From an uncultured bacterium (GTDB lineage Bacteria > Desulfobacterota_D > UBA1144), in the NCBI GenBank assembly GCA_913050325.1, contig CAJWZP010000001.1, positions 65,611 through 129,610 of the forward strand: a DNA stretch of 64,000 bases. Reading direction: 5' to 3'. A program made the position numbers and the translations under genes. Below are positions 1 to 64,000 of the stretch, in pieces. Position 1 is the stretch's first letter, and every line of letters starts with the position of its first letter. The notes beneath the pieces are model-generated. The model was not told the DNA's origin. It made no database searches and was given only the letters and a program-made list of their open reading frames with translations.

Positions 1-1
1 T

Positions 2-289
2 GGTGTTGGATATTTAAAACATTTTATGGGTCCAATAATATATTTAGCACCTTTAATGATTATAATTGAAGTTGTTAGTCATTTGGTCCGACCTGCTTCT
101 CTGTCTTTAAGGCTATTTTGGAATATGTTTGGTGACCACCTAGTTTTACAAATTTTTTCCAATCTCACACCTTATATTGTCCCTGCTATATTTATTGGAT
201 TAGGTGTTTTTGTTTCTTTTTTACAAGCTTTTATATTTACAATATTATCAAGTATATACATTTCGCTCTCGACGAGCCACGATCATTAA
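2..289 (+). CDS. atpB: F0F1 ATP synthase subunit a, C-terminal part (truncated by window start)
   Basis: Frame is open to the window edge (GVGYLKHFMGPIIYLAPLMIIIEVVSHLVRPASLSLRLFWNMFGDH); typical subunit a helix with conserved Arg; followed by atpE. Confidence 0.95.
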   Translation, partial: GVGYLKHFMGPIIYLAPLMIIIEVVSHLVRPASLSLRLFWNMFGDHLVLQIFSNLTPYIVPAIFIGLGVFVSFLQAFIFTILSSIYISLSTSHDH

Positions 290-311
290 TGTTTTTTAAA
301 GGAGGATTATA

Positions 312-623
312 ATGAGAAAGATTTCACTTTTTACTTTTTCAACACTAGCAATCATGCTTCTATTATCTCCAGAAGTCTATGCTGCAGCAAGTGGTGAAGC
401 TGTATCAGGTTTAGCACTAGGCGCTGGACTTGGTATTGGATTGGCAGCAGCTGGTGGCGCCATAGGACAAGGTAAAACTATGGATGCAGCTTTGAATGCT
501 ATTGGTAGAAATCCTGGAGCCGCTGGACAGATTCAAACCCCTATGATTATTGGTTTGGCTTTGATTGAGTCTCTAGTTATTTATGCATTAGCTATAACCT
601 TTTTACTGCAAAGTAAAATCTAA
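312..623 (+). CDS. atpE: F0F1 ATP synthase subunit c with signal-peptide-like N-terminus
   Basis: Gly/Ala-rich helix, [16 protein letters not shown] polar loop, IESLVIYAL with the conserved carboxylate. Confidence 0.95.
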
Positions 624-628
624 AATTA

Positions 629-657
629 AAGGGGGGTAATTAATTTTTACCTCCCTT
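629..657. terminator. Hairpin between convergent atpE and quinone oxidoreductase genes, probable bidirectional terminator
   Basis: AAGGGGGGTAA / TTACCTCCCTT arms (one G-T wobble) at 629-639 and 647-657, T-rich flanks on both sides. Confidence 0.6.
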
Positions 658-1654
658 ATTTTGAATATTTAGACGTATATAATGATACTTTTCCTATTGA
701 TTCTCTTTTTTTAATAGAATCAAATGCATTCATAAAATTTTCTATATCATATAATTTAGGTTGTGAGATTTTTATTAATTTTTTATCGTAAAAATCATTA
801 ATCATAGATATAGAATTAAGATTAAAACTTTTGTTCCCTTTTGCAAAAGGTCCCCAAAAAACACCAACAATTGAAATATTTTTTAGTAATACTAAATTTG
901 CGGGAATTTCAGCTATTTTCCCTGAAGCAAAACCCATAGGAACAATTGATCCCTCCCATTTTAAAAAACTTAATGAATCTAAAGTATCTTTGCCTCCAAT
1001 ATTATCAATAACTGCATCAACATTTTCTTTTAAAGAAGATTTAAGTTCAACTTTCAAATTTGAATTTTTTTTTCTTAATATTAATTCATCCGCACCATAT
1101 TTCGAGCACTCATCTAATTTATCCTTAGAGGATGCGACAGCTATAACTTTGCACCCAATAGCTTTAAGAAGTTCAATTGATGCAATACCTATTCCTCCAG
1201 ATGCTCCCAATATCATGACTCTGTCATTTTTCTTACATTTAAGTCTTTCAAATATTGTATATAAGGCTGTTCCGTAATTTATAATCATCGATGAACCTAT
1301 ATCATGAGGAATATTTTTTGATTTTTTTAATACAAATTTTTCATTTACATTTACATATTCCGAAAAACCACCCCAAAGTGTCAGTGCAATTACTTCATCA
1401 CCGTTTTTAAATTTTTTAACATTATCTCCAACATCTTTTACTACACCAGAAACTTCAAGCCCAGCTGTAAAAGGTACCTTAGGTGTATCTTGATAATTAC
1501 CTTCATATGCTAAAATATCCGCAAAACTAACACCACAACAATGAACCTCTATCAAAACTTCATTGCTTTGGGTTGTATCCATATCAATAGTTTTTATCTT
1601 TAAATCTTTTATATTACCTAGTTGTTCTTGAATAATTCTCTTTGTTTTTATCAT
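656..1654 (-). CDS. Zinc-type alcohol dehydrogenase / NADPH:quinone oxidoreductase family protein (MDR)
   Basis: MDR fold motifs: VPFTAGLEVSGVVKDVGDNV, VMILGASGGIGIASIELLKAIGCKVIAVASS. Confidence 0.85.
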   Translation of the reverse strand: MIKTKRIIQEQLGNIKDLKIKTIDMDTTQSNEVLIEVHCCGVSFADILAYEGNYQDTPKVPFTAGLEVSGVVKDVGDNVKKFKNGDEVIALTLWGGFSEYVNVNEKFVLKKSKNIPHDIGSSMIINYGTALYTIFERLKCKKNDRVMILGASGGIGIASIELLKAIGCKVIAVASSKDKLDECSKYGADELILRKKNSNLKVELKSSLKENVDAVIDNIGGKDTLDSLSFLKWEGSIVPMGFASGKIAEIPANLVLLKNISIVGVFWGPFAKGNKSFNLNSISMINDFYDKKLIKISQPKLYDIENFMNAFDSIKKRESIGKVSLYTSKYSK

Positions 1655-2996
1655 TTTTAATTATTTTTTCAACCTCCTTTAAAGCCTGTTCTCTGTTTTT
1701 TATATTTCCTTCTAATTGTTCATCAAATATATACGAAAGAATTTTTTTAAAAACTGGACCAGGGCTTAATCCTATTTTTATTAGATCATCACCATTAATT
1801 AATGGGTTTGGTATTCTTGGTTCATTCTCCAAAGACTTTATTTTATCATTTGTAAAATTCAATAAACTCAAATCACCATGACTACCTTTACAATCAGCTT
1901 CATGAAGTTTTAAATGATCACTAAAATTATTTAATGAAATAAATTTTTTAAATGTACTTAGTTTCATTTCTTTCACATTTCCAAATTTCATATGCTCTTT
2001 AACTAAAGACTTAATTGAATCTATTTGTTTTTTTGAAAATTTTAATCTTTTACAAAGCACATCCGATATTTCTGCACCGACATATTCATGTCTATTGAAT
2101 CTTATTCTGTCGGTATTTGTAAAAGTTTTTGGTTTTCCAATATCATGTAACAATGCACCATACACAACTTCAATGTTATTAGGTCTTAACTCTGACAACT
2201 TATCTAGTACTAAACATGTGTGTACAAAAACATCACCTTCAGGATGAAAATCAGGAGGCTGTTTAACATCTTTCATCTCTGAAACCTCAGGTAAAAGTAA
2301 ATCCAGCACACCAAATTTATCTAAAGATTTCAAACCTTTTCCAGGATTATTACCAAGTAAGATTTTTGATATTTCATCTCTTACTCTTTCAATGCTAATT
2401 TTATTTAGGAATGAAACATTATTATTCATGGCGTTAATTGTTTCATCATCAATTGAGAAATCATATTCATTTGCAAATCTTATAGCTCTTATAATCCTCA
2501 AATAATCTTCACTTAATCTATCGTTGGGATCACCTATGGTTTTGATTTGTTTATTTTTCAAGTCTTTTAATCCATTACATAAATCTATAATCTCATCACT
2601 TATTGGATTTATTAAGAGACCATTGACTGTAAAATCCCTTCTATTAATATCTTTTTTAACATCTTTTGTATATTGAACATTATCTGGGTGTCTACCGTCT
2701 AAATAATCAGACTCTTCTCTAAATGTTGCTATTTCAAAAGTTTCACCATCTTCAACTACAATAGTTACTCCAAAACTTTGACCAACCAATTTAGTTATAT
2801 TAAATAAATCATTAATTTCATCAGGAGTTGCAGATGTTGAGATATCATACTCATTTGGTGTTAAATTAAGTAAAATATTTCTAACTGCACCACCTACTAT
2901 GTAGCTTTCATAGCCTGCGGAAACTAAAACAGATATAATTTTCTTAGTAATTTGATACTTTTTTGAATTTTTAATATTTCTTGGAATTTTAATCAT
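1614..2996 (-). CDS. cca: CCA tRNA nucleotidyltransferase / poly(A) polymerase family with HD domain
   Basis: YIVGGAVRNILL, RRDFTVNGLLINP, RAIRFANEYDF and HD motif (GALLHDIGKP). Confidence 0.9.
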   Translation of the reverse strand: MIKIPRNIKNSKKYQITKKIISVLVSAGYESYIVGGAVRNILLNLTPNEYDISTSATPDEINDLFNITKLVGQSFGVTIVVEDGETFEIATFREESDYLDGRHPDNVQYTKDVKKDINRRDFTVNGLLINPISDEIIDLCNGLKDLKNKQIKTIGDPNDRLSEDYLRIIRAIRFANEYDFSIDDETINAMNNNVSFLNKISIERVRDEISKILLGNNPGKGLKSLDKFGVLDLLLPEVSEMKDVKQPPDFHPEGDVFVHTCLVLDKLSELRPNNIEVVYGALLHDIGKPKTFTNTDRIRFNRHEYVGAEISDVLCKRLKFSKKQIDSIKSLVKEHMKFGNVKEMKLSTFKKFISLNNFSDHLKLHEADCKGSHGDLSLLNFTNDKIKSLENEPRIPNPLINGDDLIKIGLSPGPVFKKILSYIFDEQLEGNIKNREQALKEVEKIIKNDKNKENYSRTTR

Positions 2997-3061
2997 TTAG
3001 CTTAATTGTTAATAAATACCATTAATGTATATTATAGACAAAATTCTTTTTTAATAAATCT

Positions 3062-3952
3062 ATGAATAATTTATTTGATATTAGATCTCAATTGACTCAA
3101 AATGGACAAAAACTGGCCTATCAACATTTAGATGGATTAAACTGGAAACAATATACATACTTAGATATTTTAAATTTCATTGATTATACAGTTTTTTATT
3201 TCATTAATTCCAAAATTCTAAATAAAAAAGTTCTTAATTTGGCCACAACATCATTGGAAAATACTATTATTAGTTTTTGTTTTGCTGCTACGAAATGTGA
3301 GCAGGAATTTAGAGACTTTCAAGAAGAAATAAGAATTAATGATATTGAAACATATGATGTCATCATAATAGACAAAATTGATGAAGATATTGCAAATGAA
3401 CTTGAAGGTAAAATAGTAATATCTATAGAAAGTCTAAAAACTAATTTTATTAAAATAAAGAATTTTGTTGATTTTAAGAGTATTAATAAATTTGGACTTT
3501 TAGGTAGAAATAAAATCAATGATGAAATAAAGAATAAATATTTTTCACAAAATTTTTCTGATGAAAAATTTATTTTTGATAATATGGAAAATAAAAATTT
3601 CTTAGATCAATTTCAAAAACTCATAAATAATATATCTGAAGTTGAGTTTTCAATAGTTTTTTATCAAAAAAAAGATCTTATGTCCTTTAAAATTTGCCCT
3701 TTCTTAATAAAATATAAAAGAAAATTTATTAATTTTTTAGATTGGGAAATATTTCAAAATAATATAAATGAAACGCTGCCTTCAAACCTCTTTATAGATA
3801 GTGATAATTTACAGAAGGCTATAGATCTTTCAAATAATAATAAAATTAAATTTTTTAATAAAAATTTAAAAAGGATTATCACTAGTGGAATAATAGATAG
3901 CGATTATAAGAAAAGATTAAATAATTTAAAAATAGATTTAATTAATTTTTGA
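3062..3952 (+). CDS. Hypothetical protein; N-terminus weakly resembles the start of acyl-CoA synthetases
   Basis: ORF in an intergenic slot; KLAYQHLDGLNWKQYTYLDILNFI resembles the N-terminal region of long-chain acyl-CoA ligases but no AMP-binding P-loop is seen. Confidence 0.6.
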   Translation: MNNLFDIRSQLTQNGQKLAYQHLDGLNWKQYTYLDILNFIDYTVFYFINSKILNKKVLNLATTSLENTIISFCFAATKCEQEFRDFQEEIRINDIETYDVIIIDKIDEDIANELEGKIVISIESLKTNFIKIKNFVDFKSINKFGLLGRNKINDEIKNKYFSQNFSDEKFIFDNMENKNFLDQFQKLINNISEVEFSIVFYQKKDLMSFKICPFLIKYKRKFINFLDWEIFQNNINETLPSNLFIDSDNLQKAIDLSNNNKIKFFNKNLKRIITSGIIDSDYKKRLNNLKIDLINF

Positions 3953-3954
3953 AA

Positions 3955-4620
3955 TTATTTTAAAAAATCATTCATCATTGGAAAGATTTTTGCAATTTCA
4001 TATGCAATTGATTTTGCAATCTCCATATGTTCTTTTTGAGTTCCATTCGCACTTCTTAACTCAATATAATGTACCCAACTTCGTAAGGTTCCATTCATAT
4101 ACATCCTACTAACAGTATTTCCCTCTGGTAAAACTGATCTTGCTTGTTCTTTTGCTATACCATTCTCAATTGCCCATTTATATGTTGACAATGATAATTC
4201 AATTAATTCATTTTGTTTCTTGTTCCATTCATTTTTTAAAACAGAATCTGAGGTTTCTACTGAATTTTGCCTATTTTTAACATCCTGGAGTCTAGCTTCT
4301 CTGACAACAAATGAAAGATCTTTTGTTGGATCTGCGTATCTTTGACTAAACTCTTGGAAACTAAATGATCTATGTCTCAATATTTGTCTAGCTATATCCC
4401 TAGTAGTTTCTATTTCAACACAAGCAGTAACCATCTCTAAAGGTGACCAATGTTTATTATTTATTAAATATTTTATTAGTTTTTTTGAAGTATCTTTATT
4501 GTTTTGATTAGATGGGTTTGAAACTCTTGCACAAAATGCAACAAGCTCTTGGACATCAGAGATTCCATCTTTTTCAAATTCAGTTGTTGGCTTTGAATAA
4601 CTAACTAATCTTACTTTCAT
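3955..4620 (-). CDS. thyX: FAD-dependent thymidylate synthase
   Basis: RHRX7S motif (RHRSFSFQEFSQRY), ThyX-like length. Confidence 0.96.
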   Translation of the reverse strand: MKVRLVSYSKPTTEFEKDGISDVQELVAFCARVSNPSNQNNKDTSKKLIKYLINNKHWSPLEMVTACVEIETTRDIARQILRHRSFSFQEFSQRYADPTKDLSFVVREARLQDVKNRQNSVETSDSVLKNEWNKKQNELIELSLSTYKWAIENGIAKEQARSVLPEGNTVSRMYMNGTLRSWVHYIELRSANGTQKEHMEIAKSIAYEIAKIFPMMNDFLK

Positions 4621-5382
4621 CTAACTATACCTATTGTTTATAAGTTCTAAAATTATATCTAAAAAATCATCTATTGAGGAAATAAAATGTGAATCTGAGA
4701 AAAAAGCTGGCGTATTTCCCTGTCTGAAATCTATCAAATTCCCACTAAAAATAACTTTATTATGCTTCTTAGTTACCATATCAATAAACGAGAAGGTAAT
4801 AGGTGATATGAAATCCGCAGTTAAAATTATCAGACAATCACATGAGTTCATTAACATCCATGAGTCTTTAAAATCCCATTGGGAAGGCTCTTGACCGTTA
4901 AAAGGAATGTTCACTTTTAATGAATTATCATTACAATTCTTACAAATTATCTCATCTTGATTTAACACAAAAGATTCCATCGATGATTCAGAACCACAAT
5001 TTGAACAATATAACCAATTAATATTTCCTTCTAAATCAATGACATTCTTTGCATTATTTTTTTTTAATATACCATCAATATTAAGATTAATTATTCCTTG
5101 AACTAAAGGATTTTCGTCTAGTTTTAATATTTTCTTATAAATGCTATTTATCTCAAAAGGGTATTCACTTAAAAGATTTTCTTTCATAAATTTTTGATAA
5201 CTTTCTCTAATTTCTTTGGATTTTCTATATTCATTAATATGTGGCCTATTATTTGGAAGAAATAATCTTTCAATCTTACCATCTAAAAATAAATTTTTTT
5301 CTACAATTATTGCAATTTTTTTTGAATCTAGGATATATTGTTCTAATAAGACTTTATCCATTATAGATTGTATCATGGTCAA
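4621..5382 (-). CDS. Degenerate Sir2 (sirtuin)-like protein with zinc ribbon
   Basis: NIDGILKKNNAKNVIDLEGNINWLYCSNC..IICKNCN aligns by eye with the Sir2 core (NIDGLH..VIELHGS..CxxC..CxxC); N-terminal GAGIS motif not seen. Confidence 0.7.
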   Translation of the reverse strand: MTMIQSIMDKVLLEQYILDSKKIAIIVEKNLFLDGKIERLFLPNNRPHINEYRKSKEIRESYQKFMKENLLSEYPFEINSIYKKILKLDENPLVQGIINLNIDGILKKNNAKNVIDLEGNINWLYCSNCGSESSMESFVLNQDEIICKNCNDNSLKVNIPFNGQEPSQWDFKDSWMLMNSCDCLIILTADFISPITFSFIDMVTKKHNKVIFSGNLIDFRQGNTPAFFSDSHFISSIDDFLDIILELINNRYS

Positions 5383-5677
5383 TAAAATTATAAATTTTGA
5401 AATTTTGAATGAAAGTATTCTAAGCGTAACTTGGTCAGATAATCATTCATGTTATTTAATTCTAGAAGATATTCGAAATGCCTGTCCATGTGCAACATGT
5501 AAAGCTGCACACAAAGGATTTAAAAAAAAGATAAAGCTTCAAAATAATCTTTCATATCAATTGGTATCAGTTGAAGAAGTGGGTAATTATGCTTTAAAAT
5601 TTAAATGGGAAGATGGTCATGAAACAGGAATCTATTCCTATGAAAGCTTATTAAAACTTTGTAATTGTGAAAAATAA
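5375..5677 (+). CDS. DUF971 domain protein (gamma-butyrobetaine hydroxylase N-terminal-like)
   Basis: Starts at internal ATG (MVNKIINFEI); CPCATCKAAHKG and LEDIRNACPCATC typical of DUF971; the track ORF start at 5216 runs far into the opposite-strand gene. Confidence 0.8.
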   Translation: MVNKIINFEILNESILSVTWSDNHSCYLILEDIRNACPCATCKAAHKGFKKKIKLQNNLSYQLVSVEEVGNYALKFKWEDGHETGIYSYESLLKLCNCEK

Positions 5678-5680
5678 GAA

Positions 5681-6325
5681 TTATCTCCCTTTTTCATTTC
5701 CCCATAAATCTTTATGAAGTTGAGGTAAGACTCTAACATTCAGTTTATCATTTAAGATTTTTTCAGTTAATTTAAGCAAACTTGATTTTGCTTCAGGTTG
5801 AAAAATTATTTGGGCTTTAAAATTTGACCTTCTAATAGTTTCTATAGCAAATTTATAATCATCCTCGTTTGCGATAACAAACTTAATCTGGTCCTTTTTT
5901 TTCAATGCTCTAAGAATACTAATGTTAGATTTATGATTCATTCCAGATGAAGGACATTTACAATCCATGCTTACAACAGTATTTTTATTATCAAAAATTT
6001 TAGGTGGTTCCAAGTGACCTGCTGTTTCCAAAATAATATTTTTTTTCTCCTGAATTAGATATTCGGTTATTTTTGTTACAGCTTTTTCCTGAGTCAAAGG
6101 TTCACCGCCAGTAATACATATATTTTTACAATTATATGATAAAGATTTTCTTATTAATTCACTAAAAGATAATTCTGAATAATCGTCGCCTTCAACAGCA
6201 TACATAGTATCACACCATTGACATCTTAGATTACAACCAAAAAGTCTGACAAATACTGTAGGTATTCCTATTTGAGACCCTTCACCTTGTATTGAATAAA
6301 AAATTTCACTAACTTTTATTTTCAT
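5681..6325 (-). CDS. queE: 7-carboxy-7-deazaguanine synthase (radical SAM)
   Basis: EIFYSIQGEGSQIGIPTVFVRLFGCNLRCQWCDT; adjacent to queC. Confidence 0.95.
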   Translation of the reverse strand: MKIKVSEIFYSIQGEGSQIGIPTVFVRLFGCNLRCQWCDTMYAVEGDDYSELSFSELIRKSLSYNCKNICITGGEPLTQEKAVTKITEYLIQEKKNIILETAGHLEPPKIFDNKNTVVSMDCKCPSSGMNHKSNISILRALKKKDQIKFVIANEDDYKFAIETIRRSNFKAQIIFQPEAKSSLLKLTEKILNDKLNVRVLPQLHKDLWGNEKGR

Positions 6326-7040
6326 AATTTGCCGTATTTGGAAGAACTATTAGCCCTTCTCTATAAGCTCTCAAAATTAATGGATCTGGTAAACCAGCGT
6401 CTTTAAAACCTTTTTCTCTCAATAATGATGCATGATCATTTCCAATTGGTGGATAACAACCACAGTAGGAAGTATGAGTATAGGCTAAAGCTTTCCAACA
6501 TTCATTTTTTAAATTATAAGCCAACTGGACAATTTCAGATTTTTTTAATTTTATTAATGGAGTTAAAATATTAATTTTCATATCTAGTCCCAATGATACA
6601 GTTTGTTCAAGTGATAAAATAAAATCTTTTCTACAATCGGGGTATCCAGCATAGTCAGTTTCGCATACCCCCGTTATTATTGTATCAATCCCTTTAACGT
6701 ATGCAATATTACAAGCTAATGATAGAAAAACGATATTCCTGGATGGGATAAATGTATTTTGAACTCCATCATCGAAAGAATCTAAATTTTTTTTTGTTTC
6801 TAATTCCTTTTTTGGATTAGTTAAAGGAGAGTCACCACTAAAAATTGGGCCTATGTCCATAATTATATGTTCTTTAATTTTAGCAATTTCCGAAATTTTC
6901 TTAGCACAATTTATTTCTATTGAGTGTAATTGATTATAGTTAAAAGTAACTGCCGAACATTCATATCCTTTATCTAAAGCCCAAAATAAACATGTTGTTG
7001 AATCCTGGCCACCACTTAGAACAATTAAAGCTTTTTTCAT
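6309..7040 (-). CDS. queC: 7-cyano-7-deazaguanine synthase
   Basis: MKKALIVLSGGQDSTTCLFWA PP-loop, C-terminal Cys cluster (CWKALAYTHTSYCGCYPP); start placed at the internal Met. Confidence 0.95.
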   Translation of the reverse strand: MKKALIVLSGGQDSTTCLFWALDKGYECSAVTFNYNQLHSIEINCAKKISEIAKIKEHIIMDIGPIFSGDSPLTNPKKELETKKNLDSFDDGVQNTFIPSRNIVFLSLACNIAYVKGIDTIITGVCETDYAGYPDCRKDFILSLEQTVSLGLDMKINILTPLIKLKKSEIVQLAYNLKNECWKALAYTHTSYCGCYPPIGNDHASLLREKGFKDAGLPDPLILRAYREGLIVLPNTANYENKS

Positions 7041-7064
7041 AATAGAGTTATTATAATATAAATT

Positions 7065-7502
7065 ATGAATAAAATTTTGCATTTAAAAAAAGAACACCAA
7101 AAACTAGTAACCAATGTTGAAAAAGAAGTATTTCCAAATAATTGGACCAGTGAACAAATAACTCTTCATCTTGAAAATAAATTTAGTTGGAATATTGGAC
7201 TATTAATAAATAATAAAATAGTTTCATATTCTCTATGCTTATTTAATTCGGATTATATTGAGATTCTAAGAATTGGTACATTAGAAAGTTATAGATCAAG
7301 AGGTTTTGCATCGGTTCTAATTTCAAACGTGGAAGAGTTTGCTATAAAAAAATCAATTGGAAAAATTCAATTAGAACTCAAAGAAAACAATAAAAACGCT
7401 TATAAATTATATACTTCAAAAAATTTTAAAATAGATTCTATTAGAAAAAAGTATTATTTAAAAGAAAAAAAAGATGCCATTTTGATGAGTAAAATTCTAT
7501 AA
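7065..7502 (+). CDS. GNAT acetyltransferase, RimI-like
   Basis: EILRIGTLESYRSRGFASVLISNVEEFA acetyl-CoA motif, LELKENNKNAYKLYTSKNFK. Confidence 0.8.
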   Translation: MNKILHLKKEHQKLVTNVEKEVFPNNWTSEQITLHLENKFSWNIGLLINNKIVSYSLCLFNSDYIEILRIGTLESYRSRGFASVLISNVEEFAIKKSIGKIQLELKENNKNAYKLYTSKNFKIDSIRKKYYLKEKKDAILMSKIL

Positions 7503-7506
7503 TTGA

Positions 7507-9129
7507 TTATGTACCTTTATACCTTCCATAGATTTTTTCAAGAGCTGAGGTCATTTCCCCTATTGTACAATACGCTCTAACAGAATTTACTATAAACGGC
7601 ATAACATTTTCATTATTTTCTGCAGCTTTTGTAAGTTCATTTAAACATTTTTCAACTAAATCATTATCTCTTTTACTTTTTAAATTTTTTAACTTTTCTA
7701 TTTGATTCTTTTCAAGGAGGGGGTCAATTTCTTGAATAGGTGTTTCTTTTTCTGTTGATGCTTTAAAATCATTAATTCCAACAACAACTCGTTCTTTATT
7801 CTCAACTTCAATTTGAAAATCAAAAGCTGAATTTTCAATTTCTCCTTGAATAAAATTATCCTCGATACATTTTATCATTCCACCTTTTTCTTTAATTAGA
7901 TCTAGATAGTCATAGACTTTCTTTTCAATTTCATCAGTTAAATATTCTATAAAATATGATCCTGCTAGAGGGTCGATTGTATCACCAACTTCAGATTCAA
8001 ATGCTATTATTTGTTGTGTTCTTAAAGCAATAGTTGCTGAGTCTTCAGTAGGTAAACCTAGAGCTTCATCAAAAGAATTTGTATGGAGGGATTGTGTACC
8101 GCCTAAAACAGCCGCTAGCGCCTGCATTGATACTCTAACAACATTATTCATTGGCTGTTGAGCAGTTAAAGTCACACCACCTGTTTGAGAGTGAACTCTA
8201 AATTTACAAGATGCGGGATTAGTAACTCCAAACTCATCTTTTAAAATATTGGACCAAATTCTTCTTGCAGCTCTATATTTTGCTATTTCTTCAAAAAAAT
8301 TATTATGTACAGCAAAGAAAAAAGAAACTCTTTTACATATTTGCTCAATATCTATTCCTCTTCCTTTAGCAATTTGAAGATACTCAATTGCATCCGCCAA
8401 CATAAAAGAAAGCTCCTGGACCGCTGTAGATCCTGCTTCACGTATATGATATCCACTAACACTAATAGGATTCCATTTAGGAATATTATCTTTACAATAT
8501 TCCATCATATCTACAGTTATTTTCACAGATGGTTCAGGCGGAAAAGCATAAGTTCCTCTAGCAATAAATTCTTTTAATAAATCATTTTGTACAGTTCCCA
8601 TAATTTTTTCGGCAGAAACACCTTGTTTCTCAGCCGCAATCATATACATCGCTAAGAGCATTGATGCGGTTGCATTAATAGTCATAGACGTTGAAACTTT
8701 ATCTAAAGGAATACCTTCGAGTAATATTTCCATGTCTTCTAGTGAATCAATAGCAACTCCTACTTTACCAACTTCACCTTTACTTATTGGGCTATCAGAG
8801 TCGTATCCCATCTGGGTTGGTAAATCAAAAGCTACACTCAATCCCGTTTGACCCTTATCTAATAAATATTTAAACCTATTATTTGTTTCACTTGCCGAGC
8901 CAAAACCCGCATATTGCCTCATAGTCCAGAATCGACCACGATACATAGTCGGTTGAACTCCTCTAACATAAGGAAATTCACCGGGGAAAGAGTTTTTATT
9001 TTGAGTATTTTTGTCTACGTCATCAGGGGTAAAGAAAGGTTCTATATTAATACCTGAGGATGTCTTAAAAGTACTTTTTCTTTCTTTGATTTTTTCTTTA
9101 AACTTTTCCTTCCATTCTTTTTTATTCAT
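7507..9129 (-). CDS. Methylmalonyl-CoA mutase, large (catalytic) subunit without B12-binding domain
   Basis: YRGRFWTMRQYAGFGSASETN, GLSVAFDLPTQMGYDSD, TVQNDLLKEFIARGTYAFPP; ends after the catalytic domain. Confidence 0.93.
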   Translation of the reverse strand: MNKKEWKEKFKEKIKERKSTFKTSSGINIEPFFTPDDVDKNTQNKNSFPGEFPYVRGVQPTMYRGRFWTMRQYAGFGSASETNNRFKYLLDKGQTGLSVAFDLPTQMGYDSDSPISKGEVGKVGVAIDSLEDMEILLEGIPLDKVSTSMTINATASMLLAMYMIAAEKQGVSAEKIMGTVQNDLLKEFIARGTYAFPPEPSVKITVDMMEYCKDNIPKWNPISVSGYHIREAGSTAVQELSFMLADAIEYLQIAKGRGIDIEQICKRVSFFFAVHNNFFEEIAKYRAARRIWSNILKDEFGVTNPASCKFRVHSQTGGVTLTAQQPMNNVVRVSMQALAAVLGGTQSLHTNSFDEALGLPTEDSATIALRTQQIIAFESEVGDTIDPLAGSYFIEYLTDEIEKKVYDYLDLIKEKGGMIKCIEDNFIQGEIENSAFDFQIEVENKERVVVGINDFKASTEKETPIQEIDPLLEKNQIEKLKNLKSKRDNDLVEKCLNELTKAAENNENVMPFIVNSVRAYCTIGEMTSALEKIYGRYKGT

Positions 9130-9131
9130 AA

Positions 9132-10112
9132 TTAAGTGATCCTTGTTAAATTACCTTTGAGTAAAAATTCTAATGCTGTCTTATAAATTGAGCTATCCAA
9201 AGCCTTTATATTTGTTAGTGCTTTTTTAGCAAACCTCTCAGCTTCTTTTTTTGTTTTATTTAATGAATCTTCATTAATTATAAGATTATACAGAAAATCT
9301 AAGCTCTTTCTATCGAATTTTCTTTGTTTAATAATTGATTCAGTTTTTTTAAAATTATTTTTTGATGTTGAATTAACAGCCATTATTAAAGGCAGCGTTA
9401 CTTTACCATCCTTAAGATCCTGCAAAGTTCTTTTTCCTAAAATTTTCGTATCCCCAGTAAAATCTAACATGTCATCAACTATTTGAAACGAAATACCTAA
9501 ATTAAGACCAAAATTTTTCATTGATTTAACTTTTTGAGGATTTGCTCCAGCTAAAATCGCTCCTACCTCAGAGCAAGATGAAAGCAGGGAAGCTGTTTTT
9601 AAGCTAATCATTTTAAAATAAGATTTAATAGAAAAGTCATTAAATTTCTTCGAGAAAGCCAAATCCATAATTTGACCATCGGCTAATTCAGAAGCAGCAT
9701 TAGTCACTGAATTCATAACATGATTATTTTTAGTTTGATTTATTAACCATAGTGATTTGGACAATAGAAAATCACCAGCTAAAACACTTGCATGATCACC
9801 CCAAATAACATTTGAGGTTTTCTGACCTCTCCTCATAGTTGATTCATCTACTATATCATCATGAATTAAAGAAGCTGAGTGTAAAAGCTCTACCGCTGCG
9901 GCAGCTTTTAAAATATTTGAATTTGATTTCTTTTTAAAAGATAAGAATGTTAATAATAGTAAAATTGGTCTAAATCTCTTTCCTGGTTTTAAAATAATAT
10001 GTTTTGAGATATCAGTACAAATGGTTTCATTTGCTATTGTAGAATCTTTTAAAATTTTTTCCACTTTTACTAAATCATTTTTAAGTAAGTTAAAAATACC
10101 TTTGGAATCCAT
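9132..10112 (-). CDS. Trans-polyprenyl diphosphate synthase
   Basis: First Asp motif LIHDDIVDESTMRRG and second DDMLDFTGD. Confidence 0.93.
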   Translation of the reverse strand: MDSKGIFNLLKNDLVKVEKILKDSTIANETICTDISKHIILKPGKRFRPILLLLTFLSFKKKSNSNILKAAAAVELLHSASLIHDDIVDESTMRRGQKTSNVIWGDHASVLAGDFLLSKSLWLINQTKNNHVMNSVTNAASELADGQIMDLAFSKKFNDFSIKSYFKMISLKTASLLSSCSEVGAILAGANPQKVKSMKNFGLNLGISFQIVDDMLDFTGDTKILGKRTLQDLKDGKVTLPLIMAVNSTSKNNFKKTESIIKQRKFDRKSLDFLYNLIINEDSLNKTKKEAERFAKKALTNIKALDSSIYKTALEFLLKGNLTRIT

Positions 10113-10171
10113 TTTTTTAAATTAGCAGAAATAGCTATTAAGTCAAAGACATATGAATTATAATATTAGAA

Positions 10172-10615
10172 ATGCTAGTTTATGATTACATTTTTATTGT
10201 AATAATATTGATTTTTTCATCAATAGGCCTTTATTCTGGTTTTATTAGTATATTAAAAAAAATTTTACAGCTAGTAATTCCAATCTTTATAACTTATACG
10301 TTTAATAATAACTTTTACGACTACTTAATAAAAGATTTAAATTTTTATGGGGGATACTTTTCAAGACCTCTTTCTATATTAATTTTATTTATTTTAATTT
10401 ATTTTACTATTTTTATTATTTTTTTTACTTTAGAAAAAATTATAACCATAATTGGAATGGGAATAATTGATAAAATTTTGGGTTTGTTCTTTGGTTCAAT
10501 TTGTGGAATTATTTTAGGGTATATTTTTTTAAAAATAGTGTATCACTCCTTCAATATAAAAACACTTTTTTTAAATGAAATTAATAGTTTAATTAACATT
10601 GTAAATACATTATGA
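10172..10615 (+). CDS. CvpA-family membrane protein
   Basis: Four-TM small protein with GLYSGFISILKKILQLVIPIFITY and GIIDKILGLFFGSICGIILGY. Confidence 0.65.
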   Translation: MLVYDYIFIVIILIFSSIGLYSGFISILKKILQLVIPIFITYTFNNNFYDYLIKDLNFYGGYFSRPLSILILFILIYFTIFIIFFTLEKIITIIGMGIIDKILGLFFGSICGIILGYIFLKIVYHSFNIKTLFLNEINSLINIVNTL

Positions 10616-11628
10616 GAAAAAAAGAAAAACTTACCGCATATCAATATTTACTGAGGGACAAACTTAGTGGAGATAAAAATCGAGAGTTGATTGCTCTGTT
10701 AAAAGATATTAAGTTAGCTTCCAGACAAGTATCTAAAGAACTTAATAGTGCAAGTTTAAATAATACTCTAGGCGAATTGTCAGGTAAAAAAAATACTCAT
10801 GGAGAAGCAGTTAAGAAGTTTGATATTATTTCAAACAATTTATTCATAAAATCACTGGAAAATGGAGGAAATTGTGCAGGAATAGTTTCTGAGGAAAAAG
10901 AAAAAGTATTAGTATTTAACAATGAGGTATCAAGAAATTCAAAATACATAGTTTGCATCGATCCTCTTGACGGATCAACTAACATTGATGTAAATGTTCC
11001 AGTTGGAACAATTTTTTCTGTATTAAAAAGACCAAATGTTTCAGATAAAACTTTTTCAAAAGATTTTTTACAAGTTGGCAGCAAGCAAGTTGCGGCAGGT
11101 TATGTGCTTTATGGCTCTTCGACAATTTATGTTTTAACAGTTGGTAAAGGTGTTGATGCTTTTACTTTGGATCCAGTTGTACAAGAATTTTATCTATCTC
11201 ATAAAAACATAAAGATTCCAAAAAAGGGAAGGATGTATTCCGTTAATCAGGGAAACTTTTATGAGTTTCCATTATCACTTCAAGAATATATTAGATGGTG
11301 CGAGCAAGAAGATTCGAAATCTGGCAGACCCTACTCTTTAAGATATGTTGGATCAATGGTTGCAGATATTCATAGAAGTCTTTTAAAAGGAGGATTGTTT
11401 ATTTATTCAAAATCTAAAAGTGCTAGTAGTGGAAAATTACGATTATTATATGAATGTAACCCAATGGCTTTCATAATTGAACAAGCTGGAGGGATGGCGA
11501 TTGATGGGAAAAAAAGAATATTGGATATACAGCCTAAAAGTATTCATCAAAAATCACCAATATTTATTGGCTCTTCAGAAATGGTGAAACAGATTAACAA
11601 ATTTTTAAAGAGTAGATTATTTAATTAA
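10612..11628 (+). CDS. fbp: Class I fructose-1,6-bisphosphatase
   Basis: [50 protein letters not shown]. Confidence 0.96.
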
Positions 11629-12701
11629 GCAATAGTTACTTTTTTATTTAAATAAACATCTTGAACTGTATTTAAAATTTCAACCCCTTCTTTAAAAGGT
11701 TTTTGAAAAGCTTTTCTCCCTGTTATTAATCCCATACCACCAGACCTTTTATTTATAACTGCAGTCTTAACTGCTTGAGAAATATCATTATCTCCTGAGG
11801 GTCCACCTGAATTAATTAAACCGGATCTTCCAGCATGACAATTTAAAAGCTGATATCTATTTAAATCAATTGGATTATTAGATGTTAATTCTTCATAAAC
11901 CTTAGAATGAGTTCTACCAAATTGTAAATCAACAAATCCATTATTACATTCAGCAATTTTTTGTTTTACTATATCTGCTTGAATTGTACTTGCAAGATGA
12001 TTAGCTTGACCTGTTAAGTCAGCAGCTAGATGATAGTCTTTATTTTTAGTTTTAAAATTTTCATTCCTCAAATAAGCCCATAAAATTGTAATTAGTCCTA
12101 ATGAATGTGCATATTCAAACATTTGGGAAACCTCTTGTATTTGTCTAGAACTTTCTTCTGAGCCAAAATAAATTGTTGCACCTACTCCTATCGCACCAAG
12201 ATTAAACGCTTGGTCAACTGAAGCAAATGGTATTTGGTCGTATTCATTTGGATAAGATAAAAATTGATTATGATTTAATTTTACTATAAAAGGAATTTTA
12301 TGAGCATATTTCCTAGATACAGAACCCAATACTCCAAGAGTTGAAGTAACGGCACTACATCCTCCCTCTATAGCTAACTTTATTAAATTTTCTGGATCAA
12401 AGTAAATTGGATTTGGAGCAAATGAAGCTCCTGCGGAATGCTCAACACCCTGATCAACTGGCAAAATTGACAGATAACCTGTTTTTTGAAGTCTTCCAAA
12501 ATTAAATAAATTCTGAAAATTTCTTAAAACAGTATTCGAACGATCGGAATTAGAAAGCACTCTATCAATAAAATCTTTACCCGGAAAATTAATTAAGGAC
12601 CTATCAATTGATTTACATTCATGCAACAACAATTCTTCAGATTCATTTCCCAATATTGATTCAATCCAAGAAATATCATTAGAAGGTCGGGACTTAGCCA
12701 T
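11625..12701 (-). CDS. Fructose-bisphosphate aldolase class I, DhnA/FbaB type
   Basis: [44 protein letters not shown]. Confidence 0.92.
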
Positions 12702-12718
12702 GATTGAATTATAAAATA

Positions 12719-13912
12719 TTAATCAAGAATTTCTATACCTGGTAAATTCGAACCACCAATATATTCAAGCAAAGCACCACCACCTGTGGACATATGTGAT
12801 ATTTCAGACTCTAGTACTTCCGCTTTTCTTAAAGCAGCTATAGTCTCACCACCACCTACAACAGAGTTAGCTCCTCTCCAGGTTGCTAAAGCTAAGGCTC
12901 TTGCAATATGAAGAGTACCCGAAAAATATTTTTCGACTTCAAAAACTCCCATAGGTCCATTCCAAAAAATACAACCCGGGCCTTTAATTACAGAGTTGAA
13001 TAAATCAATTGTTTTAGGTCCTATATCAAATGCTTGATATCCGTCTGGTATTTGTTCATCAACAACTAAACATGAATTTGTTTTTTCAATTCCTTCTGAT
13101 ACTAAATGGTCAACAGGTAGTAAAATTTTATCTGAATTTTTAAAATAAACATCTTTTGCCCAATCAAGCATTTCGGGCTCATAAATAGAATTACCAATTT
13201 GGCCACCGATTGCTTTTATAAATGTATACGCAGCGCCGCCAGCTATGATAATTTTATCCGCCTTATCTAATAATTTAGCCATGGCAGAAATCTTATCTTT
13301 AATTTTGGAACCACCTATAATTACAACGAAGGGTTTATCTGCCTTTGTTAGCATTTCAGAAATAAATTTCAATTCTTTATTAACTAAGAAACCAGCCAAT
13401 TTATGTTTAAAGTTTAAGGCCATCCCATATGTTGACGCATGCGCTCTATGAGAGGTTCCAAATGCTTCATTTACATAAATATCGGCAAATGATGATAAAA
13501 GTTTACAAAATTTTTCATCATTGTCGGTTTCTTCATTATAAAATCTTAGATTTTCTAGTAATACAATAGATCCTTCATTTAATTTATTAACTTTTTTTAT
13601 CCAACCTTCTGTTGAAAAATCATCACAAAAAAAAACTTTCTTATCAATAAGTTCTGATAATCTTTTGGATACAATTTCTAAAGAAAGATCTTTATTTACA
13701 TTACCTTTAGGCCTCCCTAAATGAGAACCTAAAATAACTTTTGCTCCCGCATCTATTAAAAAATCAATTGTAGGGATTGCTCGTCTTATTCTATAATCTT
13801 CTCTAATAGTTCTAAGTTCATTATTTATTGGAACATTAAAATCAACTCTTACAAAAACTTTTTTGCCCCTATAAAAATCTGAGGGATAATCGGATATGAC
13901 TTTTTTAATCAT
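12719..13912 (-). CDS. pgk: Phosphoglycerate kinase
   Basis: [44 protein letters not shown]. Confidence 0.98.
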
Positions 13913-14919
13913 TAGAGAGAACTTCCAACTTTAAGAGCTAAATCAATAACCCTAGATGAATATCCATATTCATTATCGTACCATGCTACAACTTTAATAA
14001 ATTTATCAGAAATTACACTTGTTCCAAAAGGATCTAATATAGCTGAATTAGGATTTCCTAATAAATCAATTGAAACAGCACCATCATGGGCTATACCAAG
14101 ATATCCTTTCAAGTTTTCATTTGAAGCTTTTATAAAAGATTGATTTAATTCATCAACTGATACAGATTGTTCAATATTGGCAACAAAATCAACTAATGAA
14201 ACATTTGGAGTAGGAACTCTAACAGATATTGCAGACAAATTACCTTTTAATTCAGGAAAAATTTCTTCAATCGCTTTTGTAGCACCAGTACTAGTTGGAA
14301 TCATGGATAAAGCACCTGCACGAGCCCTCCTAATGTCTTTATGGGGTGAGTCAACAATTCGTTGATCATTTGTATAGGAATGAATAGTTGTCATATGGCC
14401 ATTCTTAAGTCCATAATTGTCTCTTAAAACTTTAACAATCATTGCAAGACAATTTGTCGTACACGATGCATTCGAAATTATATTATGTTGAGAAGAATCA
14501 TATAGTTCATCATTGGCACCCATAACTGTTGTCAAATCAACCGGTCCGTTTGACGGAGCAGATATTAATACTTTTTGAACAGACCCACCTAAATGAAGTG
14601 AAGCTTTTTCATGTGAAGTAAAAATACCTGTTGATTCAATAATTAAATCACAATTTTCTGATGACCAATCAATTTTATCAGGTGACATTTCGGAAAAAAA
14701 ACGAACTTTTTTAGAATCGATTGAAATGCCATCATCTAGAATCTCAACATTATTATTAAGAACACCAAATATTGAATCATATTTTAATAATTGAGCACAT
14801 GTTTTAAGATTAGCAATATCATTAATAGCAACGATATCAATATCGTTTCTATTTAATGCAATCCTTAAAACTTGTCTTCCTATTCTTCCAAAACCGTTAA
14901 TACCAATTTTAATAGACAT
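13912..14919 (-). CDS. gap: Glyceraldehyde-3-phosphate dehydrogenase
   Basis: MSIKIGINGFGRIGRQVLR, SNASCTTNCLA, WYDNEYGYSSRV; start placed at MSIKIGING. Confidence 0.98.
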   Translation of the reverse strand: MSIKIGINGFGRIGRQVLRIALNRNDIDIVAINDIANLKTCAQLLKYDSIFGVLNNNVEILDDGISIDSKKVRFFSEMSPDKIDWSSENCDLIIESTGIFTSHEKASLHLGGSVQKVLISAPSNGPVDLTTVMGANDELYDSSQHNIISNASCTTNCLAMIVKVLRDNYGLKNGHMTTIHSYTNDQRIVDSPHKDIRRARAGALSMIPTSTGATKAIEEIFPELKGNLSAISVRVPTPNVSLVDFVANIEQSVSVDELNQSFIKASNENLKGYLGIAHDGAVSIDLLGNPNSAILDPFGTSVISDKFIKVVAWYDNEYGYSSRVIDLALKVGSSL

Positions 14920-15013
14920 ATTCAACTCCAGATTATAAGGATTTTTTAATATTACCTTTAAAACCTTGGATTTCAACGATTGAAGATTTTTAAATACGTG
15001 ATATTGTGAATTT

Positions 15014-16024
15014 ATGAAAAAACTTAATGTCGGTGTGCTGGGATGTTCTGGTTACACAGGAATTGAATTACTGAAAATATTAGATATTCATCCTAATGTA
15101 AAATTAATTTTTTTAGGTTCAAATAGTAAAATTGGAATAAAAGCAGAAGTTTTACATTCTGGATTTAAAAATATTAATAAGAAAATTGTTAGAAATAATT
15201 CCTTAATATCAAAAGTTAAGGACCTAGACGTATTGTTTTCATGTCTACCAAACGGAGAATTGGCTAAAAATTTTAAAAAATTTACATCTAATAAAAAAAT
15301 TAAAATAATTGATCTAAGTGGGGATTTTAGACTTCCTAACTCATTAAATAAAAAGTGGTACAAGACAAAAAGAAATGACGATTTATTCAAAACATTTCAA
15401 TACATTCTCCCAGAATTAAACCAAAATAAAATTAATAAAAATAGGAATATATCAAATCCTGGATGCTATGCTACATCAATTATATTAGGAATTGCACCAA
15501 TAATCTCATCGTTAAATAAACAGAGTATTTTAATAGATACAAAATCAGGAATATCCGGTGCAGGTAAAAATAATAATATTGATTACATATTTAATGAAGC
15601 AAATGAAAATTTAAGTATATATAATGAGGGAAACCATAGGCATATGCCTGAGATCGAAAACTTTATTGCTAAAAATTATAAAAAGACTTTTAAAATTATT
15701 ATGATTCCTCATCTATTACCTTTAACAAGGGGAATTTTATCTAATATTTATGTCGATTTGAATCAAGAAATAACTGAAGATAAGGTTCTAGAAAAGTATA
15801 TAAATTTTTATAAAAATAATACTTTTATAAAAATTTCTAATAAAATTCCTTCTATTAAAGATGCAGTTAGAACAAACAATTGTTTAATAGGTATTAGAAA
15901 ATTTAAAAATACAAAAACTTTAATGGTAACAAGTGTAATAGATAATTTAATAAAAGGTGCATCAGGACAAGCAGTACAAAATATGAACCTGTTGTTTAAT
16001 TTGGATGAAGAATTAGGATTGTAA
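15014..16024 (+). CDS. argC: N-acetyl-gamma-glutamyl-phosphate reductase
   Basis: [39 protein letters not shown]. Confidence 0.96.
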
Positions 16025-16654
16025 TTTATTTATTTTATCTATCAAGGCATCTATTTTTTTATTTATTGTTAACATATCTTCACCCGTTGGATCGGGAAGT
16101 TTATTATGAAATAAGTCTGGACCACTTGAAGTAAATTCTTTATTTACTACTTTCCCAGGTATACCCACAACTGTTGAATTCTCAGGTATGTCATCAATAA
16201 CAACAGAATTTGCTCCAATTTTTGTATTCATTCCTATCTCTAGTGGACCTAAAACTTTACTTCCTGCTCCTATAATTACATTATCATTAATTGTGGGATG
16301 CCTCTTTCCCTTACTTGAACTTATTCCACCAAGTGTAACTCCTTGATAGATAGTTACATTCTTTCCAATATCAGTCGTCTCACCAATTACTACTCCCATT
16401 CCATGGTCAATAAAAAAACCAGAACTAATCCTTGCACCAGGATGAATTTCTATACCAGTAAAAGTCCTTATGATATTAGATATAATCCTACCAACTAATT
16501 TTAATCCAATGTTCCAAAGAAAATGTGAAATACGGTGCCACATTATCGCATGAAAGCCAGGGTATGTAAGTAGTACTTCTAAAATATTTCTGGCTGCTGG
16601 ATCTCTATCAAAAACAGCATTCATATCACTTTTAATATTTTTAAATAAATTCAT
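16013..16654 (-). CDS. cysE: Serine O-acetyltransferase
   Basis: [50 protein letters not shown]. Confidence 0.96.
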
Positions 16655-16679
16655 TTTTTAAAAAGAATAAACTAAATGT

Positions 16680-17867
16680 TTAATTTTCAAAAACTTTTAA
16701 ATAGTCATATGAAGTAGATCTTTCGACAGGTCTTCTATTAATCTCAAATGTAAGCTTTCTAAATTCCTCAGGTGGGAAATATTGTCCGAATTTACCACCT
16801 GCGGCTGTTGTTATCTTTTCTTCCATTAATGTTCCACCAAAGTCATTTGCACCCGCTTTTAAACAATATTGTGCAAATTCTGGTCCTTGTTTTACCCAAG
16901 AAACCTGAATATTATTAATTATATTTCTAAAATACAACCTTGAAACGGCATACATTTTTAATTGATCTAAATCTGTAGGTCCCTCTCGTGATATACCTCT
17001 TTTATAAAGTCTTGTGTCCCAGGGAATAAATCTTAATGGTACAAATTCGGTAATTCCTTTAGTTTCTTTTTGAATTTGCCTAATCACCTCAAAATGTCTA
17101 GCCCAATGAAAAGGTTTATCAACATGTCCATACATTATAGTTGATGTTGTTTTCATTCCTGCTTTATGAATTTCTTTAATTGTATCAACCCATTGATCAG
17201 TAGTAATTTTTCCAGGAGCAATAATTTTTCTTACATCTTCACTTAAGATTTCCGCTGCAGTTCCAGGAAAGGTTCCATGACCTACATCTTTTAACATTTT
17301 TACAAACTCACCTATTGGCATTTTCAAAGAGTTTGCTCCGTAATGAACTTCAAAAGGTGAGAAGCAATGTGTATGCATGTCTGGTACAGCTTCTTTTACG
17401 CTCTTTATAATTTGAACATAAAAATTACCGTCTATATCAGGATGCATTCCACCCTGCATACAAACTTCCGTTGCACCATTTTCTCTAGCTTCATGAACTT
17501 TTTCTTTAATTTCATCCATTGTTAAGAAATAAGCTCTTGGATCACCCTCAGGTGCCATAAAGTTACAAAATCCGCAATATGTATTACATATATTAGTAAA
17601 GTTAATATTTCTGTTTACAACATAAGTTACATCATCACCAACATCTTCTTTTCTAGCTAGGTCAGCACCGATCACTAGTGATGATAAATCATTCACATCA
17701 TCAGTTAAAAAAAGTTTTTCAGCTTCTTCTTCTTTAATTTCTTTTCCTAGAAAAGGCTTTTCGATTATATTAGCAATTTCTTTATTAGATTTTGCAAGTG
17801 TAGCCTCAAAACCTGTTTCTCGATTTTCCTCAATTACACTAATAATATCTTTTAATTTATCATCCAT
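16680..17867 (-). CDS. cofH: FO synthase subunit 2 (5-amino-6-ribitylaminouracil--tyrosine 4-hydroxyphenyl transferase)
   Basis: Radical SAM FTNICNTYCGFCNF, CMQGGMHPDIDG; in F420 gene cluster. Confidence 0.93.
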   Translation of the reverse strand: MDDKLKDIISVIEENRETGFEATLAKSNKEIANIIEKPFLGKEIKEEEAEKLFLTDDVNDLSSLVIGADLARKEDVGDDVTYVVNRNINFTNICNTYCGFCNFMAPEGDPRAYFLTMDEIKEKVHEARENGATEVCMQGGMHPDIDGNFYVQIIKSVKEAVPDMHTHCFSPFEVHYGANSLKMPIGEFVKMLKDVGHGTFPGTAAEILSEDVRKIIAPGKITTDQWVDTIKEIHKAGMKTTSTIMYGHVDKPFHWARHFEVIRQIQKETKGITEFVPLRFIPWDTRLYKRGISREGPTDLDQLKMYAVSRLYFRNIINNIQVSWVKQGPEFAQYCLKAGANDFGGTLMEEKITTAAGGKFGQYFPPEEFRKLTFEINRRPVERSTSYDYLKVFEN

Positions 17868-17873
17868 TTTCTA

Positions 17874-19133
17874 TTAATCCTCTCTAACAAATCCTGTATC
17901 ATCAACAAAATTTAGAGCTTTTTCATAGATGTGCTTTTCTATGTAATTCTGTGATAAATATTCTGGATATACAGGTAACCTCTCTCTTAAATTAAAACCA
18001 AATTCTAATATAGTATCCTGCATTAAATCAATTTGGGGCCAAGGTGACTCAGGATTGACATAATCAATTGTTATTGGAGAAACACCACCTAAATCATTAA
18101 CACCCGAGAAAACATGAAGCATATATGATTTTGAATTTAAATTTGGAGGTACTTGAATATTAACATTGTTTGACATTATCATTCTCGACAGAGCAACTGT
18201 TTTAATCATATCTAAATCAGTTGGAACTGGTTGGCCCTCCATTTTAATACCTGGCTTAGGATTAAAATTTTGAATAATAATTTCCTGTATGTGACCGTAC
18301 TCAGTATTGATTCTATTTAATTCTAAAATTGAATCTACTCTTTCTTCCCAATTTTCACCTATACCAATTAAAATTCCTGAAGTCCATGGTATTTGTAATT
18401 CTCCTGCGTTACATATTGTTTTTATTCTTGCTTTTGGGTATTTGTCTGGACATCTGTAGTGCGCCATTCCTTCATCCATTAATCTTTCACTTATACTCTC
18501 AAGCATCAAGCCCATGCTAGGGTTTGAATTTTTAAATCTTAATAATTCATCTTGATTGGCAATTCCTAAATTTGAGTGCGGAAATATATTCTCCTCCAAG
18601 CAAAGCTCGCTCATAGAAATCATATAATCTGCTGTAGATTTATGTCCCATAGATTTTAATTTATCTCTATAAACCTCATAATCTCTTTCTGGCTTATCAC
18701 CCGATACGAATAATAATTCAGTGCAACCCAATTCTGCGGCTTTTTTGGCAGATTCTAAAACATCTTCAGGCTCAATTAGAAGAGCCCCTTCGCCTGGTTC
18801 AATTTTAAAAGTGCAATATGAACATTGATCCCTACAAAGTTGGGTTAAAGGTATAAAAACATTTTTCGAAAAACTTATTAAGTTCCCTTTTAAATTTTCT
18901 CTAATATTATTTGCTACACACATCAAAAATGAAACTCCACTAAGTGGCATTTGTGTTAGTGTTAGCAGTTCGTCTCGTGTAAGTTTTTTTTCATTTAGAA
19001 ATTTTTCAAGTAAGTAAACAAATTTATTATCAATTGATTCAATTTTATTAATAGGGATTGAATGTGATGTCAATAATTCACGTATATTATCATTAGTTGA
19101 AAAGTTTTCATGTAATTTTGCTAAAGATATCAT
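17874..19133 (-). CDS. cofG: FO synthase subunit 1 (7,8-didemethyl-8-hydroxy-5-deazariboflavin synthase)
   Basis: Radical SAM FIPLTQLCRDQCSYCTF, IIQNFNPKPGIKM; in F420 gene cluster. Confidence 0.93.
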   Translation of the reverse strand: MISLAKLHENFSTNDNIRELLTSHSIPINKIESIDNKFVYLLEKFLNEKKLTRDELLTLTQMPLSGVSFLMCVANNIRENLKGNLISFSKNVFIPLTQLCRDQCSYCTFKIEPGEGALLIEPEDVLESAKKAAELGCTELLFVSGDKPERDYEVYRDKLKSMGHKSTADYMISMSELCLEENIFPHSNLGIANQDELLRFKNSNPSMGLMLESISERLMDEGMAHYRCPDKYPKARIKTICNAGELQIPWTSGILIGIGENWEERVDSILELNRINTEYGHIQEIIIQNFNPKPGIKMEGQPVPTDLDMIKTVALSRMIMSNNVNIQVPPNLNSKSYMLHVFSGVNDLGGVSPITIDYVNPESPWPQIDLMQDTILEFGFNLRERLPVYPEYLSQNYIEKHIYEKALNFVDDTGFVRED

Positions 19134-19863
19134 CTTCTCTCGACCTAATTAATTTCTTTATTCCTTTTTTAATAAAAGAATAATTATACCCCCTTATGAT
19201 AACTACTGGAATACCTAGGTTTTTAATCATTAAAAGTCCCCCTGCGGAACTTAATTCATCAATTACTGGTACATCCGTATCGAAAAGCTCGTTTCCATAA
19301 AGGTCAATATTATATGATACCACAGATGGTAATCCATAACTCCCAATAGCTATTTGTGTTAATCCGTTTCTCCATGGTCTACCTACACTGTCACTTATGA
19401 TAATTGAAGTATTTATATCAAATTCATCTAATATTTTTATGCTAATTTCTTTGGCCGATTTATTAGCATTTCTTGGCAATAGTAAAGCTTTTTCATCTCC
19501 TGAAATATTAGATTGGTCAACACCTGCATTTGCGGCAATTACTCCATATTTATCTCTTGTTAATATAAATTTTGGGTTTATTTTGATTAATTCTTTTGAT
19601 TCATTGATTATTAATTGAATTATTCTTGGATCTTTTTCCACTATTTTACTCAAAGTTTTAGCTTTTGAGGAAACTCTAATATCTGATAATTCTACTGTTC
19701 TACCTTCAGAAATTGAAATAATTTTATGAGCTATTACGAAAATATCATTTTCTTTGATAGTAATTTTATTTCTTTTAATACATTTTACTATCTCATCACC
19801 AATGTTAACTTTCTGTTTTATATGAGGGAAGTTTTTTAAAGGTATTATTTCAATTTTTTTCAT
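19108..19863 (-). CDS. cofE: Coenzyme F420-0:L-glutamate ligase, single-domain
   Basis: IEIIPLKNFPHIK, DIFVIAHKIISISEGR, IIISDSVGRPWRNGLTQIAIGSYG. Confidence 0.93.
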   Translation of the reverse strand: MKKIEIIPLKNFPHIKQKVNIGDEIVKCIKRNKITIKENDIFVIAHKIISISEGRTVELSDIRVSSKAKTLSKIVEKDPRIIQLIINESKELIKINPKFILTRDKYGVIAANAGVDQSNISGDEKALLLPRNANKSAKEISIKILDEFDINTSIIISDSVGRPWRNGLTQIAIGSYGLPSVVSYNIDLYGNELFDTDVPVIDELSSAGGLLMIKNLGIPVVIIRGYNYSFIKKGIKKLIRSREDDIFSKIT

Positions 19864-19864
19864 A

Positions 19865-20797
19865 TCAAAAATCCATAACTTCCAAAATTTTCTCTGCTAA
19901 ACCAATAGAAACTGTTTTATGATCCATTTTTATATTTTCAAATATGCAGTGGATATTTAAATCCTTAATTTTATCTAACAAGTCCTTATCGCTTTTATCA
20001 AGCACAATATAATCAATAATATTTTTATAATATTGCCCAATCCCAACAGGTGAAGCTTCTAATCCTTTAAATTTAAGTAATTTCATTATAGGACCTTGAA
20101 AGGCAAAATTACCAATAATTGGAGAAATTGCAATTTTTTTAGCTTTTGAAGATTCAATAGCGCCTCTAATCCCATCCATTGTAAGTATTGGCTCAACACT
20201 AATAATTGGATTACTTGGACAAAAAATTATCAAATCTGCATTCAGTATATTGTCTATCAAGCCCTCAATTGGTTTTGAATTCATTATATTTCTGAATTCA
20301 ATACCTCTGATTTGAGGGCTCATACGATATTTAATCAAATATTCTTGGATGTGCATGTCGCCTAAATCTGAATTTATATAAGTTTCTACTTTGTCATTTG
20401 TCATTGGAAAAATGGAAATATGATTAATATTTAATTTAGTTGTTTTAATTTTAATTGTTTCATCTAATTTTAAGTTGTTGTCTAAATATTTTTTCTTTTC
20501 AAGATTAAATTCAAAATCTTTATCGCCAAGGTTAAACCAAGATGAATCAAAATTTTTAATCATATTAAAAGTATCATCTTTTATTCCCCATCCTCTTGAC
20601 GGATCTACCAATCCAGAAATCCAATAGAGTACTGAATCAATATCAGGGCTGACTCTAACTCCATAAATATCAATATCATCAGATGTATTAACATAAACAT
20701 TAATATTTAAATCTTTTCGAAACTCATAAAGACCACTAAGAAACTTTCCTCCTCCAACTCCACCACCAAAGGTTAAAACTTTCTTGTGATTTGACAT
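19865..20797 (-). CDS. cofD: 2-phospho-L-lactate transferase (or paralogous PEP/3PG-type transferase)
   Basis: LTFGGGVGGGKFLSGL, VNTSDDIDIYGVRVSPDIDSVLYWISGLVDPSRGWGIKDDTF. Confidence 0.93.
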   Translation of the reverse strand: MSNHKKVLTFGGGVGGGKFLSGLYEFRKDLNINVYVNTSDDIDIYGVRVSPDIDSVLYWISGLVDPSRGWGIKDDTFNMIKNFDSSWFNLGDKDFEFNLEKKKYLDNNLKLDETIKIKTTKLNINHISIFPMTNDKVETYINSDLGDMHIQEYLIKYRMSPQIRGIEFRNIMNSKPIEGLIDNILNADLIIFCPSNPIISVEPILTMDGIRGAIESSKAKKIAISPIIGNFAFQGPIMKLLKFKGLEASPVGIGQYYKNIIDYIVLDKSDKDLLDKIKDLNIHCIFENIKMDHKTVSIGLAEKILEVMDF

Positions 20798-20817
20798 AAA
20801 TTTATTTTACATTGATA

Positions 20818-20978
20818 ATCAACGGATGGTACTCGCAAGAGTTTAATAGGGAAGAATGGTGAGAGTCCATCACAGACCCGCTGCTGTAATAGGCATTAGT
20901 TAAATTCTAAACAATAAACCACTGTTTTAAGTAACGGGAAGGTGTTTAGAAAGCCTTAAGTCAGAAGACCTGCCATTA
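20818..20978 (+). ncRNA. Cobalamin (B12) riboswitch aptamer
   Basis: Canonical B12 box AGTCAGAAGACCTGCC at 20959-20974; conserved GGGAAGAATGGTGAGAGTCCATCACAGACCCGCTGCTGTAA core; upstream of btuB-like gene. Confidence 0.95.
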
Positions 20979-20986
20979 ATATAAAT

Positions 20987-21022
20987 ATTTTTCTTCGAGG
21001 TTAAAGGAAAAATGCTTTTTTT
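20987..21022 (+). terminator. Candidate riboswitch expression-platform terminator
   Basis: ATTTTTC (20987-20993) pairs with GAAAAAT (21007-21013), followed by seven T at 21016-21022. Confidence 0.5.
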
Positions 21023-21074
21023 ATTAAAGAAGTTTTTTATTTAATCGTTCGAAGTAACTTTAAGGAGAGTTACT

Positions 21075-23036
21075 ATGAACACAATAATACGGTTAGTTTT
21101 AATTCTTACAGTTTTTTCAAATTTAGCATATAGCTCAAGTATTGAATTAACAAGTCCAAATAAAATAGGTAATACGACTATTAAGACCCAAAGATTTGGT
21201 GGGTCAACAACTATAATTACTGAGGATGAGATAAAAACATCTGGAGCTCAAAGCCTGGGTGATTTATTGAAACAAGTTCCTGGATTGTCAGTTAAACAAA
21301 CAGGAGGAAGAGGTGGTCTTATTAGTATTTTTTCAAGGGGTAATGAATCAGATCATAATCTTGTAATAATTGATGGAGTAAAACAAAATGATGTTGGTGG
21401 ATCATTCAATTTTGAATATTTATCAATAAATAATATTGAATCAATCGAAGTATTAAGAGGACCTATGGCAGGTTTCTTTGGTTCCTCTGCTTTAGGATCT
21501 GTAATTATTATCAATACAAAAAGGCCAAGTGATAAAACAGAAATTTCTTTAATGAACTCATTTGGATTTAATCAAAGTTTTAAAAAAGATACTGTCGGTC
21601 AAACTGACGGTGGCATATTCTTTGTAAATGAACAAGCAATATCTGTTAGTGGTCCACTTAATAAAGATTCAAATGATATTAATATCGGATATATATTATC
21701 GTATGAAAGAATTGATGATGATGGATATAGAATATTTAATGATGCATTTAATAATAAAGTTTTAAATGCTGGTATTAATATTGTTGCACTAGATGATAAA
21801 TTAAAAATTCAAACTATGGTTTCAGACAGATGGGCAACCGTAAGATATCCTACAAGTAGCTCGGGAGGCGTTGGTGCATATTCATCTGTTTCAGGGACTC
21901 AACGAGATTGGAGACATCTTAATAGTAGAAGTATCAACACTAGTTATGAGATATATGAGAATAGTTCCTTAGGCTTTGATTTTTCTTATTTCTTTAACAA
22001 AAGAGTAACTAGAGATTCGGGAAGTGGTAACGTTGATTGGTGGGAAAAGAAAAAAACATATAATTATTATTATGAAATAGAAAATTATAATAATGATCTT
22101 ATAACTTTAGATGCAAAAATAGGATATGAATATTTGGATGAAACAAGTAACTATCATGCCAATGCTAGTTCGTTTGCAACTGATTATGGACATAATACCT
22201 ATATTGATTCTATATACTCTATGATTTCACTTAACTTTAATGATTCAGCTTTTGCGGATATAGGAATAAGAAAAGATGATCATGAATATCATGGTTCAAA
22301 ATATAATCCAACTGTGTTTTTATCAAGGTATATGTCATCTGAATTAAAATTAAGAGGTGGATATAGTCGAGGAATTAAGTATCCAGGAATTTATGAAACA
22401 TATAGTGCAACATCATTAGATCCAGAAGAAAGCGAATCTTATGAAATTGGTATGGACTATGAAAACACTTTGTATGCCTTATCATTAACATTATTCAAAA
22501 GTAAAACTGATAACATGATTGCTTACAGAAGTAGTGGTAGCCCAAGCTATAGAAACTTAGATGAAGCAAGGTCAAAAGGTATAGAAGTAAGTGGTTTGTT
22601 TAAACTTCAAAATGAATTATCAATAAAATATTGGTTAACTTATTTAGAAACTAAAGCAGTCAATGTAAACAATACTGTTCAACAGAATTCTTATAACTAT
22701 GCGAATTGGCAAGATGATGAAGCACTTTTAAGAAGGCCTAAAACATCTGGGGGATTAATTATTAGTAAAAGACATAATAATTTGTATGTTTCAGCTGATG
22801 CAAGTTATACCGGTGGTAGATGGGATTATCAAAATTCATCGACAAGACTATATAATGAATCTTTTTGGGATTTTGGTTTATATGGAGATTATCTGTTTAG
22901 TTCTGATGATTTATATCAAAGTAAGGTTTTTATTCAAGTATCTAACTTATTTAATGATAAAAGAGAAGAAATTTTAAACTTTACATCTCCAGGTAGAACC
23001 GCAATGATTGGCTTAAGATATGACACATCGAAATAA
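21075..23036 (+). CDS. btuB: TonB-dependent outer-membrane receptor, BtuB-type (cobalamin)
   Basis: Signal peptide, plug domain (GDLLKQVPGLSVKQTGGRGGLISIFSRGNESDHNLVIIDGVK), beta-barrel ending; downstream of B12 riboswitch. Confidence 0.9.
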   Translation: MNTIIRLVLILTVFSNLAYSSSIELTSPNKIGNTTIKTQRFGGSTTIITEDEIKTSGAQSLGDLLKQVPGLSVKQTGGRGGLISIFSRGNESDHNLVIIDGVKQNDVGGSFNFEYLSINNIESIEVLRGPMAGFFGSSALGSVIIINTKRPSDKTEISLMNSFGFNQSFKKDTVGQTDGGIFFVNEQAISVSGPLNKDSNDINIGYILSYERIDDDGYRIFNDAFNNKVLNAGINIVALDDKLKIQTMVSDRWATVRYPTSSSGGVGAYSSVSGTQRDWRHLNSRSINTSYEIYENSSLGFDFSYFFNKRVTRDSGSGNVDWWEKKKTYNYYYEIENYNNDLITLDAKIGYEYLDETSNYHANASSFATDYGHNTYIDSIYSMISLNFNDSAFADIGIRKDDHEYHGSKYNPTVFLSRYMSSELKLRGGYSRGIKYPGIYETYSATSLDPEESESYEIGMDYENTLYALSLTLFKSKTDNMIAYRSSGSPSYRNLDEARSKGIEVSGLFKLQNELSIKYWLTYLETKAVNVNNTVQQNSYNYANWQDDEALLRRPKTSGGLIISKRHNNLYVSADASYTGGRWDYQNSSTRLYNESFWDFGLYGDYLFSSDDLYQSKVFIQVSNLFNDKREEILNFTSPGRTAMIGLRYDTSK

Positions 23037-23054
23037 ATAAATTAAACTGATTCA

Positions 23055-23987
23055 ATGAAAATCATATCTCTAATTCCTGCTGCAACCGAGGTTCTTTACG
23101 ATCTTGGCCTTGCGGATAATATTTATGGTATTACAGATGAATGTAATTACCCAAGCAATGTTCATGATAAAAATATTGTTTGTAATATTAAAATCGATTT
23201 GAAAAATCTCAAAAACATTGAAATAGAAAACGAGATACTTAATATGGTCAAAAATGGTGAATCACCATATATAGTTGATGAGGATAAAATCAATGAAATT
23301 AATCCTGATTTTATAATCACACAAGAATTATGTAATGTTTGTGCGGTTTCAAAAAATGAAATCAAAAAAATTGATATAAAAAAGAAAATCATAGACTATT
23401 CTCCAAAAACTTTACATGATGTGCCGGAAATGATTTTTAATGTATCAAATATTTTAGGAGTCAAAGATGCAGGAAATGAAATCAGAAAAAATTTTCTTGA
23501 TTCCATAAATTTAATAAAAGAAAAAACATCATCAAATTTTGATAAACCTAGGGTTTTTGCAATGGAATGGTTAGATCCAATATATACAGCAGGTCATTGG
23601 GTTCCTGATATGATTGAGGTTTCGGGTGGAATATCTAAATTAAGTAAAAGCGGTGAAAAATCAAAAAAAATTAACTTTTCTAAATTAATAGAATATGCAC
23701 CAAATTACATTTTTGTGATGCCCTGCGGATATAATGTGGAAAGAACACTAAATGAGATAGATACTATTTTATCAAACAAAGAATTAAATAAAATTCCAGC
23801 TTTTAAAAATGGTCAAGTTTATATAGTGGATGCTGATTCATATTTTACAAGACCTTCAACCAGACTACTCGAAGGAATTAAAATACTAGCAAAAACTTTA
23901 CAACCATCTATATTTACATACGAAACCATACCAGATTCAGTAATAAACCTGCATAATTTCATACATTTTGAGTCTTTCTCTGGTTGA
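23055..23987 (+). CDS. BtuF-like cobalamin-binding protein lacking an evident signal peptide
   Basis: MKIISLIPAATEVLYDLGLADNIYGITDECNYP, ELCNVCAVS, EWLDPIYTAGHWVPDMIEVSGG; immediately downstream of btuB. Confidence 0.85.
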   Translation: MKIISLIPAATEVLYDLGLADNIYGITDECNYPSNVHDKNIVCNIKIDLKNLKNIEIENEILNMVKNGESPYIVDEDKINEINPDFIITQELCNVCAVSKNEIKKIDIKKKIIDYSPKTLHDVPEMIFNVSNILGVKDAGNEIRKNFLDSINLIKEKTSSNFDKPRVFAMEWLDPIYTAGHWVPDMIEVSGGISKLSKSGEKSKKINFSKLIEYAPNYIFVMPCGYNVERTLNEIDTILSNKELNKIPAFKNGQVYIVDADSYFTRPSTRLLEGIKILAKTLQPSIFTYETIPDSVINLHNFIHFESFSG

Positions 23988-23988
23988 T

Positions 23989-24192
23989 TTAACCTTTAGC
24001 AGATTTAAACTCTGACTGATCTGTTGAACCTTCACCAGATGGTGGTGTACCATCTGTTAGTGAATCCTCAGCTGATCTTTGTGGAGCTTCACCACTTGCA
24101 GCTGCTTCTGCTCCTGCTGAATCTGCACCAAAATTAGTAGATGCAATCCAAAATAAAGAAATCATACCTAATGCGATTGCTATAGCTGTCAT
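23989..24192 (-). CDS. Small single-TM protein with Ala/Ser/Gly/acidic low-complexity tail (unknown function)
   Basis: AGGAGTGTTA-ATG gives a good RBS for MTAIAIALGMISLFWIASTNFGADSAGAEAAASGEAPQ...; start moved inward from the track ORF. Confidence 0.6.
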   Translation of the reverse strand: MTAIAIALGMISLFWIASTNFGADSAGAEAAASGEAPQRSAEDSLTDGTPPSGEGSTDQSEFKSAKG

Positions 24193-24242
24193 TAACACTC
24201 CTCCTTGATATACGAAAGTGTAACTTATACAATTGTACATTA

Positions 24243-24680
24243 ATGATAGGAAAAAAATCAAGTTTAAAAATAGATGAAAAAATTATTGATGAAAAATTTG
24301 AACTAATAGATGAAGGTTCTAAATTACTTGATTTAAGGAATAATTTAATATTAGTTTTCAAAAAAAAACTTTCCTCTATAAACAATGATAATCTTCACAA
24401 ATTAAATTTTAATGTTGTATTTAATTCTGTGATGCAAGGCGAGTTCCCAACAATTGAAATTAAAATAAATATATTAATAAATGAATTTAAAATTGAAGAA
24501 TTATCTCATTTAATTTCTATGAATAATGAAAAAGAAATAAGTGATGTTAAAAAATATATGAATAATGATATTTTATCAATTATTGTCTATTCATTTACCG
24601 AAAAAAAACAGTATAGTTTCAACTTAGAAAATTTATTCATGAATGATTTCATTGAACAAATTAAATACTTTAATAATTGA
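24243..24680 (+). CDS. Hypothetical protein
   Basis: 145-aa ORF filling the gap before fabH; no recognised motif. Confidence 0.55.
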   Translation: MIGKKSSLKIDEKIIDEKFELIDEGSKLLDLRNNLILVFKKKLSSINNDNLHKLNFNVVFNSVMQGEFPTIEIKINILINEFKIEELSHLISMNNEKEISDVKKYMNNDILSIIVYSFTEKKQYSFNLENLFMNDFIEQIKYFNN

Positions 24681-24723
24681 CATTGTAAAGATAATTTAAA
24701 ATAATAACTCTGAATAGGATAAA

Positions 24724-25686
24724 TTGATTTTGAGTTTTGCTAAAATAACTGGAACTGGTGTATTTATTCCTGAAAAGCGCCTAACAAACGAAGACCTCGA
24801 AAAATTAGTAGAGACTTCTGATGATTGGATTAAAGCTAGAACGGGAATATCTGAAAGAAGACTACTGGATGAAAAAAGAAATAATTCAGATATGTGTCTT
24901 CATGCTTGCCAAGAGGCACTTAAAAATTCTAATACATCTCCCGATGATATTGATGGAATAATTGTTGCAACAGTAACGCCTGATTATATTACGCCCTCCG
25001 TTGCATGCTTATTACAAGAAAAATTGAAAACTAGAAAAATTTTTGCATTTGATCTTTCAGCTGGGTGTTCCGGTTTTATCTATTGCTTAAGTGTTGCAAA
25101 AGCAATGATAGAAAATAATCAAGCAAAAAAGCTATTAGTTGTTGGATCTGAACATTTATCAAGCATAGTAGACTATAAAGATAGAGGAACTTGTATACTT
25201 TTTGGAGATGGTGCAGGAGCTGTTGTTATAGAGTCATCCAAAGAGCCAGGAATTTTATCAGTTTGCTTAGGCGCAAGTGGTAAAGAAGCAGAATTACTTT
25301 ACATCCCAGGTGGTGGTTCAAAGGATCCAACAGGATATAGATTTTTAAAAATGGAGGGTAAAGAGGTTTTTAAAGAAGCAGTAAAAGTTATTCAATCTAA
25401 TTCATTAGAAGCTATAAATGCCGCAAATATAAAAACTAATGAAATTGACCTTTTCATACCACATCAAGCTAACATGAGAATAATTGAAGCCGCAAGAGAG
25501 AGATTAGATTTACCACTTGAAAAATGTTTTGTGAATATCGATAAATATGGAAATACTTCCTCTGCATCAGTTCTTTTGGCATTACATGAGGCTGTTAAGG
25601 AATCAAAAATTAAAAAAGGTGACAATATTTTATTTTCAGTCTTTGGTGCAGGTTTTGCATGGGGATCCGCTGTAGTAAAATGGTAA
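24724..25686 (+). CDS. fabH: 3-oxoacyl-ACP synthase III
   Basis: SDDWIKARTGISERR, FDLSAGCSGFIYCL active-site Cys, PHQANMRIIEA, GNTSSASV; TTG start. Confidence 0.97.
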   Translation: MILSFAKITGTGVFIPEKRLTNEDLEKLVETSDDWIKARTGISERRLLDEKRNNSDMCLHACQEALKNSNTSPDDIDGIIVATVTPDYITPSVACLLQEKLKTRKIFAFDLSAGCSGFIYCLSVAKAMIENNQAKKLLVVGSEHLSSIVDYKDRGTCILFGDGAGAVVIESSKEPGILSVCLGASGKEAELLYIPGGGSKDPTGYRFLKMEGKEVFKEAVKVIQSNSLEAINAANIKTNEIDLFIPHQANMRIIEAARERLDLPLEKCFVNIDKYGNTSSASVLLALHEAVKESKIKKGDNILFSVFGAGFAWGSAVVKW

Positions 25687-26807
25687 ATTTTAAAAATCTT
25701 ACATTCAATATACCGTTAGAAACTTACCAAGCACTTAATGATGATGAAATTAATTTTTTAATAAATACAGAATTTATAAACGAGCTAAAGAAAAATTTTA
25801 AAGATATACAAACTATAATAGATGAAATTAAAGCAAACGAATACGAATCAATTGTTTTAATTGGTTTTGGTGGTTCAAGCCTAGGAACAAAAGCAATATA
25901 TGATGCCCTTCCCAAGAATAAAGATTATTTAAATATATATTTTATCGATGAATTAAATAATAAAATAAAAAATTTTATTAAAGAAAAATCTTTATATCTT
26001 TTTATTAGCAAATCTGGAAACACAAATGAAGTTTTAAGTATATTTAATTTTTTCTCAAAGACTTTAAAAGAAACAAAAAATTTTTTTTTCATAACACAAG
26101 AAAAAGATTCAATATTAAATCAAATATCAATAGAAAAAAATATTAGAGTATTTAATGTTAATGAAAATTTAGGAGGCAGATTTTCTGTAATAAGTCCTTC
26201 GACATTTTTACCCCTTGGCTTTGCAAACTATAATTGGAAAAAAATTCAAGATGGTGCAATTAATTTTTTAAGCTCGGAAGAGAATAATAACTTCAATATA
26301 ACATCCTCTTTATTAAATTTTTATCTAAATAATTATAGAAATGGAAGAAATATAACTTGTATTATGCCCTATCATTCAAATTTAAATTCACTTGCAGAAT
26401 GGATGATGCAACTAATTGGCGAGAGTACAGGTAAAAAAAATTTAGGTGGATATCCATTAGGAATAACACCAGTTAAATACTCTGGCCCTAAAGATGAACA
26501 CTCACAAATGCAACTTCTTTTAGATGGTCCTCCTGATAAAACACTATTATTTCTAATTAGCAGTGAAGATAAAAAAGATTTTTTTTCCGACTTAATATTA
26601 GAACATCAAAAAGCTACTGCAGGTGCTCTAAACGAAAGAAACGTTCCGAATATAGAGATAACAATCAATAATATAAATGAAGAATCTTTGGGTGCCCTTT
26701 TTCTTTTGTTTCAAATTTCAATATCTTTGCTAGGTCCAAAACTAAATATTAACCCATTTGATCAACCAGGTGTAGAGCTTATTAAAAAAAGACTAAAATC
26801 AATTTAA
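25680..26807 (+). CDS. pgi: Glucose-6-phosphate isomerase
   Basis: VLIGFGGSSLGTKAIYDALP, GGRFSVISPSTFLPLGFA, GPKDEHSQMQLLLDGP; ATG overlaps the fabH stop. Confidence 0.88.
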   Translation: MVNFKNLTFNIPLETYQALNDDEINFLINTEFINELKKNFKDIQTIIDEIKANEYESIVLIGFGGSSLGTKAIYDALPKNKDYLNIYFIDELNNKIKNFIKEKSLYLFISKSGNTNEVLSIFNFFSKTLKETKNFFFITQEKDSILNQISIEKNIRVFNVNENLGGRFSVISPSTFLPLGFANYNWKKIQDGAINFLSSEENNNFNITSSLLNFYLNNYRNGRNITCIMPYHSNLNSLAEWMMQLIGESTGKKNLGGYPLGITPVKYSGPKDEHSQMQLLLDGPPDKTLLFLISSEDKKDFFSDLILEHQKATAGALNERNVPNIEITINNINEESLGALFLLFQISISLLGPKLNINPFDQPGVELIKKRLKSI

Positions 26808-27197
26808 AAATCTTTTATCAAGTGATAAATTTCCACCACCTGTAAAAATCAAGACATATGCTAGACCTATTAAACATAATTGATAACCATATGTATCATA
26901 TGTGGGATAGAAACCATTATCAAGATGAGCAACCCAGATACCAACAAACATTACGACAATAACGCCAAATGCTGAAAGTTTTGTTAATAATCCTAGTAAG
27001 AGCGCAATACCCCCAAAAAATTCAACAAAAACTGCTACACCGGTTTGCCAATATTCAAAACCGAAATTTAATTGCCAGGACAAAGCCTTAGATTGAAAAT
27101 CTGTTAATTTAGTCCAACCTGCGGGTATAAATGTAATAGCTAAAATTAATCTGGGTAGCAATGAAGCCCATGTAGAAGTTGTTTTAAAAATCCACAT
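26799..27197 (-). CDS. DoxX family membrane protein
   Basis: LLPRLILAITFIPAGWTKLTDF, VAVFVEFFGGIALLLGLLTKLSA. Confidence 0.85.
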   Translation of the reverse strand: MWIFKTTSTWASLLPRLILAITFIPAGWTKLTDFQSKALSWQLNFGFEYWQTGVAVFVEFFGGIALLLGLLTKLSAFGVIVVMFVGIWVAHLDNGFYPTYDTYGYQLCLIGLAYVLIFTGGGNLSLDKRFLN

Positions 27198-27254
27198 GAA
27201 TTGATTATAACAAAAGGTATTTCTTAATCAATCTAATTTTGTTTAATATATATC

Positions 27255-28136
27255 ATGGATTTATGGATTAAAGTATTTGAAGTAATATTTCCTGTTATAT
27301 TGGTGGTTGCTACAGGATTTATTTTCGGAAAGATTACTAATGTTAATTTAAAACCTGTAAATATTTTATTACTTTATATTTCTACTCCATGCTTAATTTT
27401 TACATCTCTTGTAGAAGATAAAGTAAAAATTAGCGAAATATTAGATATTGTTAGTATAGGAACCCTTATTGTTTTAATTGGTGTACCAATTGTCTATGGT
27501 TTTTTAAAAATTTTAAAAAAGGATTCAAAAGTTTTTTTAAATACAATAATTTTTCCAAATACTGCAAATTTGGGATTACCAATTGTATTATTTGCTTTTG
27601 GTGAGGTTGCATTTGATTATGCAATTTTATTTACTACAATAGTTTTCTTCCTTCATTGCTCAATAGGCATAGTTTTTATAAATGGATTTAAAAATGTTAA
27701 GGAAGTATTTAAGATACCATTAATATATACAGTCCTTTTAGCATTGTTATTAAATAGATATGATATTGAAGTATACAAACCAATCAATCAATCTCTAGAA
27801 TTAATAGGAACAACCTGCATTCCACTCATGATGTTTAGCTTAGGCCATAAATTATCAGAAACTCGTATTCTAAATATAAAAGGAGATATAATAATAAGCT
27901 CAATTAGATTAATTTATGGTTTTTTAATTAGTATTATTATTTGTAATTTATTTAATATCGATAGTTTGCTTATTAAAGTTTTTATAATTCAATATTCGAT
28001 GCCATCTGCTGTATTTAATTTTATACTTGCAGATAAATATGATATGAATCCAGAAAGAGTTGCCTCTATAGTATTTGTATCGACTGTTATGTCGCTTTTT
28101 ACAATTCCATTTATTTTATATTATTTACTTCTTTAA
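27255..28136 (+). CDS. Auxin efflux carrier (AEC) family permease
   Basis: About ten TM segments, FPNTANLGLPIVLFAFGE, MPSAVFNFILADKYDMNPERVASIVFVST. Confidence 0.85.
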   Translation: MDLWIKVFEVIFPVILVVATGFIFGKITNVNLKPVNILLLYISTPCLIFTSLVEDKVKISEILDIVSIGTLIVLIGVPIVYGFLKILKKDSKVFLNTIIFPNTANLGLPIVLFAFGEVAFDYAILFTTIVFFLHCSIGIVFINGFKNVKEVFKIPLIYTVLLALLLNRYDIEVYKPINQSLELIGTTCIPLMMFSLGHKLSETRILNIKGDIIISSIRLIYGFLISIIICNLFNIDSLLIKVFIIQYSMPSAVFNFILADKYDMNPERVASIVFVSTVMSLFTIPFILYYLLL

Positions 28137-29052
28137 TTTTTATATGTTTATTTATTTCATAATTCAATTCTGAAGGATAACCATTCGATATTAATAGGTT
28201 ACTTGAATCCAAAAGTCCTTCAGAATTATATATTAACTTTGATGTCTTAGATATATTTTTTAATATTACAAAGGGGTTTAACATAAAAGTTATTTGAGAC
28301 ATAGGATGAACACCGACCTCTAATCTACCCCTTCTAATTTTAGTTGGTCCAAACTTACCTTCGTATGCCATAATTGGAAGCCTACTTGCATCAGTCTCGA
28401 TATTATTAATTAGTTTCTTCATTATTTTATGAGAAATTCTATTAATACCAATAGTAGAAAATAATCCTTTTTTACTTAAAATTATTGATAAACTTTTATT
28501 AATTTCATCTTGTGTTAACTCTCCATCGCTACCATATCCTAAAACACCAATTTTAGTGACTATAGTTTTAGATAACTTACACAATACGTTTAACATAATT
28601 GAATCTGCTAAAGGGCTTGCCAATTTACTTTCACTACCATTTGCAAGAATATCACCGCCAACATCAATACCTATAACCATATCAATTTTTTTTGAATTAC
28701 AAAAAGAATTTATATCATCTGCTATTTTATCTGAGGAATTAAAAATATTAACCAATAATATTTTGTTTTTGACATATTTTAATGTTTTAACTTCACTAAA
28801 TATTAGATTATCAAAAGTTCGTGTTTTTTTTGAAGTCCAACATAGACTATCATTAATTATTTTTTTATTTATTATTTGTTCGAATGGTCTTGGGCCTGGA
28901 TAAGGATCAATTGAATATCTTTCCCAAGGCAAGCCCCCAAGGATGCATTCAATACCAAGATTTTCAAAATATATTTTTGATGGAATAGTTCCAATAATAT
29001 CGGCTCCCCCACCAATACCAATAATAAGAGCTTTTTTTATTATTTTACTCAT
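28111..29052 (-). CDS. DUF1152 domain protein
   Basis: ALIIGIGGGADIIGTIPSKIYFENLGIECILGGLPWERY, VIGIDVGGDILANGSE. Confidence 0.8.
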   Translation of the reverse strand: MSKIIKKALIIGIGGGADIIGTIPSKIYFENLGIECILGGLPWERYSIDPYPGPRPFEQIINKKIINDSLCWTSKKTRTFDNLIFSEVKTLKYVKNKILLVNIFNSSDKIADDINSFCNSKKIDMVIGIDVGGDILANGSESKLASPLADSIMLNVLCKLSKTIVTKIGVLGYGSDGELTQDEINKSLSIILSKKGLFSTIGINRISHKIMKKLINNIETDASRLPIMAYEGKFGPTKIRRGRLEVGVHPMSQITFMLNPFVILKNISKTSKLIYNSEGLLDSSNLLISNGYPSELNYEINKHIKIKEVNNIK

Positions 29053-29092
29053 AGCTGATTATGTGGTTATTATATCTAATTGAGGTTGTAAT

Positions 29093-30379
29093 ATGTCGGA
29101 ATATTTAATAGAAAAATCCAAATATATTTTTTCTGGTGAATTAAAAGTGCCTGGAGATAAGTCGATTTCACATAGAGCTGTAATTTTATCAACATTTAAT
29201 AAAGACATGACTAAAATAACCAACCTGCTATTATCAGATGATGTTAAAAGCACTATGTATGCTGTTGGATCTATAGGTGTTATGTTTGCAGAAAATAACG
29301 GTAAAATTTTTACCAGAGGGACAGGAATTAGAGAATATTTAGAATCACCTGAAACTATCGATTGTGGAAATTCGGGGACAACTGCAAGGCTTTTAACCGG
29401 ACTATTATCAGGACAAAATTTTAAATCGGTTTTAGATGGTGATAAATCATTAAGATTGAGACCTATGGATAGAGTCAAAGAACCTCTTGAAAAAATTGGT
29501 GCAAATATTTCTACTAATAATGGAAATATGCCTATTACAATAAATCCCTCAAAAATTAATGGTGGAAATATTAAAATCACTAGTCCCTCCGCTCAAGTCA
29601 AATCGGCTGTTATTTTAGCTGGTCTTACAGGGGATTCTGAACTTAACATAGAACTTGAAATTGAAACAAGAAATCATACTGAAATCATGTTGAATAATTT
29701 CACTGAAAATATAAAGATAAATGGTAATAAAGTTTTAATCACTCCTGACCCTAAAATAATAAACGATACAATTGACGTCCCAAATGATCCATCAAGTGCT
29801 GCATTTTTTATTATTGGAGCATTGCTAAATGTAAATTCACATTTAATTCTTAGCCAAGTTTGCATTAATCCTTCAAGGGTTAAATTTATTGATATTTTAA
29901 AAGAAATGGGTGGCGATATCTCTTTTGAAAATAAAGGAATACTTTCAGGAGAACCTGTTGCAGATATTATTGTCAAAAGTAGTTCCTTAAAGGGAATTAA
30001 CATTAATAAAAATGATATACCCAAATTAATAGATGAAATTCCTGTTATTGCTCTTGCTATGTCACTTGCCCAAGGCGGCTCTAAAATAGAAGGATTAAAC
30101 GAATTAAGGTTTAAAGAATCTGACAGAATAACTTCAATAGTAAGTCAATTAAGTATTTTAGGCGCTAATATTAAAAATATTGGTGATGATATTGAAATAT
30201 CAGGTGTAGAAGAGTTTAAAGGTGGGCTTTGTGATAGTTTTAATGATCACAGGATTGCAATGATGATTGCTATAGCTTCTACAAGATGTAAAAATGATGT
30301 TAAAATTTCAAATTATAATTGTGTAGATATTTCATATCCTAACTTTTTTGAAAGTTTTACAAAATTTAAAAAGGATTAA
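29093..30379 (+). CDS. aroA: 3-phosphoshikimate 1-carboxyvinyltransferase (EPSP synthase)
   Basis: GELKVPGDKSISHRAVI, DCGNSGTTARLLTGLL, LRFKESDRI, DHRIAMM. Confidence 0.97.
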   Translation: MSEYLIEKSKYIFSGELKVPGDKSISHRAVILSTFNKDMTKITNLLLSDDVKSTMYAVGSIGVMFAENNGKIFTRGTGIREYLESPETIDCGNSGTTARLLTGLLSGQNFKSVLDGDKSLRLRPMDRVKEPLEKIGANISTNNGNMPITINPSKINGGNIKITSPSAQVKSAVILAGLTGDSELNIELEIETRNHTEIMLNNFTENIKINGNKVLITPDPKIINDTIDVPNDPSSAAFFIIGALLNVNSHLILSQVCINPSRVKFIDILKEMGGDISFENKGILSGEPVADIIVKSSSLKGININKNDIPKLIDEIPVIALAMSLAQGGSKIEGLNELRFKESDRITSIVSQLSILGANIKNIGDDIEISGVEEFKGGLCDSFNDHRIAMMIAIASTRCKNDVKISNYNCVDISYPNFFESFTKFKKD

Positions 30380-30384
30380 TTAGC

Positions 30385-31041
30385 ATGTTAATTACGATTG
30401 ATGGCCCATCAGGTGTGGGTAAAGGAACAGTGGCAAGAATCATTGCAGAAAAATTAAATATTAAATACTTAGATTCTGGTGCGATGTATAGGGCATTAGC
30501 TCTTTATGCAGATTTAAACAATATCAAAGAAGATGATACTGAAAAATTAAAGAAATTATTAATAGATATACATATTCAATTTATTAAAAACGAAGATGGA
30601 GAAGATAAAGTTTTATTAAATACCGATGATGTAACAGATGAAATTAGAACTAACGAAATTTCAAAATTAGCATCAAAATATGCATCAATTGAAATTGTTA
30701 GGGGAATACTTAGAGAAATGCAAAAAAGAATGATTAGAAATAAAGATTATGTGGCGGAAGGCAGGGACATGGGTACATATGTATTTCCGGAGGCAAATTT
30801 TAAGTTTTATTTAGATGCTGATCCTTATATTAGAGCTGAAAGAAGAGCTCTTCAACTTAAAGAAATGTTAGGAATTAAATTTAATATAGAAAAAATCTTA
30901 AATGAAATTAACGAAAGGGATAATTTAGATAAAACCAGAGAACTTTGCCCTCTTCATCCTGCTGAAGATGCTATAATAATTGATACAAGCAACCTAAATG
31001 TTAATGAGGTTGTTGATGAAATTTATAAGAAGGTTAAATAA
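30385..31041 (+). CDS. cmk: Cytidylate kinase
   Basis: ITIDGPSGVGKGTVARIIAEKLNIKYLDSGAMYRA, AEGRDMGTYVFP. Confidence 0.97.
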   Translation: MLITIDGPSGVGKGTVARIIAEKLNIKYLDSGAMYRALALYADLNNIKEDDTEKLKKLLIDIHIQFIKNEDGEDKVLLNTDDVTDEIRTNEISKLASKYASIEIVRGILREMQKRMIRNKDYVAEGRDMGTYVFPEANFKFYLDADPYIRAERRALQLKEMLGIKFNIEKILNEINERDNLDKTRELCPLHPAEDAIIIDTSNLNVNEVVDEIYKKVK

Positions 31042-31887
31042 TTGGCTATAAAAATCATACTTGCTGATAGTGCTGGTGTTTGTTTTGGAGTTGAAAAAGC
31101 GGTTTCCTCTGCGGAATCAGAATTAAAATCGAGCAAGCGTGTTTCATCTTATGGGCCACTTATCCATAATCCTCAGAGTATTGAAAAATTAGAGAAACAG
31201 GGTTTGAATGTTATTAATGAAATTAACAATCAAAAAGGAACAATAATTATCAGAGCTCACGGAATAACAATTGATGAAGAATCTAAATTAAATTCTAATG
31301 AGTCAAAAGTAGTTGATATGACATGTCCAATTGTAAAAAGATTACAATTTGCGGTTAAGGCACTGACTGAAGAAAGCTATCATGTCATTATAGTTGGTGA
31401 TTATAATCATCCAGAAATAATAGGAGCTAAAAGCTATGGGAACAATAATGTCTCGGTTATCCAATCTATTGAAGATATTAAGAAGTTAAGAATTACAACC
31501 AAAAAAATAGGAATAGTTGCTCAAACCACAATACCTGTTGAGAACTTTTGGGAAGTTGTTAATGAATTTAAAAAAAATAAAGAATTAGATATAAAAGTTA
31601 TAGATACTCTATGTGATGATATTCATAATAAACAATTAGAGGCTAAAGAAATAGCAAAAGATGTTGATATAATGCTCGTAATCGGAGGAAGAAACAGCTC
31701 GAATACAAAAGAAATCGCAAAACTGTGTAAAGAGATAAATAATTCAACATATCAAATTGAAACTTTTAAACAACTTAAAGAATTAAATTTAAACCTTAAG
31801 AATAAAACTGTAGGTATTAGTGCTGGTGCGTCAACACCTCCGTGGATAATTAAAGAGACTATTGATAAATTAATGATGGCAAAATAA
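31042..31887 (+). CDS. ispH: 4-hydroxy-3-methylbut-2-enyl diphosphate reductase
   Basis: AGVCFGVEKAVS, IIIRAHGIT, VDMTCPIVKRLQ, SAGASTPPWIIKE; TTG start. Confidence 0.97.
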   Translation: MAIKIILADSAGVCFGVEKAVSSAESELKSSKRVSSYGPLIHNPQSIEKLEKQGLNVINEINNQKGTIIIRAHGITIDEESKLNSNESKVVDMTCPIVKRLQFAVKALTEESYHVIIVGDYNHPEIIGAKSYGNNNVSVIQSIEDIKKLRITTKKIGIVAQTTIPVENFWEVVNEFKKNKELDIKVIDTLCDDIHNKQLEAKEIAKDVDIMLVIGGRNSSNTKEIAKLCKEINNSTYQIETFKQLKELNLNLKNKTVGISAGASTPPWIIKETIDKLMMAK

Positions 31888-33488
31888 TGATTCAACCAAA
31901 ATTAAAAGATATAAATATAAATATTCCTGAGATAGGTAAAAAAATTCTATGTAAGTATTCTAGAAAAGATTCCGATTTTATTTACATTGAATTTGGATTT
32001 AAATCAGAAGGAAGAATAAAAATTAGTGAATTCTCAGCAGAAGATATAAAAAACATTAAAGATAGTAATTTTGAAGCAGAATTCATTGATGATTCTTTTT
32101 CGTTCCCAATCTTATCAATAAAAAGAATTAAATTAATAAATGAGAAAGAATCTTTAATAAAAAAAATTAAAAATAAAGAAAAATTAAAAGTTAAGTTTAC
32201 CGCTAAGAAAAAAGATCACTTAATAGTTAACGTTGGTGAATACTTTAAAATTAGTGGAAAAATTTATATGTCAGAAATTCCTCAATATCTATGGGATAAA
32301 TTTTATGAAACAAACGAAGAAATAATATGTATAGCAATAAATGACGATTTGAAAAATTGTTTATTTTCAATAAGTGAAGCTCATTGTATGGATGAAAAAC
32401 TCTTTTTCGAAAAAACAGATTATAAAATAAATGAAGATATTGAAGGAGAAGTTCTAAATATTAGTGATGATAGTGTCTTATTTATTTTTGATGGTTTAAT
32501 TAAATCAATAAACAATAAATACTTAACTTGGAATATTGATAAAAATATAAAAAAAATATTTAAAAAACATTACTACTACAAATTTAAAATAATAAAAATC
32601 AGTAAAGAAAAAAACATTATAGAGCTAGAGTATATTCAAAAATCAAATACTAATTGGGATAGCATTATAAAATTGCAAAAAAACAATGAAATATTGACTG
32701 GGCAAATAATAAATATTAAAGATTTTGGAATTTTTATAGGATATGAAAACGTTTTTAATATTTTTATATCTTCAAATGAATGTTCATGGAATAAATATAA
32801 AAAAAATGAATTTATAATAAACAAAAAAATAAATTTTAAAATATTAGAAGTAGACATTAAAAATAAGAATATAAAAGGTTCAATCAAGAGATGTGAGCCT
32901 AGTCCTGAAGAAATTTTTTATTTAAATAAATCTGAAAAAATAGTTGAAGTATCATTTACAAAAGAATTAGAAAAGCTTTTTTTGGGTAAAACTGTTGATG
33001 GTTTGAATTGTATAATGTTTAAAAATGATATTTCATGGAACCCAGAGAAATGTACTATAGATATGGATAAAAACATTAGATGTAAAATAAATGGACTATC
33101 TAAAAGAAAAGATTCTTTAAGTGTTGGAGTTAAACAACTCAATGAAAATCCTTGGATTAAATTTAAAGAAAAATATAAAATAAAAAATATAATGCAAGAT
33201 AATAAAATAATAGAGATAAATAAGGATGAAATAATCATAGATATTGAAGAAAATAATAAAGCAATTTTTCCATTGAAACTTGTTAGTGAGAGCTCTCTTG
33301 TTAGAGCTAGGGAAGAAGGGCTAATTTCAGGAATAGTAAATAAAATAAATGAAAAAAATAATAGAATTATATTAAACAATTTAGATTATGAAAGAGTAAA
33401 TAGTGATAATGAAATTAAATTATTTAAACAAAAACAAGGAGATTATGAAACTAAATTAGGTGATTTAATCAAAATAGAATTAAAATGA
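31887..33488 (+). CDS. Divergent S1-repeat protein, probable ribosomal protein S1 homologue
   Basis: Directly after cmk-ispH; NEILTGQIINIKDFGIFIGYENVFNIFISSNECSW and NPWIKFKEKYKI are S1-like; several degenerate repeats. Confidence 0.75.
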   Translation: MIQPKLKDININIPEIGKKILCKYSRKDSDFIYIEFGFKSEGRIKISEFSAEDIKNIKDSNFEAEFIDDSFSFPILSIKRIKLINEKESLIKKIKNKEKLKVKFTAKKKDHLIVNVGEYFKISGKIYMSEIPQYLWDKFYETNEEIICIAINDDLKNCLFSISEAHCMDEKLFFEKTDYKINEDIEGEVLNISDDSVLFIFDGLIKSINNKYLTWNIDKNIKKIFKKHYYYKFKIIKISKEKNIIELEYIQKSNTNWDSIIKLQKNNEILTGQIINIKDFGIFIGYENVFNIFISSNECSWNKYKKNEFIINKKINFKILEVDIKNKNIKGSIKRCEPSPEEIFYLNKSEKIVEVSFTKELEKLFLGKTVDGLNCIMFKNDISWNPEKCTIDMDKNIRCKINGLSKRKDSLSVGVKQLNENPWIKFKEKYKIKNIMQDNKIIEINKDEIIIDIEENNKAIFPLKLVSESSLVRAREEGLISGIVNKINEKNNRIILNNLDYERVNSDNEIKLFKQKQGDYETKLGDLIKIELK

Positions 33489-34318
33489 AAATAAGATATA
33501 TACTAATTATTAGCGTACTTTTATTATTTGGATTTGGCAGTCTTAGCAAATTATTTGAATCTGATAAGATTGCTGTTTTAGAGATAAAGGGTGTTATTGA
33601 AAATCCAAAAAAAATTATAAACTCATTAGCTGATATTAAAAATAATGAAATTTATAAAGGTCTTATTGTTAGAATTGATTCACCTGGCGGAACAGTTGGA
33701 TCTTCTCAGGAAATTTATTCTTTTATTAAAGAAATACAAAAAAAAATTCCTGTAGTAGCTAGCATTGTTGATATTGGAGCATCGGGTGGGTACCTCATAG
33801 CTTGTAGTGCAGAGCATATAATAGCCAATCCTGGTTCTATAACAGGAAGCATAGGAGTTATTAGTCAATATTACGATGCATCAAAACTTCTTAGCGATCT
33901 TGGACTAAATATTGAGGTTCTGAAAAGTGGAGAATTCAAAGATTCAACTTCACCTACTAGACCACTAAATGAGAATGAAAAGAAAATGCTAAAGTCCGTC
34001 TTAGAGGATATTCACAATCAATTTAAAAATTTAGTCAAAAAAGAGAGAAATTTAACTGCAGATCAGCTAGATTTTGTATCAAAAGGGCAAATTTTTACGG
34101 GATTTCAAGCAAAACAATATAAGCTTGTTGATGATCTTGGTGGAATACTGTTAGCTAAAAAATATATTGAAAATAAAGTAAACCTTATTGACTTAAAATT
34201 TGAATATTTCCCAAAGAAAAAAGAGAGACTTTTGGACCAAGTATTACCCGAAAATATAAACTTCAAAAATGTTTCAAGTATAATTTTTAAAAAAATTTTC
34301 TTCTTATATACCCCCTAA
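33485..34318 (+). CDS. sppA: Signal peptide peptidase SppA, S49 family
   Basis: VRIDSPGGTVGSSQEIY, DIGASGGYLIACSAEHIIANPGSITGSIGVI, GEFKDSTSPTRPLN. Confidence 0.93.
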   Translation: MKIRYILIISVLLLFGFGSLSKLFESDKIAVLEIKGVIENPKKIINSLADIKNNEIYKGLIVRIDSPGGTVGSSQEIYSFIKEIQKKIPVVASIVDIGASGGYLIACSAEHIIANPGSITGSIGVISQYYDASKLLSDLGLNIEVLKSGEFKDSTSPTRPLNENEKKMLKSVLEDIHNQFKNLVKKERNLTADQLDFVSKGQIFTGFQAKQYKLVDDLGGILLAKKYIENKVNLIDLKFEYFPKKKERLLDQVLPENINFKNVSSIIFKKIFFLYTP

Positions 34319-34327
34319 TAATTAAAT

Positions 34328-34636
34328 GTGTTAAACTCAATAATAATGATAAGAGCAATTATAATTTCTTTTATTTTCATTCTTTCTTTAGTATTTATTT
34401 TCCAGAATCAAAGTGTTTTTCTTTCAGAATTTAATATTTCATTAGATTTCTTTGTATTTAGTTTTGAGGAAAGAATTCTTAATAATGCTGTACTAATTGT
34501 AAGTTCTTTTTTAATTGGTGCTTTAATTACACTTGTTTCAATTGGGCTTGGAACAATTAAAAAAAGCAGAGAAATTGCAAACCTTAAAAAGAAAATATCG
34601 TTGACTAGTGTTAAAAATGAAAATGAAGAAAAATAA
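34328..34636 (+). CDS. LapA/DUF1049-like two-TM membrane protein
   Basis: Two TM segments with FIFQNQSVFLSEF between and a Lys-rich tail; position downstream of S1/sppA; start could be GTG 34328 or ATG 34346. Confidence 0.7.
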   Translation: MLNSIIMIRAIIISFIFILSLVFIFQNQSVFLSEFNISLDFFVFSFEERILNNAVLIVSSFLIGALITLVSIGLGTIKKSREIANLKKKISLTSVKNENEEK

Positions 34637-35561
34637 ATTAAATCAAAAACCTAAGTGGATTAAATCAAAAATACCTAAGGGTGATAACTATTTAAATCTA
34701 AAAAAATTAACAAAAAAAAATAATCTTCATACCGTGTGTGAAGAAGCAAAATGCCCAAATCTTGGCGAATGCTGGAGTGCAGGAACATTAACTTTTATGA
34801 TATTGGGAGATACTTGTACTAGAAGCTGCGGATTTTGTGCAGTAAAAACAGGTTTTGGTGGACAGATAGACCAATTAGAACCTAAAAGATTAGCTAGAGG
34901 AATCGAAAATTTAAAAATGAACAATAATAATATCGAACATGTTGTTATAACATCTGTAAACAGAGATGATAAAAATATAGATAGTGCCAAGATATTTTCT
35001 AATTCAATTAAAGAAATAAAAAAGTTAAATCTTGATATTAATGTAGAAGCCTTAATTCCTGACTTCTTGGGTAGCACTGATGCATATGATTATATTATTG
35101 ATTCAGCACCAAATGTTTTAAATCATAATATTGAAACTGTTAAAAGATTATACAAACACAGACAAAATACAGGAACAGAAAAAAAGAGGGCAGTTCGACC
35201 ACAAGCAAATTATGAAAGGTCTTTAAAACTTTTAAAATATTTCTCTCTTAATTCATCTATTGTAACCAAATCTGGAATAATGATTGGACTTAGTGAAGAA
35301 AAAGATGAAGTTATTGAATGTATAAACGATTTATCAAATTCGGGATGTAAAATTATTAATATAGGTCAATATCTACAGCCAACTCCAGAACATATCAATG
35401 TCAGTAAGTACTATTCTTTGGAAGAATTTGAAAATTTTAAATTTTATGCTGAGAATTACACCAGAATTAAAATAGCAGATTGTGGGCCCATGGTTAGAAG
35501 TTCTTATAGAGCTGAAAAACAATTACTACAACTTAAAGAAAAAGAAGATTCAGCAATATGA
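34608..35561 (+). CDS. lipA: Lipoyl synthase
   Basis: CEEAKCPNLGECWSAGTLTFMILGDTCTRSCGFCAVKTG (two Fe-S cluster Cys motifs). Confidence 0.96.
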   Translation: MLKMKMKKNKLNQKPKWIKSKIPKGDNYLNLKKLTKKNNLHTVCEEAKCPNLGECWSAGTLTFMILGDTCTRSCGFCAVKTGFGGQIDQLEPKRLARGIENLKMNNNNIEHVVITSVNRDDKNIDSAKIFSNSIKEIKKLNLDINVEALIPDFLGSTDAYDYIIDSAPNVLNHNIETVKRLYKHRQNTGTEKKRAVRPQANYERSLKLLKYFSLNSSIVTKSGIMIGLSEEKDEVIECINDLSNSGCKIINIGQYLQPTPEHINVSKYYSLEEFENFKFYAENYTRIKIADCGPMVRSSYRAEKQLLQLKEKEDSAI

Positions 35562-36745
35562 AATTTATTATGCTTCAGGCTGATGGTATGCCAGATCGAC
35601 CTATTAAAGCATTGGAAAATCTTACACCATTAGAAGCCGCAAATACTCCTTGCTTAGATTCTATTGTTCAAAATTCAGAACTGGGGTCAGTAAATCATAT
35701 TCCTAAAGGATATAAGTCTGGAAGTGATGTTGGGAATCTCAGTGTTCTTGGATATGATCCTAAAAAATATTTTACAGGTAGATCGCCACTTGAAGCTGAA
35801 AGCATGGGAATAGAATTAGATGAATTTGATACAACCTTAAGATGTAATCTGGTAAATATTCAAAATAATGTAATGGAAGATTATTCTGCGGGTCATATTA
35901 GTACAGATAAATCTCATGTATTTATAAACTATTTAAAAAAATTTGTTGATAATGATATTTGTGCTTTGTATCCGGGAGTAAGTTATAGACATATTTTAGT
36001 TTATAAAAATGACATTAGTGATATTAATACTACACCTCCTCATGATATTCTAGAAAAAGATATTTCTTCTTATTTACCATCAGGAAATGGAAGCGAAAAT
36101 CTCAGAAGCATTATTAAAGAATGTTCAAGCAAAATACAAGATCTTAGAAATGAAAATTCTATAATTAAAAATGAAAAAGTAACAGATGTATGGCTATGGG
36201 GTGAAGGAAAAAAAACTATTCTCCCAAATTTTACAGAAATGACTGGTAAGAGTGGATCAGTCATTTCAGCTGTAGATTTAGTAAAAGGAATAGGTAAATG
36301 TGCAAATTTAAAAATTATTGATGTTCCTGGAGCTACAGGATATTTAGATACAAATTATAAAGGTAAAGTCGAAATGGGAATTAAATCTTTAGAAAATAAT
36401 GATTTCTTAATGTTACATATTGAAGCTCCTGATGAAACAGGACATGAAGGTGATTATGTAAAAAAAATTAAGGCAATTGAAGATTTAGATTCAAAAGTTA
36501 TTAAACCTTTATTGGATGGCTTAGAATCAAAATATGATAATTTTAAATTATGTATTGTATCTGATCATCCAACTCCAATTGAACTACGCACACATAGTTA
36601 TGAGTATGTCCCGTATCTAATATTTGATAACAAAACAAACTTAAATAATCATAATCAAAAAAGATTTACAGAGAAAATTGTTGATAATTTAGATAATGTG
36701 ATTCATGATGGATATAAATTAATAAATAAATTATTTGGTATCTAA
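35558..36745 (+). CDS. apgM: 2,3-bisphosphoglycerate-independent phosphoglycerate mutase, archaeal type
   Basis: MLQADGMPDRPI, AANTPCLDSI, GSDVGNLSVLGYDP, HIEAPDETGHEGD, VSDHPTP. Confidence 0.92.
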   Translation: MKFIMLQADGMPDRPIKALENLTPLEAANTPCLDSIVQNSELGSVNHIPKGYKSGSDVGNLSVLGYDPKKYFTGRSPLEAESMGIELDEFDTTLRCNLVNIQNNVMEDYSAGHISTDKSHVFINYLKKFVDNDICALYPGVSYRHILVYKNDISDINTTPPHDILEKDISSYLPSGNGSENLRSIIKECSSKIQDLRNENSIIKNEKVTDVWLWGEGKKTILPNFTEMTGKSGSVISAVDLVKGIGKCANLKIIDVPGATGYLDTNYKGKVEMGIKSLENNDFLMLHIEAPDETGHEGDYVKKIKAIEDLDSKVIKPLLDGLESKYDNFKLCIVSDHPTPIELRTHSYEYVPYLIFDNKTNLNNHNQKRFTEKIVDNLDNVIHDGYKLINKLFGI

Positions 36746-37462
36746 TTTTGCCTTATTCCAGGCTTCATCATCATTAATATTTTCACTTTTTTTTATATCT
36801 AAAAATTTATTTGCTCTTTTAATAAATTTTTTTGTACTAGAGTTAAGAGCGATATCAGGGTTTAGTCTTTCAAATCTACAAATATTTATACAAGTAAATA
36901 AAATATCTCCTACTTCATTTTCAATATCATTTATGGAACCTTTTACCAATGCGGTTTCATATTCTTCAATTTCTTCTTTTAGTTTATTAATTAATTCTTG
37001 TTTAGATTGAAATTCTAAGCCTTTTTTAGCATATGATGATGAAACTTTTAAAGCTCTTTTGGATGATGATTCAATTTCGTCATAATTATAAACTTTTTTA
37101 TTGATATTTTTTTGATTATCCCAAATTTTTTTTGCCTCTTCAGGAGTTGAAGCATTTTCATTACCAAAAACATGTGGGTGCCTTTCAATAAGTTTAAATA
37201 TTAGTGAACCAATAATATTTTTTAAGTTAAACAATTCCTTTTCTTCAGATATATTTGCAATGAATAATACTTGTAATAAAAGGTCACCAGCCTCTTCTTT
37301 TATGTTATCAACATCATTATTATCTATGGCATCAATTAACTCATAAGCTTCTTCTAATATATGGCCTCTTAAGCTATTAAGGGTTTGCTCTTTATCCCAG
37401 GGACATCCATCTTCACTTCTTAACCTCTTTACAATTTCTACAAGTTCATCAAAATTTTTCAT
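36731..37462 (-). CDS. mazG: Nucleoside triphosphate pyrophosphohydrolase
   Basis: LRSEDGCPWDKEQTLNSLRGHILEEAYELIDAI, EEAGDLLLQVLF. Confidence 0.96.
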   Translation of the reverse strand: MKNFDELVEIVKRLRSEDGCPWDKEQTLNSLRGHILEEAYELIDAIDNNDVDNIKEEAGDLLLQVLFIANISEEKELFNLKNIIGSLIFKLIERHPHVFGNENASTPEEAKKIWDNQKNINKKVYNYDEIESSSKRALKVSSSYAKKGLEFQSKQELINKLKEEIEEYETALVKGSINDIENEVGDILFTCINICRFERLNPDIALNSSTKKFIKRANKFLDIKKSENINDDEAWNKAKLDTK

Positions 37463-38569
37463 CTAGATGCTAAAAAATTTAGGAAATTTAGTTAAATTTT
37501 TGATTCCATTTTCAGTCAATGCAACCGTATCCTCAATTCTAATTCCTCCAATTTTTGAATAGTATAAACCTGGCTCAACGGTCACTACATAACCCTGCTT
37601 CATCTTCTCACTAACTTTAGAGATACGAGGTGGTTCATGAATATCTAGACCAAGTCCGTGACCCGTTGAATGAATAAACCCATTTGGTATGTCACCATCG
37701 AAATTTGTTTTAAATCCATTTTTTGTAAAAAGATTCAAAATCTCATTATGAACTTTTGAGCCACTTATTTTAGGTTTCAAAATTTTTAAACCTAAATTTT
37801 GTCCTTTTAAAACTATATTATACATTTCTAATAAATTATTATTTGGCTTACCTTTACAAACGGTTCTTGTAATATCACCATAATATCCTGATATAAGACT
37901 TTTAGGGAATATATCAATAACAATGGGTGTAAATGGTTTTATTGGTCCAGATCCATGGTGATGAGGTAGTGATGATTGGTAACCACTAGCAATTATACAA
38001 TCAGGACAAGTTAAGGAATATTTTGCTAATTCTTTTTGGCAAAAGGATATTAAAAATTCTGATGTTAGGGTTTTAGAATTATGAATTAACCTATTATTTT
38101 TCAATTTTGAATATTTAATTATATTTATAATTTCTTTCATAACTTTTTCTGTATCAATCATAACTTTTTTAATCATCTTTATTTCTTGATCATTTTTTTT
38201 CAACCTATCTAAATAAAAAATAGAGTTTTCTGAAATATTTTTTTTAATATTTTTTTTAAGATTTATATAAATATATGATGGGAAATTATATGGCAATTCT
38301 AGCACCTTAACTTTAAATTTATCCAAAATATTATTCAAAATAGTGATTATTGAAAATTTTTTATTTTTATTTATGAAATCATTAATTTTTAATACATAAT
38401 CTACATTTGCTTCAATACAACCACGTTCATATTCAAGATCGTTTAATACCAAGTATTTTTTATTCTTTATTTCAAAGAAGATGATAGGGTCAGGAGCTTT
38501 AAATTTTGAAATATAAAATAAATCTTGAGAATTATTGGTATTATCATAAATCAGTTTCATTTTAGCCAT
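37463..38569 (-). CDS. M24 family Xaa-Pro peptidase
   Basis: GYYGDITRTVC, STGHGLGLDIHEPP, VTVEPGLYYSKIGGIRIED. Confidence 0.92.
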   Translation of the reverse strand: MAKMKLIYDNTNNSQDLFYISKFKAPDPIIFFEIKNKKYLVLNDLEYERGCIEANVDYVLKINDFINKNKKFSIITILNNILDKFKVKVLELPYNFPSYIYINLKKNIKKNISENSIFYLDRLKKNDQEIKMIKKVMIDTEKVMKEIINIIKYSKLKNNRLIHNSKTLTSEFLISFCQKELAKYSLTCPDCIIASGYQSSLPHHHGSGPIKPFTPIVIDIFPKSLISGYYGDITRTVCKGKPNNNLLEMYNIVLKGQNLGLKILKPKISGSKVHNEILNLFTKNGFKTNFDGDIPNGFIHSTGHGLGLDIHEPPRISKVSEKMKQGYVVTVEPGLYYSKIGGIRIEDTVALTENGIKNLTKFPKFFSI

Positions 38570-38639
38570 AAAGCTAATATATCATAAACCTTCCAATGAT
38601 TATGGTTGATATGCAAAAAAAATACTTTAAAATATTAAT

Positions 38640-38963
38640 ATGTTTAATATTAGTGAAAAAGCGGTTTCAGAAATTTCTAGACTATTAAATGAAGAAGACG
38701 ACAATACCATGTTTCTTAGAATAAAAGTTGTCCCTGGTGGTTGCTCTGGTTTTTCTTATGAAATGGGTTTTGATAATGAAATTGGTGATACTGATCAAGT
38801 ATTCGAAAAAAACAGTGTTAAGGTTGTTATAGATAAATTTAGTTATGGTCATGTAGATGGTGGTACATTAAATTTTTCTGATGGTCTTAATGGTACAGGA
38901 TTTGGTATAGAAAATCCTAATGCTACAGCACAATGTGGCTGTGGATCATCCTTCACAGTTTAA
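38640..38963 (+). CDS. A-type iron-sulfur carrier (IscA/ErpA family)
   Basis: VVPGGCSGFSYEMGF, CGCGSSFTV C-terminus. Confidence 0.94.
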   Translation: MFNISEKAVSEISRLLNEEDDNTMFLRIKVVPGGCSGFSYEMGFDNEIGDTDQVFEKNSVKVVIDKFSYGHVDGGTLNFSDGLNGTGFGIENPNATAQCGCGSSFTV

Positions 38964-40632
38964 TTTTAATTAAATACAAAACTATCCCAATTCCAATTAA
39001 ACCATATATAGTTGCGATATAGAACATTCCTAATGAAATGTTTATAATGGAATAAATCATTAATATGATTCCAAAAGAAAAAAGAAATGAATTTCCTATA
39101 TTTTTAAAACTCAATGATGTTTCTTTTTTTTCAAAAATACTCCAGTTTCCATCTGGCTTTACTTTAAAATAAAAATCTTTTAGTTGATCAAGATCTGTTG
39201 GTTTGGTATAGAAAGTAGCTAATAATCCCATTAAGATTGAAATAGGAATAATTAGTAATTTTTTGAAGAAAGTAGCTTCAAGGACTCCTACATAATCTAA
39301 AAAAAAGAAAATTAATGTAATAAATATAGATGTCAAAATTGAAACAATCTCAGACCATGCATTTATTCTCCAGTAAAACCATCTCGCTAAAAGAAAAAAT
39401 CCAAGTCCAGAGCTAACACTCCAAAGAAAAATCCATACTCTACCTATATTATCGATTGATAAACCTATTATTAATGCAATAGTTAAAAAAACTACACTAA
39501 AGATTCTTCCAATAGTTACTAATTTTTTTTCACTTTTAACTTTTAAAAAATATTTACATATATCATTAACAATATATGATGAACCCCAGTTAACTTGTGT
39601 GCTTATCGTTGACATGTATGCAGAAATTAATGCAATTAAGATTAAGCCCTTAAAGCCAGGTGTTAAATAATTTTTTATCATTATTGGAAAAATTTTTTCT
39701 GAGTCAGATATGGTAGATGTCTGAAATATTACTAATGATGCAAAGCCAATAAATAACCATGGCATTAATCTTAGAACATAATGATTCAATATAAACCAGA
39801 CTGTTCCTAAAGCTCCATCTCTTTCGGTTTTTGCTGAACATAGCCTTTGAATTATGTAGCCTCCTCCATCTGCATTGTGAGAAGTCCACCAAACTACTGT
39901 TATATAAGCTATAAATGTTAAAAAATCATCATAATTGAAAATATTAGGTATAAAAGATGTTTTATCAGATGGTAAAGATTTTACAATTTCAAAATAATTA
40001 CCAAAACCCCCGATTTGATCAGAATTTATTATAAAAAAGGCTAATATTATTGACCCAGCAAAAGCAATAAAATACTGAATAAAGTCATTAATCATAACAC
40101 CTCTAATGCCACCCAAAGTTGTATAAAACATGGCTGTTAATGTAGAGATAAGTAATAAAATAAAGGTATTATCACCAATAATTACAGTGAATATTTTTAT
40201 GAATGCACTTATAATCCAAGCAGAAATAATTAAATTGAAAAAAACTGAAAAATAAAAAGCTTTAAATAATTTTAAAATTCTAGACGCATTACCAGAATAT
40301 CTATAGTCTATTAACTCATTATCAGTTAGAACTCCTATTCTTTTCCAATATTTTGAGAAATAGAAAATTATAAGACAATGAGTAAAAAGAAAAGACCACC
40401 AAAACCAGTTTTTCCATGTTCCTGCTGTATAAATCCATCCAATGATTACAAGAGGCGTATCTATAGATAAAGTTGTAGCAACCATTGAGGTTCCTAAGAG
40501 CCACCAAGAGCTACTTCTTCTGGATAAAAAATACGAATCAATACTGGACGAAGATTCCTTACTTACATATATACTTAGTGAAATTGTAAAGATTAAATAA
40601 ATTGAAATAATTAAAATATCATATGGATGCAT
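38953..40632 (-). CDS. Sodium/solute symporter (SSS family)
   Basis: SYFLSRRSSSWWLLGTSMVATTLSIDTPLVIIG, multiple TM helices, STISTQVNWGSSYIVNDI; end of murQ-anmK-nagZ operon. Confidence 0.88.
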   Translation of the reverse strand: MHPYDILIISIYLIFTISLSIYVSKESSSSIDSYFLSRRSSSWWLLGTSMVATTLSIDTPLVIIGWIYTAGTWKNWFWWSFLFTHCLIIFYFSKYWKRIGVLTDNELIDYRYSGNASRILKLFKAFYFSVFFNLIISAWIISAFIKIFTVIIGDNTFILLLISTLTAMFYTTLGGIRGVMINDFIQYFIAFAGSIILAFFIINSDQIGGFGNYFEIVKSLPSDKTSFIPNIFNYDDFLTFIAYITVVWWTSHNADGGGYIIQRLCSAKTERDGALGTVWFILNHYVLRLMPWLFIGFASLVIFQTSTISDSEKIFPIMIKNYLTPGFKGLILIALISAYMSTISTQVNWGSSYIVNDICKYFLKVKSEKKLVTIGRIFSVVFLTIALIIGLSIDNIGRVWIFLWSVSSGLGFFLLARWFYWRINAWSEIVSILTSIFITLIFFFLDYVGVLEATFFKKLLIIPISILMGLLATFYTKPTDLDQLKDFYFKVKPDGNWSIFEKKETSLSFKNIGNSFLFSFGIILMIYSIINISLGMFYIATIYGLIGIGIVLYLIKIKL

Positions 40633-40637
40633 TATTA

Positions 40638-41606
40638 TTAGCTTAACCTAGACTTTTTAAATTTTAGAACTTTAGAAATTTTATTTTCATAAAATTCATG
40701 ATTATTAAAATTTAAATTTTCTAAAATTTTTAATGTTTTTAAAGGATCAACAGGATCTAATAAAAGGTCTCCACCTGATTCAAAAAAAGATTTAGTTATA
40801 AATATATCATCATAATTTTTTGTTAAAGAATTCATTCTCATTGAATCACTCATTAATAAACCTTTATAATTTAATTTTTCTCTTAAAAATTTGTTTAAAA
40901 TATTATTTGAAAGAGTAGCAGGAAGTTTTTTTGTATCAAAAGCTTTATACCATCCATGGGCAGTCATTATCAATTTAACTTTAGATAATAAATTAATAAA
41001 TATTGATATGTGATTTTTTTTAAGTTCATCTAAAGATAAATTTGAACTAAAAATATCTTTATGCGTATCGCCATTTAAACATCCATGTCCAGGAAAATGT
41101 TTCAAACAAGGTTCTATTTTATTTTCTCTACATGATTGAATAAAAATATTAGCAACTTCTATTATTTCACTAGTATCAACACCTAATACTCTATTTTTAA
41201 GAATATCAAGATTATTAGAATTGTTATCAACAACAGGAGCCAAATTACAAAAGATATTATTTTCTTTTAATTCTTTATTAATTTTATTATAAATTGAGTA
41301 TAAATCTTTAATATCTTTTCTTATATATTGATCTGATAAAAGATATCCCTCTTTACATCTATGGCCAAGGCCCTTTTCAGCATCTATGAAAAAGTAATAT
41401 TCTTGAATATTTTTTTTTATTTCTTTTTTAAAGTTTTCTAAAGCTGAAATAGGAAATGGTTCCTTTTTACCAAATTCGACTACATCTGTTGAAAATAAAA
41501 TGAATGAATCAAATCCATATTTAGATGATAATTTAAGAGCATAATTTATCGAATCTTGCGAATTTAAATTAACTCTTGGAATTATTAAATTTGATAAAAT
41601 ATTCAT
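40638..41606 (-). CDS. nagZ: Beta-N-acetylhexosaminidase, GH3 NagZ-like
   Basis: LKHFPGHGCLNGDTHKD, LLMSDSMRMNSL; flanked by anmK. Confidence 0.85.
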   Translation of the reverse strand: MNILSNLIIPRVNLNSQDSINYALKLSSKYGFDSFILFSTDVVEFGKKEPFPISALENFKKEIKKNIQEYYFFIDAEKGLGHRCKEGYLLSDQYIRKDIKDLYSIYNKINKELKENNIFCNLAPVVDNNSNNLDILKNRVLGVDTSEIIEVANIFIQSCRENKIEPCLKHFPGHGCLNGDTHKDIFSSNLSLDELKKNHISIFINLLSKVKLIMTAHGWYKAFDTKKLPATLSNNILNKFLREKLNYKGLLMSDSMRMNSLTKNYDDIFITKSFFESGGDLLLDPVDPLKTLKILENLNFNNHEFYENKISKVLKFKKSRLS

Positions 41607-42724
41607 TATTTTGAGGATAATTTACCTAATACAGAATCGGTCTTTGCACCTGTAATATTTTTTAAATTGATTTTTAAATTATGAAATCTCATATATGCTA
41701 AAAGAGCAAATAATGCACATTCCTTAAACTTTGATGGCATACCAATATCATCAGAATTTAAAAAAACTATTTCGGGTAGTCTTGCTTGCAACCTTTCAAT
41801 CATAAAAGAATTTTTAACGCCACCACCTGAAAGGATGATATTTTTAATTTTATGATTTTTAAAAATAAAATCTTCGTAAGATCTAGCTATGGATTCTACA
41901 GTAACTTCCGTTAAGGTGGCTAAAATATCTTCAATTATTAAATTATTTTTTTTACTATATGATAATAAATCTAATGCATATTGTATTCCAAATTCTCTAT
42001 TACCAGTTGATTTAGGTGGTTTACGCTTAAAAAAGGGATTCGAGAGTATTTTATTAAATAATTTTTTATCTATTTTACCTTTCCTAGAATAGTTTCCATT
42101 TTTATCAAATTTAAGCTTATTATCTGTATAAATTGATATAACTTTATCTACTAATGAATTTGCCGGTCCTGAATCATATCCTATAGATTTATTAAAATCT
42201 TTATGAACTAAAGTGGTATTTGCAATTCCACCTAAGTTTTGAGCTATAAAAGGTCTTTTAACTTTTTTAAATAAAAAATGATCTAATATAGGGACAAAAG
42301 GTGCGCCTGAGCCACCGTTTATCACATCTTTTTTTCTAAAATCAGATACAACATCAATACCAGTCATGTTTGATACAATATCAGGTTCAGTAATTTGAAT
42401 AGTAGTAGTATTTTTTATATTGTTGGAATGATGAATAGTTTGTCCATGCATACCAATAAGTTTTGGTTTTAATTTTAAAGGTTTTAAAAAAGTGTTAATT
42501 TTTTGACCAACAAATTTTCCCAGATTTATTGATGCATTTTCAACTTCTAAAATTGATGATGTTGGTCCAAGTTCCTTTATTTTTTTTAAAAAAATATTTG
42601 GATATTTATATTCATATCCTTTAATTATGTCAATATTCTTATCATCAACATCAAATAGAGCTATATCAAGAGAGTCTATAGAAGTACCTGAATTTACACC
42701 TAAAATTTTCATTGATTTCTTCAT
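41606..42724 (-). CDS. anmK: Anhydro-N-acetylmuramic acid kinase
   Basis: ILGVNSGTSIDSLDIALFD, GMHGQTIHH, QNLGGIANTTLV, GYDSGPANSLVD, LSGGGVKN. Confidence 0.96.
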   Translation of the reverse strand: MKKSMKILGVNSGTSIDSLDIALFDVDDKNIDIIKGYEYKYPNIFLKKIKELGPTSSILEVENASINLGKFVGQKINTFLKPLKLKPKLIGMHGQTIHHSNNIKNTTTIQITEPDIVSNMTGIDVVSDFRKKDVINGGSGAPFVPILDHFLFKKVKRPFIAQNLGGIANTTLVHKDFNKSIGYDSGPANSLVDKVISIYTDNKLKFDKNGNYSRKGKIDKKLFNKILSNPFFKRKPPKSTGNREFGIQYALDLLSYSKKNNLIIEDILATLTEVTVESIARSYEDFIFKNHKIKNIILSGGGVKNSFMIERLQARLPEIVFLNSDDIGMPSKFKECALFALLAYMRFHNLKINLKNITGAKTDSVLGKLSSK

Positions 42725-43597
42725 TTAAATTAAATCCTCAATAAGATAATTGTTTATATTTTTTTTTGCTTGGTAATATGAGATTTTCTTTTTATACATT
42801 ATTATAGCAATTCGAAGATTCCACTTTGATTCAATCAAAAATTTTTCTGATTGTTTTTTATTAACCTTTAAAATTAATGAAAGATTATTTATACATCTGG
42901 CCTTTAACTTATCAGTTGTAGGCCTAATATCTAGCATAAGACCATCTAATGACTTTCCGGCCATCAGCATAGCAGATGTAGTAATCATATTAAGTGCGAT
43001 TTTAGTAACTGTTCCTGATTTTAATCTGGTTGAACCTGCTAATATTTCAGAACCCACATTCATTATAATATCTATATCAGAGATCTTCTTCTTCTGAGCA
43101 TTACAAGTTAAAAAAATTGATTTAATTTTTTTTAACTTACAATAGTTTATGGCACTCAAAACATATTTTGATGTTCCACTTGCTGAAATTCCAATAACCA
43201 GATCACCTTTCGAAATTTTATTTTTTTTTAATTCGGCCTTTGATTTTTTTTCATCATCTTCAGCACCTTCTATTGATTTAGATAATGCTTTATTGCCTCC
43301 AGCCATCAGCCCAATAATTGAATTATTTCTGACTCCAAAAGTTGGCTTCATTTCTGTAGCTTCTATTACTCCAAGTCTTCCGCTTGTGCCTGCACCTAGA
43401 AAAAAAATTTTATTATTTGAAATATAGGTATTATAAAAGAGCTTTGTTGCATTAAAGATTTTTCTTTTGTTTTTTTTCAAAGTATTAAAAATGAAATTAT
43501 GATCCTCAAGAAAGATATCAATAAAGTTATTTTGATTTAATAAATTACTCTTTTTATTAATTTTTTCTGTTACTAATTTATCGTATTTAACATTCAT
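42725..43597 (-). CDS. murQ: N-acetylmuramic acid 6-phosphate etherase
   Basis: FLGAGTSGRLGVIEATEMKPTFG, EGAEDDEKKSKAEL, VIGISASGTSKYVLSA, LKSGTVTKIALNMITT. Confidence 0.95.
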   Translation of the reverse strand: MNVKYDKLVTEKINKKSNLLNQNNFIDIFLEDHNFIFNTLKKNKRKIFNATKLFYNTYISNNKIFFLGAGTSGRLGVIEATEMKPTFGVRNNSIIGLMAGGNKALSKSIEGAEDDEKKSKAELKKNKISKGDLVIGISASGTSKYVLSAINYCKLKKIKSIFLTCNAQKKKISDIDIIMNVGSEILAGSTRLKSGTVTKIALNMITTSAMLMAGKSLDGLMLDIRPTTDKLKARCINNLSLILKVNKKQSEKFLIESKWNLRIAIIMYKKKISYYQAKKNINNYLIEDLI

Positions 43598-43683
43598 ATA
43601 TTGTAATTTTTAATATAATTTCGGTATTATAGCAAGATTTATAATGTTATCTTTGAAAAAAAATTTAATTAGAATAAAATATA

Positions 43684-45261
43684 ATGAATCAAATGAAACA
43701 AATTAAACGAGCTTTAATAAGTGTATGGGATAAAACAGGTTTAGATTTATTAGCTAAACAACTCTCCGAGTGTGGAATTGAAATTATTTCAAGTGGTGGA
43801 ACCGCAAAGTTTCTTAGAAATTCAGGTCTTGAAGTAAAAGATGTCTCAGAAATTACGGAATTTCCAGAAATGTTAGATGGAAGAGTAAAAACTTTACACC
43901 CAAAAATTCATGGTGGCATATTAGCAATTAGAGATAATAATTCTCATATTGAAGACTTAAAAAATAATAATATTGAATCTATTGATTTGGTAATAGTTAA
44001 CTTTTATCCATTTGAAGAAACAATAAAAAAAGAAAATGTATCATTTCAAGAAACAATAGAAAATATTGATATAGGTGGACCTACTATAGTTCGAGCTGCC
44101 GCAAAAAATTTTCAAGATGTAGCTGTAATAGTTGATACTGAAGATTATAGTTTGTTAATATCTAAAATAAAAAATAATCAAATTCAAGTTGATCCCCAAC
44201 TAAACTATGAATTAGCTAAAAAAGCCTTCTCATATGTATCAAATTATGACGCATCTATTTCAAATCACTTAGGAATTTTAAATATTGATAATTCAAAAAA
44301 ATCTATGCCTGATACATTAACACTTCATTATACTAAAGCCTATGATTTAAGATATGGTGAGAATCCACATCAAAGTGCTTCTTTCTTTGTTCAAAATAAT
44401 ATAGATGATGCATGTGTTGCAAATTCAAAACAACTACAGGGCAAAGAGCTTTCTTTAAATAATATATATGATGCAGATTCATGTTATGAAACAGTGAAGG
44501 AATTTAGTGAAAATGCGTGTGTTATTGTTAAACACAATAATCCATGTGGTGCAGCGACTCATGAGAATCAATTACAAGCTTATATAGATGCTAGGGACTG
44601 TGACCCCGTAAGTGCTTTTGGTGGAATTGTAGCTTTTAATAAAAAAGTCACCAAAGAAGTTGCTGAAGAAATATCCAAAACATTTATTGAAGTTCTAATA
44701 GCCCCCAGTTATGAAGATTCTGCATTAGAAATTTTATCTTCTAAACAAAACTTAAGAGTATTACAATCACCAGAGCTTAAAAAATCAAAATCTATTTTAA
44801 AAGATATTAAAAAAGTTGTTGGAGGCGTATTATATCAAGATTCTGATAACACTTCAGATGAAGATTTTGATGATTTTAAAGTTGCTACAAAAGTAAAACC
44901 TTCCGATGAAGATATTCAAACTCTAAAACTAGCTTGGAAAATATGCAAAAATGTTAAATCAAATGCAATAGTATTTGCGAGAGACAACAAAACGGTTGGT
45001 ATAGGTGCAGGACAAATGAATAGAGTTAATTCTGTGCAACTCGCAACTATAAAATCTAAAGAACATTTTGGAACTGAGGGTTCTGTTTTAGCCTCAGATG
45101 CTTTTTTTCCTTTTAGAGATGGTATTGATGAAGCCGCAAAAGCAGGTGTAAAAGCAATAGTTCAACCAGGTGGCTCTATTAGAGATGATGAAGTAATTGA
45201 AGCATGTGACGAGCATGGTATAGCTATGATTTTTGTAGGTGTTAGACACTTTAAACACTAA
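43684..45261 (+). CDS. purH: Bifunctional AICAR transformylase/IMP cyclohydrolase
   Basis: RALISVWDKTGLDLLAKQL, DGRVKTLHPKIHGGIL, VKHNNPCGAAT, LRYGENPHQ. Confidence 0.98.
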   Translation: MNQMKQIKRALISVWDKTGLDLLAKQLSECGIEIISSGGTAKFLRNSGLEVKDVSEITEFPEMLDGRVKTLHPKIHGGILAIRDNNSHIEDLKNNNIESIDLVIVNFYPFEETIKKENVSFQETIENIDIGGPTIVRAAAKNFQDVAVIVDTEDYSLLISKIKNNQIQVDPQLNYELAKKAFSYVSNYDASISNHLGILNIDNSKKSMPDTLTLHYTKAYDLRYGENPHQSASFFVQNNIDDACVANSKQLQGKELSLNNIYDADSCYETVKEFSENACVIVKHNNPCGAATHENQLQAYIDARDCDPVSAFGGIVAFNKKVTKEVAEEISKTFIEVLIAPSYEDSALEILSSKQNLRVLQSPELKKSKSILKDIKKVVGGVLYQDSDNTSDEDFDDFKVATKVKPSDEDIQTLKLAWKICKNVKSNAIVFARDNKTVGIGAGQMNRVNSVQLATIKSKEHFGTEGSVLASDAFFPFRDGIDEAAKAGVKAIVQPGGSIRDDEVIEACDEHGIAMIFVGVRHFKH

Positions 45262-46769
45262 TTATTAAGTATAATTTTTTTATTTTCTAAAAGTGTTCCC
45301 AAAGAAAACTTGTGCTGATTTACTGAGATATTATATTCTGCTAATGACTTATTATAATTTAATTCAGCCTCAATTAGGTCATTTTGAGCTTCTAAAACAT
45401 CCACGGTTTTAGATAAACCTATTTCAAATCTCTCTTGTTCATTTGATAAAATTTCTTTTTGTAAATCAAGACCAATTTTCGCTGCTTCAATATTTTTCAT
45501 ATTTGTTATTACGTCTCTCCAAGAAGATCTAGCTTCAAGACTGACTTGATCTAATAACTGCTCAAGTTTTATAACGTCCATTTGCATTTTTGATTTTGCT
45601 GATTTGAGCTTTCCTTTTGCTTTATCATTTCCTAATGGAATATTAATTGATGCACCTATTTTCCAACTCAAATTATCTTGCGATTTTAGATTATCAATAG
45701 AATCTCTAAGGCCACTGTCATATTTTGAATCTATTTGTGGCGGTCCGAGTATTGCACTAGAATATTTACTATTCTTGCTACCACCTAAACCGGCATAACC
45801 TAGAGAAGCTTCAAGGTTGAAATCGGGTAAAAGTTGGTTTTTGTAATACTTAATCATTTGCTTTGAACTTTTAATCTTTATTTTTTTTTGTCTAACCTCT
45901 GGCCTATTATTAAAAGCAATTATAGAAACTTCGGATAAATCCAAAATATTAAAATCATTCTTATCAATACTTCCTTCAATATTTATTTCTTCATCTAAAG
46001 GCATGGACATAGAAATTTTAAGTTTATCTAAAGCTAAATCATATTCATTTTCCGCCTTTATTAATTCAACTTGTCTAAAAGCAACAGCAGCTTTTGCTTG
46101 TAATAAGGAAATTTTAGGTAATGTTCCTGATTCAACTTCATATGAATTTTTTTGAACTAAATCTTTTGCTAAAAAAAGTGAGGAGCTAGCAAGTTCAATA
46201 TTTTTCTTAGCTAATAATGCTAAATAGAATTTCTTTTTCACATCCAAAATAGTAGAAGAAATAATTTTTTCAAATTCTAATTTGGTAATTTTACTATTAT
46301 TTTTCGACACAATGATTACTGAATTATTAACTTCAGATCCAAAATCTTTAAATATATTTTGTGAAAGGCCTACCTGAAAAAAAGATTCCCAACTAGGGCT
46401 CATAGCATTAGTTCCTAAATCTGATTCTGTCTTTCTCAATGTGAAAGGATTAATAAAGTATGATGTTCCTGTAGGAAGATAGCCATCAAGTCCGAATGCA
46501 TAAGTTGTAATAGTTTCATTGATTTTATCATTACTAGCAAAAGCTGAAGTTGAAGGGTTTTTCATGTCCTCATATTCATAAGATACATTAAAATTAATGT
46601 CATATATTCCCTTTTCAGATCTCAAAGAACCCAAAGCGTCGTCAATCTGTAGTGAACTGATTTTGATATTCTTATTGTTCAACAAAGAATAATTAATAGC
46701 AGAATCTAAATCTAAAGAATATACATTTATCGAAAAGAGTAAAAAACTAATAAAAAAAAAGCTTTTCAT
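45258..46769 (-). CDS. TolC-family outer-membrane efflux protein
   Basis: Signal peptide, coiled-coil outer membrane efflux repeats (RPEVRQKKIKIKSSKQMIKYYKNQLLPDFNLEASLGY; FEIGLSKTVDVLEAQNDLIEAELNYNKSLAEYN). Confidence 0.9.
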   Translation of the reverse strand: MKSFFFISFLLFSINVYSLDLDSAINYSLLNNKNIKISSLQIDDALGSLRSEKGIYDINFNVSYEYEDMKNPSTSAFASNDKINETITTYAFGLDGYLPTGTSYFINPFTLRKTESDLGTNAMSPSWESFFQVGLSQNIFKDFGSEVNNSVIIVSKNNSKITKLEFEKIISSTILDVKKKFYLALLAKKNIELASSSLFLAKDLVQKNSYEVESGTLPKISLLQAKAAVAFRQVELIKAENEYDLALDKLKISMSMPLDEEINIEGSIDKNDFNILDLSEVSIIAFNNRPEVRQKKIKIKSSKQMIKYYKNQLLPDFNLEASLGYAGLGGSKNSKYSSAILGPPQIDSKYDSGLRDSIDNLKSQDNLSWKIGASINIPLGNDKAKGKLKSAKSKMQMDVIKLEQLLDQVSLEARSSWRDVITNMKNIEAAKIGLDLQKEILSNEQERFEIGLSKTVDVLEAQNDLIEAELNYNKSLAEYNISVNQHKFSLGTLLENKKIILNN

Positions 46770-46790
46770 ATTAATAATTTATCAGATTAT

Positions 46791-46823
46791 AAAAAAAAAG
46801 GGAGTCTTATTTCTAAGACTCCC
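46791..46823 (-). terminator. Rho-independent terminator of the porin gene
   Basis: Perfect 10-bp stem GGGAGTCTTA/TAAGACTCCC (46800-46809, 46814-46823), loop TTTC, followed on the minus strand by a nine-T run. Confidence 0.92.
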
Positions 46824-46845
46824 TGTAATTAATTGATTAAATTAA

Positions 46846-48432
46846 TTATTTTGAAGCTGCAGGAGCTTTAAAGAAGTCGTCAATAAAGATTAACAATCTT
46901 GTTTGGAAACCATATATTGAACCATCAGCATCTGCTCTAACCGCTGTACCATCAGCAGCGTCAGACATTGCATCTTTAAGACCATTACCAGCATCAATGT
47001 ATGTACCGATTAATGAAAGCTCAACACCATCAACTAAGTTGTGGCTATAAATTGCTTCGTAAACTGTACCCCAGTAACCGCCAATATCTTGAATAGTAGC
47101 AGTACCGCCAGTGATATCTCCAGCAAAAGCTTGGTCATTAGTTTGTTCAGCCCATGCCATGACTACTTTTAAATTCATATTTGAATTTGCACCCATTGGC
47201 ATATTAGCATCAACTTTGAAATATTCAGCGTTGATAATACTACCTTCTAAGCCATACAAACTAGGTATAACGTGTTTGAATAATAAGTTATCAACTTCAT
47301 ATGATGAGTTACCTCTAATAACAGCACCTTGATAGTCATTTGTGCCAGAAGTATATTCATCACCAGGTGATCTACCATACTCAAAACCTACATCAGAAAC
47401 AGCGCCACCTAAATTATTGAAACGAAGTTGTGCTACGAAAACGTAGTTACTTTTATCAACATTTAAAGTGTCAGCTTTACCTGAGCTAGATTCAGGTTTT
47501 AAAGTACCAAAACCTCCAGCCCAATCAAGACCGAAGAATACATCAGAACCTGTATAAGTATAATATGCTTCATATAGTGTAAAGTTCATATCTAGGTTAG
47601 ATTCAGCACTTGCACCACCTAAGTTTTTCTGTCTAATTTTAGGGAAGTAGTAAACACCATAAACACTTTGTCCATTTGCAACAATTAAAGCTGCAGCAAG
47701 ATAGTCTACAGTTTGACCATTTCCTTCAAACAGAGAAACAGTTTCGTCAGTTGTGGCGTCATTATTGTTACCACCACCACCGATGTAGTCAGATACTAAT
47801 ACTAAAGTAGTAGCACCTAGCGCTGTATCATAGCCTTTTAACCATAAAACACGATCAAGTTGGAAACCTTGATCATCATATGGGTTATGACCACCATTAG
47901 CATAAATTCCTAGACCAAAATCAAAAGGTTGTCTACCAACTCTTAAGAATCCATATTCACCTAAATTAATATCGGCCATAAGATATTTGACTTTAAACTC
48001 GCCATGATCTTCATCAATTGCATCTGTACCGTATAGTAAAGTACCATTAAATCTGTCAGATGTACTGATATCGGACATGACAACACCACCAGCATTATTT
48101 GTGGTAGCACCAAAAAGTCCGCCAGTCGCACCACCAGCAACAGCGTTACTTAAAACATCAACAGATGCTCTAATTGTTACGTTGTCACTTAAAACTAATT
48201 GTGGAGTAAGTCTAAGAGTCATATCTGCAAAGTGAATAGTTTCACCATCAGATGCAGCTAAATTAGAAACAGTACCACGGTTAGTTACTGAGTGTGGAGT
48301 AGCGTTTGTATACGTTCTCCAACGAAAACGCATAAAACTTGGAAATCCACCAAGACTTAATTCAACAGCAAATGAAGGAATTGCTAGTCCAAGTGAAAAA
48401 ACCAATGCTAATACATATTTTGTAATACGCAT
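46846..48432 (-). CDS. Outer-membrane porin-like beta-barrel protein
   Basis: Signal peptide MRITKYVLALVFSLGLAIPSFA, alternating beta-strand pattern, HFADMTLRLTPQLVLSDNVTIRASVDVL, FLRVGRQPFDFGLGIYANGG. Confidence 0.8.
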   Translation of the reverse strand: MRITKYVLALVFSLGLAIPSFAVELSLGGFPSFMRFRWRTYTNATPHSVTNRGTVSNLAASDGETIHFADMTLRLTPQLVLSDNVTIRASVDVLSNAVAGGATGGLFGATTNNAGGVVMSDISTSDRFNGTLLYGTDAIDEDHGEFKVKYLMADINLGEYGFLRVGRQPFDFGLGIYANGGHNPYDDQGFQLDRVLWLKGYDTALGATTLVLVSDYIGGGGNNNDATTDETVSLFEGNGQTVDYLAAALIVANGQSVYGVYYFPKIRQKNLGGASAESNLDMNFTLYEAYYTYTGSDVFFGLDWAGGFGTLKPESSSGKADTLNVDKSNYVFVAQLRFNNLGGAVSDVGFEYGRSPGDEYTSGTNDYQGAVIRGNSSYEVDNLLFKHVIPSLYGLEGSIINAEYFKVDANMPMGANSNMNLKVVMAWAEQTNDQAFAGDITGGTATIQDIGGYWGTVYEAIYSHNLVDGVELSLIGTYIDAGNGLKDAMSDAADGTAVRADADGSIYGFQTRLLIFIDDFFKAPAASK

Positions 48433-48561
48433 ATATCCTTACCTCCTATGTGTAAGATTAATCTAACAATATCGCATTTCGGCAAGTAAAGTCAAGGGTT
48501 TTGTTAAGTTTTGAAGAATTTTTTTTTCTAATCAAAATTTTACTAAAAAAAGCTTCTTTTT

Positions 48562-49932
48562 TTACAAATCAAATATTTTTCCAGGATTCATAATATTGTT
48601 AGGATCTATCGCTTTTTTAAGCGTTTTCATCAGAAAAAGACCACTTTTATGTTCATTTTCGAGATATTTTTTCTTATTTAGACCAATTCCATGCTCACCA
48701 GTTGAAGTTCCGCCTAACTCTAAAGATTTTTCTACTAATTTATCACTAAAGTCTCTTATTTTAACTAAATCATCTTTATTTTCTGGGTCATAAAGTATTG
48801 TTACATGAAAATTACCATCTCCAACATGGCCCACAATAGGAGCTTTCAATCCATAATTTCTAATTTCATCCTCGGCAAATTTAATACATTCAACAAGATT
48901 TGTTATAGGTACACATGCATCAGTTGCGTAAACTCTCGCATTAGGTTTTAAAGATTTAACTGACCAATATACATCATGTCTTGCTTTCCAAAGCTCATTT
49001 CGTTTTTTTAGATCAGAGGAATAAAGTAAATCTTCACCACTATTATTTTTACAAATCTCAGAAACCAATTTTACAGTATCTAAATTATTTGTTTCGCTAC
49101 CATGAAATTCAAAAAATAGAGTCGGTTTAATTTTTAAATTTTCTAATTTTGAAAAATTTATACTAATTTCCATTTGATCTTTATTTAGTAATTCTACTCT
49201 TGCAACTTGAATCCCAAGTTGGACTAACTCTTTTACCGTATTAACAGCATCTTCCAAATTATTAAAATGACATAGGCCACTTAATATATTTTCAGGAATT
49301 GGATGAAGCCTTAAATCAATTTCAGTAATAATTCCTAAAGTTCCTTCAGAGCCAATAAATAAATTTGTTAAATTATATCCAGCTGAAGTTTTTTTTGCTC
49401 TACTGCCAGTCGATACTATCTCTCCGTTAGGTAAAACAACCTTTAAACCTATTACGGATGTTTTCATGGTTCCATATTTTACAGCCATAGTTCCCGAAGC
49501 AGATGTAGAACACATTCCCCCTATTGTTGCATCAGCCCCTGGGTCAATTGGAAAAAAAACTCCTTGATCTTTTAAATATTCATTCAACTTTAAACGTGTA
49601 ACATATGCCTGAACCTTACAGTCAAAATCATTTGGATTAACAGATAAAATTTGATTCATATTTTCCATACTAATTGAGATTCCATTCTCAATTCCAACAA
49701 CTTGCCCTTCAAGTGACGTGCCTGCACCAAACGGAACAACTGGTATTTTATATTTATTACAAATTTTTAATATTGAAGAAACTTCTTCTGTTGAATCAGG
49801 AAATAAAACGGCGCTGGGTAAAATCGGATCAAAAACATCTTCACCTTTTGAATAATTGGATCTAACAACTTCAGCAACTGAAATTCTTTTACCCAAAATA
49901 TCTTCAAAAAGACGGAATACTTCATCATTCAT
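48562..49932 (-). CDS. FAD-linked oxidase (GlcD / D-lactate dehydrogenase family)
   Basis: VVPFGAGTSLEGQVVG, GADATIGGMCSTSASGTMAVKYG, GSEGTLGIITEIDLRL, GHVGDGNFHVTIL, GEHGIGLNKKKYL. Confidence 0.93.
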   Translation of the reverse strand: MNDEVFRLFEDILGKRISVAEVVRSNYSKGEDVFDPILPSAVLFPDSTEEVSSILKICNKYKIPVVPFGAGTSLEGQVVGIENGISISMENMNQILSVNPNDFDCKVQAYVTRLKLNEYLKDQGVFFPIDPGADATIGGMCSTSASGTMAVKYGTMKTSVIGLKVVLPNGEIVSTGSRAKKTSAGYNLTNLFIGSEGTLGIITEIDLRLHPIPENILSGLCHFNNLEDAVNTVKELVQLGIQVARVELLNKDQMEISINFSKLENLKIKPTLFFEFHGSETNNLDTVKLVSEICKNNSGEDLLYSSDLKKRNELWKARHDVYWSVKSLKPNARVYATDACVPITNLVECIKFAEDEIRNYGLKAPIVGHVGDGNFHVTILYDPENKDDLVKIRDFSDKLVEKSLELGGTSTGEHGIGLNKKKYLENEHKSGLFLMKTLKKAIDPNNIMNPGKIFDL

Positions 49933-49976
49933 GATGAATATTATATACCTAAAAAAAATATAATTTAGATAATAGT

Positions 49977-50120
49977 TTATTCGCCTGGAACTTGTTTTGC
50001 TTCTTCTTTATCTCCACCCATCCAAGATGGTCTTTCATCCCACTTTTGTGAGACCCATGAACAACTTTGAAGTGAAGCGGCAAAAATTGCAGTAAGAATA
50101 AATAATTTGATAAATTTCAT
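49977..50120 (-). CDS. Small (47 aa) lipoprotein, not in supplied ORF track
   Basis: MKFIKLFILTAIFAASLQSCSWVSQKWDERPSWMGGDKEEAKQVPGE; lipobox LQSC; AAGGAG Shine-Dalgarno upstream. Confidence 0.75.
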   Translation of the reverse strand: MKFIKLFILTAIFAASLQSCSWVSQKWDERPSWMGGDKEEAKQVPGE

Positions 50121-50173
50121 AAAGTAAACTCCTTCGAAATGAATATAAAACATTTTATAAGAAATGGAAATAG

Positions 50174-50206
50174 ATTATTAGAGGGCAGATCATGCCCTCC
50201 AATAAT
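50174..50206. terminator. Strong hairpin downstream of phosphate-selective porin gene
   Basis: ATTATTAGAGGGCA / TGCCCTCCAATAAT, 14-bp stem with one wobble, 5-nt loop GATCA; T-tract on the minus side is weak. Confidence 0.65.
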
Positions 50207-50213
50207 ATTTTAT

Positions 50214-51560
50214 CTAAAATTTCATTTGTGCTTGGAACATCCAGATTTCATCTTTTGCATCGTCACCTGTTTTTTCTTCTGTTAGCTCTGAATATGTAGC
50301 TTGTAATTTAAGATTATGTCCAGCAAAGTATTTACCAAATCCATAAGAAATTTCTTCATGATTATCCCCTTTTGAATTTGTTGAATTATCACCTGTTGAT
50401 TCATCCATAATAGAGTATCTATAACCAATCATCCAACCACTTGGTGTTGTATAAGATAATTGATATCGATGAAAATCTGTTGATGCTCTTCCAACTGCTG
50501 AATTTTCCTGGTCTTTACCAGTTAAAATTGAATAGTTATATTCAAAAGCAAATCCACTCATTTTAGCTCTAAAGTCATATGTCATGGCGCTAACATCAAA
50601 GTCAGTTGAAGCCGCTGTTGTTTGACCAGAATTATCAAAAGCTATTTCTAATTTATCAAGAATATCATCGAGCTTGCCTTTGACGAAATCGTCACCTGCA
50701 TCATTTAGAATTTCATAGGCAGCATTAACAGTTAAATTGTTCCATTGAACATATGCCGCACCAAAGCCTACTTTTAAGTCACTTCCTTTTAAATCTCCTT
50801 GACTATATTTGTATTGCCCAAGAGGAGTTATATCAATTCTATAGGCATGAATATGATCATCAGTATTTCCATTTTGTTTAAAATAAGATTCTGAATTATT
50901 TCCCCCTGTTCCGGTACCAAGATAATAAGCTAAATTAATTTTATTTTTTACCGGACTAAAATCAAACTTAATTCCATGATCTCTCTCCCAGACATGTCTT
51001 TTAGATGATTTATCAACAAATTCAAGACCACTTGATGAAGCAAGTTCCTCAATATCAAATGGAATTTTCATTTGACCAAAAGTAATTTTGAACATTCCTT
51101 TTTTATATCCAAAAAAAGCGTCTTCAACTCCTAAGCCCGCATCTTTTGTTCCACCTGCAATCTCCTCACCATTTTTATCTGTATTAAAAACATATTTATA
51201 AAAGATATTCGGGCTGTAAGCATAGCCGGCAAATGTCATTTGTAATCTTCTAGTTCCAAATTCATTACCTCTACCGTCCTGAGGGTCATCACTTTTCACC
51301 CATGTGTCATAACGTGCTTGAATTCTCGCTCCAATTGAAAGTTTGAATTCACCTGGGGACTCAAAACTTAAACCCTTTCCAGCTTTCCAACTGATGTTAA
51401 AATCTTTAGCTTTTTTATTTAGATTAGTGCCCAAAGTATCACTTAGCTTTTGAACTGATGAACCTTCATCAATATTTGCTTTTCCATCTTCGTTTGAAAA
51501 AGATGTTTTAGTCAGTAAAAGACCAGTTAGTAATAAATAAATAATTAATAAATTTTTCAA
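50214..51560 (-). CDS. Phosphate-selective porin O/P family
   Basis: Signal peptide; FKLSIGARIQARYDTWVKSDDPQDGRGNEFGTRRLQMTFAGYAYSPNIFYKYVFNTDK; GQMKIPFDIEELASSSGLEFVDKS. Confidence 0.88.
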   Translation of the reverse strand: MKNLLIIYLLLTGLLLTKTSFSNEDGKANIDEGSSVQKLSDTLGTNLNKKAKDFNISWKAGKGLSFESPGEFKLSIGARIQARYDTWVKSDDPQDGRGNEFGTRRLQMTFAGYAYSPNIFYKYVFNTDKNGEEIAGGTKDAGLGVEDAFFGYKKGMFKITFGQMKIPFDIEELASSSGLEFVDKSSKRHVWERDHGIKFDFSPVKNKINLAYYLGTGTGGNNSESYFKQNGNTDDHIHAYRIDITPLGQYKYSQGDLKGSDLKVGFGAAYVQWNNLTVNAAYEILNDAGDDFVKGKLDDILDKLEIAFDNSGQTTAASTDFDVSAMTYDFRAKMSGFAFEYNYSILTGKDQENSAVGRASTDFHRYQLSYTTPSGWMIGYRYSIMDESTGDNSTNSKGDNHEEISYGFGKYFAGHNLKLQATYSELTEEKTGDDAKDEIWMFQAQMKF

Positions 51561-51624
51561 AAAAACCTCCTTATTAATATATTTACCATAATTTTTGATT
51601 GTTAACTTTTAATATGGTAAAACT

Positions 51625-51642
51625 CTTAACACAAACTTAACA
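51625..51642 (+). promoter_or_regulatory. Candidate Pho-box-like direct repeat CTTAACA-N4-CTTAACA
   Basis: Two identical heptamers with 11-bp period (51625-51631, 51636-51642), TATAAA at 51658-51663, between divergent phosphate porin and PiT-like genes. Confidence 0.55.
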
Positions 51643-51680
51643 TTAACCAATTTTAATTATAAAATTAAGGAGTAATTCTT

Positions 51681-52622
51681 ATGGAACTTCTAAATATTTA
51701 TGCTCTTATAGGATTTGCATTGGCATCTTATTCGGTTATTGCAAATGATAGTGTGCAAACTCTAGGTACTTTTATTGCATCCAATTCAGAAAAATTTAAG
51801 TGGTATTATCTAGCAGCTGCAGCTTCAATCATACTTTGTATAACACTTGTATATGGTTGGTATACCAATGTTGGTGATATTACTTATGGAAGATTAAACA
51901 AGATACCGTATATTGAACCACAATGGTATCATGCTGTAGCACCATTAATTTTATTAGTTTTAACGCGAGCTGGTATTCCTGTATCAACCTCATTTTTAGT
52001 TTTGTCCGCATTTGCTTCTACTTTTGTCCTAGAAAAGATGTTAGTAAAATCTGTAATGGGTTATGCATTAGCAGCAATCATAGCTTATGGAGCTTGGATT
52101 GGGATCTCAAAATTTATTAATGAAAAATTTGATGTGGTTAAAAATCCAAGAGCTTGGAGAGTTGGTCAGTGGTTAACAACAGGCTTCTTGTGGTTCATTT
52201 GGTTATCACATGACATGGCTAACATTGCAGTTTTTTTACCAAGGAAAGTTCCTATTGATGTGTTGATAATAGCTTGTGTACTACTATCATCTTTATTGTT
52301 TTATGTATTTTATGAAAAAGGCGGGAATATACAAAAGATTGTTTTAAGCAAAAGAGGGACTAGATTTATTCGAAGTGCCACAATTATTGATTTCTTTTAT
52401 GCATTTATCTTATTATATTTTAAACAATATAATGATATTCCAATGAGTACAACTTGGGTATTTGTAGGCTTATTGTGCGGTAGAGAACTAGCCATTGCGA
52501 CAGTAGTAGCCGATTATAAATTAGGATATGTTTTTCCAATCATAGGTAAAGACTTTTTAAAGATGATTTTTGGATTGATAGTATCTGTAGGAATTGTCGT
52601 ATCAATTCATTTTATATCATAA
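51681..52622 (+). CDS. Divergent PiT-like (inorganic phosphate transporter-like) membrane protein
   Basis: Duplicated motifs IANDSVQTLGTF / LSHDMANIAVF and GIPVSTSFLVL / DIPMSTTWVFV; strong RBS TAAGGAG. Confidence 0.65.
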   Translation: MELLNIYALIGFALASYSVIANDSVQTLGTFIASNSEKFKWYYLAAAASIILCITLVYGWYTNVGDITYGRLNKIPYIEPQWYHAVAPLILLVLTRAGIPVSTSFLVLSAFASTFVLEKMLVKSVMGYALAAIIAYGAWIGISKFINEKFDVVKNPRAWRVGQWLTTGFLWFIWLSHDMANIAVFLPRKVPIDVLIIACVLLSSLLFYVFYEKGGNIQKIVLSKRGTRFIRSATIIDFFYAFILLYFKQYNDIPMSTTWVFVGLLCGRELAIATVVADYKLGYVFPIIGKDFLKMIFGLIVSVGIVVSIHFIS

Positions 52623-52627
52623 ATATT

Positions 52628-53440
52628 TCATCTAAGATTTTTATTTGGTGATTTATCCGAAGCATTATAAATTTCTAATGCTTCGGGTAAAAAACTTTCA
52701 AGTTCTTTTATTCTATTTTCAGTAATTGGGTGTGTGCTTAGCCATTGAGGAGGTCTGTCCTTTCCTTTATTAACTTCTAACATTATTTTCCAGAAGCTTA
52801 TAGCTTCTCGTGGATCATAACCTGCTCTTGCCATATAGACCATACCCATAGTGTCTGCTTCATATTCTTGCTTTCTACTAAATGGTAAAATTGCTCCAAT
52901 AGTTACGGCCGGTATGTAAGCTTGAAAAACAGCGTACTGGACTGCCGGATCTTTATCATTCATTGCTATTTGAACAGCAACAGCACCAACCTGTGCTAAA
53001 ATACCAAGGCTTATTCTTTCACCACCATGTCTTGCTGTAGCATGTGCTATTTCGTGTCCCATAACAACTGCTACTTGTGCTTCATTTTCCATGATATCAA
53101 GTATTCCTTCATAAAATGCAATTTTACCCCCAGGTAAACACCAAGCATTAACTAAGGGAGATTCAATAACAGTGAATTGCCAATTATAATTTTTTTCAGT
53201 TTCAGGTGCGATTTTATTTCCAACTCTATTAACAATATCTACATATTTTTTGTTAGATGATATTTTTTCGTTGGATAGTACTTGGTTATATGCTGTTAAA
53301 CCTAATTGTACTTCTTGATATTCAGAAATAAGAATTAATTGATTTCTTCCAGTTATGGGAACTTGGGAACATGCTATTATTAAAAAGGTAAGTAAGACTA
53401 ATGAAAATTTTGATATTATTACATTAAATCTTTTTAACAT
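52628..53440 (-). CDS. M48 family metallopeptidase lipoprotein
   Basis: Lipobox LIIAC, VMGHEIAHATARHGGERIS zinc motif, KQEYEADTMGM. Confidence 0.94.
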   Translation of the reverse strand: MLKRFNVIISKFSLVLLTFLIIACSQVPITGRNQLILISEYQEVQLGLTAYNQVLSNEKISSNKKYVDIVNRVGNKIAPETEKNYNWQFTVIESPLVNAWCLPGGKIAFYEGILDIMENEAQVAVVMGHEIAHATARHGGERISLGILAQVGAVAVQIAMNDKDPAVQYAVFQAYIPAVTIGAILPFSRKQEYEADTMGMVYMARAGYDPREAISFWKIMLEVNKGKDRPPQWLSTHPITENRIKELESFLPEALEIYNASDKSPNKNLR

Positions 53441-53441
53441 A

Positions 53442-54617
53442 TTATTTGCTAAATAAATCTTTCATCCTTTTAATACCTTCATGAATATCGTCATCATGAA
53501 CTGCATATGTAACTCTTACAAAACCTTCACCTTGACTACCGAATGCTGTTCCTGCTACAACTGCAACACCAGCATCAACAACTAATTTATCAGTAAATTC
53601 TTGTGATGATAAACCAGTTCCAGTGATATCAGGGAAACAATAAAAAGATCCGGGAGGTGTAATACATTTTATTCCTGGTACTTCATTTAATCCTTTAACC
53701 ATTAAATCTCTTTTGTGTTGTAATAGTTCACGTTTTTCATATGTCCAATCTTGCGGTCCCGATACAGCTTCAAATGCAGCTCTTTGAATAAAAGCAGCAA
53801 CATTCGTAATTGAATCTTGAAGAAAAATAGATAATTTTGTAATAATTTCTTCATTTGCGACAGCAAATCCAATTCTCCAACCAGTCATGGCGTAAGTTTT
53901 AGACCATGTATCAATAACGATACATCTGTCTTTCATTTCAGGTATTGAAGAAATAGTTTTATGTTTTTTACCATCATAAATAACTTGGCTAAAAATTTCG
54001 TCAGTAATAACTAATAAATCAGGATGTTTTAAAACTAACTCAGCAATCTCTTCAGGATTTTCAACCAGTTGACCGTTAGGTCTTTGAGGAGTATTTATGA
54101 TTAATAATTTTGTTTTATCAGTAATCATTTCATCTAGTTTTTTTAAATCATATTGCCAGTCATCTTGATTTAAAGGAGTATGATCGATTTTTGCACCAGC
54201 ATATTTAGCCCAAACTTCATCTGGTGGATATCCTGGGTTAGGGAAAATTACATGATCACCGTCTTCTAGTAAAGTTAGAAGCGACATTGTTAAAGCATTT
54301 TTTGCACCAGCACAAACTATTACTTCTTCTGGTTTAGTTCCAGGTCTTCTTTCTTTCATAACTTCGTTTGCAATATAATCTCTAAGTTCTGGTAAACCAG
54401 GGCCTGGGTCATATCTAACGTAACCTGCATTTAATGCATCTACTGTAGCTTTTAATATATGTTCAGGTGTTTCAAAGTCAGGGCCTTGATAATCACCTTT
54501 TTCAAAATGAATAATCTTTTTTCCTGTTTCCTTCTCAAGTTTTTTAGCAACTCTCATACTTGCCCATTGTTTTGGTAGAGTGAAATGACTAGTCCTTTTA
54601 CTGAAATTATATCCCAT
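53442..54617 (-). CDS. Pyridoxal-phosphate-dependent aminotransferase class I/II
   Basis: VRYDPGPGLPELRDYIA, FPNPGYPPDE, INTPQRPNGQ, DTWSKTYAMTGWRIGF; start placed after GGAGG. Confidence 0.93.
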   Translation of the reverse strand: MGYNFSKRTSHFTLPKQWASMRVAKKLEKETGKKIIHFEKGDYQGPDFETPEHILKATVDALNAGYVRYDPGPGLPELRDYIANEVMKERRPGTKPEEVIVCAGAKNALTMSLLTLLEDGDHVIFPNPGYPPDEVWAKYAGAKIDHTPLNQDDWQYDLKKLDEMITDKTKLLIINTPQRPNGQLVENPEEIAELVLKHPDLLVITDEIFSQVIYDGKKHKTISSIPEMKDRCIVIDTWSKTYAMTGWRIGFAVANEEIITKLSIFLQDSITNVAAFIQRAAFEAVSGPQDWTYEKRELLQHKRDLMVKGLNEVPGIKCITPPGSFYCFPDITGTGLSSQEFTDKLVVDAGVAVVAGTAFGSQGEGFVRVTYAVHDDDIHEGIKRMKDLFSK

Positions 54618-54756
54618 TTGAAAAACCTCCAAGACATGAAAACCATATCCGTAATCTGATTGAAATAAAAATTATGAAATATATAATTTTTTTGTCAATT
54701 AGTTTAGTTATCATGTAATCAAGATTTTAAATTAAGTTTATTTAAGGAGAAATGTC

Positions 54757-55821
54757 TTGGATATAAAAGATTTAAAAAAAGTAGAGTCTATCGAAGTAAA
54801 AAAGGATAGGAAAGTGTCAGATTTATTAAAATTAATGGAAAATACTGGCTTTCAAGGCAAAAATCTGGCAAAAACCGTTTCAATATATGAAAAAATGATT
54901 AAAAATCCTGATATTACAATTATTTTTGGATATGCAGCCTCATTGTCAACAACTGGACAGTGGAAAATAATCAATTGGTTAATGGAAAATAATTATATTG
55001 ATATGCTAATTCCCACCGGTGCAAATATTTCTGAAGATATAGTGGAAGCTATGGGTGGTTCCTACATACAGTATAGTCACAATGCAAATGATCCTGAATT
55101 ATTCGAAAAAGGATATAACCGATATTATGATATATTGGGAGATGAATCTGAATATCTTGAGATGACCGAATTAATTTCTGAATTCATAATGACTTTAGAT
55201 GAAGAAAAAAATTATTCTTCAAGAGATTTTTTAAAAATTTTTGGTGAATGGTTGGATAAAAAAAACATCAATTCCATTGTTTCGGTTGCAGCAAAAAACA
55301 ATATACCTATTTTCTGCCCAGCATTTCCTGATAGTCCATATGGAGATGCCGCTCTTATAGCGAAATCAAAAAATTTTAATTTAAAAATTGATTCGATTAA
55401 AGATTACTCTGAATATATGTCGCTGGCAGAAAAAGTTAAAGATACAGGAGTTGTTTATATAGGTGGTGGTGTTCCAAAAGATTGGATACAACTTTTTTCT
55501 GTTACTGCAGACTTGCTCTATAAAGACAGAAAAGTGCCAAACAGAGAAAAAGGTAAATTTAGAGAAAGACTTGGGGAAGATGAAACTTATTACCCACATA
55601 AGTATGCTATACAGATAACTACTGATTCACCTCAATGGGGAAGCTTATCAGGATGTACTTTTGAAGAAGCTGTTTCATGGGGTAAAGAAGACCCAAATGG
55701 TGATCTTGTTCAGTGCTATTGTGATGCAACAATTGCTTTGCCAATCTTTAGTCATGCATTATCTGAAAGGTTAGCTGATTTTAAAAGAGACAAGAAAAAT
55801 TTAAACAAATTTTTTAAGTAA
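54757..55821 (+). CDS. Deoxyhypusine synthase-like protein
   Basis: AASLSTTGQWKIINWLMENNYIDMLIPTGANISEDIVEAMG, PIFCPAFPDSPYG, YIGGGVPKDW, GCTFEEAVSWGK; TTG start after AAGGAG. Confidence 0.88.
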   Translation: MDIKDLKKVESIEVKKDRKVSDLLKLMENTGFQGKNLAKTVSIYEKMIKNPDITIIFGYAASLSTTGQWKIINWLMENNYIDMLIPTGANISEDIVEAMGGSYIQYSHNANDPELFEKGYNRYYDILGDESEYLEMTELISEFIMTLDEEKNYSSRDFLKIFGEWLDKKNINSIVSVAAKNNIPIFCPAFPDSPYGDAALIAKSKNFNLKIDSIKDYSEYMSLAEKVKDTGVVYIGGGVPKDWIQLFSVTADLLYKDRKVPNREKGKFRERLGEDETYYPHKYAIQITTDSPQWGSLSGCTFEEAVSWGKEDPNGDLVQCYCDATIALPIFSHALSERLADFKRDKKNLNKFFK

Positions 55822-56436
55822 TGATTTAAAGTCTAAAATTTTTGATTTTATATTATCGCTCCCAAAAACTCCATTGATCACGGCAACACCCTTAACTCCT
55901 GTATTCATAATTTCTTCAACATTAGAAGTTTCAATTCCTCCAATAGCAAAAATTGGGAAATTTGGGTCTAAATTAACTATTTCTTTCATTGTTTCTAAAT
56001 TCGTAAACTTTCTTTTTGGCTTTGTCTTTGTTTTATAAGGTGTACCAATTGCAATATAATTGGCTTTTTTTTCTATAAATTCTTTTGCTCTATCAATATC
56101 CCCATAACATGAGACTCCAATAATTTTATTATTTCCCAACAAACTTCTACATTCATCAAAACTCATATCAGTTATTCCGATATGTAAACCGTCTGCATCT
56201 ACATCTTCAACTAATTGTGGATAGTCATTAATAACAAAAATTGTATTATGTTTTCTTGTAATTTTTCTTAATTCTTTAGCCTTATCTAAAATTTCTGAGT
56301 AGTCACAATCTTTAATTCTAAATTGGAGAATAGAGGGTTGCAGCGAACATGCTAAATCAACTATATCAAAATATTTATCTTGATTTATAAGTTTTTCATC
56401 TGTTATTAAATATAAACCTTTAAAATCATTAATCAT
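55801..56436 (-). CDS. thiE: Thiamine phosphate synthase family protein
   Basis: LYLITDEKL, FVINDYPQLVEDVDADGLHIGITDMS, YIAIGTPYKTKTK, IFAIGGIE. Confidence 0.88.
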   Translation of the reverse strand: MINDFKGLYLITDEKLINQDKYFDIVDLACSLQPSILQFRIKDCDYSEILDKAKELRKITRKHNTIFVINDYPQLVEDVDADGLHIGITDMSFDECRSLLGNNKIIGVSCYGDIDRAKEFIEKKANYIAIGTPYKTKTKPKRKFTNLETMKEIVNLDPNFPIFAIGGIETSNVEEIMNTGVKGVAVINGVFGSDNIKSKILDFKSLLKKFV

Positions 56437-57762
56437 TTAAAGTTCACTTTCCAAAACTTTCATTACCTTATCGAAAGAATTATCAACCTCAATTGGTAAA
56501 TTTGAAAAAGTGTTTGAAATACCTTTCAAATTTTCCATATGATAATTAATTTTAGAATCTACAAATTTTAATCCATGAGCTGTAGAAATAATTACTACTT
56601 TTTCATCAGATTTTATAATATTTTTTTTGACTAATTTTTCGAAGGCAGAAATTGCAACTCCTGTATGTGGGCAATTAAAAGTTCCAGTCAAATCAACTTT
56701 TGCAGTTGATGATGCTAGCTCATCTTCTGAAGACTGCTCAACTATACCATCAAAAGTTTTTAAGATTTTAATTGCTTTTTCAATACTAACTGGATCTCCA
56801 ATTTGAATCGCATTTGCTAAGGTTGTTTTAGCTACAACAGGTTCAAAAGAATTAAAATCTTTTAAAAAACTTAAATATAATGGATTAGCATTTTCTGCTT
56901 GAGCACAAACAAGCCTAGGGAGTTTATTAATTAAACCAATTTCTTTCAACATTAAGAAACCTTTTCCAAGAGCAGAAATATTACCTAGATTCCCACCTGG
57001 AATTATAATCCAGTCAGGAATTTCCCAATTGAACTGTTGACAAAGTTCAATGCTTATAGTTTTTTGTCCTTCTATTCTTAAAGAGTTAATAGAATTTGCT
57101 AAATATATATTATTTTTTTTACAAACCTCTTGGACAATTTTCATACAACCATCAAAATCTGAATCAATTGATAAAACAGTTGCTCCATTTGCTAAAGGTT
57201 GAACCAGCTGAGCTACAGAAACTTTATTCTTGGGTAAAAAAACTATTGATTTAAGTCCAGCAGCAGCACAATATGCACTCAATGCAGCTGAGGTATCACC
57301 AGTTGATGCACAAGCTACAGCTTTTATATCTTTACCATTATCTATTAATTGTTTTACGCATGAAACAAGAACTGTCATACCTAAATCCTTAAATGAACCA
57401 GTATGGCTATTACCACACATTTTTATCCATAGATCTTCAACACCAATCTGTTTACCATAACGCTCAGCCCAAAATAAATTCGTTCCTCCTTCATACATTG
57501 AAACAATATTTTTGTCCTCAATAAAAGGAACAACCCATTCTTTTTTGCCCCATACTCCACTTCCATAAGGCCAGCTTTGTTTCCTATATCTTGAATCAAA
57601 TTTATCTTTCCAATATTCAGGTGAATAAGATTTAAGTGCATCAATATCATGAACCACTTCAAGTAAATTTCCTGTTTCAGGGCATCTGTATAAAATTTCT
57701 TCTATCGGATATTTTTTATTTTCATCATTAATATTTTGATACCAGCAACTAAAATTATCCAA
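56437..57762 (-). CDS. thrC: Threonine synthase
   Basis: [50 protein letters not shown]. Confidence 0.95.
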
Positions 57763-58600
57763 TTCTTAACTCCTTGGACATTATTTCATAAGGAGGGTTT
57801 ACATTTTCCCAGATTGCAAAACTTTCAGCCCCTTGATAAGCTAGCATATCTAAACCATTAATTATTTTAGCACCTTTAATTTCAGCATCTTTTAATAATC
57901 TAGTTTTTGAAGGTGTATATATCAAATCATAGATAAATTGATTGCTATTAAAAAAATCAGAATTAATTAATTCTGGGTCTTCCTCTTTCATTCCCACGGG
58001 GGTGCAATTTACAATCAAATCTGAATTTTCAGCAATTTTATCAACTTCCTTGTTATCAATAATATTTATTTTTACATCGAAATTAAATTGTTGAAGATGC
58101 CTCTTAAGTTCATCTGCTTTTTCTTTATCGATATCAAATATATCAATTTGACTAATTCGGTTTGATGACAATTTAGAACAGATTGCTTTTGATGCACCAC
58201 CTGCACCCATAATTAGAGATTTTTTATTTTCTGGATTAAATTTATTATCAACAAAAAGAGATCTGCTAAATCCCAAGCCATCTGTATTATGACCAATTAA
58301 TTTATTATTTTTTGAATATAGTGTGTTAACAGAGCCAATTAATTTTGCTTCATCTGTAAGTTCATCAACATATTTCATCACTTCTTCTTTATATGGAATT
58401 GTCACATTTGAGCCTTTAATAACTGATGATTTTATTAAAGAACAAATATTTTCTACCTCATCCTTTGAGGGTGCTATAGGTATATAACAGGCGTTTATTT
58501 TCAATTCCCTAAAAGCAGCATTATGCATATTAGGAGATTTACTATGTGCTATTGGGTTTCCAATAACGGAATAAACTTTAGTATTTCCTGAAATGGTCAT
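57755..58600 (-). CDS. aroE: Shikimate dehydrogenase
   Basis: [65 protein letters not shown]. Confidence 0.96.
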
Positions 58601-59481
58601 TTATTTACCTCAAAAAAATTTTTAGCATATTTAACGTCTTGGCTTATATTCTCTATAAGTTTTTCAATAGTTTCAAACTTTTTTTCATCTCTAATACGTT
58701 TTAAGAAGTCGATAATAATCTCTTCTCCATAGACATCTTCATTAAAATTAAATATATGTGATTCAATTTGCAATGAACTTTTTCCAAACGTTGGTCTGAC
58801 ACCTATATTTGTAATACTCTCATGATATACATTTTTTATTTTTACTCTCGTGACATATACGCCACCTTTTGGTAGATAATTCCATGAAGTTTTTAGATTT
58901 GTTGTAGGATATCCAATCTCTCTACCTCTTTGTTCTCCTTTCACTACAGTTCCAAATAAATGGTATTTTCTTCCCATCAATAAGTTTACTTTTTCTACAT
59001 CACCAGATTTAAGATAATTCTTTATTAGGGATGAACTAACAGATTCATCATCTTTCTCAATTATGTCTTCATTATGAATTACAACTTTATCATTTAGAAA
59101 ACTTTTTAAGAGATCAGGATTTCCTTTAGCTTTGGCACCAAATCGAAAATTATTTCCAACTATTATATCTGAAGGATTATGTAAATTTATAATTTTATCC
59201 ATAATAAACTTTTCTGGAGAAAATTCTGATATATCTTTATCAAATTTAATCTCATCAACTATATCAATACCATATTCAAACATTAGTTTTTTTTTCTCTG
59301 AATAAGGAAGAATGAGATCAATCTTTTCATTCAATAATACTTCTCGAGGATGTGGATTAAATGTTACTCCAACAACTTTGGCATTTTTTTCGTATGCAAT
59401 TTTTTTTGCTTTAGAAATTAATTTCTGATGGCCAATATGTAATCCATCGAAATTACCAATCAATACTATCCTTTTTTCCAT
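58597..59481 (-). CDS. ribF: Riboflavin kinase / FAD synthetase
   Basis: IGNFDGLHIGHQKLI, VGNNFRFGAKAKG, GREIGYPTTNL, GVYVTRVKI, NIGVRPTFG. Confidence 0.96.
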   Translation of the reverse strand: MEKRIVLIGNFDGLHIGHQKLISKAKKIAYEKNAKVVGVTFNPHPREVLLNEKIDLILPYSEKKKLMFEYGIDIVDEIKFDKDISEFSPEKFIMDKIINLHNPSDIIVGNNFRFGAKAKGNPDLLKSFLNDKVVIHNEDIIEKDDESVSSSLIKNYLKSGDVEKVNLLMGRKYHLFGTVVKGEQRGREIGYPTTNLKTSWNYLPKGGVYVTRVKIKNVYHESITNIGVRPTFGKSSLQIESHIFNFNEDVYGEEIIIDFLKRIRDEKKFETIEKLIENISQDVKYAKNFFEVNK

Positions 59482-59512
59482 GATATATTAAAAAATTTTA
59501 ACATAAAAAAGT

Positions 59513-61066
59513 TTAATATTTTCTCCAGAATGATGGAAGTAGTAAAGCTATCATGGTAAATATCTCAAGCCTGCCGAGTAACATTAAAAAGGTTAATAGA
59601 ACTTTGGAGCTAGATGAAAAGAAATTATAACTTGAATGAGGATTAATACCTTCAAAACCTGGTCCTAAATTAGATATTGATGATAGAACAGCCGATGCTG
59701 CGGTTGTTATTGATACATTAGGTTCTAATAAGCTTAGTAATATTATTGAAAATATTGTTAATGCTAAAAAAAGAAAGAGAAATGACATAACACCTGATAC
59801 AACCTCATCATCTAATGATTTATTATTTATTTTCACTGTATAAATTACATTTGGACTAATTCTTCTTCTAATTTCTAAGTAAATGCTTTTAAGTATAATT
59901 ACCAATCTAATTATTTTAATACCTCCCGTAGTAGAACCAGAGGAGCCTCCAATTATTAAAATAATAAGAAGTAAAATTTTCGCATCTCCAGGCCATTGAT
60001 TAAAATTATAAGATGTAAATCCAGTTCCAGTAGAGATAGAAACTGCCTGAAATGCTCCATATCTTAGTGTCTCTGTTAATGAATCAAAAATATTATTATT
60101 ATTTAAAATTAATACTAATAAACAAATTAAAAGAATATTTATTAAGACAAAAGCTTTGAATTCAGTATTTTCATAAATTTTATTAAAGTTTGCACTTATT
60201 AAATAATAAAACATTGCAAAACTAATACCCGACAAAAACATAAAAATTAAAATAATCATTTCAACTTTAAAGTTATCCATTCCCTCAACATTTAGTTCAT
60301 AACTAGAAAAACCACCTGATGAAACTGTACTGAAAGAATGAACTATTGAATCAAAAGAACTTAAATTACCAATAAAATATAGGACAAAAAAAAGTAATAA
60401 TGTAATTCCTAAATAAATAAATAATAGAGTTAAACCGGTTTGATAAAGTTTAGGTGTAATCCTTTCCTTTTGAGGTCCAGTTCCTTCTTGGTCAGAAGCT
60501 AATTGCATTATCCCAACCGATATTTTCGGAAAAATTATTAACACTAATAAAATAATTCCAATACCACCTAACCATTGGGACAATGATCTCCAAAAAATTA
60601 TCATATAGTGCTGGTCTATATTAGGAAAATTAGAAAAAACTGAGGCTCCTGTTGTTGTTATTCCAGAAACTGATTCAAAAAAAGAATTTATGAATATATT
60701 ATTTTTAAAAAGTGGTTCTACTTCAGAAAAGAAATTAGGAATCAAAGATGAAGAAAAATAGTATGGTAAAGCACCAAAGAATCCTGCGAATATCCAAATT
60801 AATGAAGCAATCAAAAAGCCATCTTTCCTACCCAAACTGTCATTAAAATTCAATTTTTTTTGTGAGTAATTAGTAATTATTAGACTGAAAATGAGAGCAA
60901 TTATTGAAGAATAAATAAATGGTAATGACTTTATTAAAAAATCATTACTTAAAAAAGATTTAAGACTATAATTCGTAAAAAAAATAGATGCTAATGGGAG
61001 TAATAAAAAGAACGAAAAATATCTTACAAAAACACCACTAATATATAAAGATTTTGAAATATTCAT
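59513..61066 (-). CDS. trkH: Potassium uptake protein, TrkH family
   Basis: SVSGITTTGASVFSNF, WLGGIGIILLVLIIFP, STVSSGGFS, SISTGTGFTSYNF, GGSSGSTTGGIKIIR. Confidence 0.96.
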   Translation of the reverse strand: MNISKSLYISGVFVRYFSFFLLLPLASIFFTNYSLKSFLSNDFLIKSLPFIYSSIIALIFSLIITNYSQKKLNFNDSLGRKDGFLIASLIWIFAGFFGALPYYFSSSLIPNFFSEVEPLFKNNIFINSFFESVSGITTTGASVFSNFPNIDQHYMIIFWRSLSQWLGGIGIILLVLIIFPKISVGIMQLASDQEGTGPQKERITPKLYQTGLTLLFIYLGITLLLFFVLYFIGNLSSFDSIVHSFSTVSSGGFSSYELNVEGMDNFKVEMIILIFMFLSGISFAMFYYLISANFNKIYENTEFKAFVLINILLICLLVLILNNNNIFDSLTETLRYGAFQAVSISTGTGFTSYNFNQWPGDAKILLLIILIIGGSSGSTTGGIKIIRLVIILKSIYLEIRRRISPNVIYTVKINNKSLDDEVVSGVMSFLFLFLALTIFSIILLSLLEPNVSITTAASAVLSSISNLGPGFEGINPHSSYNFFSSSSKVLLTFLMLLGRLEIFTMIALLLPSFWRKY

Positions 61067-62430
61067 TCTAATATTATCGATTCAAGTTTTTTTTCTGCAT
61101 CTTGATTTAACGTAACTACTATTGCGTAGTCGTCCTTGTTTATTTTTCGATCATCTAAATCAGTTATATATTCTACTGAATCGCTTCCTCTTATAATCAA
61201 AGCAAGAACTATTGAATCTAATTCATCTTTAAGACTTATATCTCTTGAGGATTTAAATTCAAATATTTTTGTATCCTCATCAATAATTGTTTCATGAGCA
61301 AATTTTTTCCTCATTATATAAGAATTAATTTCACCTACAACTGAATATTTAACATTAACCTCTCGCTCTGCTCCGATACTATTGATAATATTTTGGTATT
61401 CAGATTTGGAATAAACTACAAGGGAATTTTTAGCTTTAAGCTTATTAGATAATAATGCACTTAATACATTTATTTCATCATCTTCTGTTAAAGCTAGAAA
61501 ATAATCACAACCTTCATCAACACCATGTTCTATATATATATCTTTGTTAGTAGGTTCTCCGTAAATAATTTGCGCATCATTTAAAGTTTCAGACAACTCT
61601 CTTCCTCTTGCTTTATCTGATACTAAAATTTTTACATTACATTTTCTATTTATTAATTTTTTTGCAACGTTCTCAGAAATATATGATTCCCCAACAATAA
61701 AAATATTTTTAATATCAATCTCTTTATTTGCAAAATATAATTTCTCAAAATCTTTTTCATGTTCGTCTACTAATAAAACTAAAGCTATGTCACCAGATTT
61801 TAATCTTATTGTTGTATTATCTGCCTTAATATAATTTAATTTTTCAGATTGAGCATCTTCAGTTATTGCTAAAAATTTCCATTTCTTATCACCATCTTTA
61901 TTTAATGAATAAATAGATCTCCCTATAAGATCACTAGATTCTTCAATTTTAACTTTTAAAAATAAAACATTAGAATCAGCAATTTTATCGGTTTCCCACG
62001 AATAGGGTGTTTCAAATAAATTTACTATTTTTTCAGAAACAATATCACCAGGATAGAAAGTTTTAATTTCAGGAAAACCTAATCTTCCAGGATAATCTTT
62101 ATATTTACTTTCTTTTAACACAATTAAAGTCTGAATTCCTGGAATTCTTTCAAAATACATTGCAGTTAGAAGGTTAAGTTGGTCATCGTTGGTACAAGCT
62201 ATAAAAAAATCAATTGAATTTAAATCTAAATCTTTAAAAGTATTTAAATCTGCGGCATCTCCAGTAATGGCCATTAAATCCATGTTACTTTTATTTTTTA
62301 ACTGATTAATTTTACTTATATCTTTATCAACTAAAATAACATTATTCTCTATAGATAATTCCTGAGCTAGATATCCTCCTGTTGCTCCTGAGCCTAATAA
62401 AATGATATTGTTTGGTTTTGAAGATGACAT
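61063..62430 (-). CDS. trkA: Trk system potassium uptake protein TrkA (two RCK domains)
   Basis: IILLGSGATGGYLAQELS, TGDAADLNTFKDLDL, second GESYISENVAKKL Rossmann; overlaps trkH. Confidence 0.95.
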   Translation of the reverse strand: MSSSKPNNIILLGSGATGGYLAQELSIENNVILVDKDISKINQLKNKSNMDLMAITGDAADLNTFKDLDLNSIDFFIACTNDDQLNLLTAMYFERIPGIQTLIVLKESKYKDYPGRLGFPEIKTFYPGDIVSEKIVNLFETPYSWETDKIADSNVLFLKVKIEESSDLIGRSIYSLNKDGDKKWKFLAITEDAQSEKLNYIKADNTTIRLKSGDIALVLLVDEHEKDFEKLYFANKEIDIKNIFIVGESYISENVAKKLINRKCNVKILVSDKARGRELSETLNDAQIIYGEPTNKDIYIEHGVDEGCDYFLALTEDDEINVLSALLSNKLKAKNSLVVYSKSEYQNIINSIGAEREVNVKYSVVGEINSYIMRKKFAHETIIDEDTKIFEFKSSRDISLKDELDSIVLALIIRGSDSVEYITDLDDRKINKDDYAIVVTLNQDAEKKLESIILE

Positions 62431-62455
62431 AAGTTAATGCCCCTGGGGGACTAAA

Positions 62456-63043
62456 TTAATATAATCTAATTTGTATCCCTGCAACTAGAGTTAAATGGTT
62501 AGTTGAGTCATCGAAATCTGTTCCATAATTATTATACAAATGAATACCAAAGCTCATATTATCAGAAATGACTCTATCAAATCCAGCACCTATTTGAATT
62601 AAGAAATAAGAACTATTATCGTCATTATTATTGTCCTCATCATTAACCAAAATTCCTGCACCAATTTCAACTGATGGAATTAATTTAGGATCTTCAGATT
62701 CTAAAACTTTTTTAATATTTCCAGTTAATCCAAAATTTGTTTCATCACTTGAACTTCCATAATAAACATGTGGACCGATATATAAATTATCTTTGTAAGG
62801 TATATCAAGTTTTGTGTCAATATTATATCCACCAGGATTTATTAAAAAACCACCCCCAATAGAAAATATTGGTGTTGGACCATATGATTCATCGTAGTTA
62901 AATTTCTTATTCTTTTTTGTTTCACTAATTTTGGTATCATTCGAAGATGCACTATTGTATTCTTCATCAACTTCTTTAGTAATTGCAATATTATTTACAC
63001 AAAATATTAACAAAATAAAAAATAATATTTTTCTCAATTTCAT
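62456..63043 (-). CDS. Outer-membrane beta-barrel protein (hypothetical)
   Basis: Signal peptide, YGPTPIFSIGGGFLINPGGYNIDTKLDIPYKDNLYIGPHVYYG, C-terminal LTLVAGIQIRLY. Confidence 0.7.
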   Translation of the reverse strand: MKLRKILFFILLIFCVNNIAITKEVDEEYNSASSNDTKISETKKNKKFNYDESYGPTPIFSIGGGFLINPGGYNIDTKLDIPYKDNLYIGPHVYYGSSSDETNFGLTGNIKKVLESEDPKLIPSVEIGAGILVNDEDNNNDDNSSYFLIQIGAGFDRVISDNMSFGIHLYNNYGTDFDDSTNHLTLVAGIQIRLY

Positions 63044-63089
63044 TTACTTCTCCTATTTTGTGAGATTATGTAACTTAAACTATTCAATG

Positions 63090-64000
63090 TCAAGACCATT
63101 CAATATCAATGATATTCAAATTTAAATTATCATCACCCCTGTATTGGTCTCTTTGAATAGTAAAAACTATATTTGCTTTATTTGTTTCTTCCATAGGTTT
63201 TTTAAAATTAAACCAAATTCCTCTTTTTCTTACTGTGCTATCACCAATATATAGCTCTAGATGTTTTTCCTTTAAAACTCTTTTTGATTGAATATCGACA
63301 TTTTTTACTAAGAAAATCGGATAAGGGTTACCTTTTCCAAAAGGTTCCATTTTTTCAATGTCTCGAATTAAATTAATATTAATTTCATTTAAATCTATTG
63401 TTGAATCAATATTAATTTTTTCACCTATTATAATGTCATTTTTACTTACTAATTGGTCAAATAATTGCTCAAATTTTAATATATTGTTTTCTTTAATCGT
63501 AATTCCTGCAGCAGCACTATGACCCCCAAACTGAATCAAATACTCTGAGCATTTTTCTAGGATATCATACAAATTTATATCATTAGCAGTTCTAAGACTC
63601 CCTTTAGCAATAGATTCCTTCGATGATAATACTGCACAAGGAACACCAAATTTTTTTACAATTCTAGAAGCAATAATTCCTAACACTCCTGGATGCCAAT
63701 CTGGAGAATATAAAACCAATGATGACTTTTGAGGATTATCTTTGAGTTTTTTCTGTGCAATATTATCTGCTTCAGAAAAAACTTTTTCTTGTATATGTTG
63801 CCTATTGGTATTGTTAGCCTCTAAAATTCCTACTAGTCTTTCTATTTCATTTTCATCATTATTTGTTAATAAGTTGACCGCATCGGAGGCTTTTCCTACT
63901 CTGCCAGCTGCATTTATTTTAGGAGCAATCAAAAAAGATATATCTCTTACCATAAATTTCTCTTTATCTTTTCCACCTATTAAATGCTTTAGACCTTTTC
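63090..64000 (-). CDS. recJ: Single-stranded-DNA-specific exonuclease RecJ, C-terminal part (truncated by window end)
   Basis: Frame stays open to the window edge (GLKHLIGGKDKEKFMVRDISFLIAPKINAAGRVGKASDAVNLL); FGGHSAAAGITI DHH motif. Confidence 0.93.
   Translation of the reverse strand, partial: KGLKHLIGGKDKEKFMVRDISFLIAPKINAAGRVGKASDAVNLLTNNDENEIERLVGILEANNTNRQHIQEKVFSEADNIAQKKLKDNPQKSSLVLYSPDWHPGVLGIIASRIVKKFGVPCAVLSSKESIAKGSLRTANDINLYDILEKCSEYLIQFGGHSAAAGITIKENNILKFEQLFDQLVSKNDIIIGEKINIDSTIDLNEININLIRDIEKMEPFGKGNPYPIFLVKNVDIQSKRVLKEKHLELYIGDSTVRKRGIWFNFKKPMEETNKANIVFTIQRDQYRGDDNLNLNIIDIEWS

Follow-up and report, generated by a model that had tools for sequence, protein, structure and literature searches.

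A very probable coenzyme F420 biosynthesis operon in a marine Dadabacterium, with cofC at a second locus

F420 is a redox coenzyme that is widespread in Actinobacteria. The stretch of DNA analysed here (the window, 64,000 nucleotides) belongs to a draft genome of a marine Dadabacterium (16 contigs totalling 999,934 bases, completeness 92.7%), and it carries four consecutive genes that look like an F420 biosynthesis operon, while cofC is missing from it. The locus raises the question of whether these genes serve a working pathway, and if so, with which side chain and for which enzymes. We consider it very probable that they form a conventional, working F420 biosynthesis operon, with cofC at a second locus.

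The cofDEGH operon and its surroundings

Four intact open reading frames, all with an ATG start and free of internal stops, lie tightly packed on the minus strand at positions 16680-20797. These are cofD (19865-20797, 310 aa), for the FO phospho-acid transferase; cofE (19108-19863, 251 aa), for a single-domain F420-0:L-glutamate ligase; and cofG (17874-19133, 419 aa) and cofH (16680-17867, 395 aa), for the two radical SAM subunits of FO synthase. The gaps between cofD and cofE and between cofG and cofH are 1 bp and 6 bp, respectively, and the frames of cofE and cofG share 26 bp. The initial annotation had read the four genes in the same way, with the same positions and spacing, and both the reading frames and the curated profile matches agree with it; they also bear out that CofG and CofH are two distinct frames and not a fused FbiC, and that CofE is without the nitroreductase-like domain of FbiB. 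Its description of the operon as complete holds for the FO core with CofD and CofE, but is overstated for the locus alone, as cofC sits elsewhere.

Genes were assigned using NCBIfam and Pfam profile cut-offs, together with PDB matches for CofD and CofE. CofG scores 431 bits against TIGR03550 (cut-off 213), and CofH scores 474 bits against TIGR03551 (cut-off 374) and contains the CofH_C domain PF19288; the CxxxCxxC motif reads CRDQCSYC in the former and CNTYCGFC in the latter. CofE is above the cut-off of TIGR01916 (208 bits, cut-off 181) and matches PF01996; in the PDB it finds the F420-0:gamma-glutamyl ligases 2phn and 7uld at E about 1e-31, and a nitroreductase domain of the FbiB type is absent from it. 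CofD is the weakest of the four assignments: at 245 bits it falls slightly under the cut-off of 257 of the equivalog model TIGR01819, and it is above the cut-off for PF01933 (134 bits, cut-off 30). Its best solved relative is the CofD of M. mazei (3c3d, E 3.9e-48), with the phosphoenolpyruvate transferase FbiA (6uvx) behind it at E 1.2e-34. The enzyme activities of all four products are predicted from these similarities.

The gene order around the operon is kept over ~20 kb in eight relatives, including the spacing, the flanks and the adjacency of a cysE-like gene; this excludes a chance arrangement, and also means that the operon is not a contaminant. The cysE-like gene (16013-16654, minus strand), directly downstream of cofH, encodes a serine O-acetyltransferase (TIGR01172, 247 bits, cut-off 211) that is possibly co-transcribed with the cof genes while standing outside the F420 pathway. 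We also considered recent acquisition, and reject it on composition: the operon has a GC content of 30.4%, compared to 28.9 +/- 2.0% for equal-sized stretches of the window, which is within the range of the window and gives no sign of foreign DNA. Divergent from the operon, at 21075-23987, are genes for a periplasmic binding protein (PF01497) and for a TonB-dependent receptor that best fits the profile of the B12 receptor; this region is likewise syntenic in relatives, and its products probably take part in cobalamin or siderophore uptake.

Alternative readings and the second locus

MqnC, MqnE and CofH are homologous and their profiles cross-match; CofH and CofG might therefore be misread enzymes of the futalosine pathway to menaquinone, a shift that the initial annotation itself had named as the danger to its FO call. 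The profile scores show no such shift. CofH, which is above its own cut-off, stays below those for MqnC (346 bits, cut-off 428) and MqnE (289 bits, cut-off 435), and CofG is above its own cut-off as well. Two other proteins of the draft pass the cut-offs for MqnC (444.5 bits, cut-off 428.1) and MqnE (442.6 bits, cut-off 434.55), so that the draft has futalosine-pathway menaquinone enzymes besides FO synthase; these true mqnC and mqnE genes lie on contigs C8 and C10 of the draft (L054:398-1468 and L055:402-1508). The scores and the separate paralogues together rule out a misassignment, to which we give next to no probability. It is also conceivable that the genes make only FO, as an antenna for photolyase, with CofD and CofE being relics or otherwise employed. 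This idea draws on one of the deeper genomes of the phylum (G009), where a photolyase gene (L051:7826-9205, PF00875 and PF03441) is found directly downstream of cofG-cofH; FO or F420 may act as a photolyase antenna in G009, and FO may also have this use in some members of the phylum. Against an FO-only role speak the undamaged cofD and cofE genes of the window, the packing of cofDEGH into a single operon in the marine members, and the conservation of both CofC and NpdG among relatives; we regard such a role as very unlikely.

That CofC is missing from the window, as pointed out in the initial annotation, is true, and a search beyond the window with PF01983 and TIGR03552 also finds none in the 92.7% complete draft. 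This could mean that the lineage is truly without CofC, and that CofD depends on some other nucleotidyltransferase for the activation of its phospho-acid. Yet CofC is above the equivalog cut-off in 48 of the 57 genomes of the phylum, and two genomes of the same genus (G045 and G046) carry it above cut-off. Six relatives within the family carry the gene in a block with the order dnaB, xth, cofC, a second copy of groES, and npdG; most genomes of the family have two groES copies, one of them between cofC and npdG (e.g. L026:3860-4165). DnaB (TIGR00665) is above cut-off in 10 of the 14 genomes of the family (f1), all 10 of which have cofC, and is not found in the remaining four (this draft, G000, and G044, G047 and G053), none of which has cofC (Fisher p = 0.001); in G047, the cofC search returned only a weak match (E 1.5e-4) in a 461-aa frame. 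In the same four genomes npdG is absent and groES is present in one copy or none, the second copy being the one that is missing, and the Xth protein of G046, used as a query, has no match in the draft. As dnaB encodes the replicative helicase and is essential, its co-absence with cofC from the same four genomes means that the lack of cofC in the draft is almost certainly an assembly gap. A true loss of CofC, which would have to strike exactly those genomes that are also without the neighbouring dnaB, second groES and npdG, is rejected on this co-absence and appears highly improbable. Read in this way, the missing CofC is no biochemical puzzle, and the split locus explains how drafts may seem to be without it.

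Predicted pathway, side chain and F420 clients

In a conventional F420 pathway with cofC at a second locus, CofG and CofH would convert tyrosine and the riboflavin precursor 5-amino-6-ribitylaminouracil to FO; CofC, encoded in the gap, would activate a phospho-acid with GTP, CofD would transfer it onto FO, and CofE would add glutamates. The coenzyme would then be reduced by the NADPH:F420 oxidoreductase NpdG and used by luciferase-like hydride transferases.

The nature of the phospho-acid can be approached through CofC, where Hasan et al. (PMC8764529) report that a Ser or Thr in the place of S162 of the M. rhizoxinica protein marks the use of 3-phosphoglycerate. In 17 of 17 aligned dadabacterial CofC proteins, a set from which the draft's own CofC is absent, this position holds a Gly, in the motif F-G-x-x-S, and 3PG-F420 is accordingly disfavoured. 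The C-terminal nitroreductase domain of FbiB (TIGR03553) is above cut-off in none of the 57 genomes, and in none of the control genomes either, which leaves this search without a positive control. Given the Gly at the diagnostic position and no FbiB-type domain above cut-off, the classical 2-phospholactate type of F420 is our leading reading of these sequences; as CofC assays cannot discriminate between 2-phospholactate and PEP as the in vivo substrate (PMC8764529), we put it no higher than that. The TIGR03553 result, with the same caveat on the controls, is consistent with the lower expectation that the initial annotation had of a PEP/dehydro-F420 route. It is nonetheless possible, if rather unlikely, that Dadabacteria start from PEP and either possess a dehydro-F420 reductase with no relation to FbiB or employ dehydro-F420 itself; this would amount to a non-standard F420 side-chain route in a phylum that includes streamlined ocean bacteria.

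The initial annotation saw no obvious F420-dependent oxidoreductase beside the operon, and we confirm that none adjoins it. The search of the genome for F420-binding folds that it proposed was productive for one class of proteins: the draft encodes four luciferase-like (LLM, Bac_luciferase) proteins. One of these is above the cut-off of the F420 subfamily model TIGR03619 (F420_Rv2161c); in the PDB, its closest match is a putative luciferase-like monooxygenase, followed by methylenetetrahydromethanopterin reductase. The other three have F420-type models (Mer-like or MSMEG_4879-like) as their best NCBIfam matches, at scores below the cut-offs, and F420-dependent alcohol dehydrogenase or methylenetetrahydromethanopterin reductase as their best PDB matches. 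Among PNPOx-type proteins no client of the FDOR type turned up, the two PNPOx_N proteins of the draft being PdxH and a PdxH-like protein. NpdG, the NADPH:F420 reductase, passes its cut-off in 46 of the 57 genomes of the phylum; in relatives a single groES copy separates its gene from cofC, and in the draft it falls in the presumed gap. The matches of the LLM proteins suggest that these hydride transferases may use the cofactor.

F420 in the Dadabacteria and comparison with known systems

CofH is found in all 57 Dadabacteria genomes searched, in 54 of them above cut-off. In eight deeper genomes of the phylum, cofG and cofH still adjoin, and just some of these genomes have cofD or cofE in the vicinity; among the genomes examined, the arrangement of all four genes in one operon typifies the window organism's own family. 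With CofH in 57/57 genomes and both CofC and NpdG in most, Dadabacteria appear to have F420 among their core cofactors; it is retained even in streamlined marine members with genomes of 1 Mb, and its role in ocean plankton becomes a testable question. That the phylum has F420 genes is already in the literature: a 2021 FEMS review names Dadabacteria among the candidate phyla whose genomes encode F420 biosynthesis (PMC8498797), while F420 goes unmentioned in the text of the principal genomic study of marine Dadabacteria (PMC8115339). The advance made here is one of detail and not of kind.

The closest known counterpart is the separate-gene cof pathway (CofC/D/E/G/H) of methanogens and some Gram-negatives (PMC8498797), which shares the five functions, the unfused CofG and CofH and the single-domain CofE, and whose M. 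mazei CofD is the closest PDB match of the CofD in the window. The differences are that here cofDEGH form one operon while cofC lies at a distance, by dnaB, groES2 and npdG in relatives, and that the host is a bacterium with a 1 Mb genome. The mycobacterial FbiABCD system (PEP/dehydro-F420) is alike in overall chemistry, and the Gly of dadabacterial CofC is that of M. tuberculosis FbiD; in contrast, a fused FbiC is absent here, and the FbiB nitroreductase domain is above cut-off in 0 of 57 genomes. Mycetohabitans rhizoxinica, with its 3PG-F420 pathway, is similarly Gram-negative with an unfused CofE and a CofC homologue, but its diagnostic Ser/Thr is replaced by Gly in all 17 aligned dadabacterial proteins. 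Finally, the streamlined marine Ca. Actinomarinales also keep the F420 pathway (PMC7771536), and resemble the Dadabacteria as small-genome plankton that retain it, although they belong to another phylum, the Actinobacteria.
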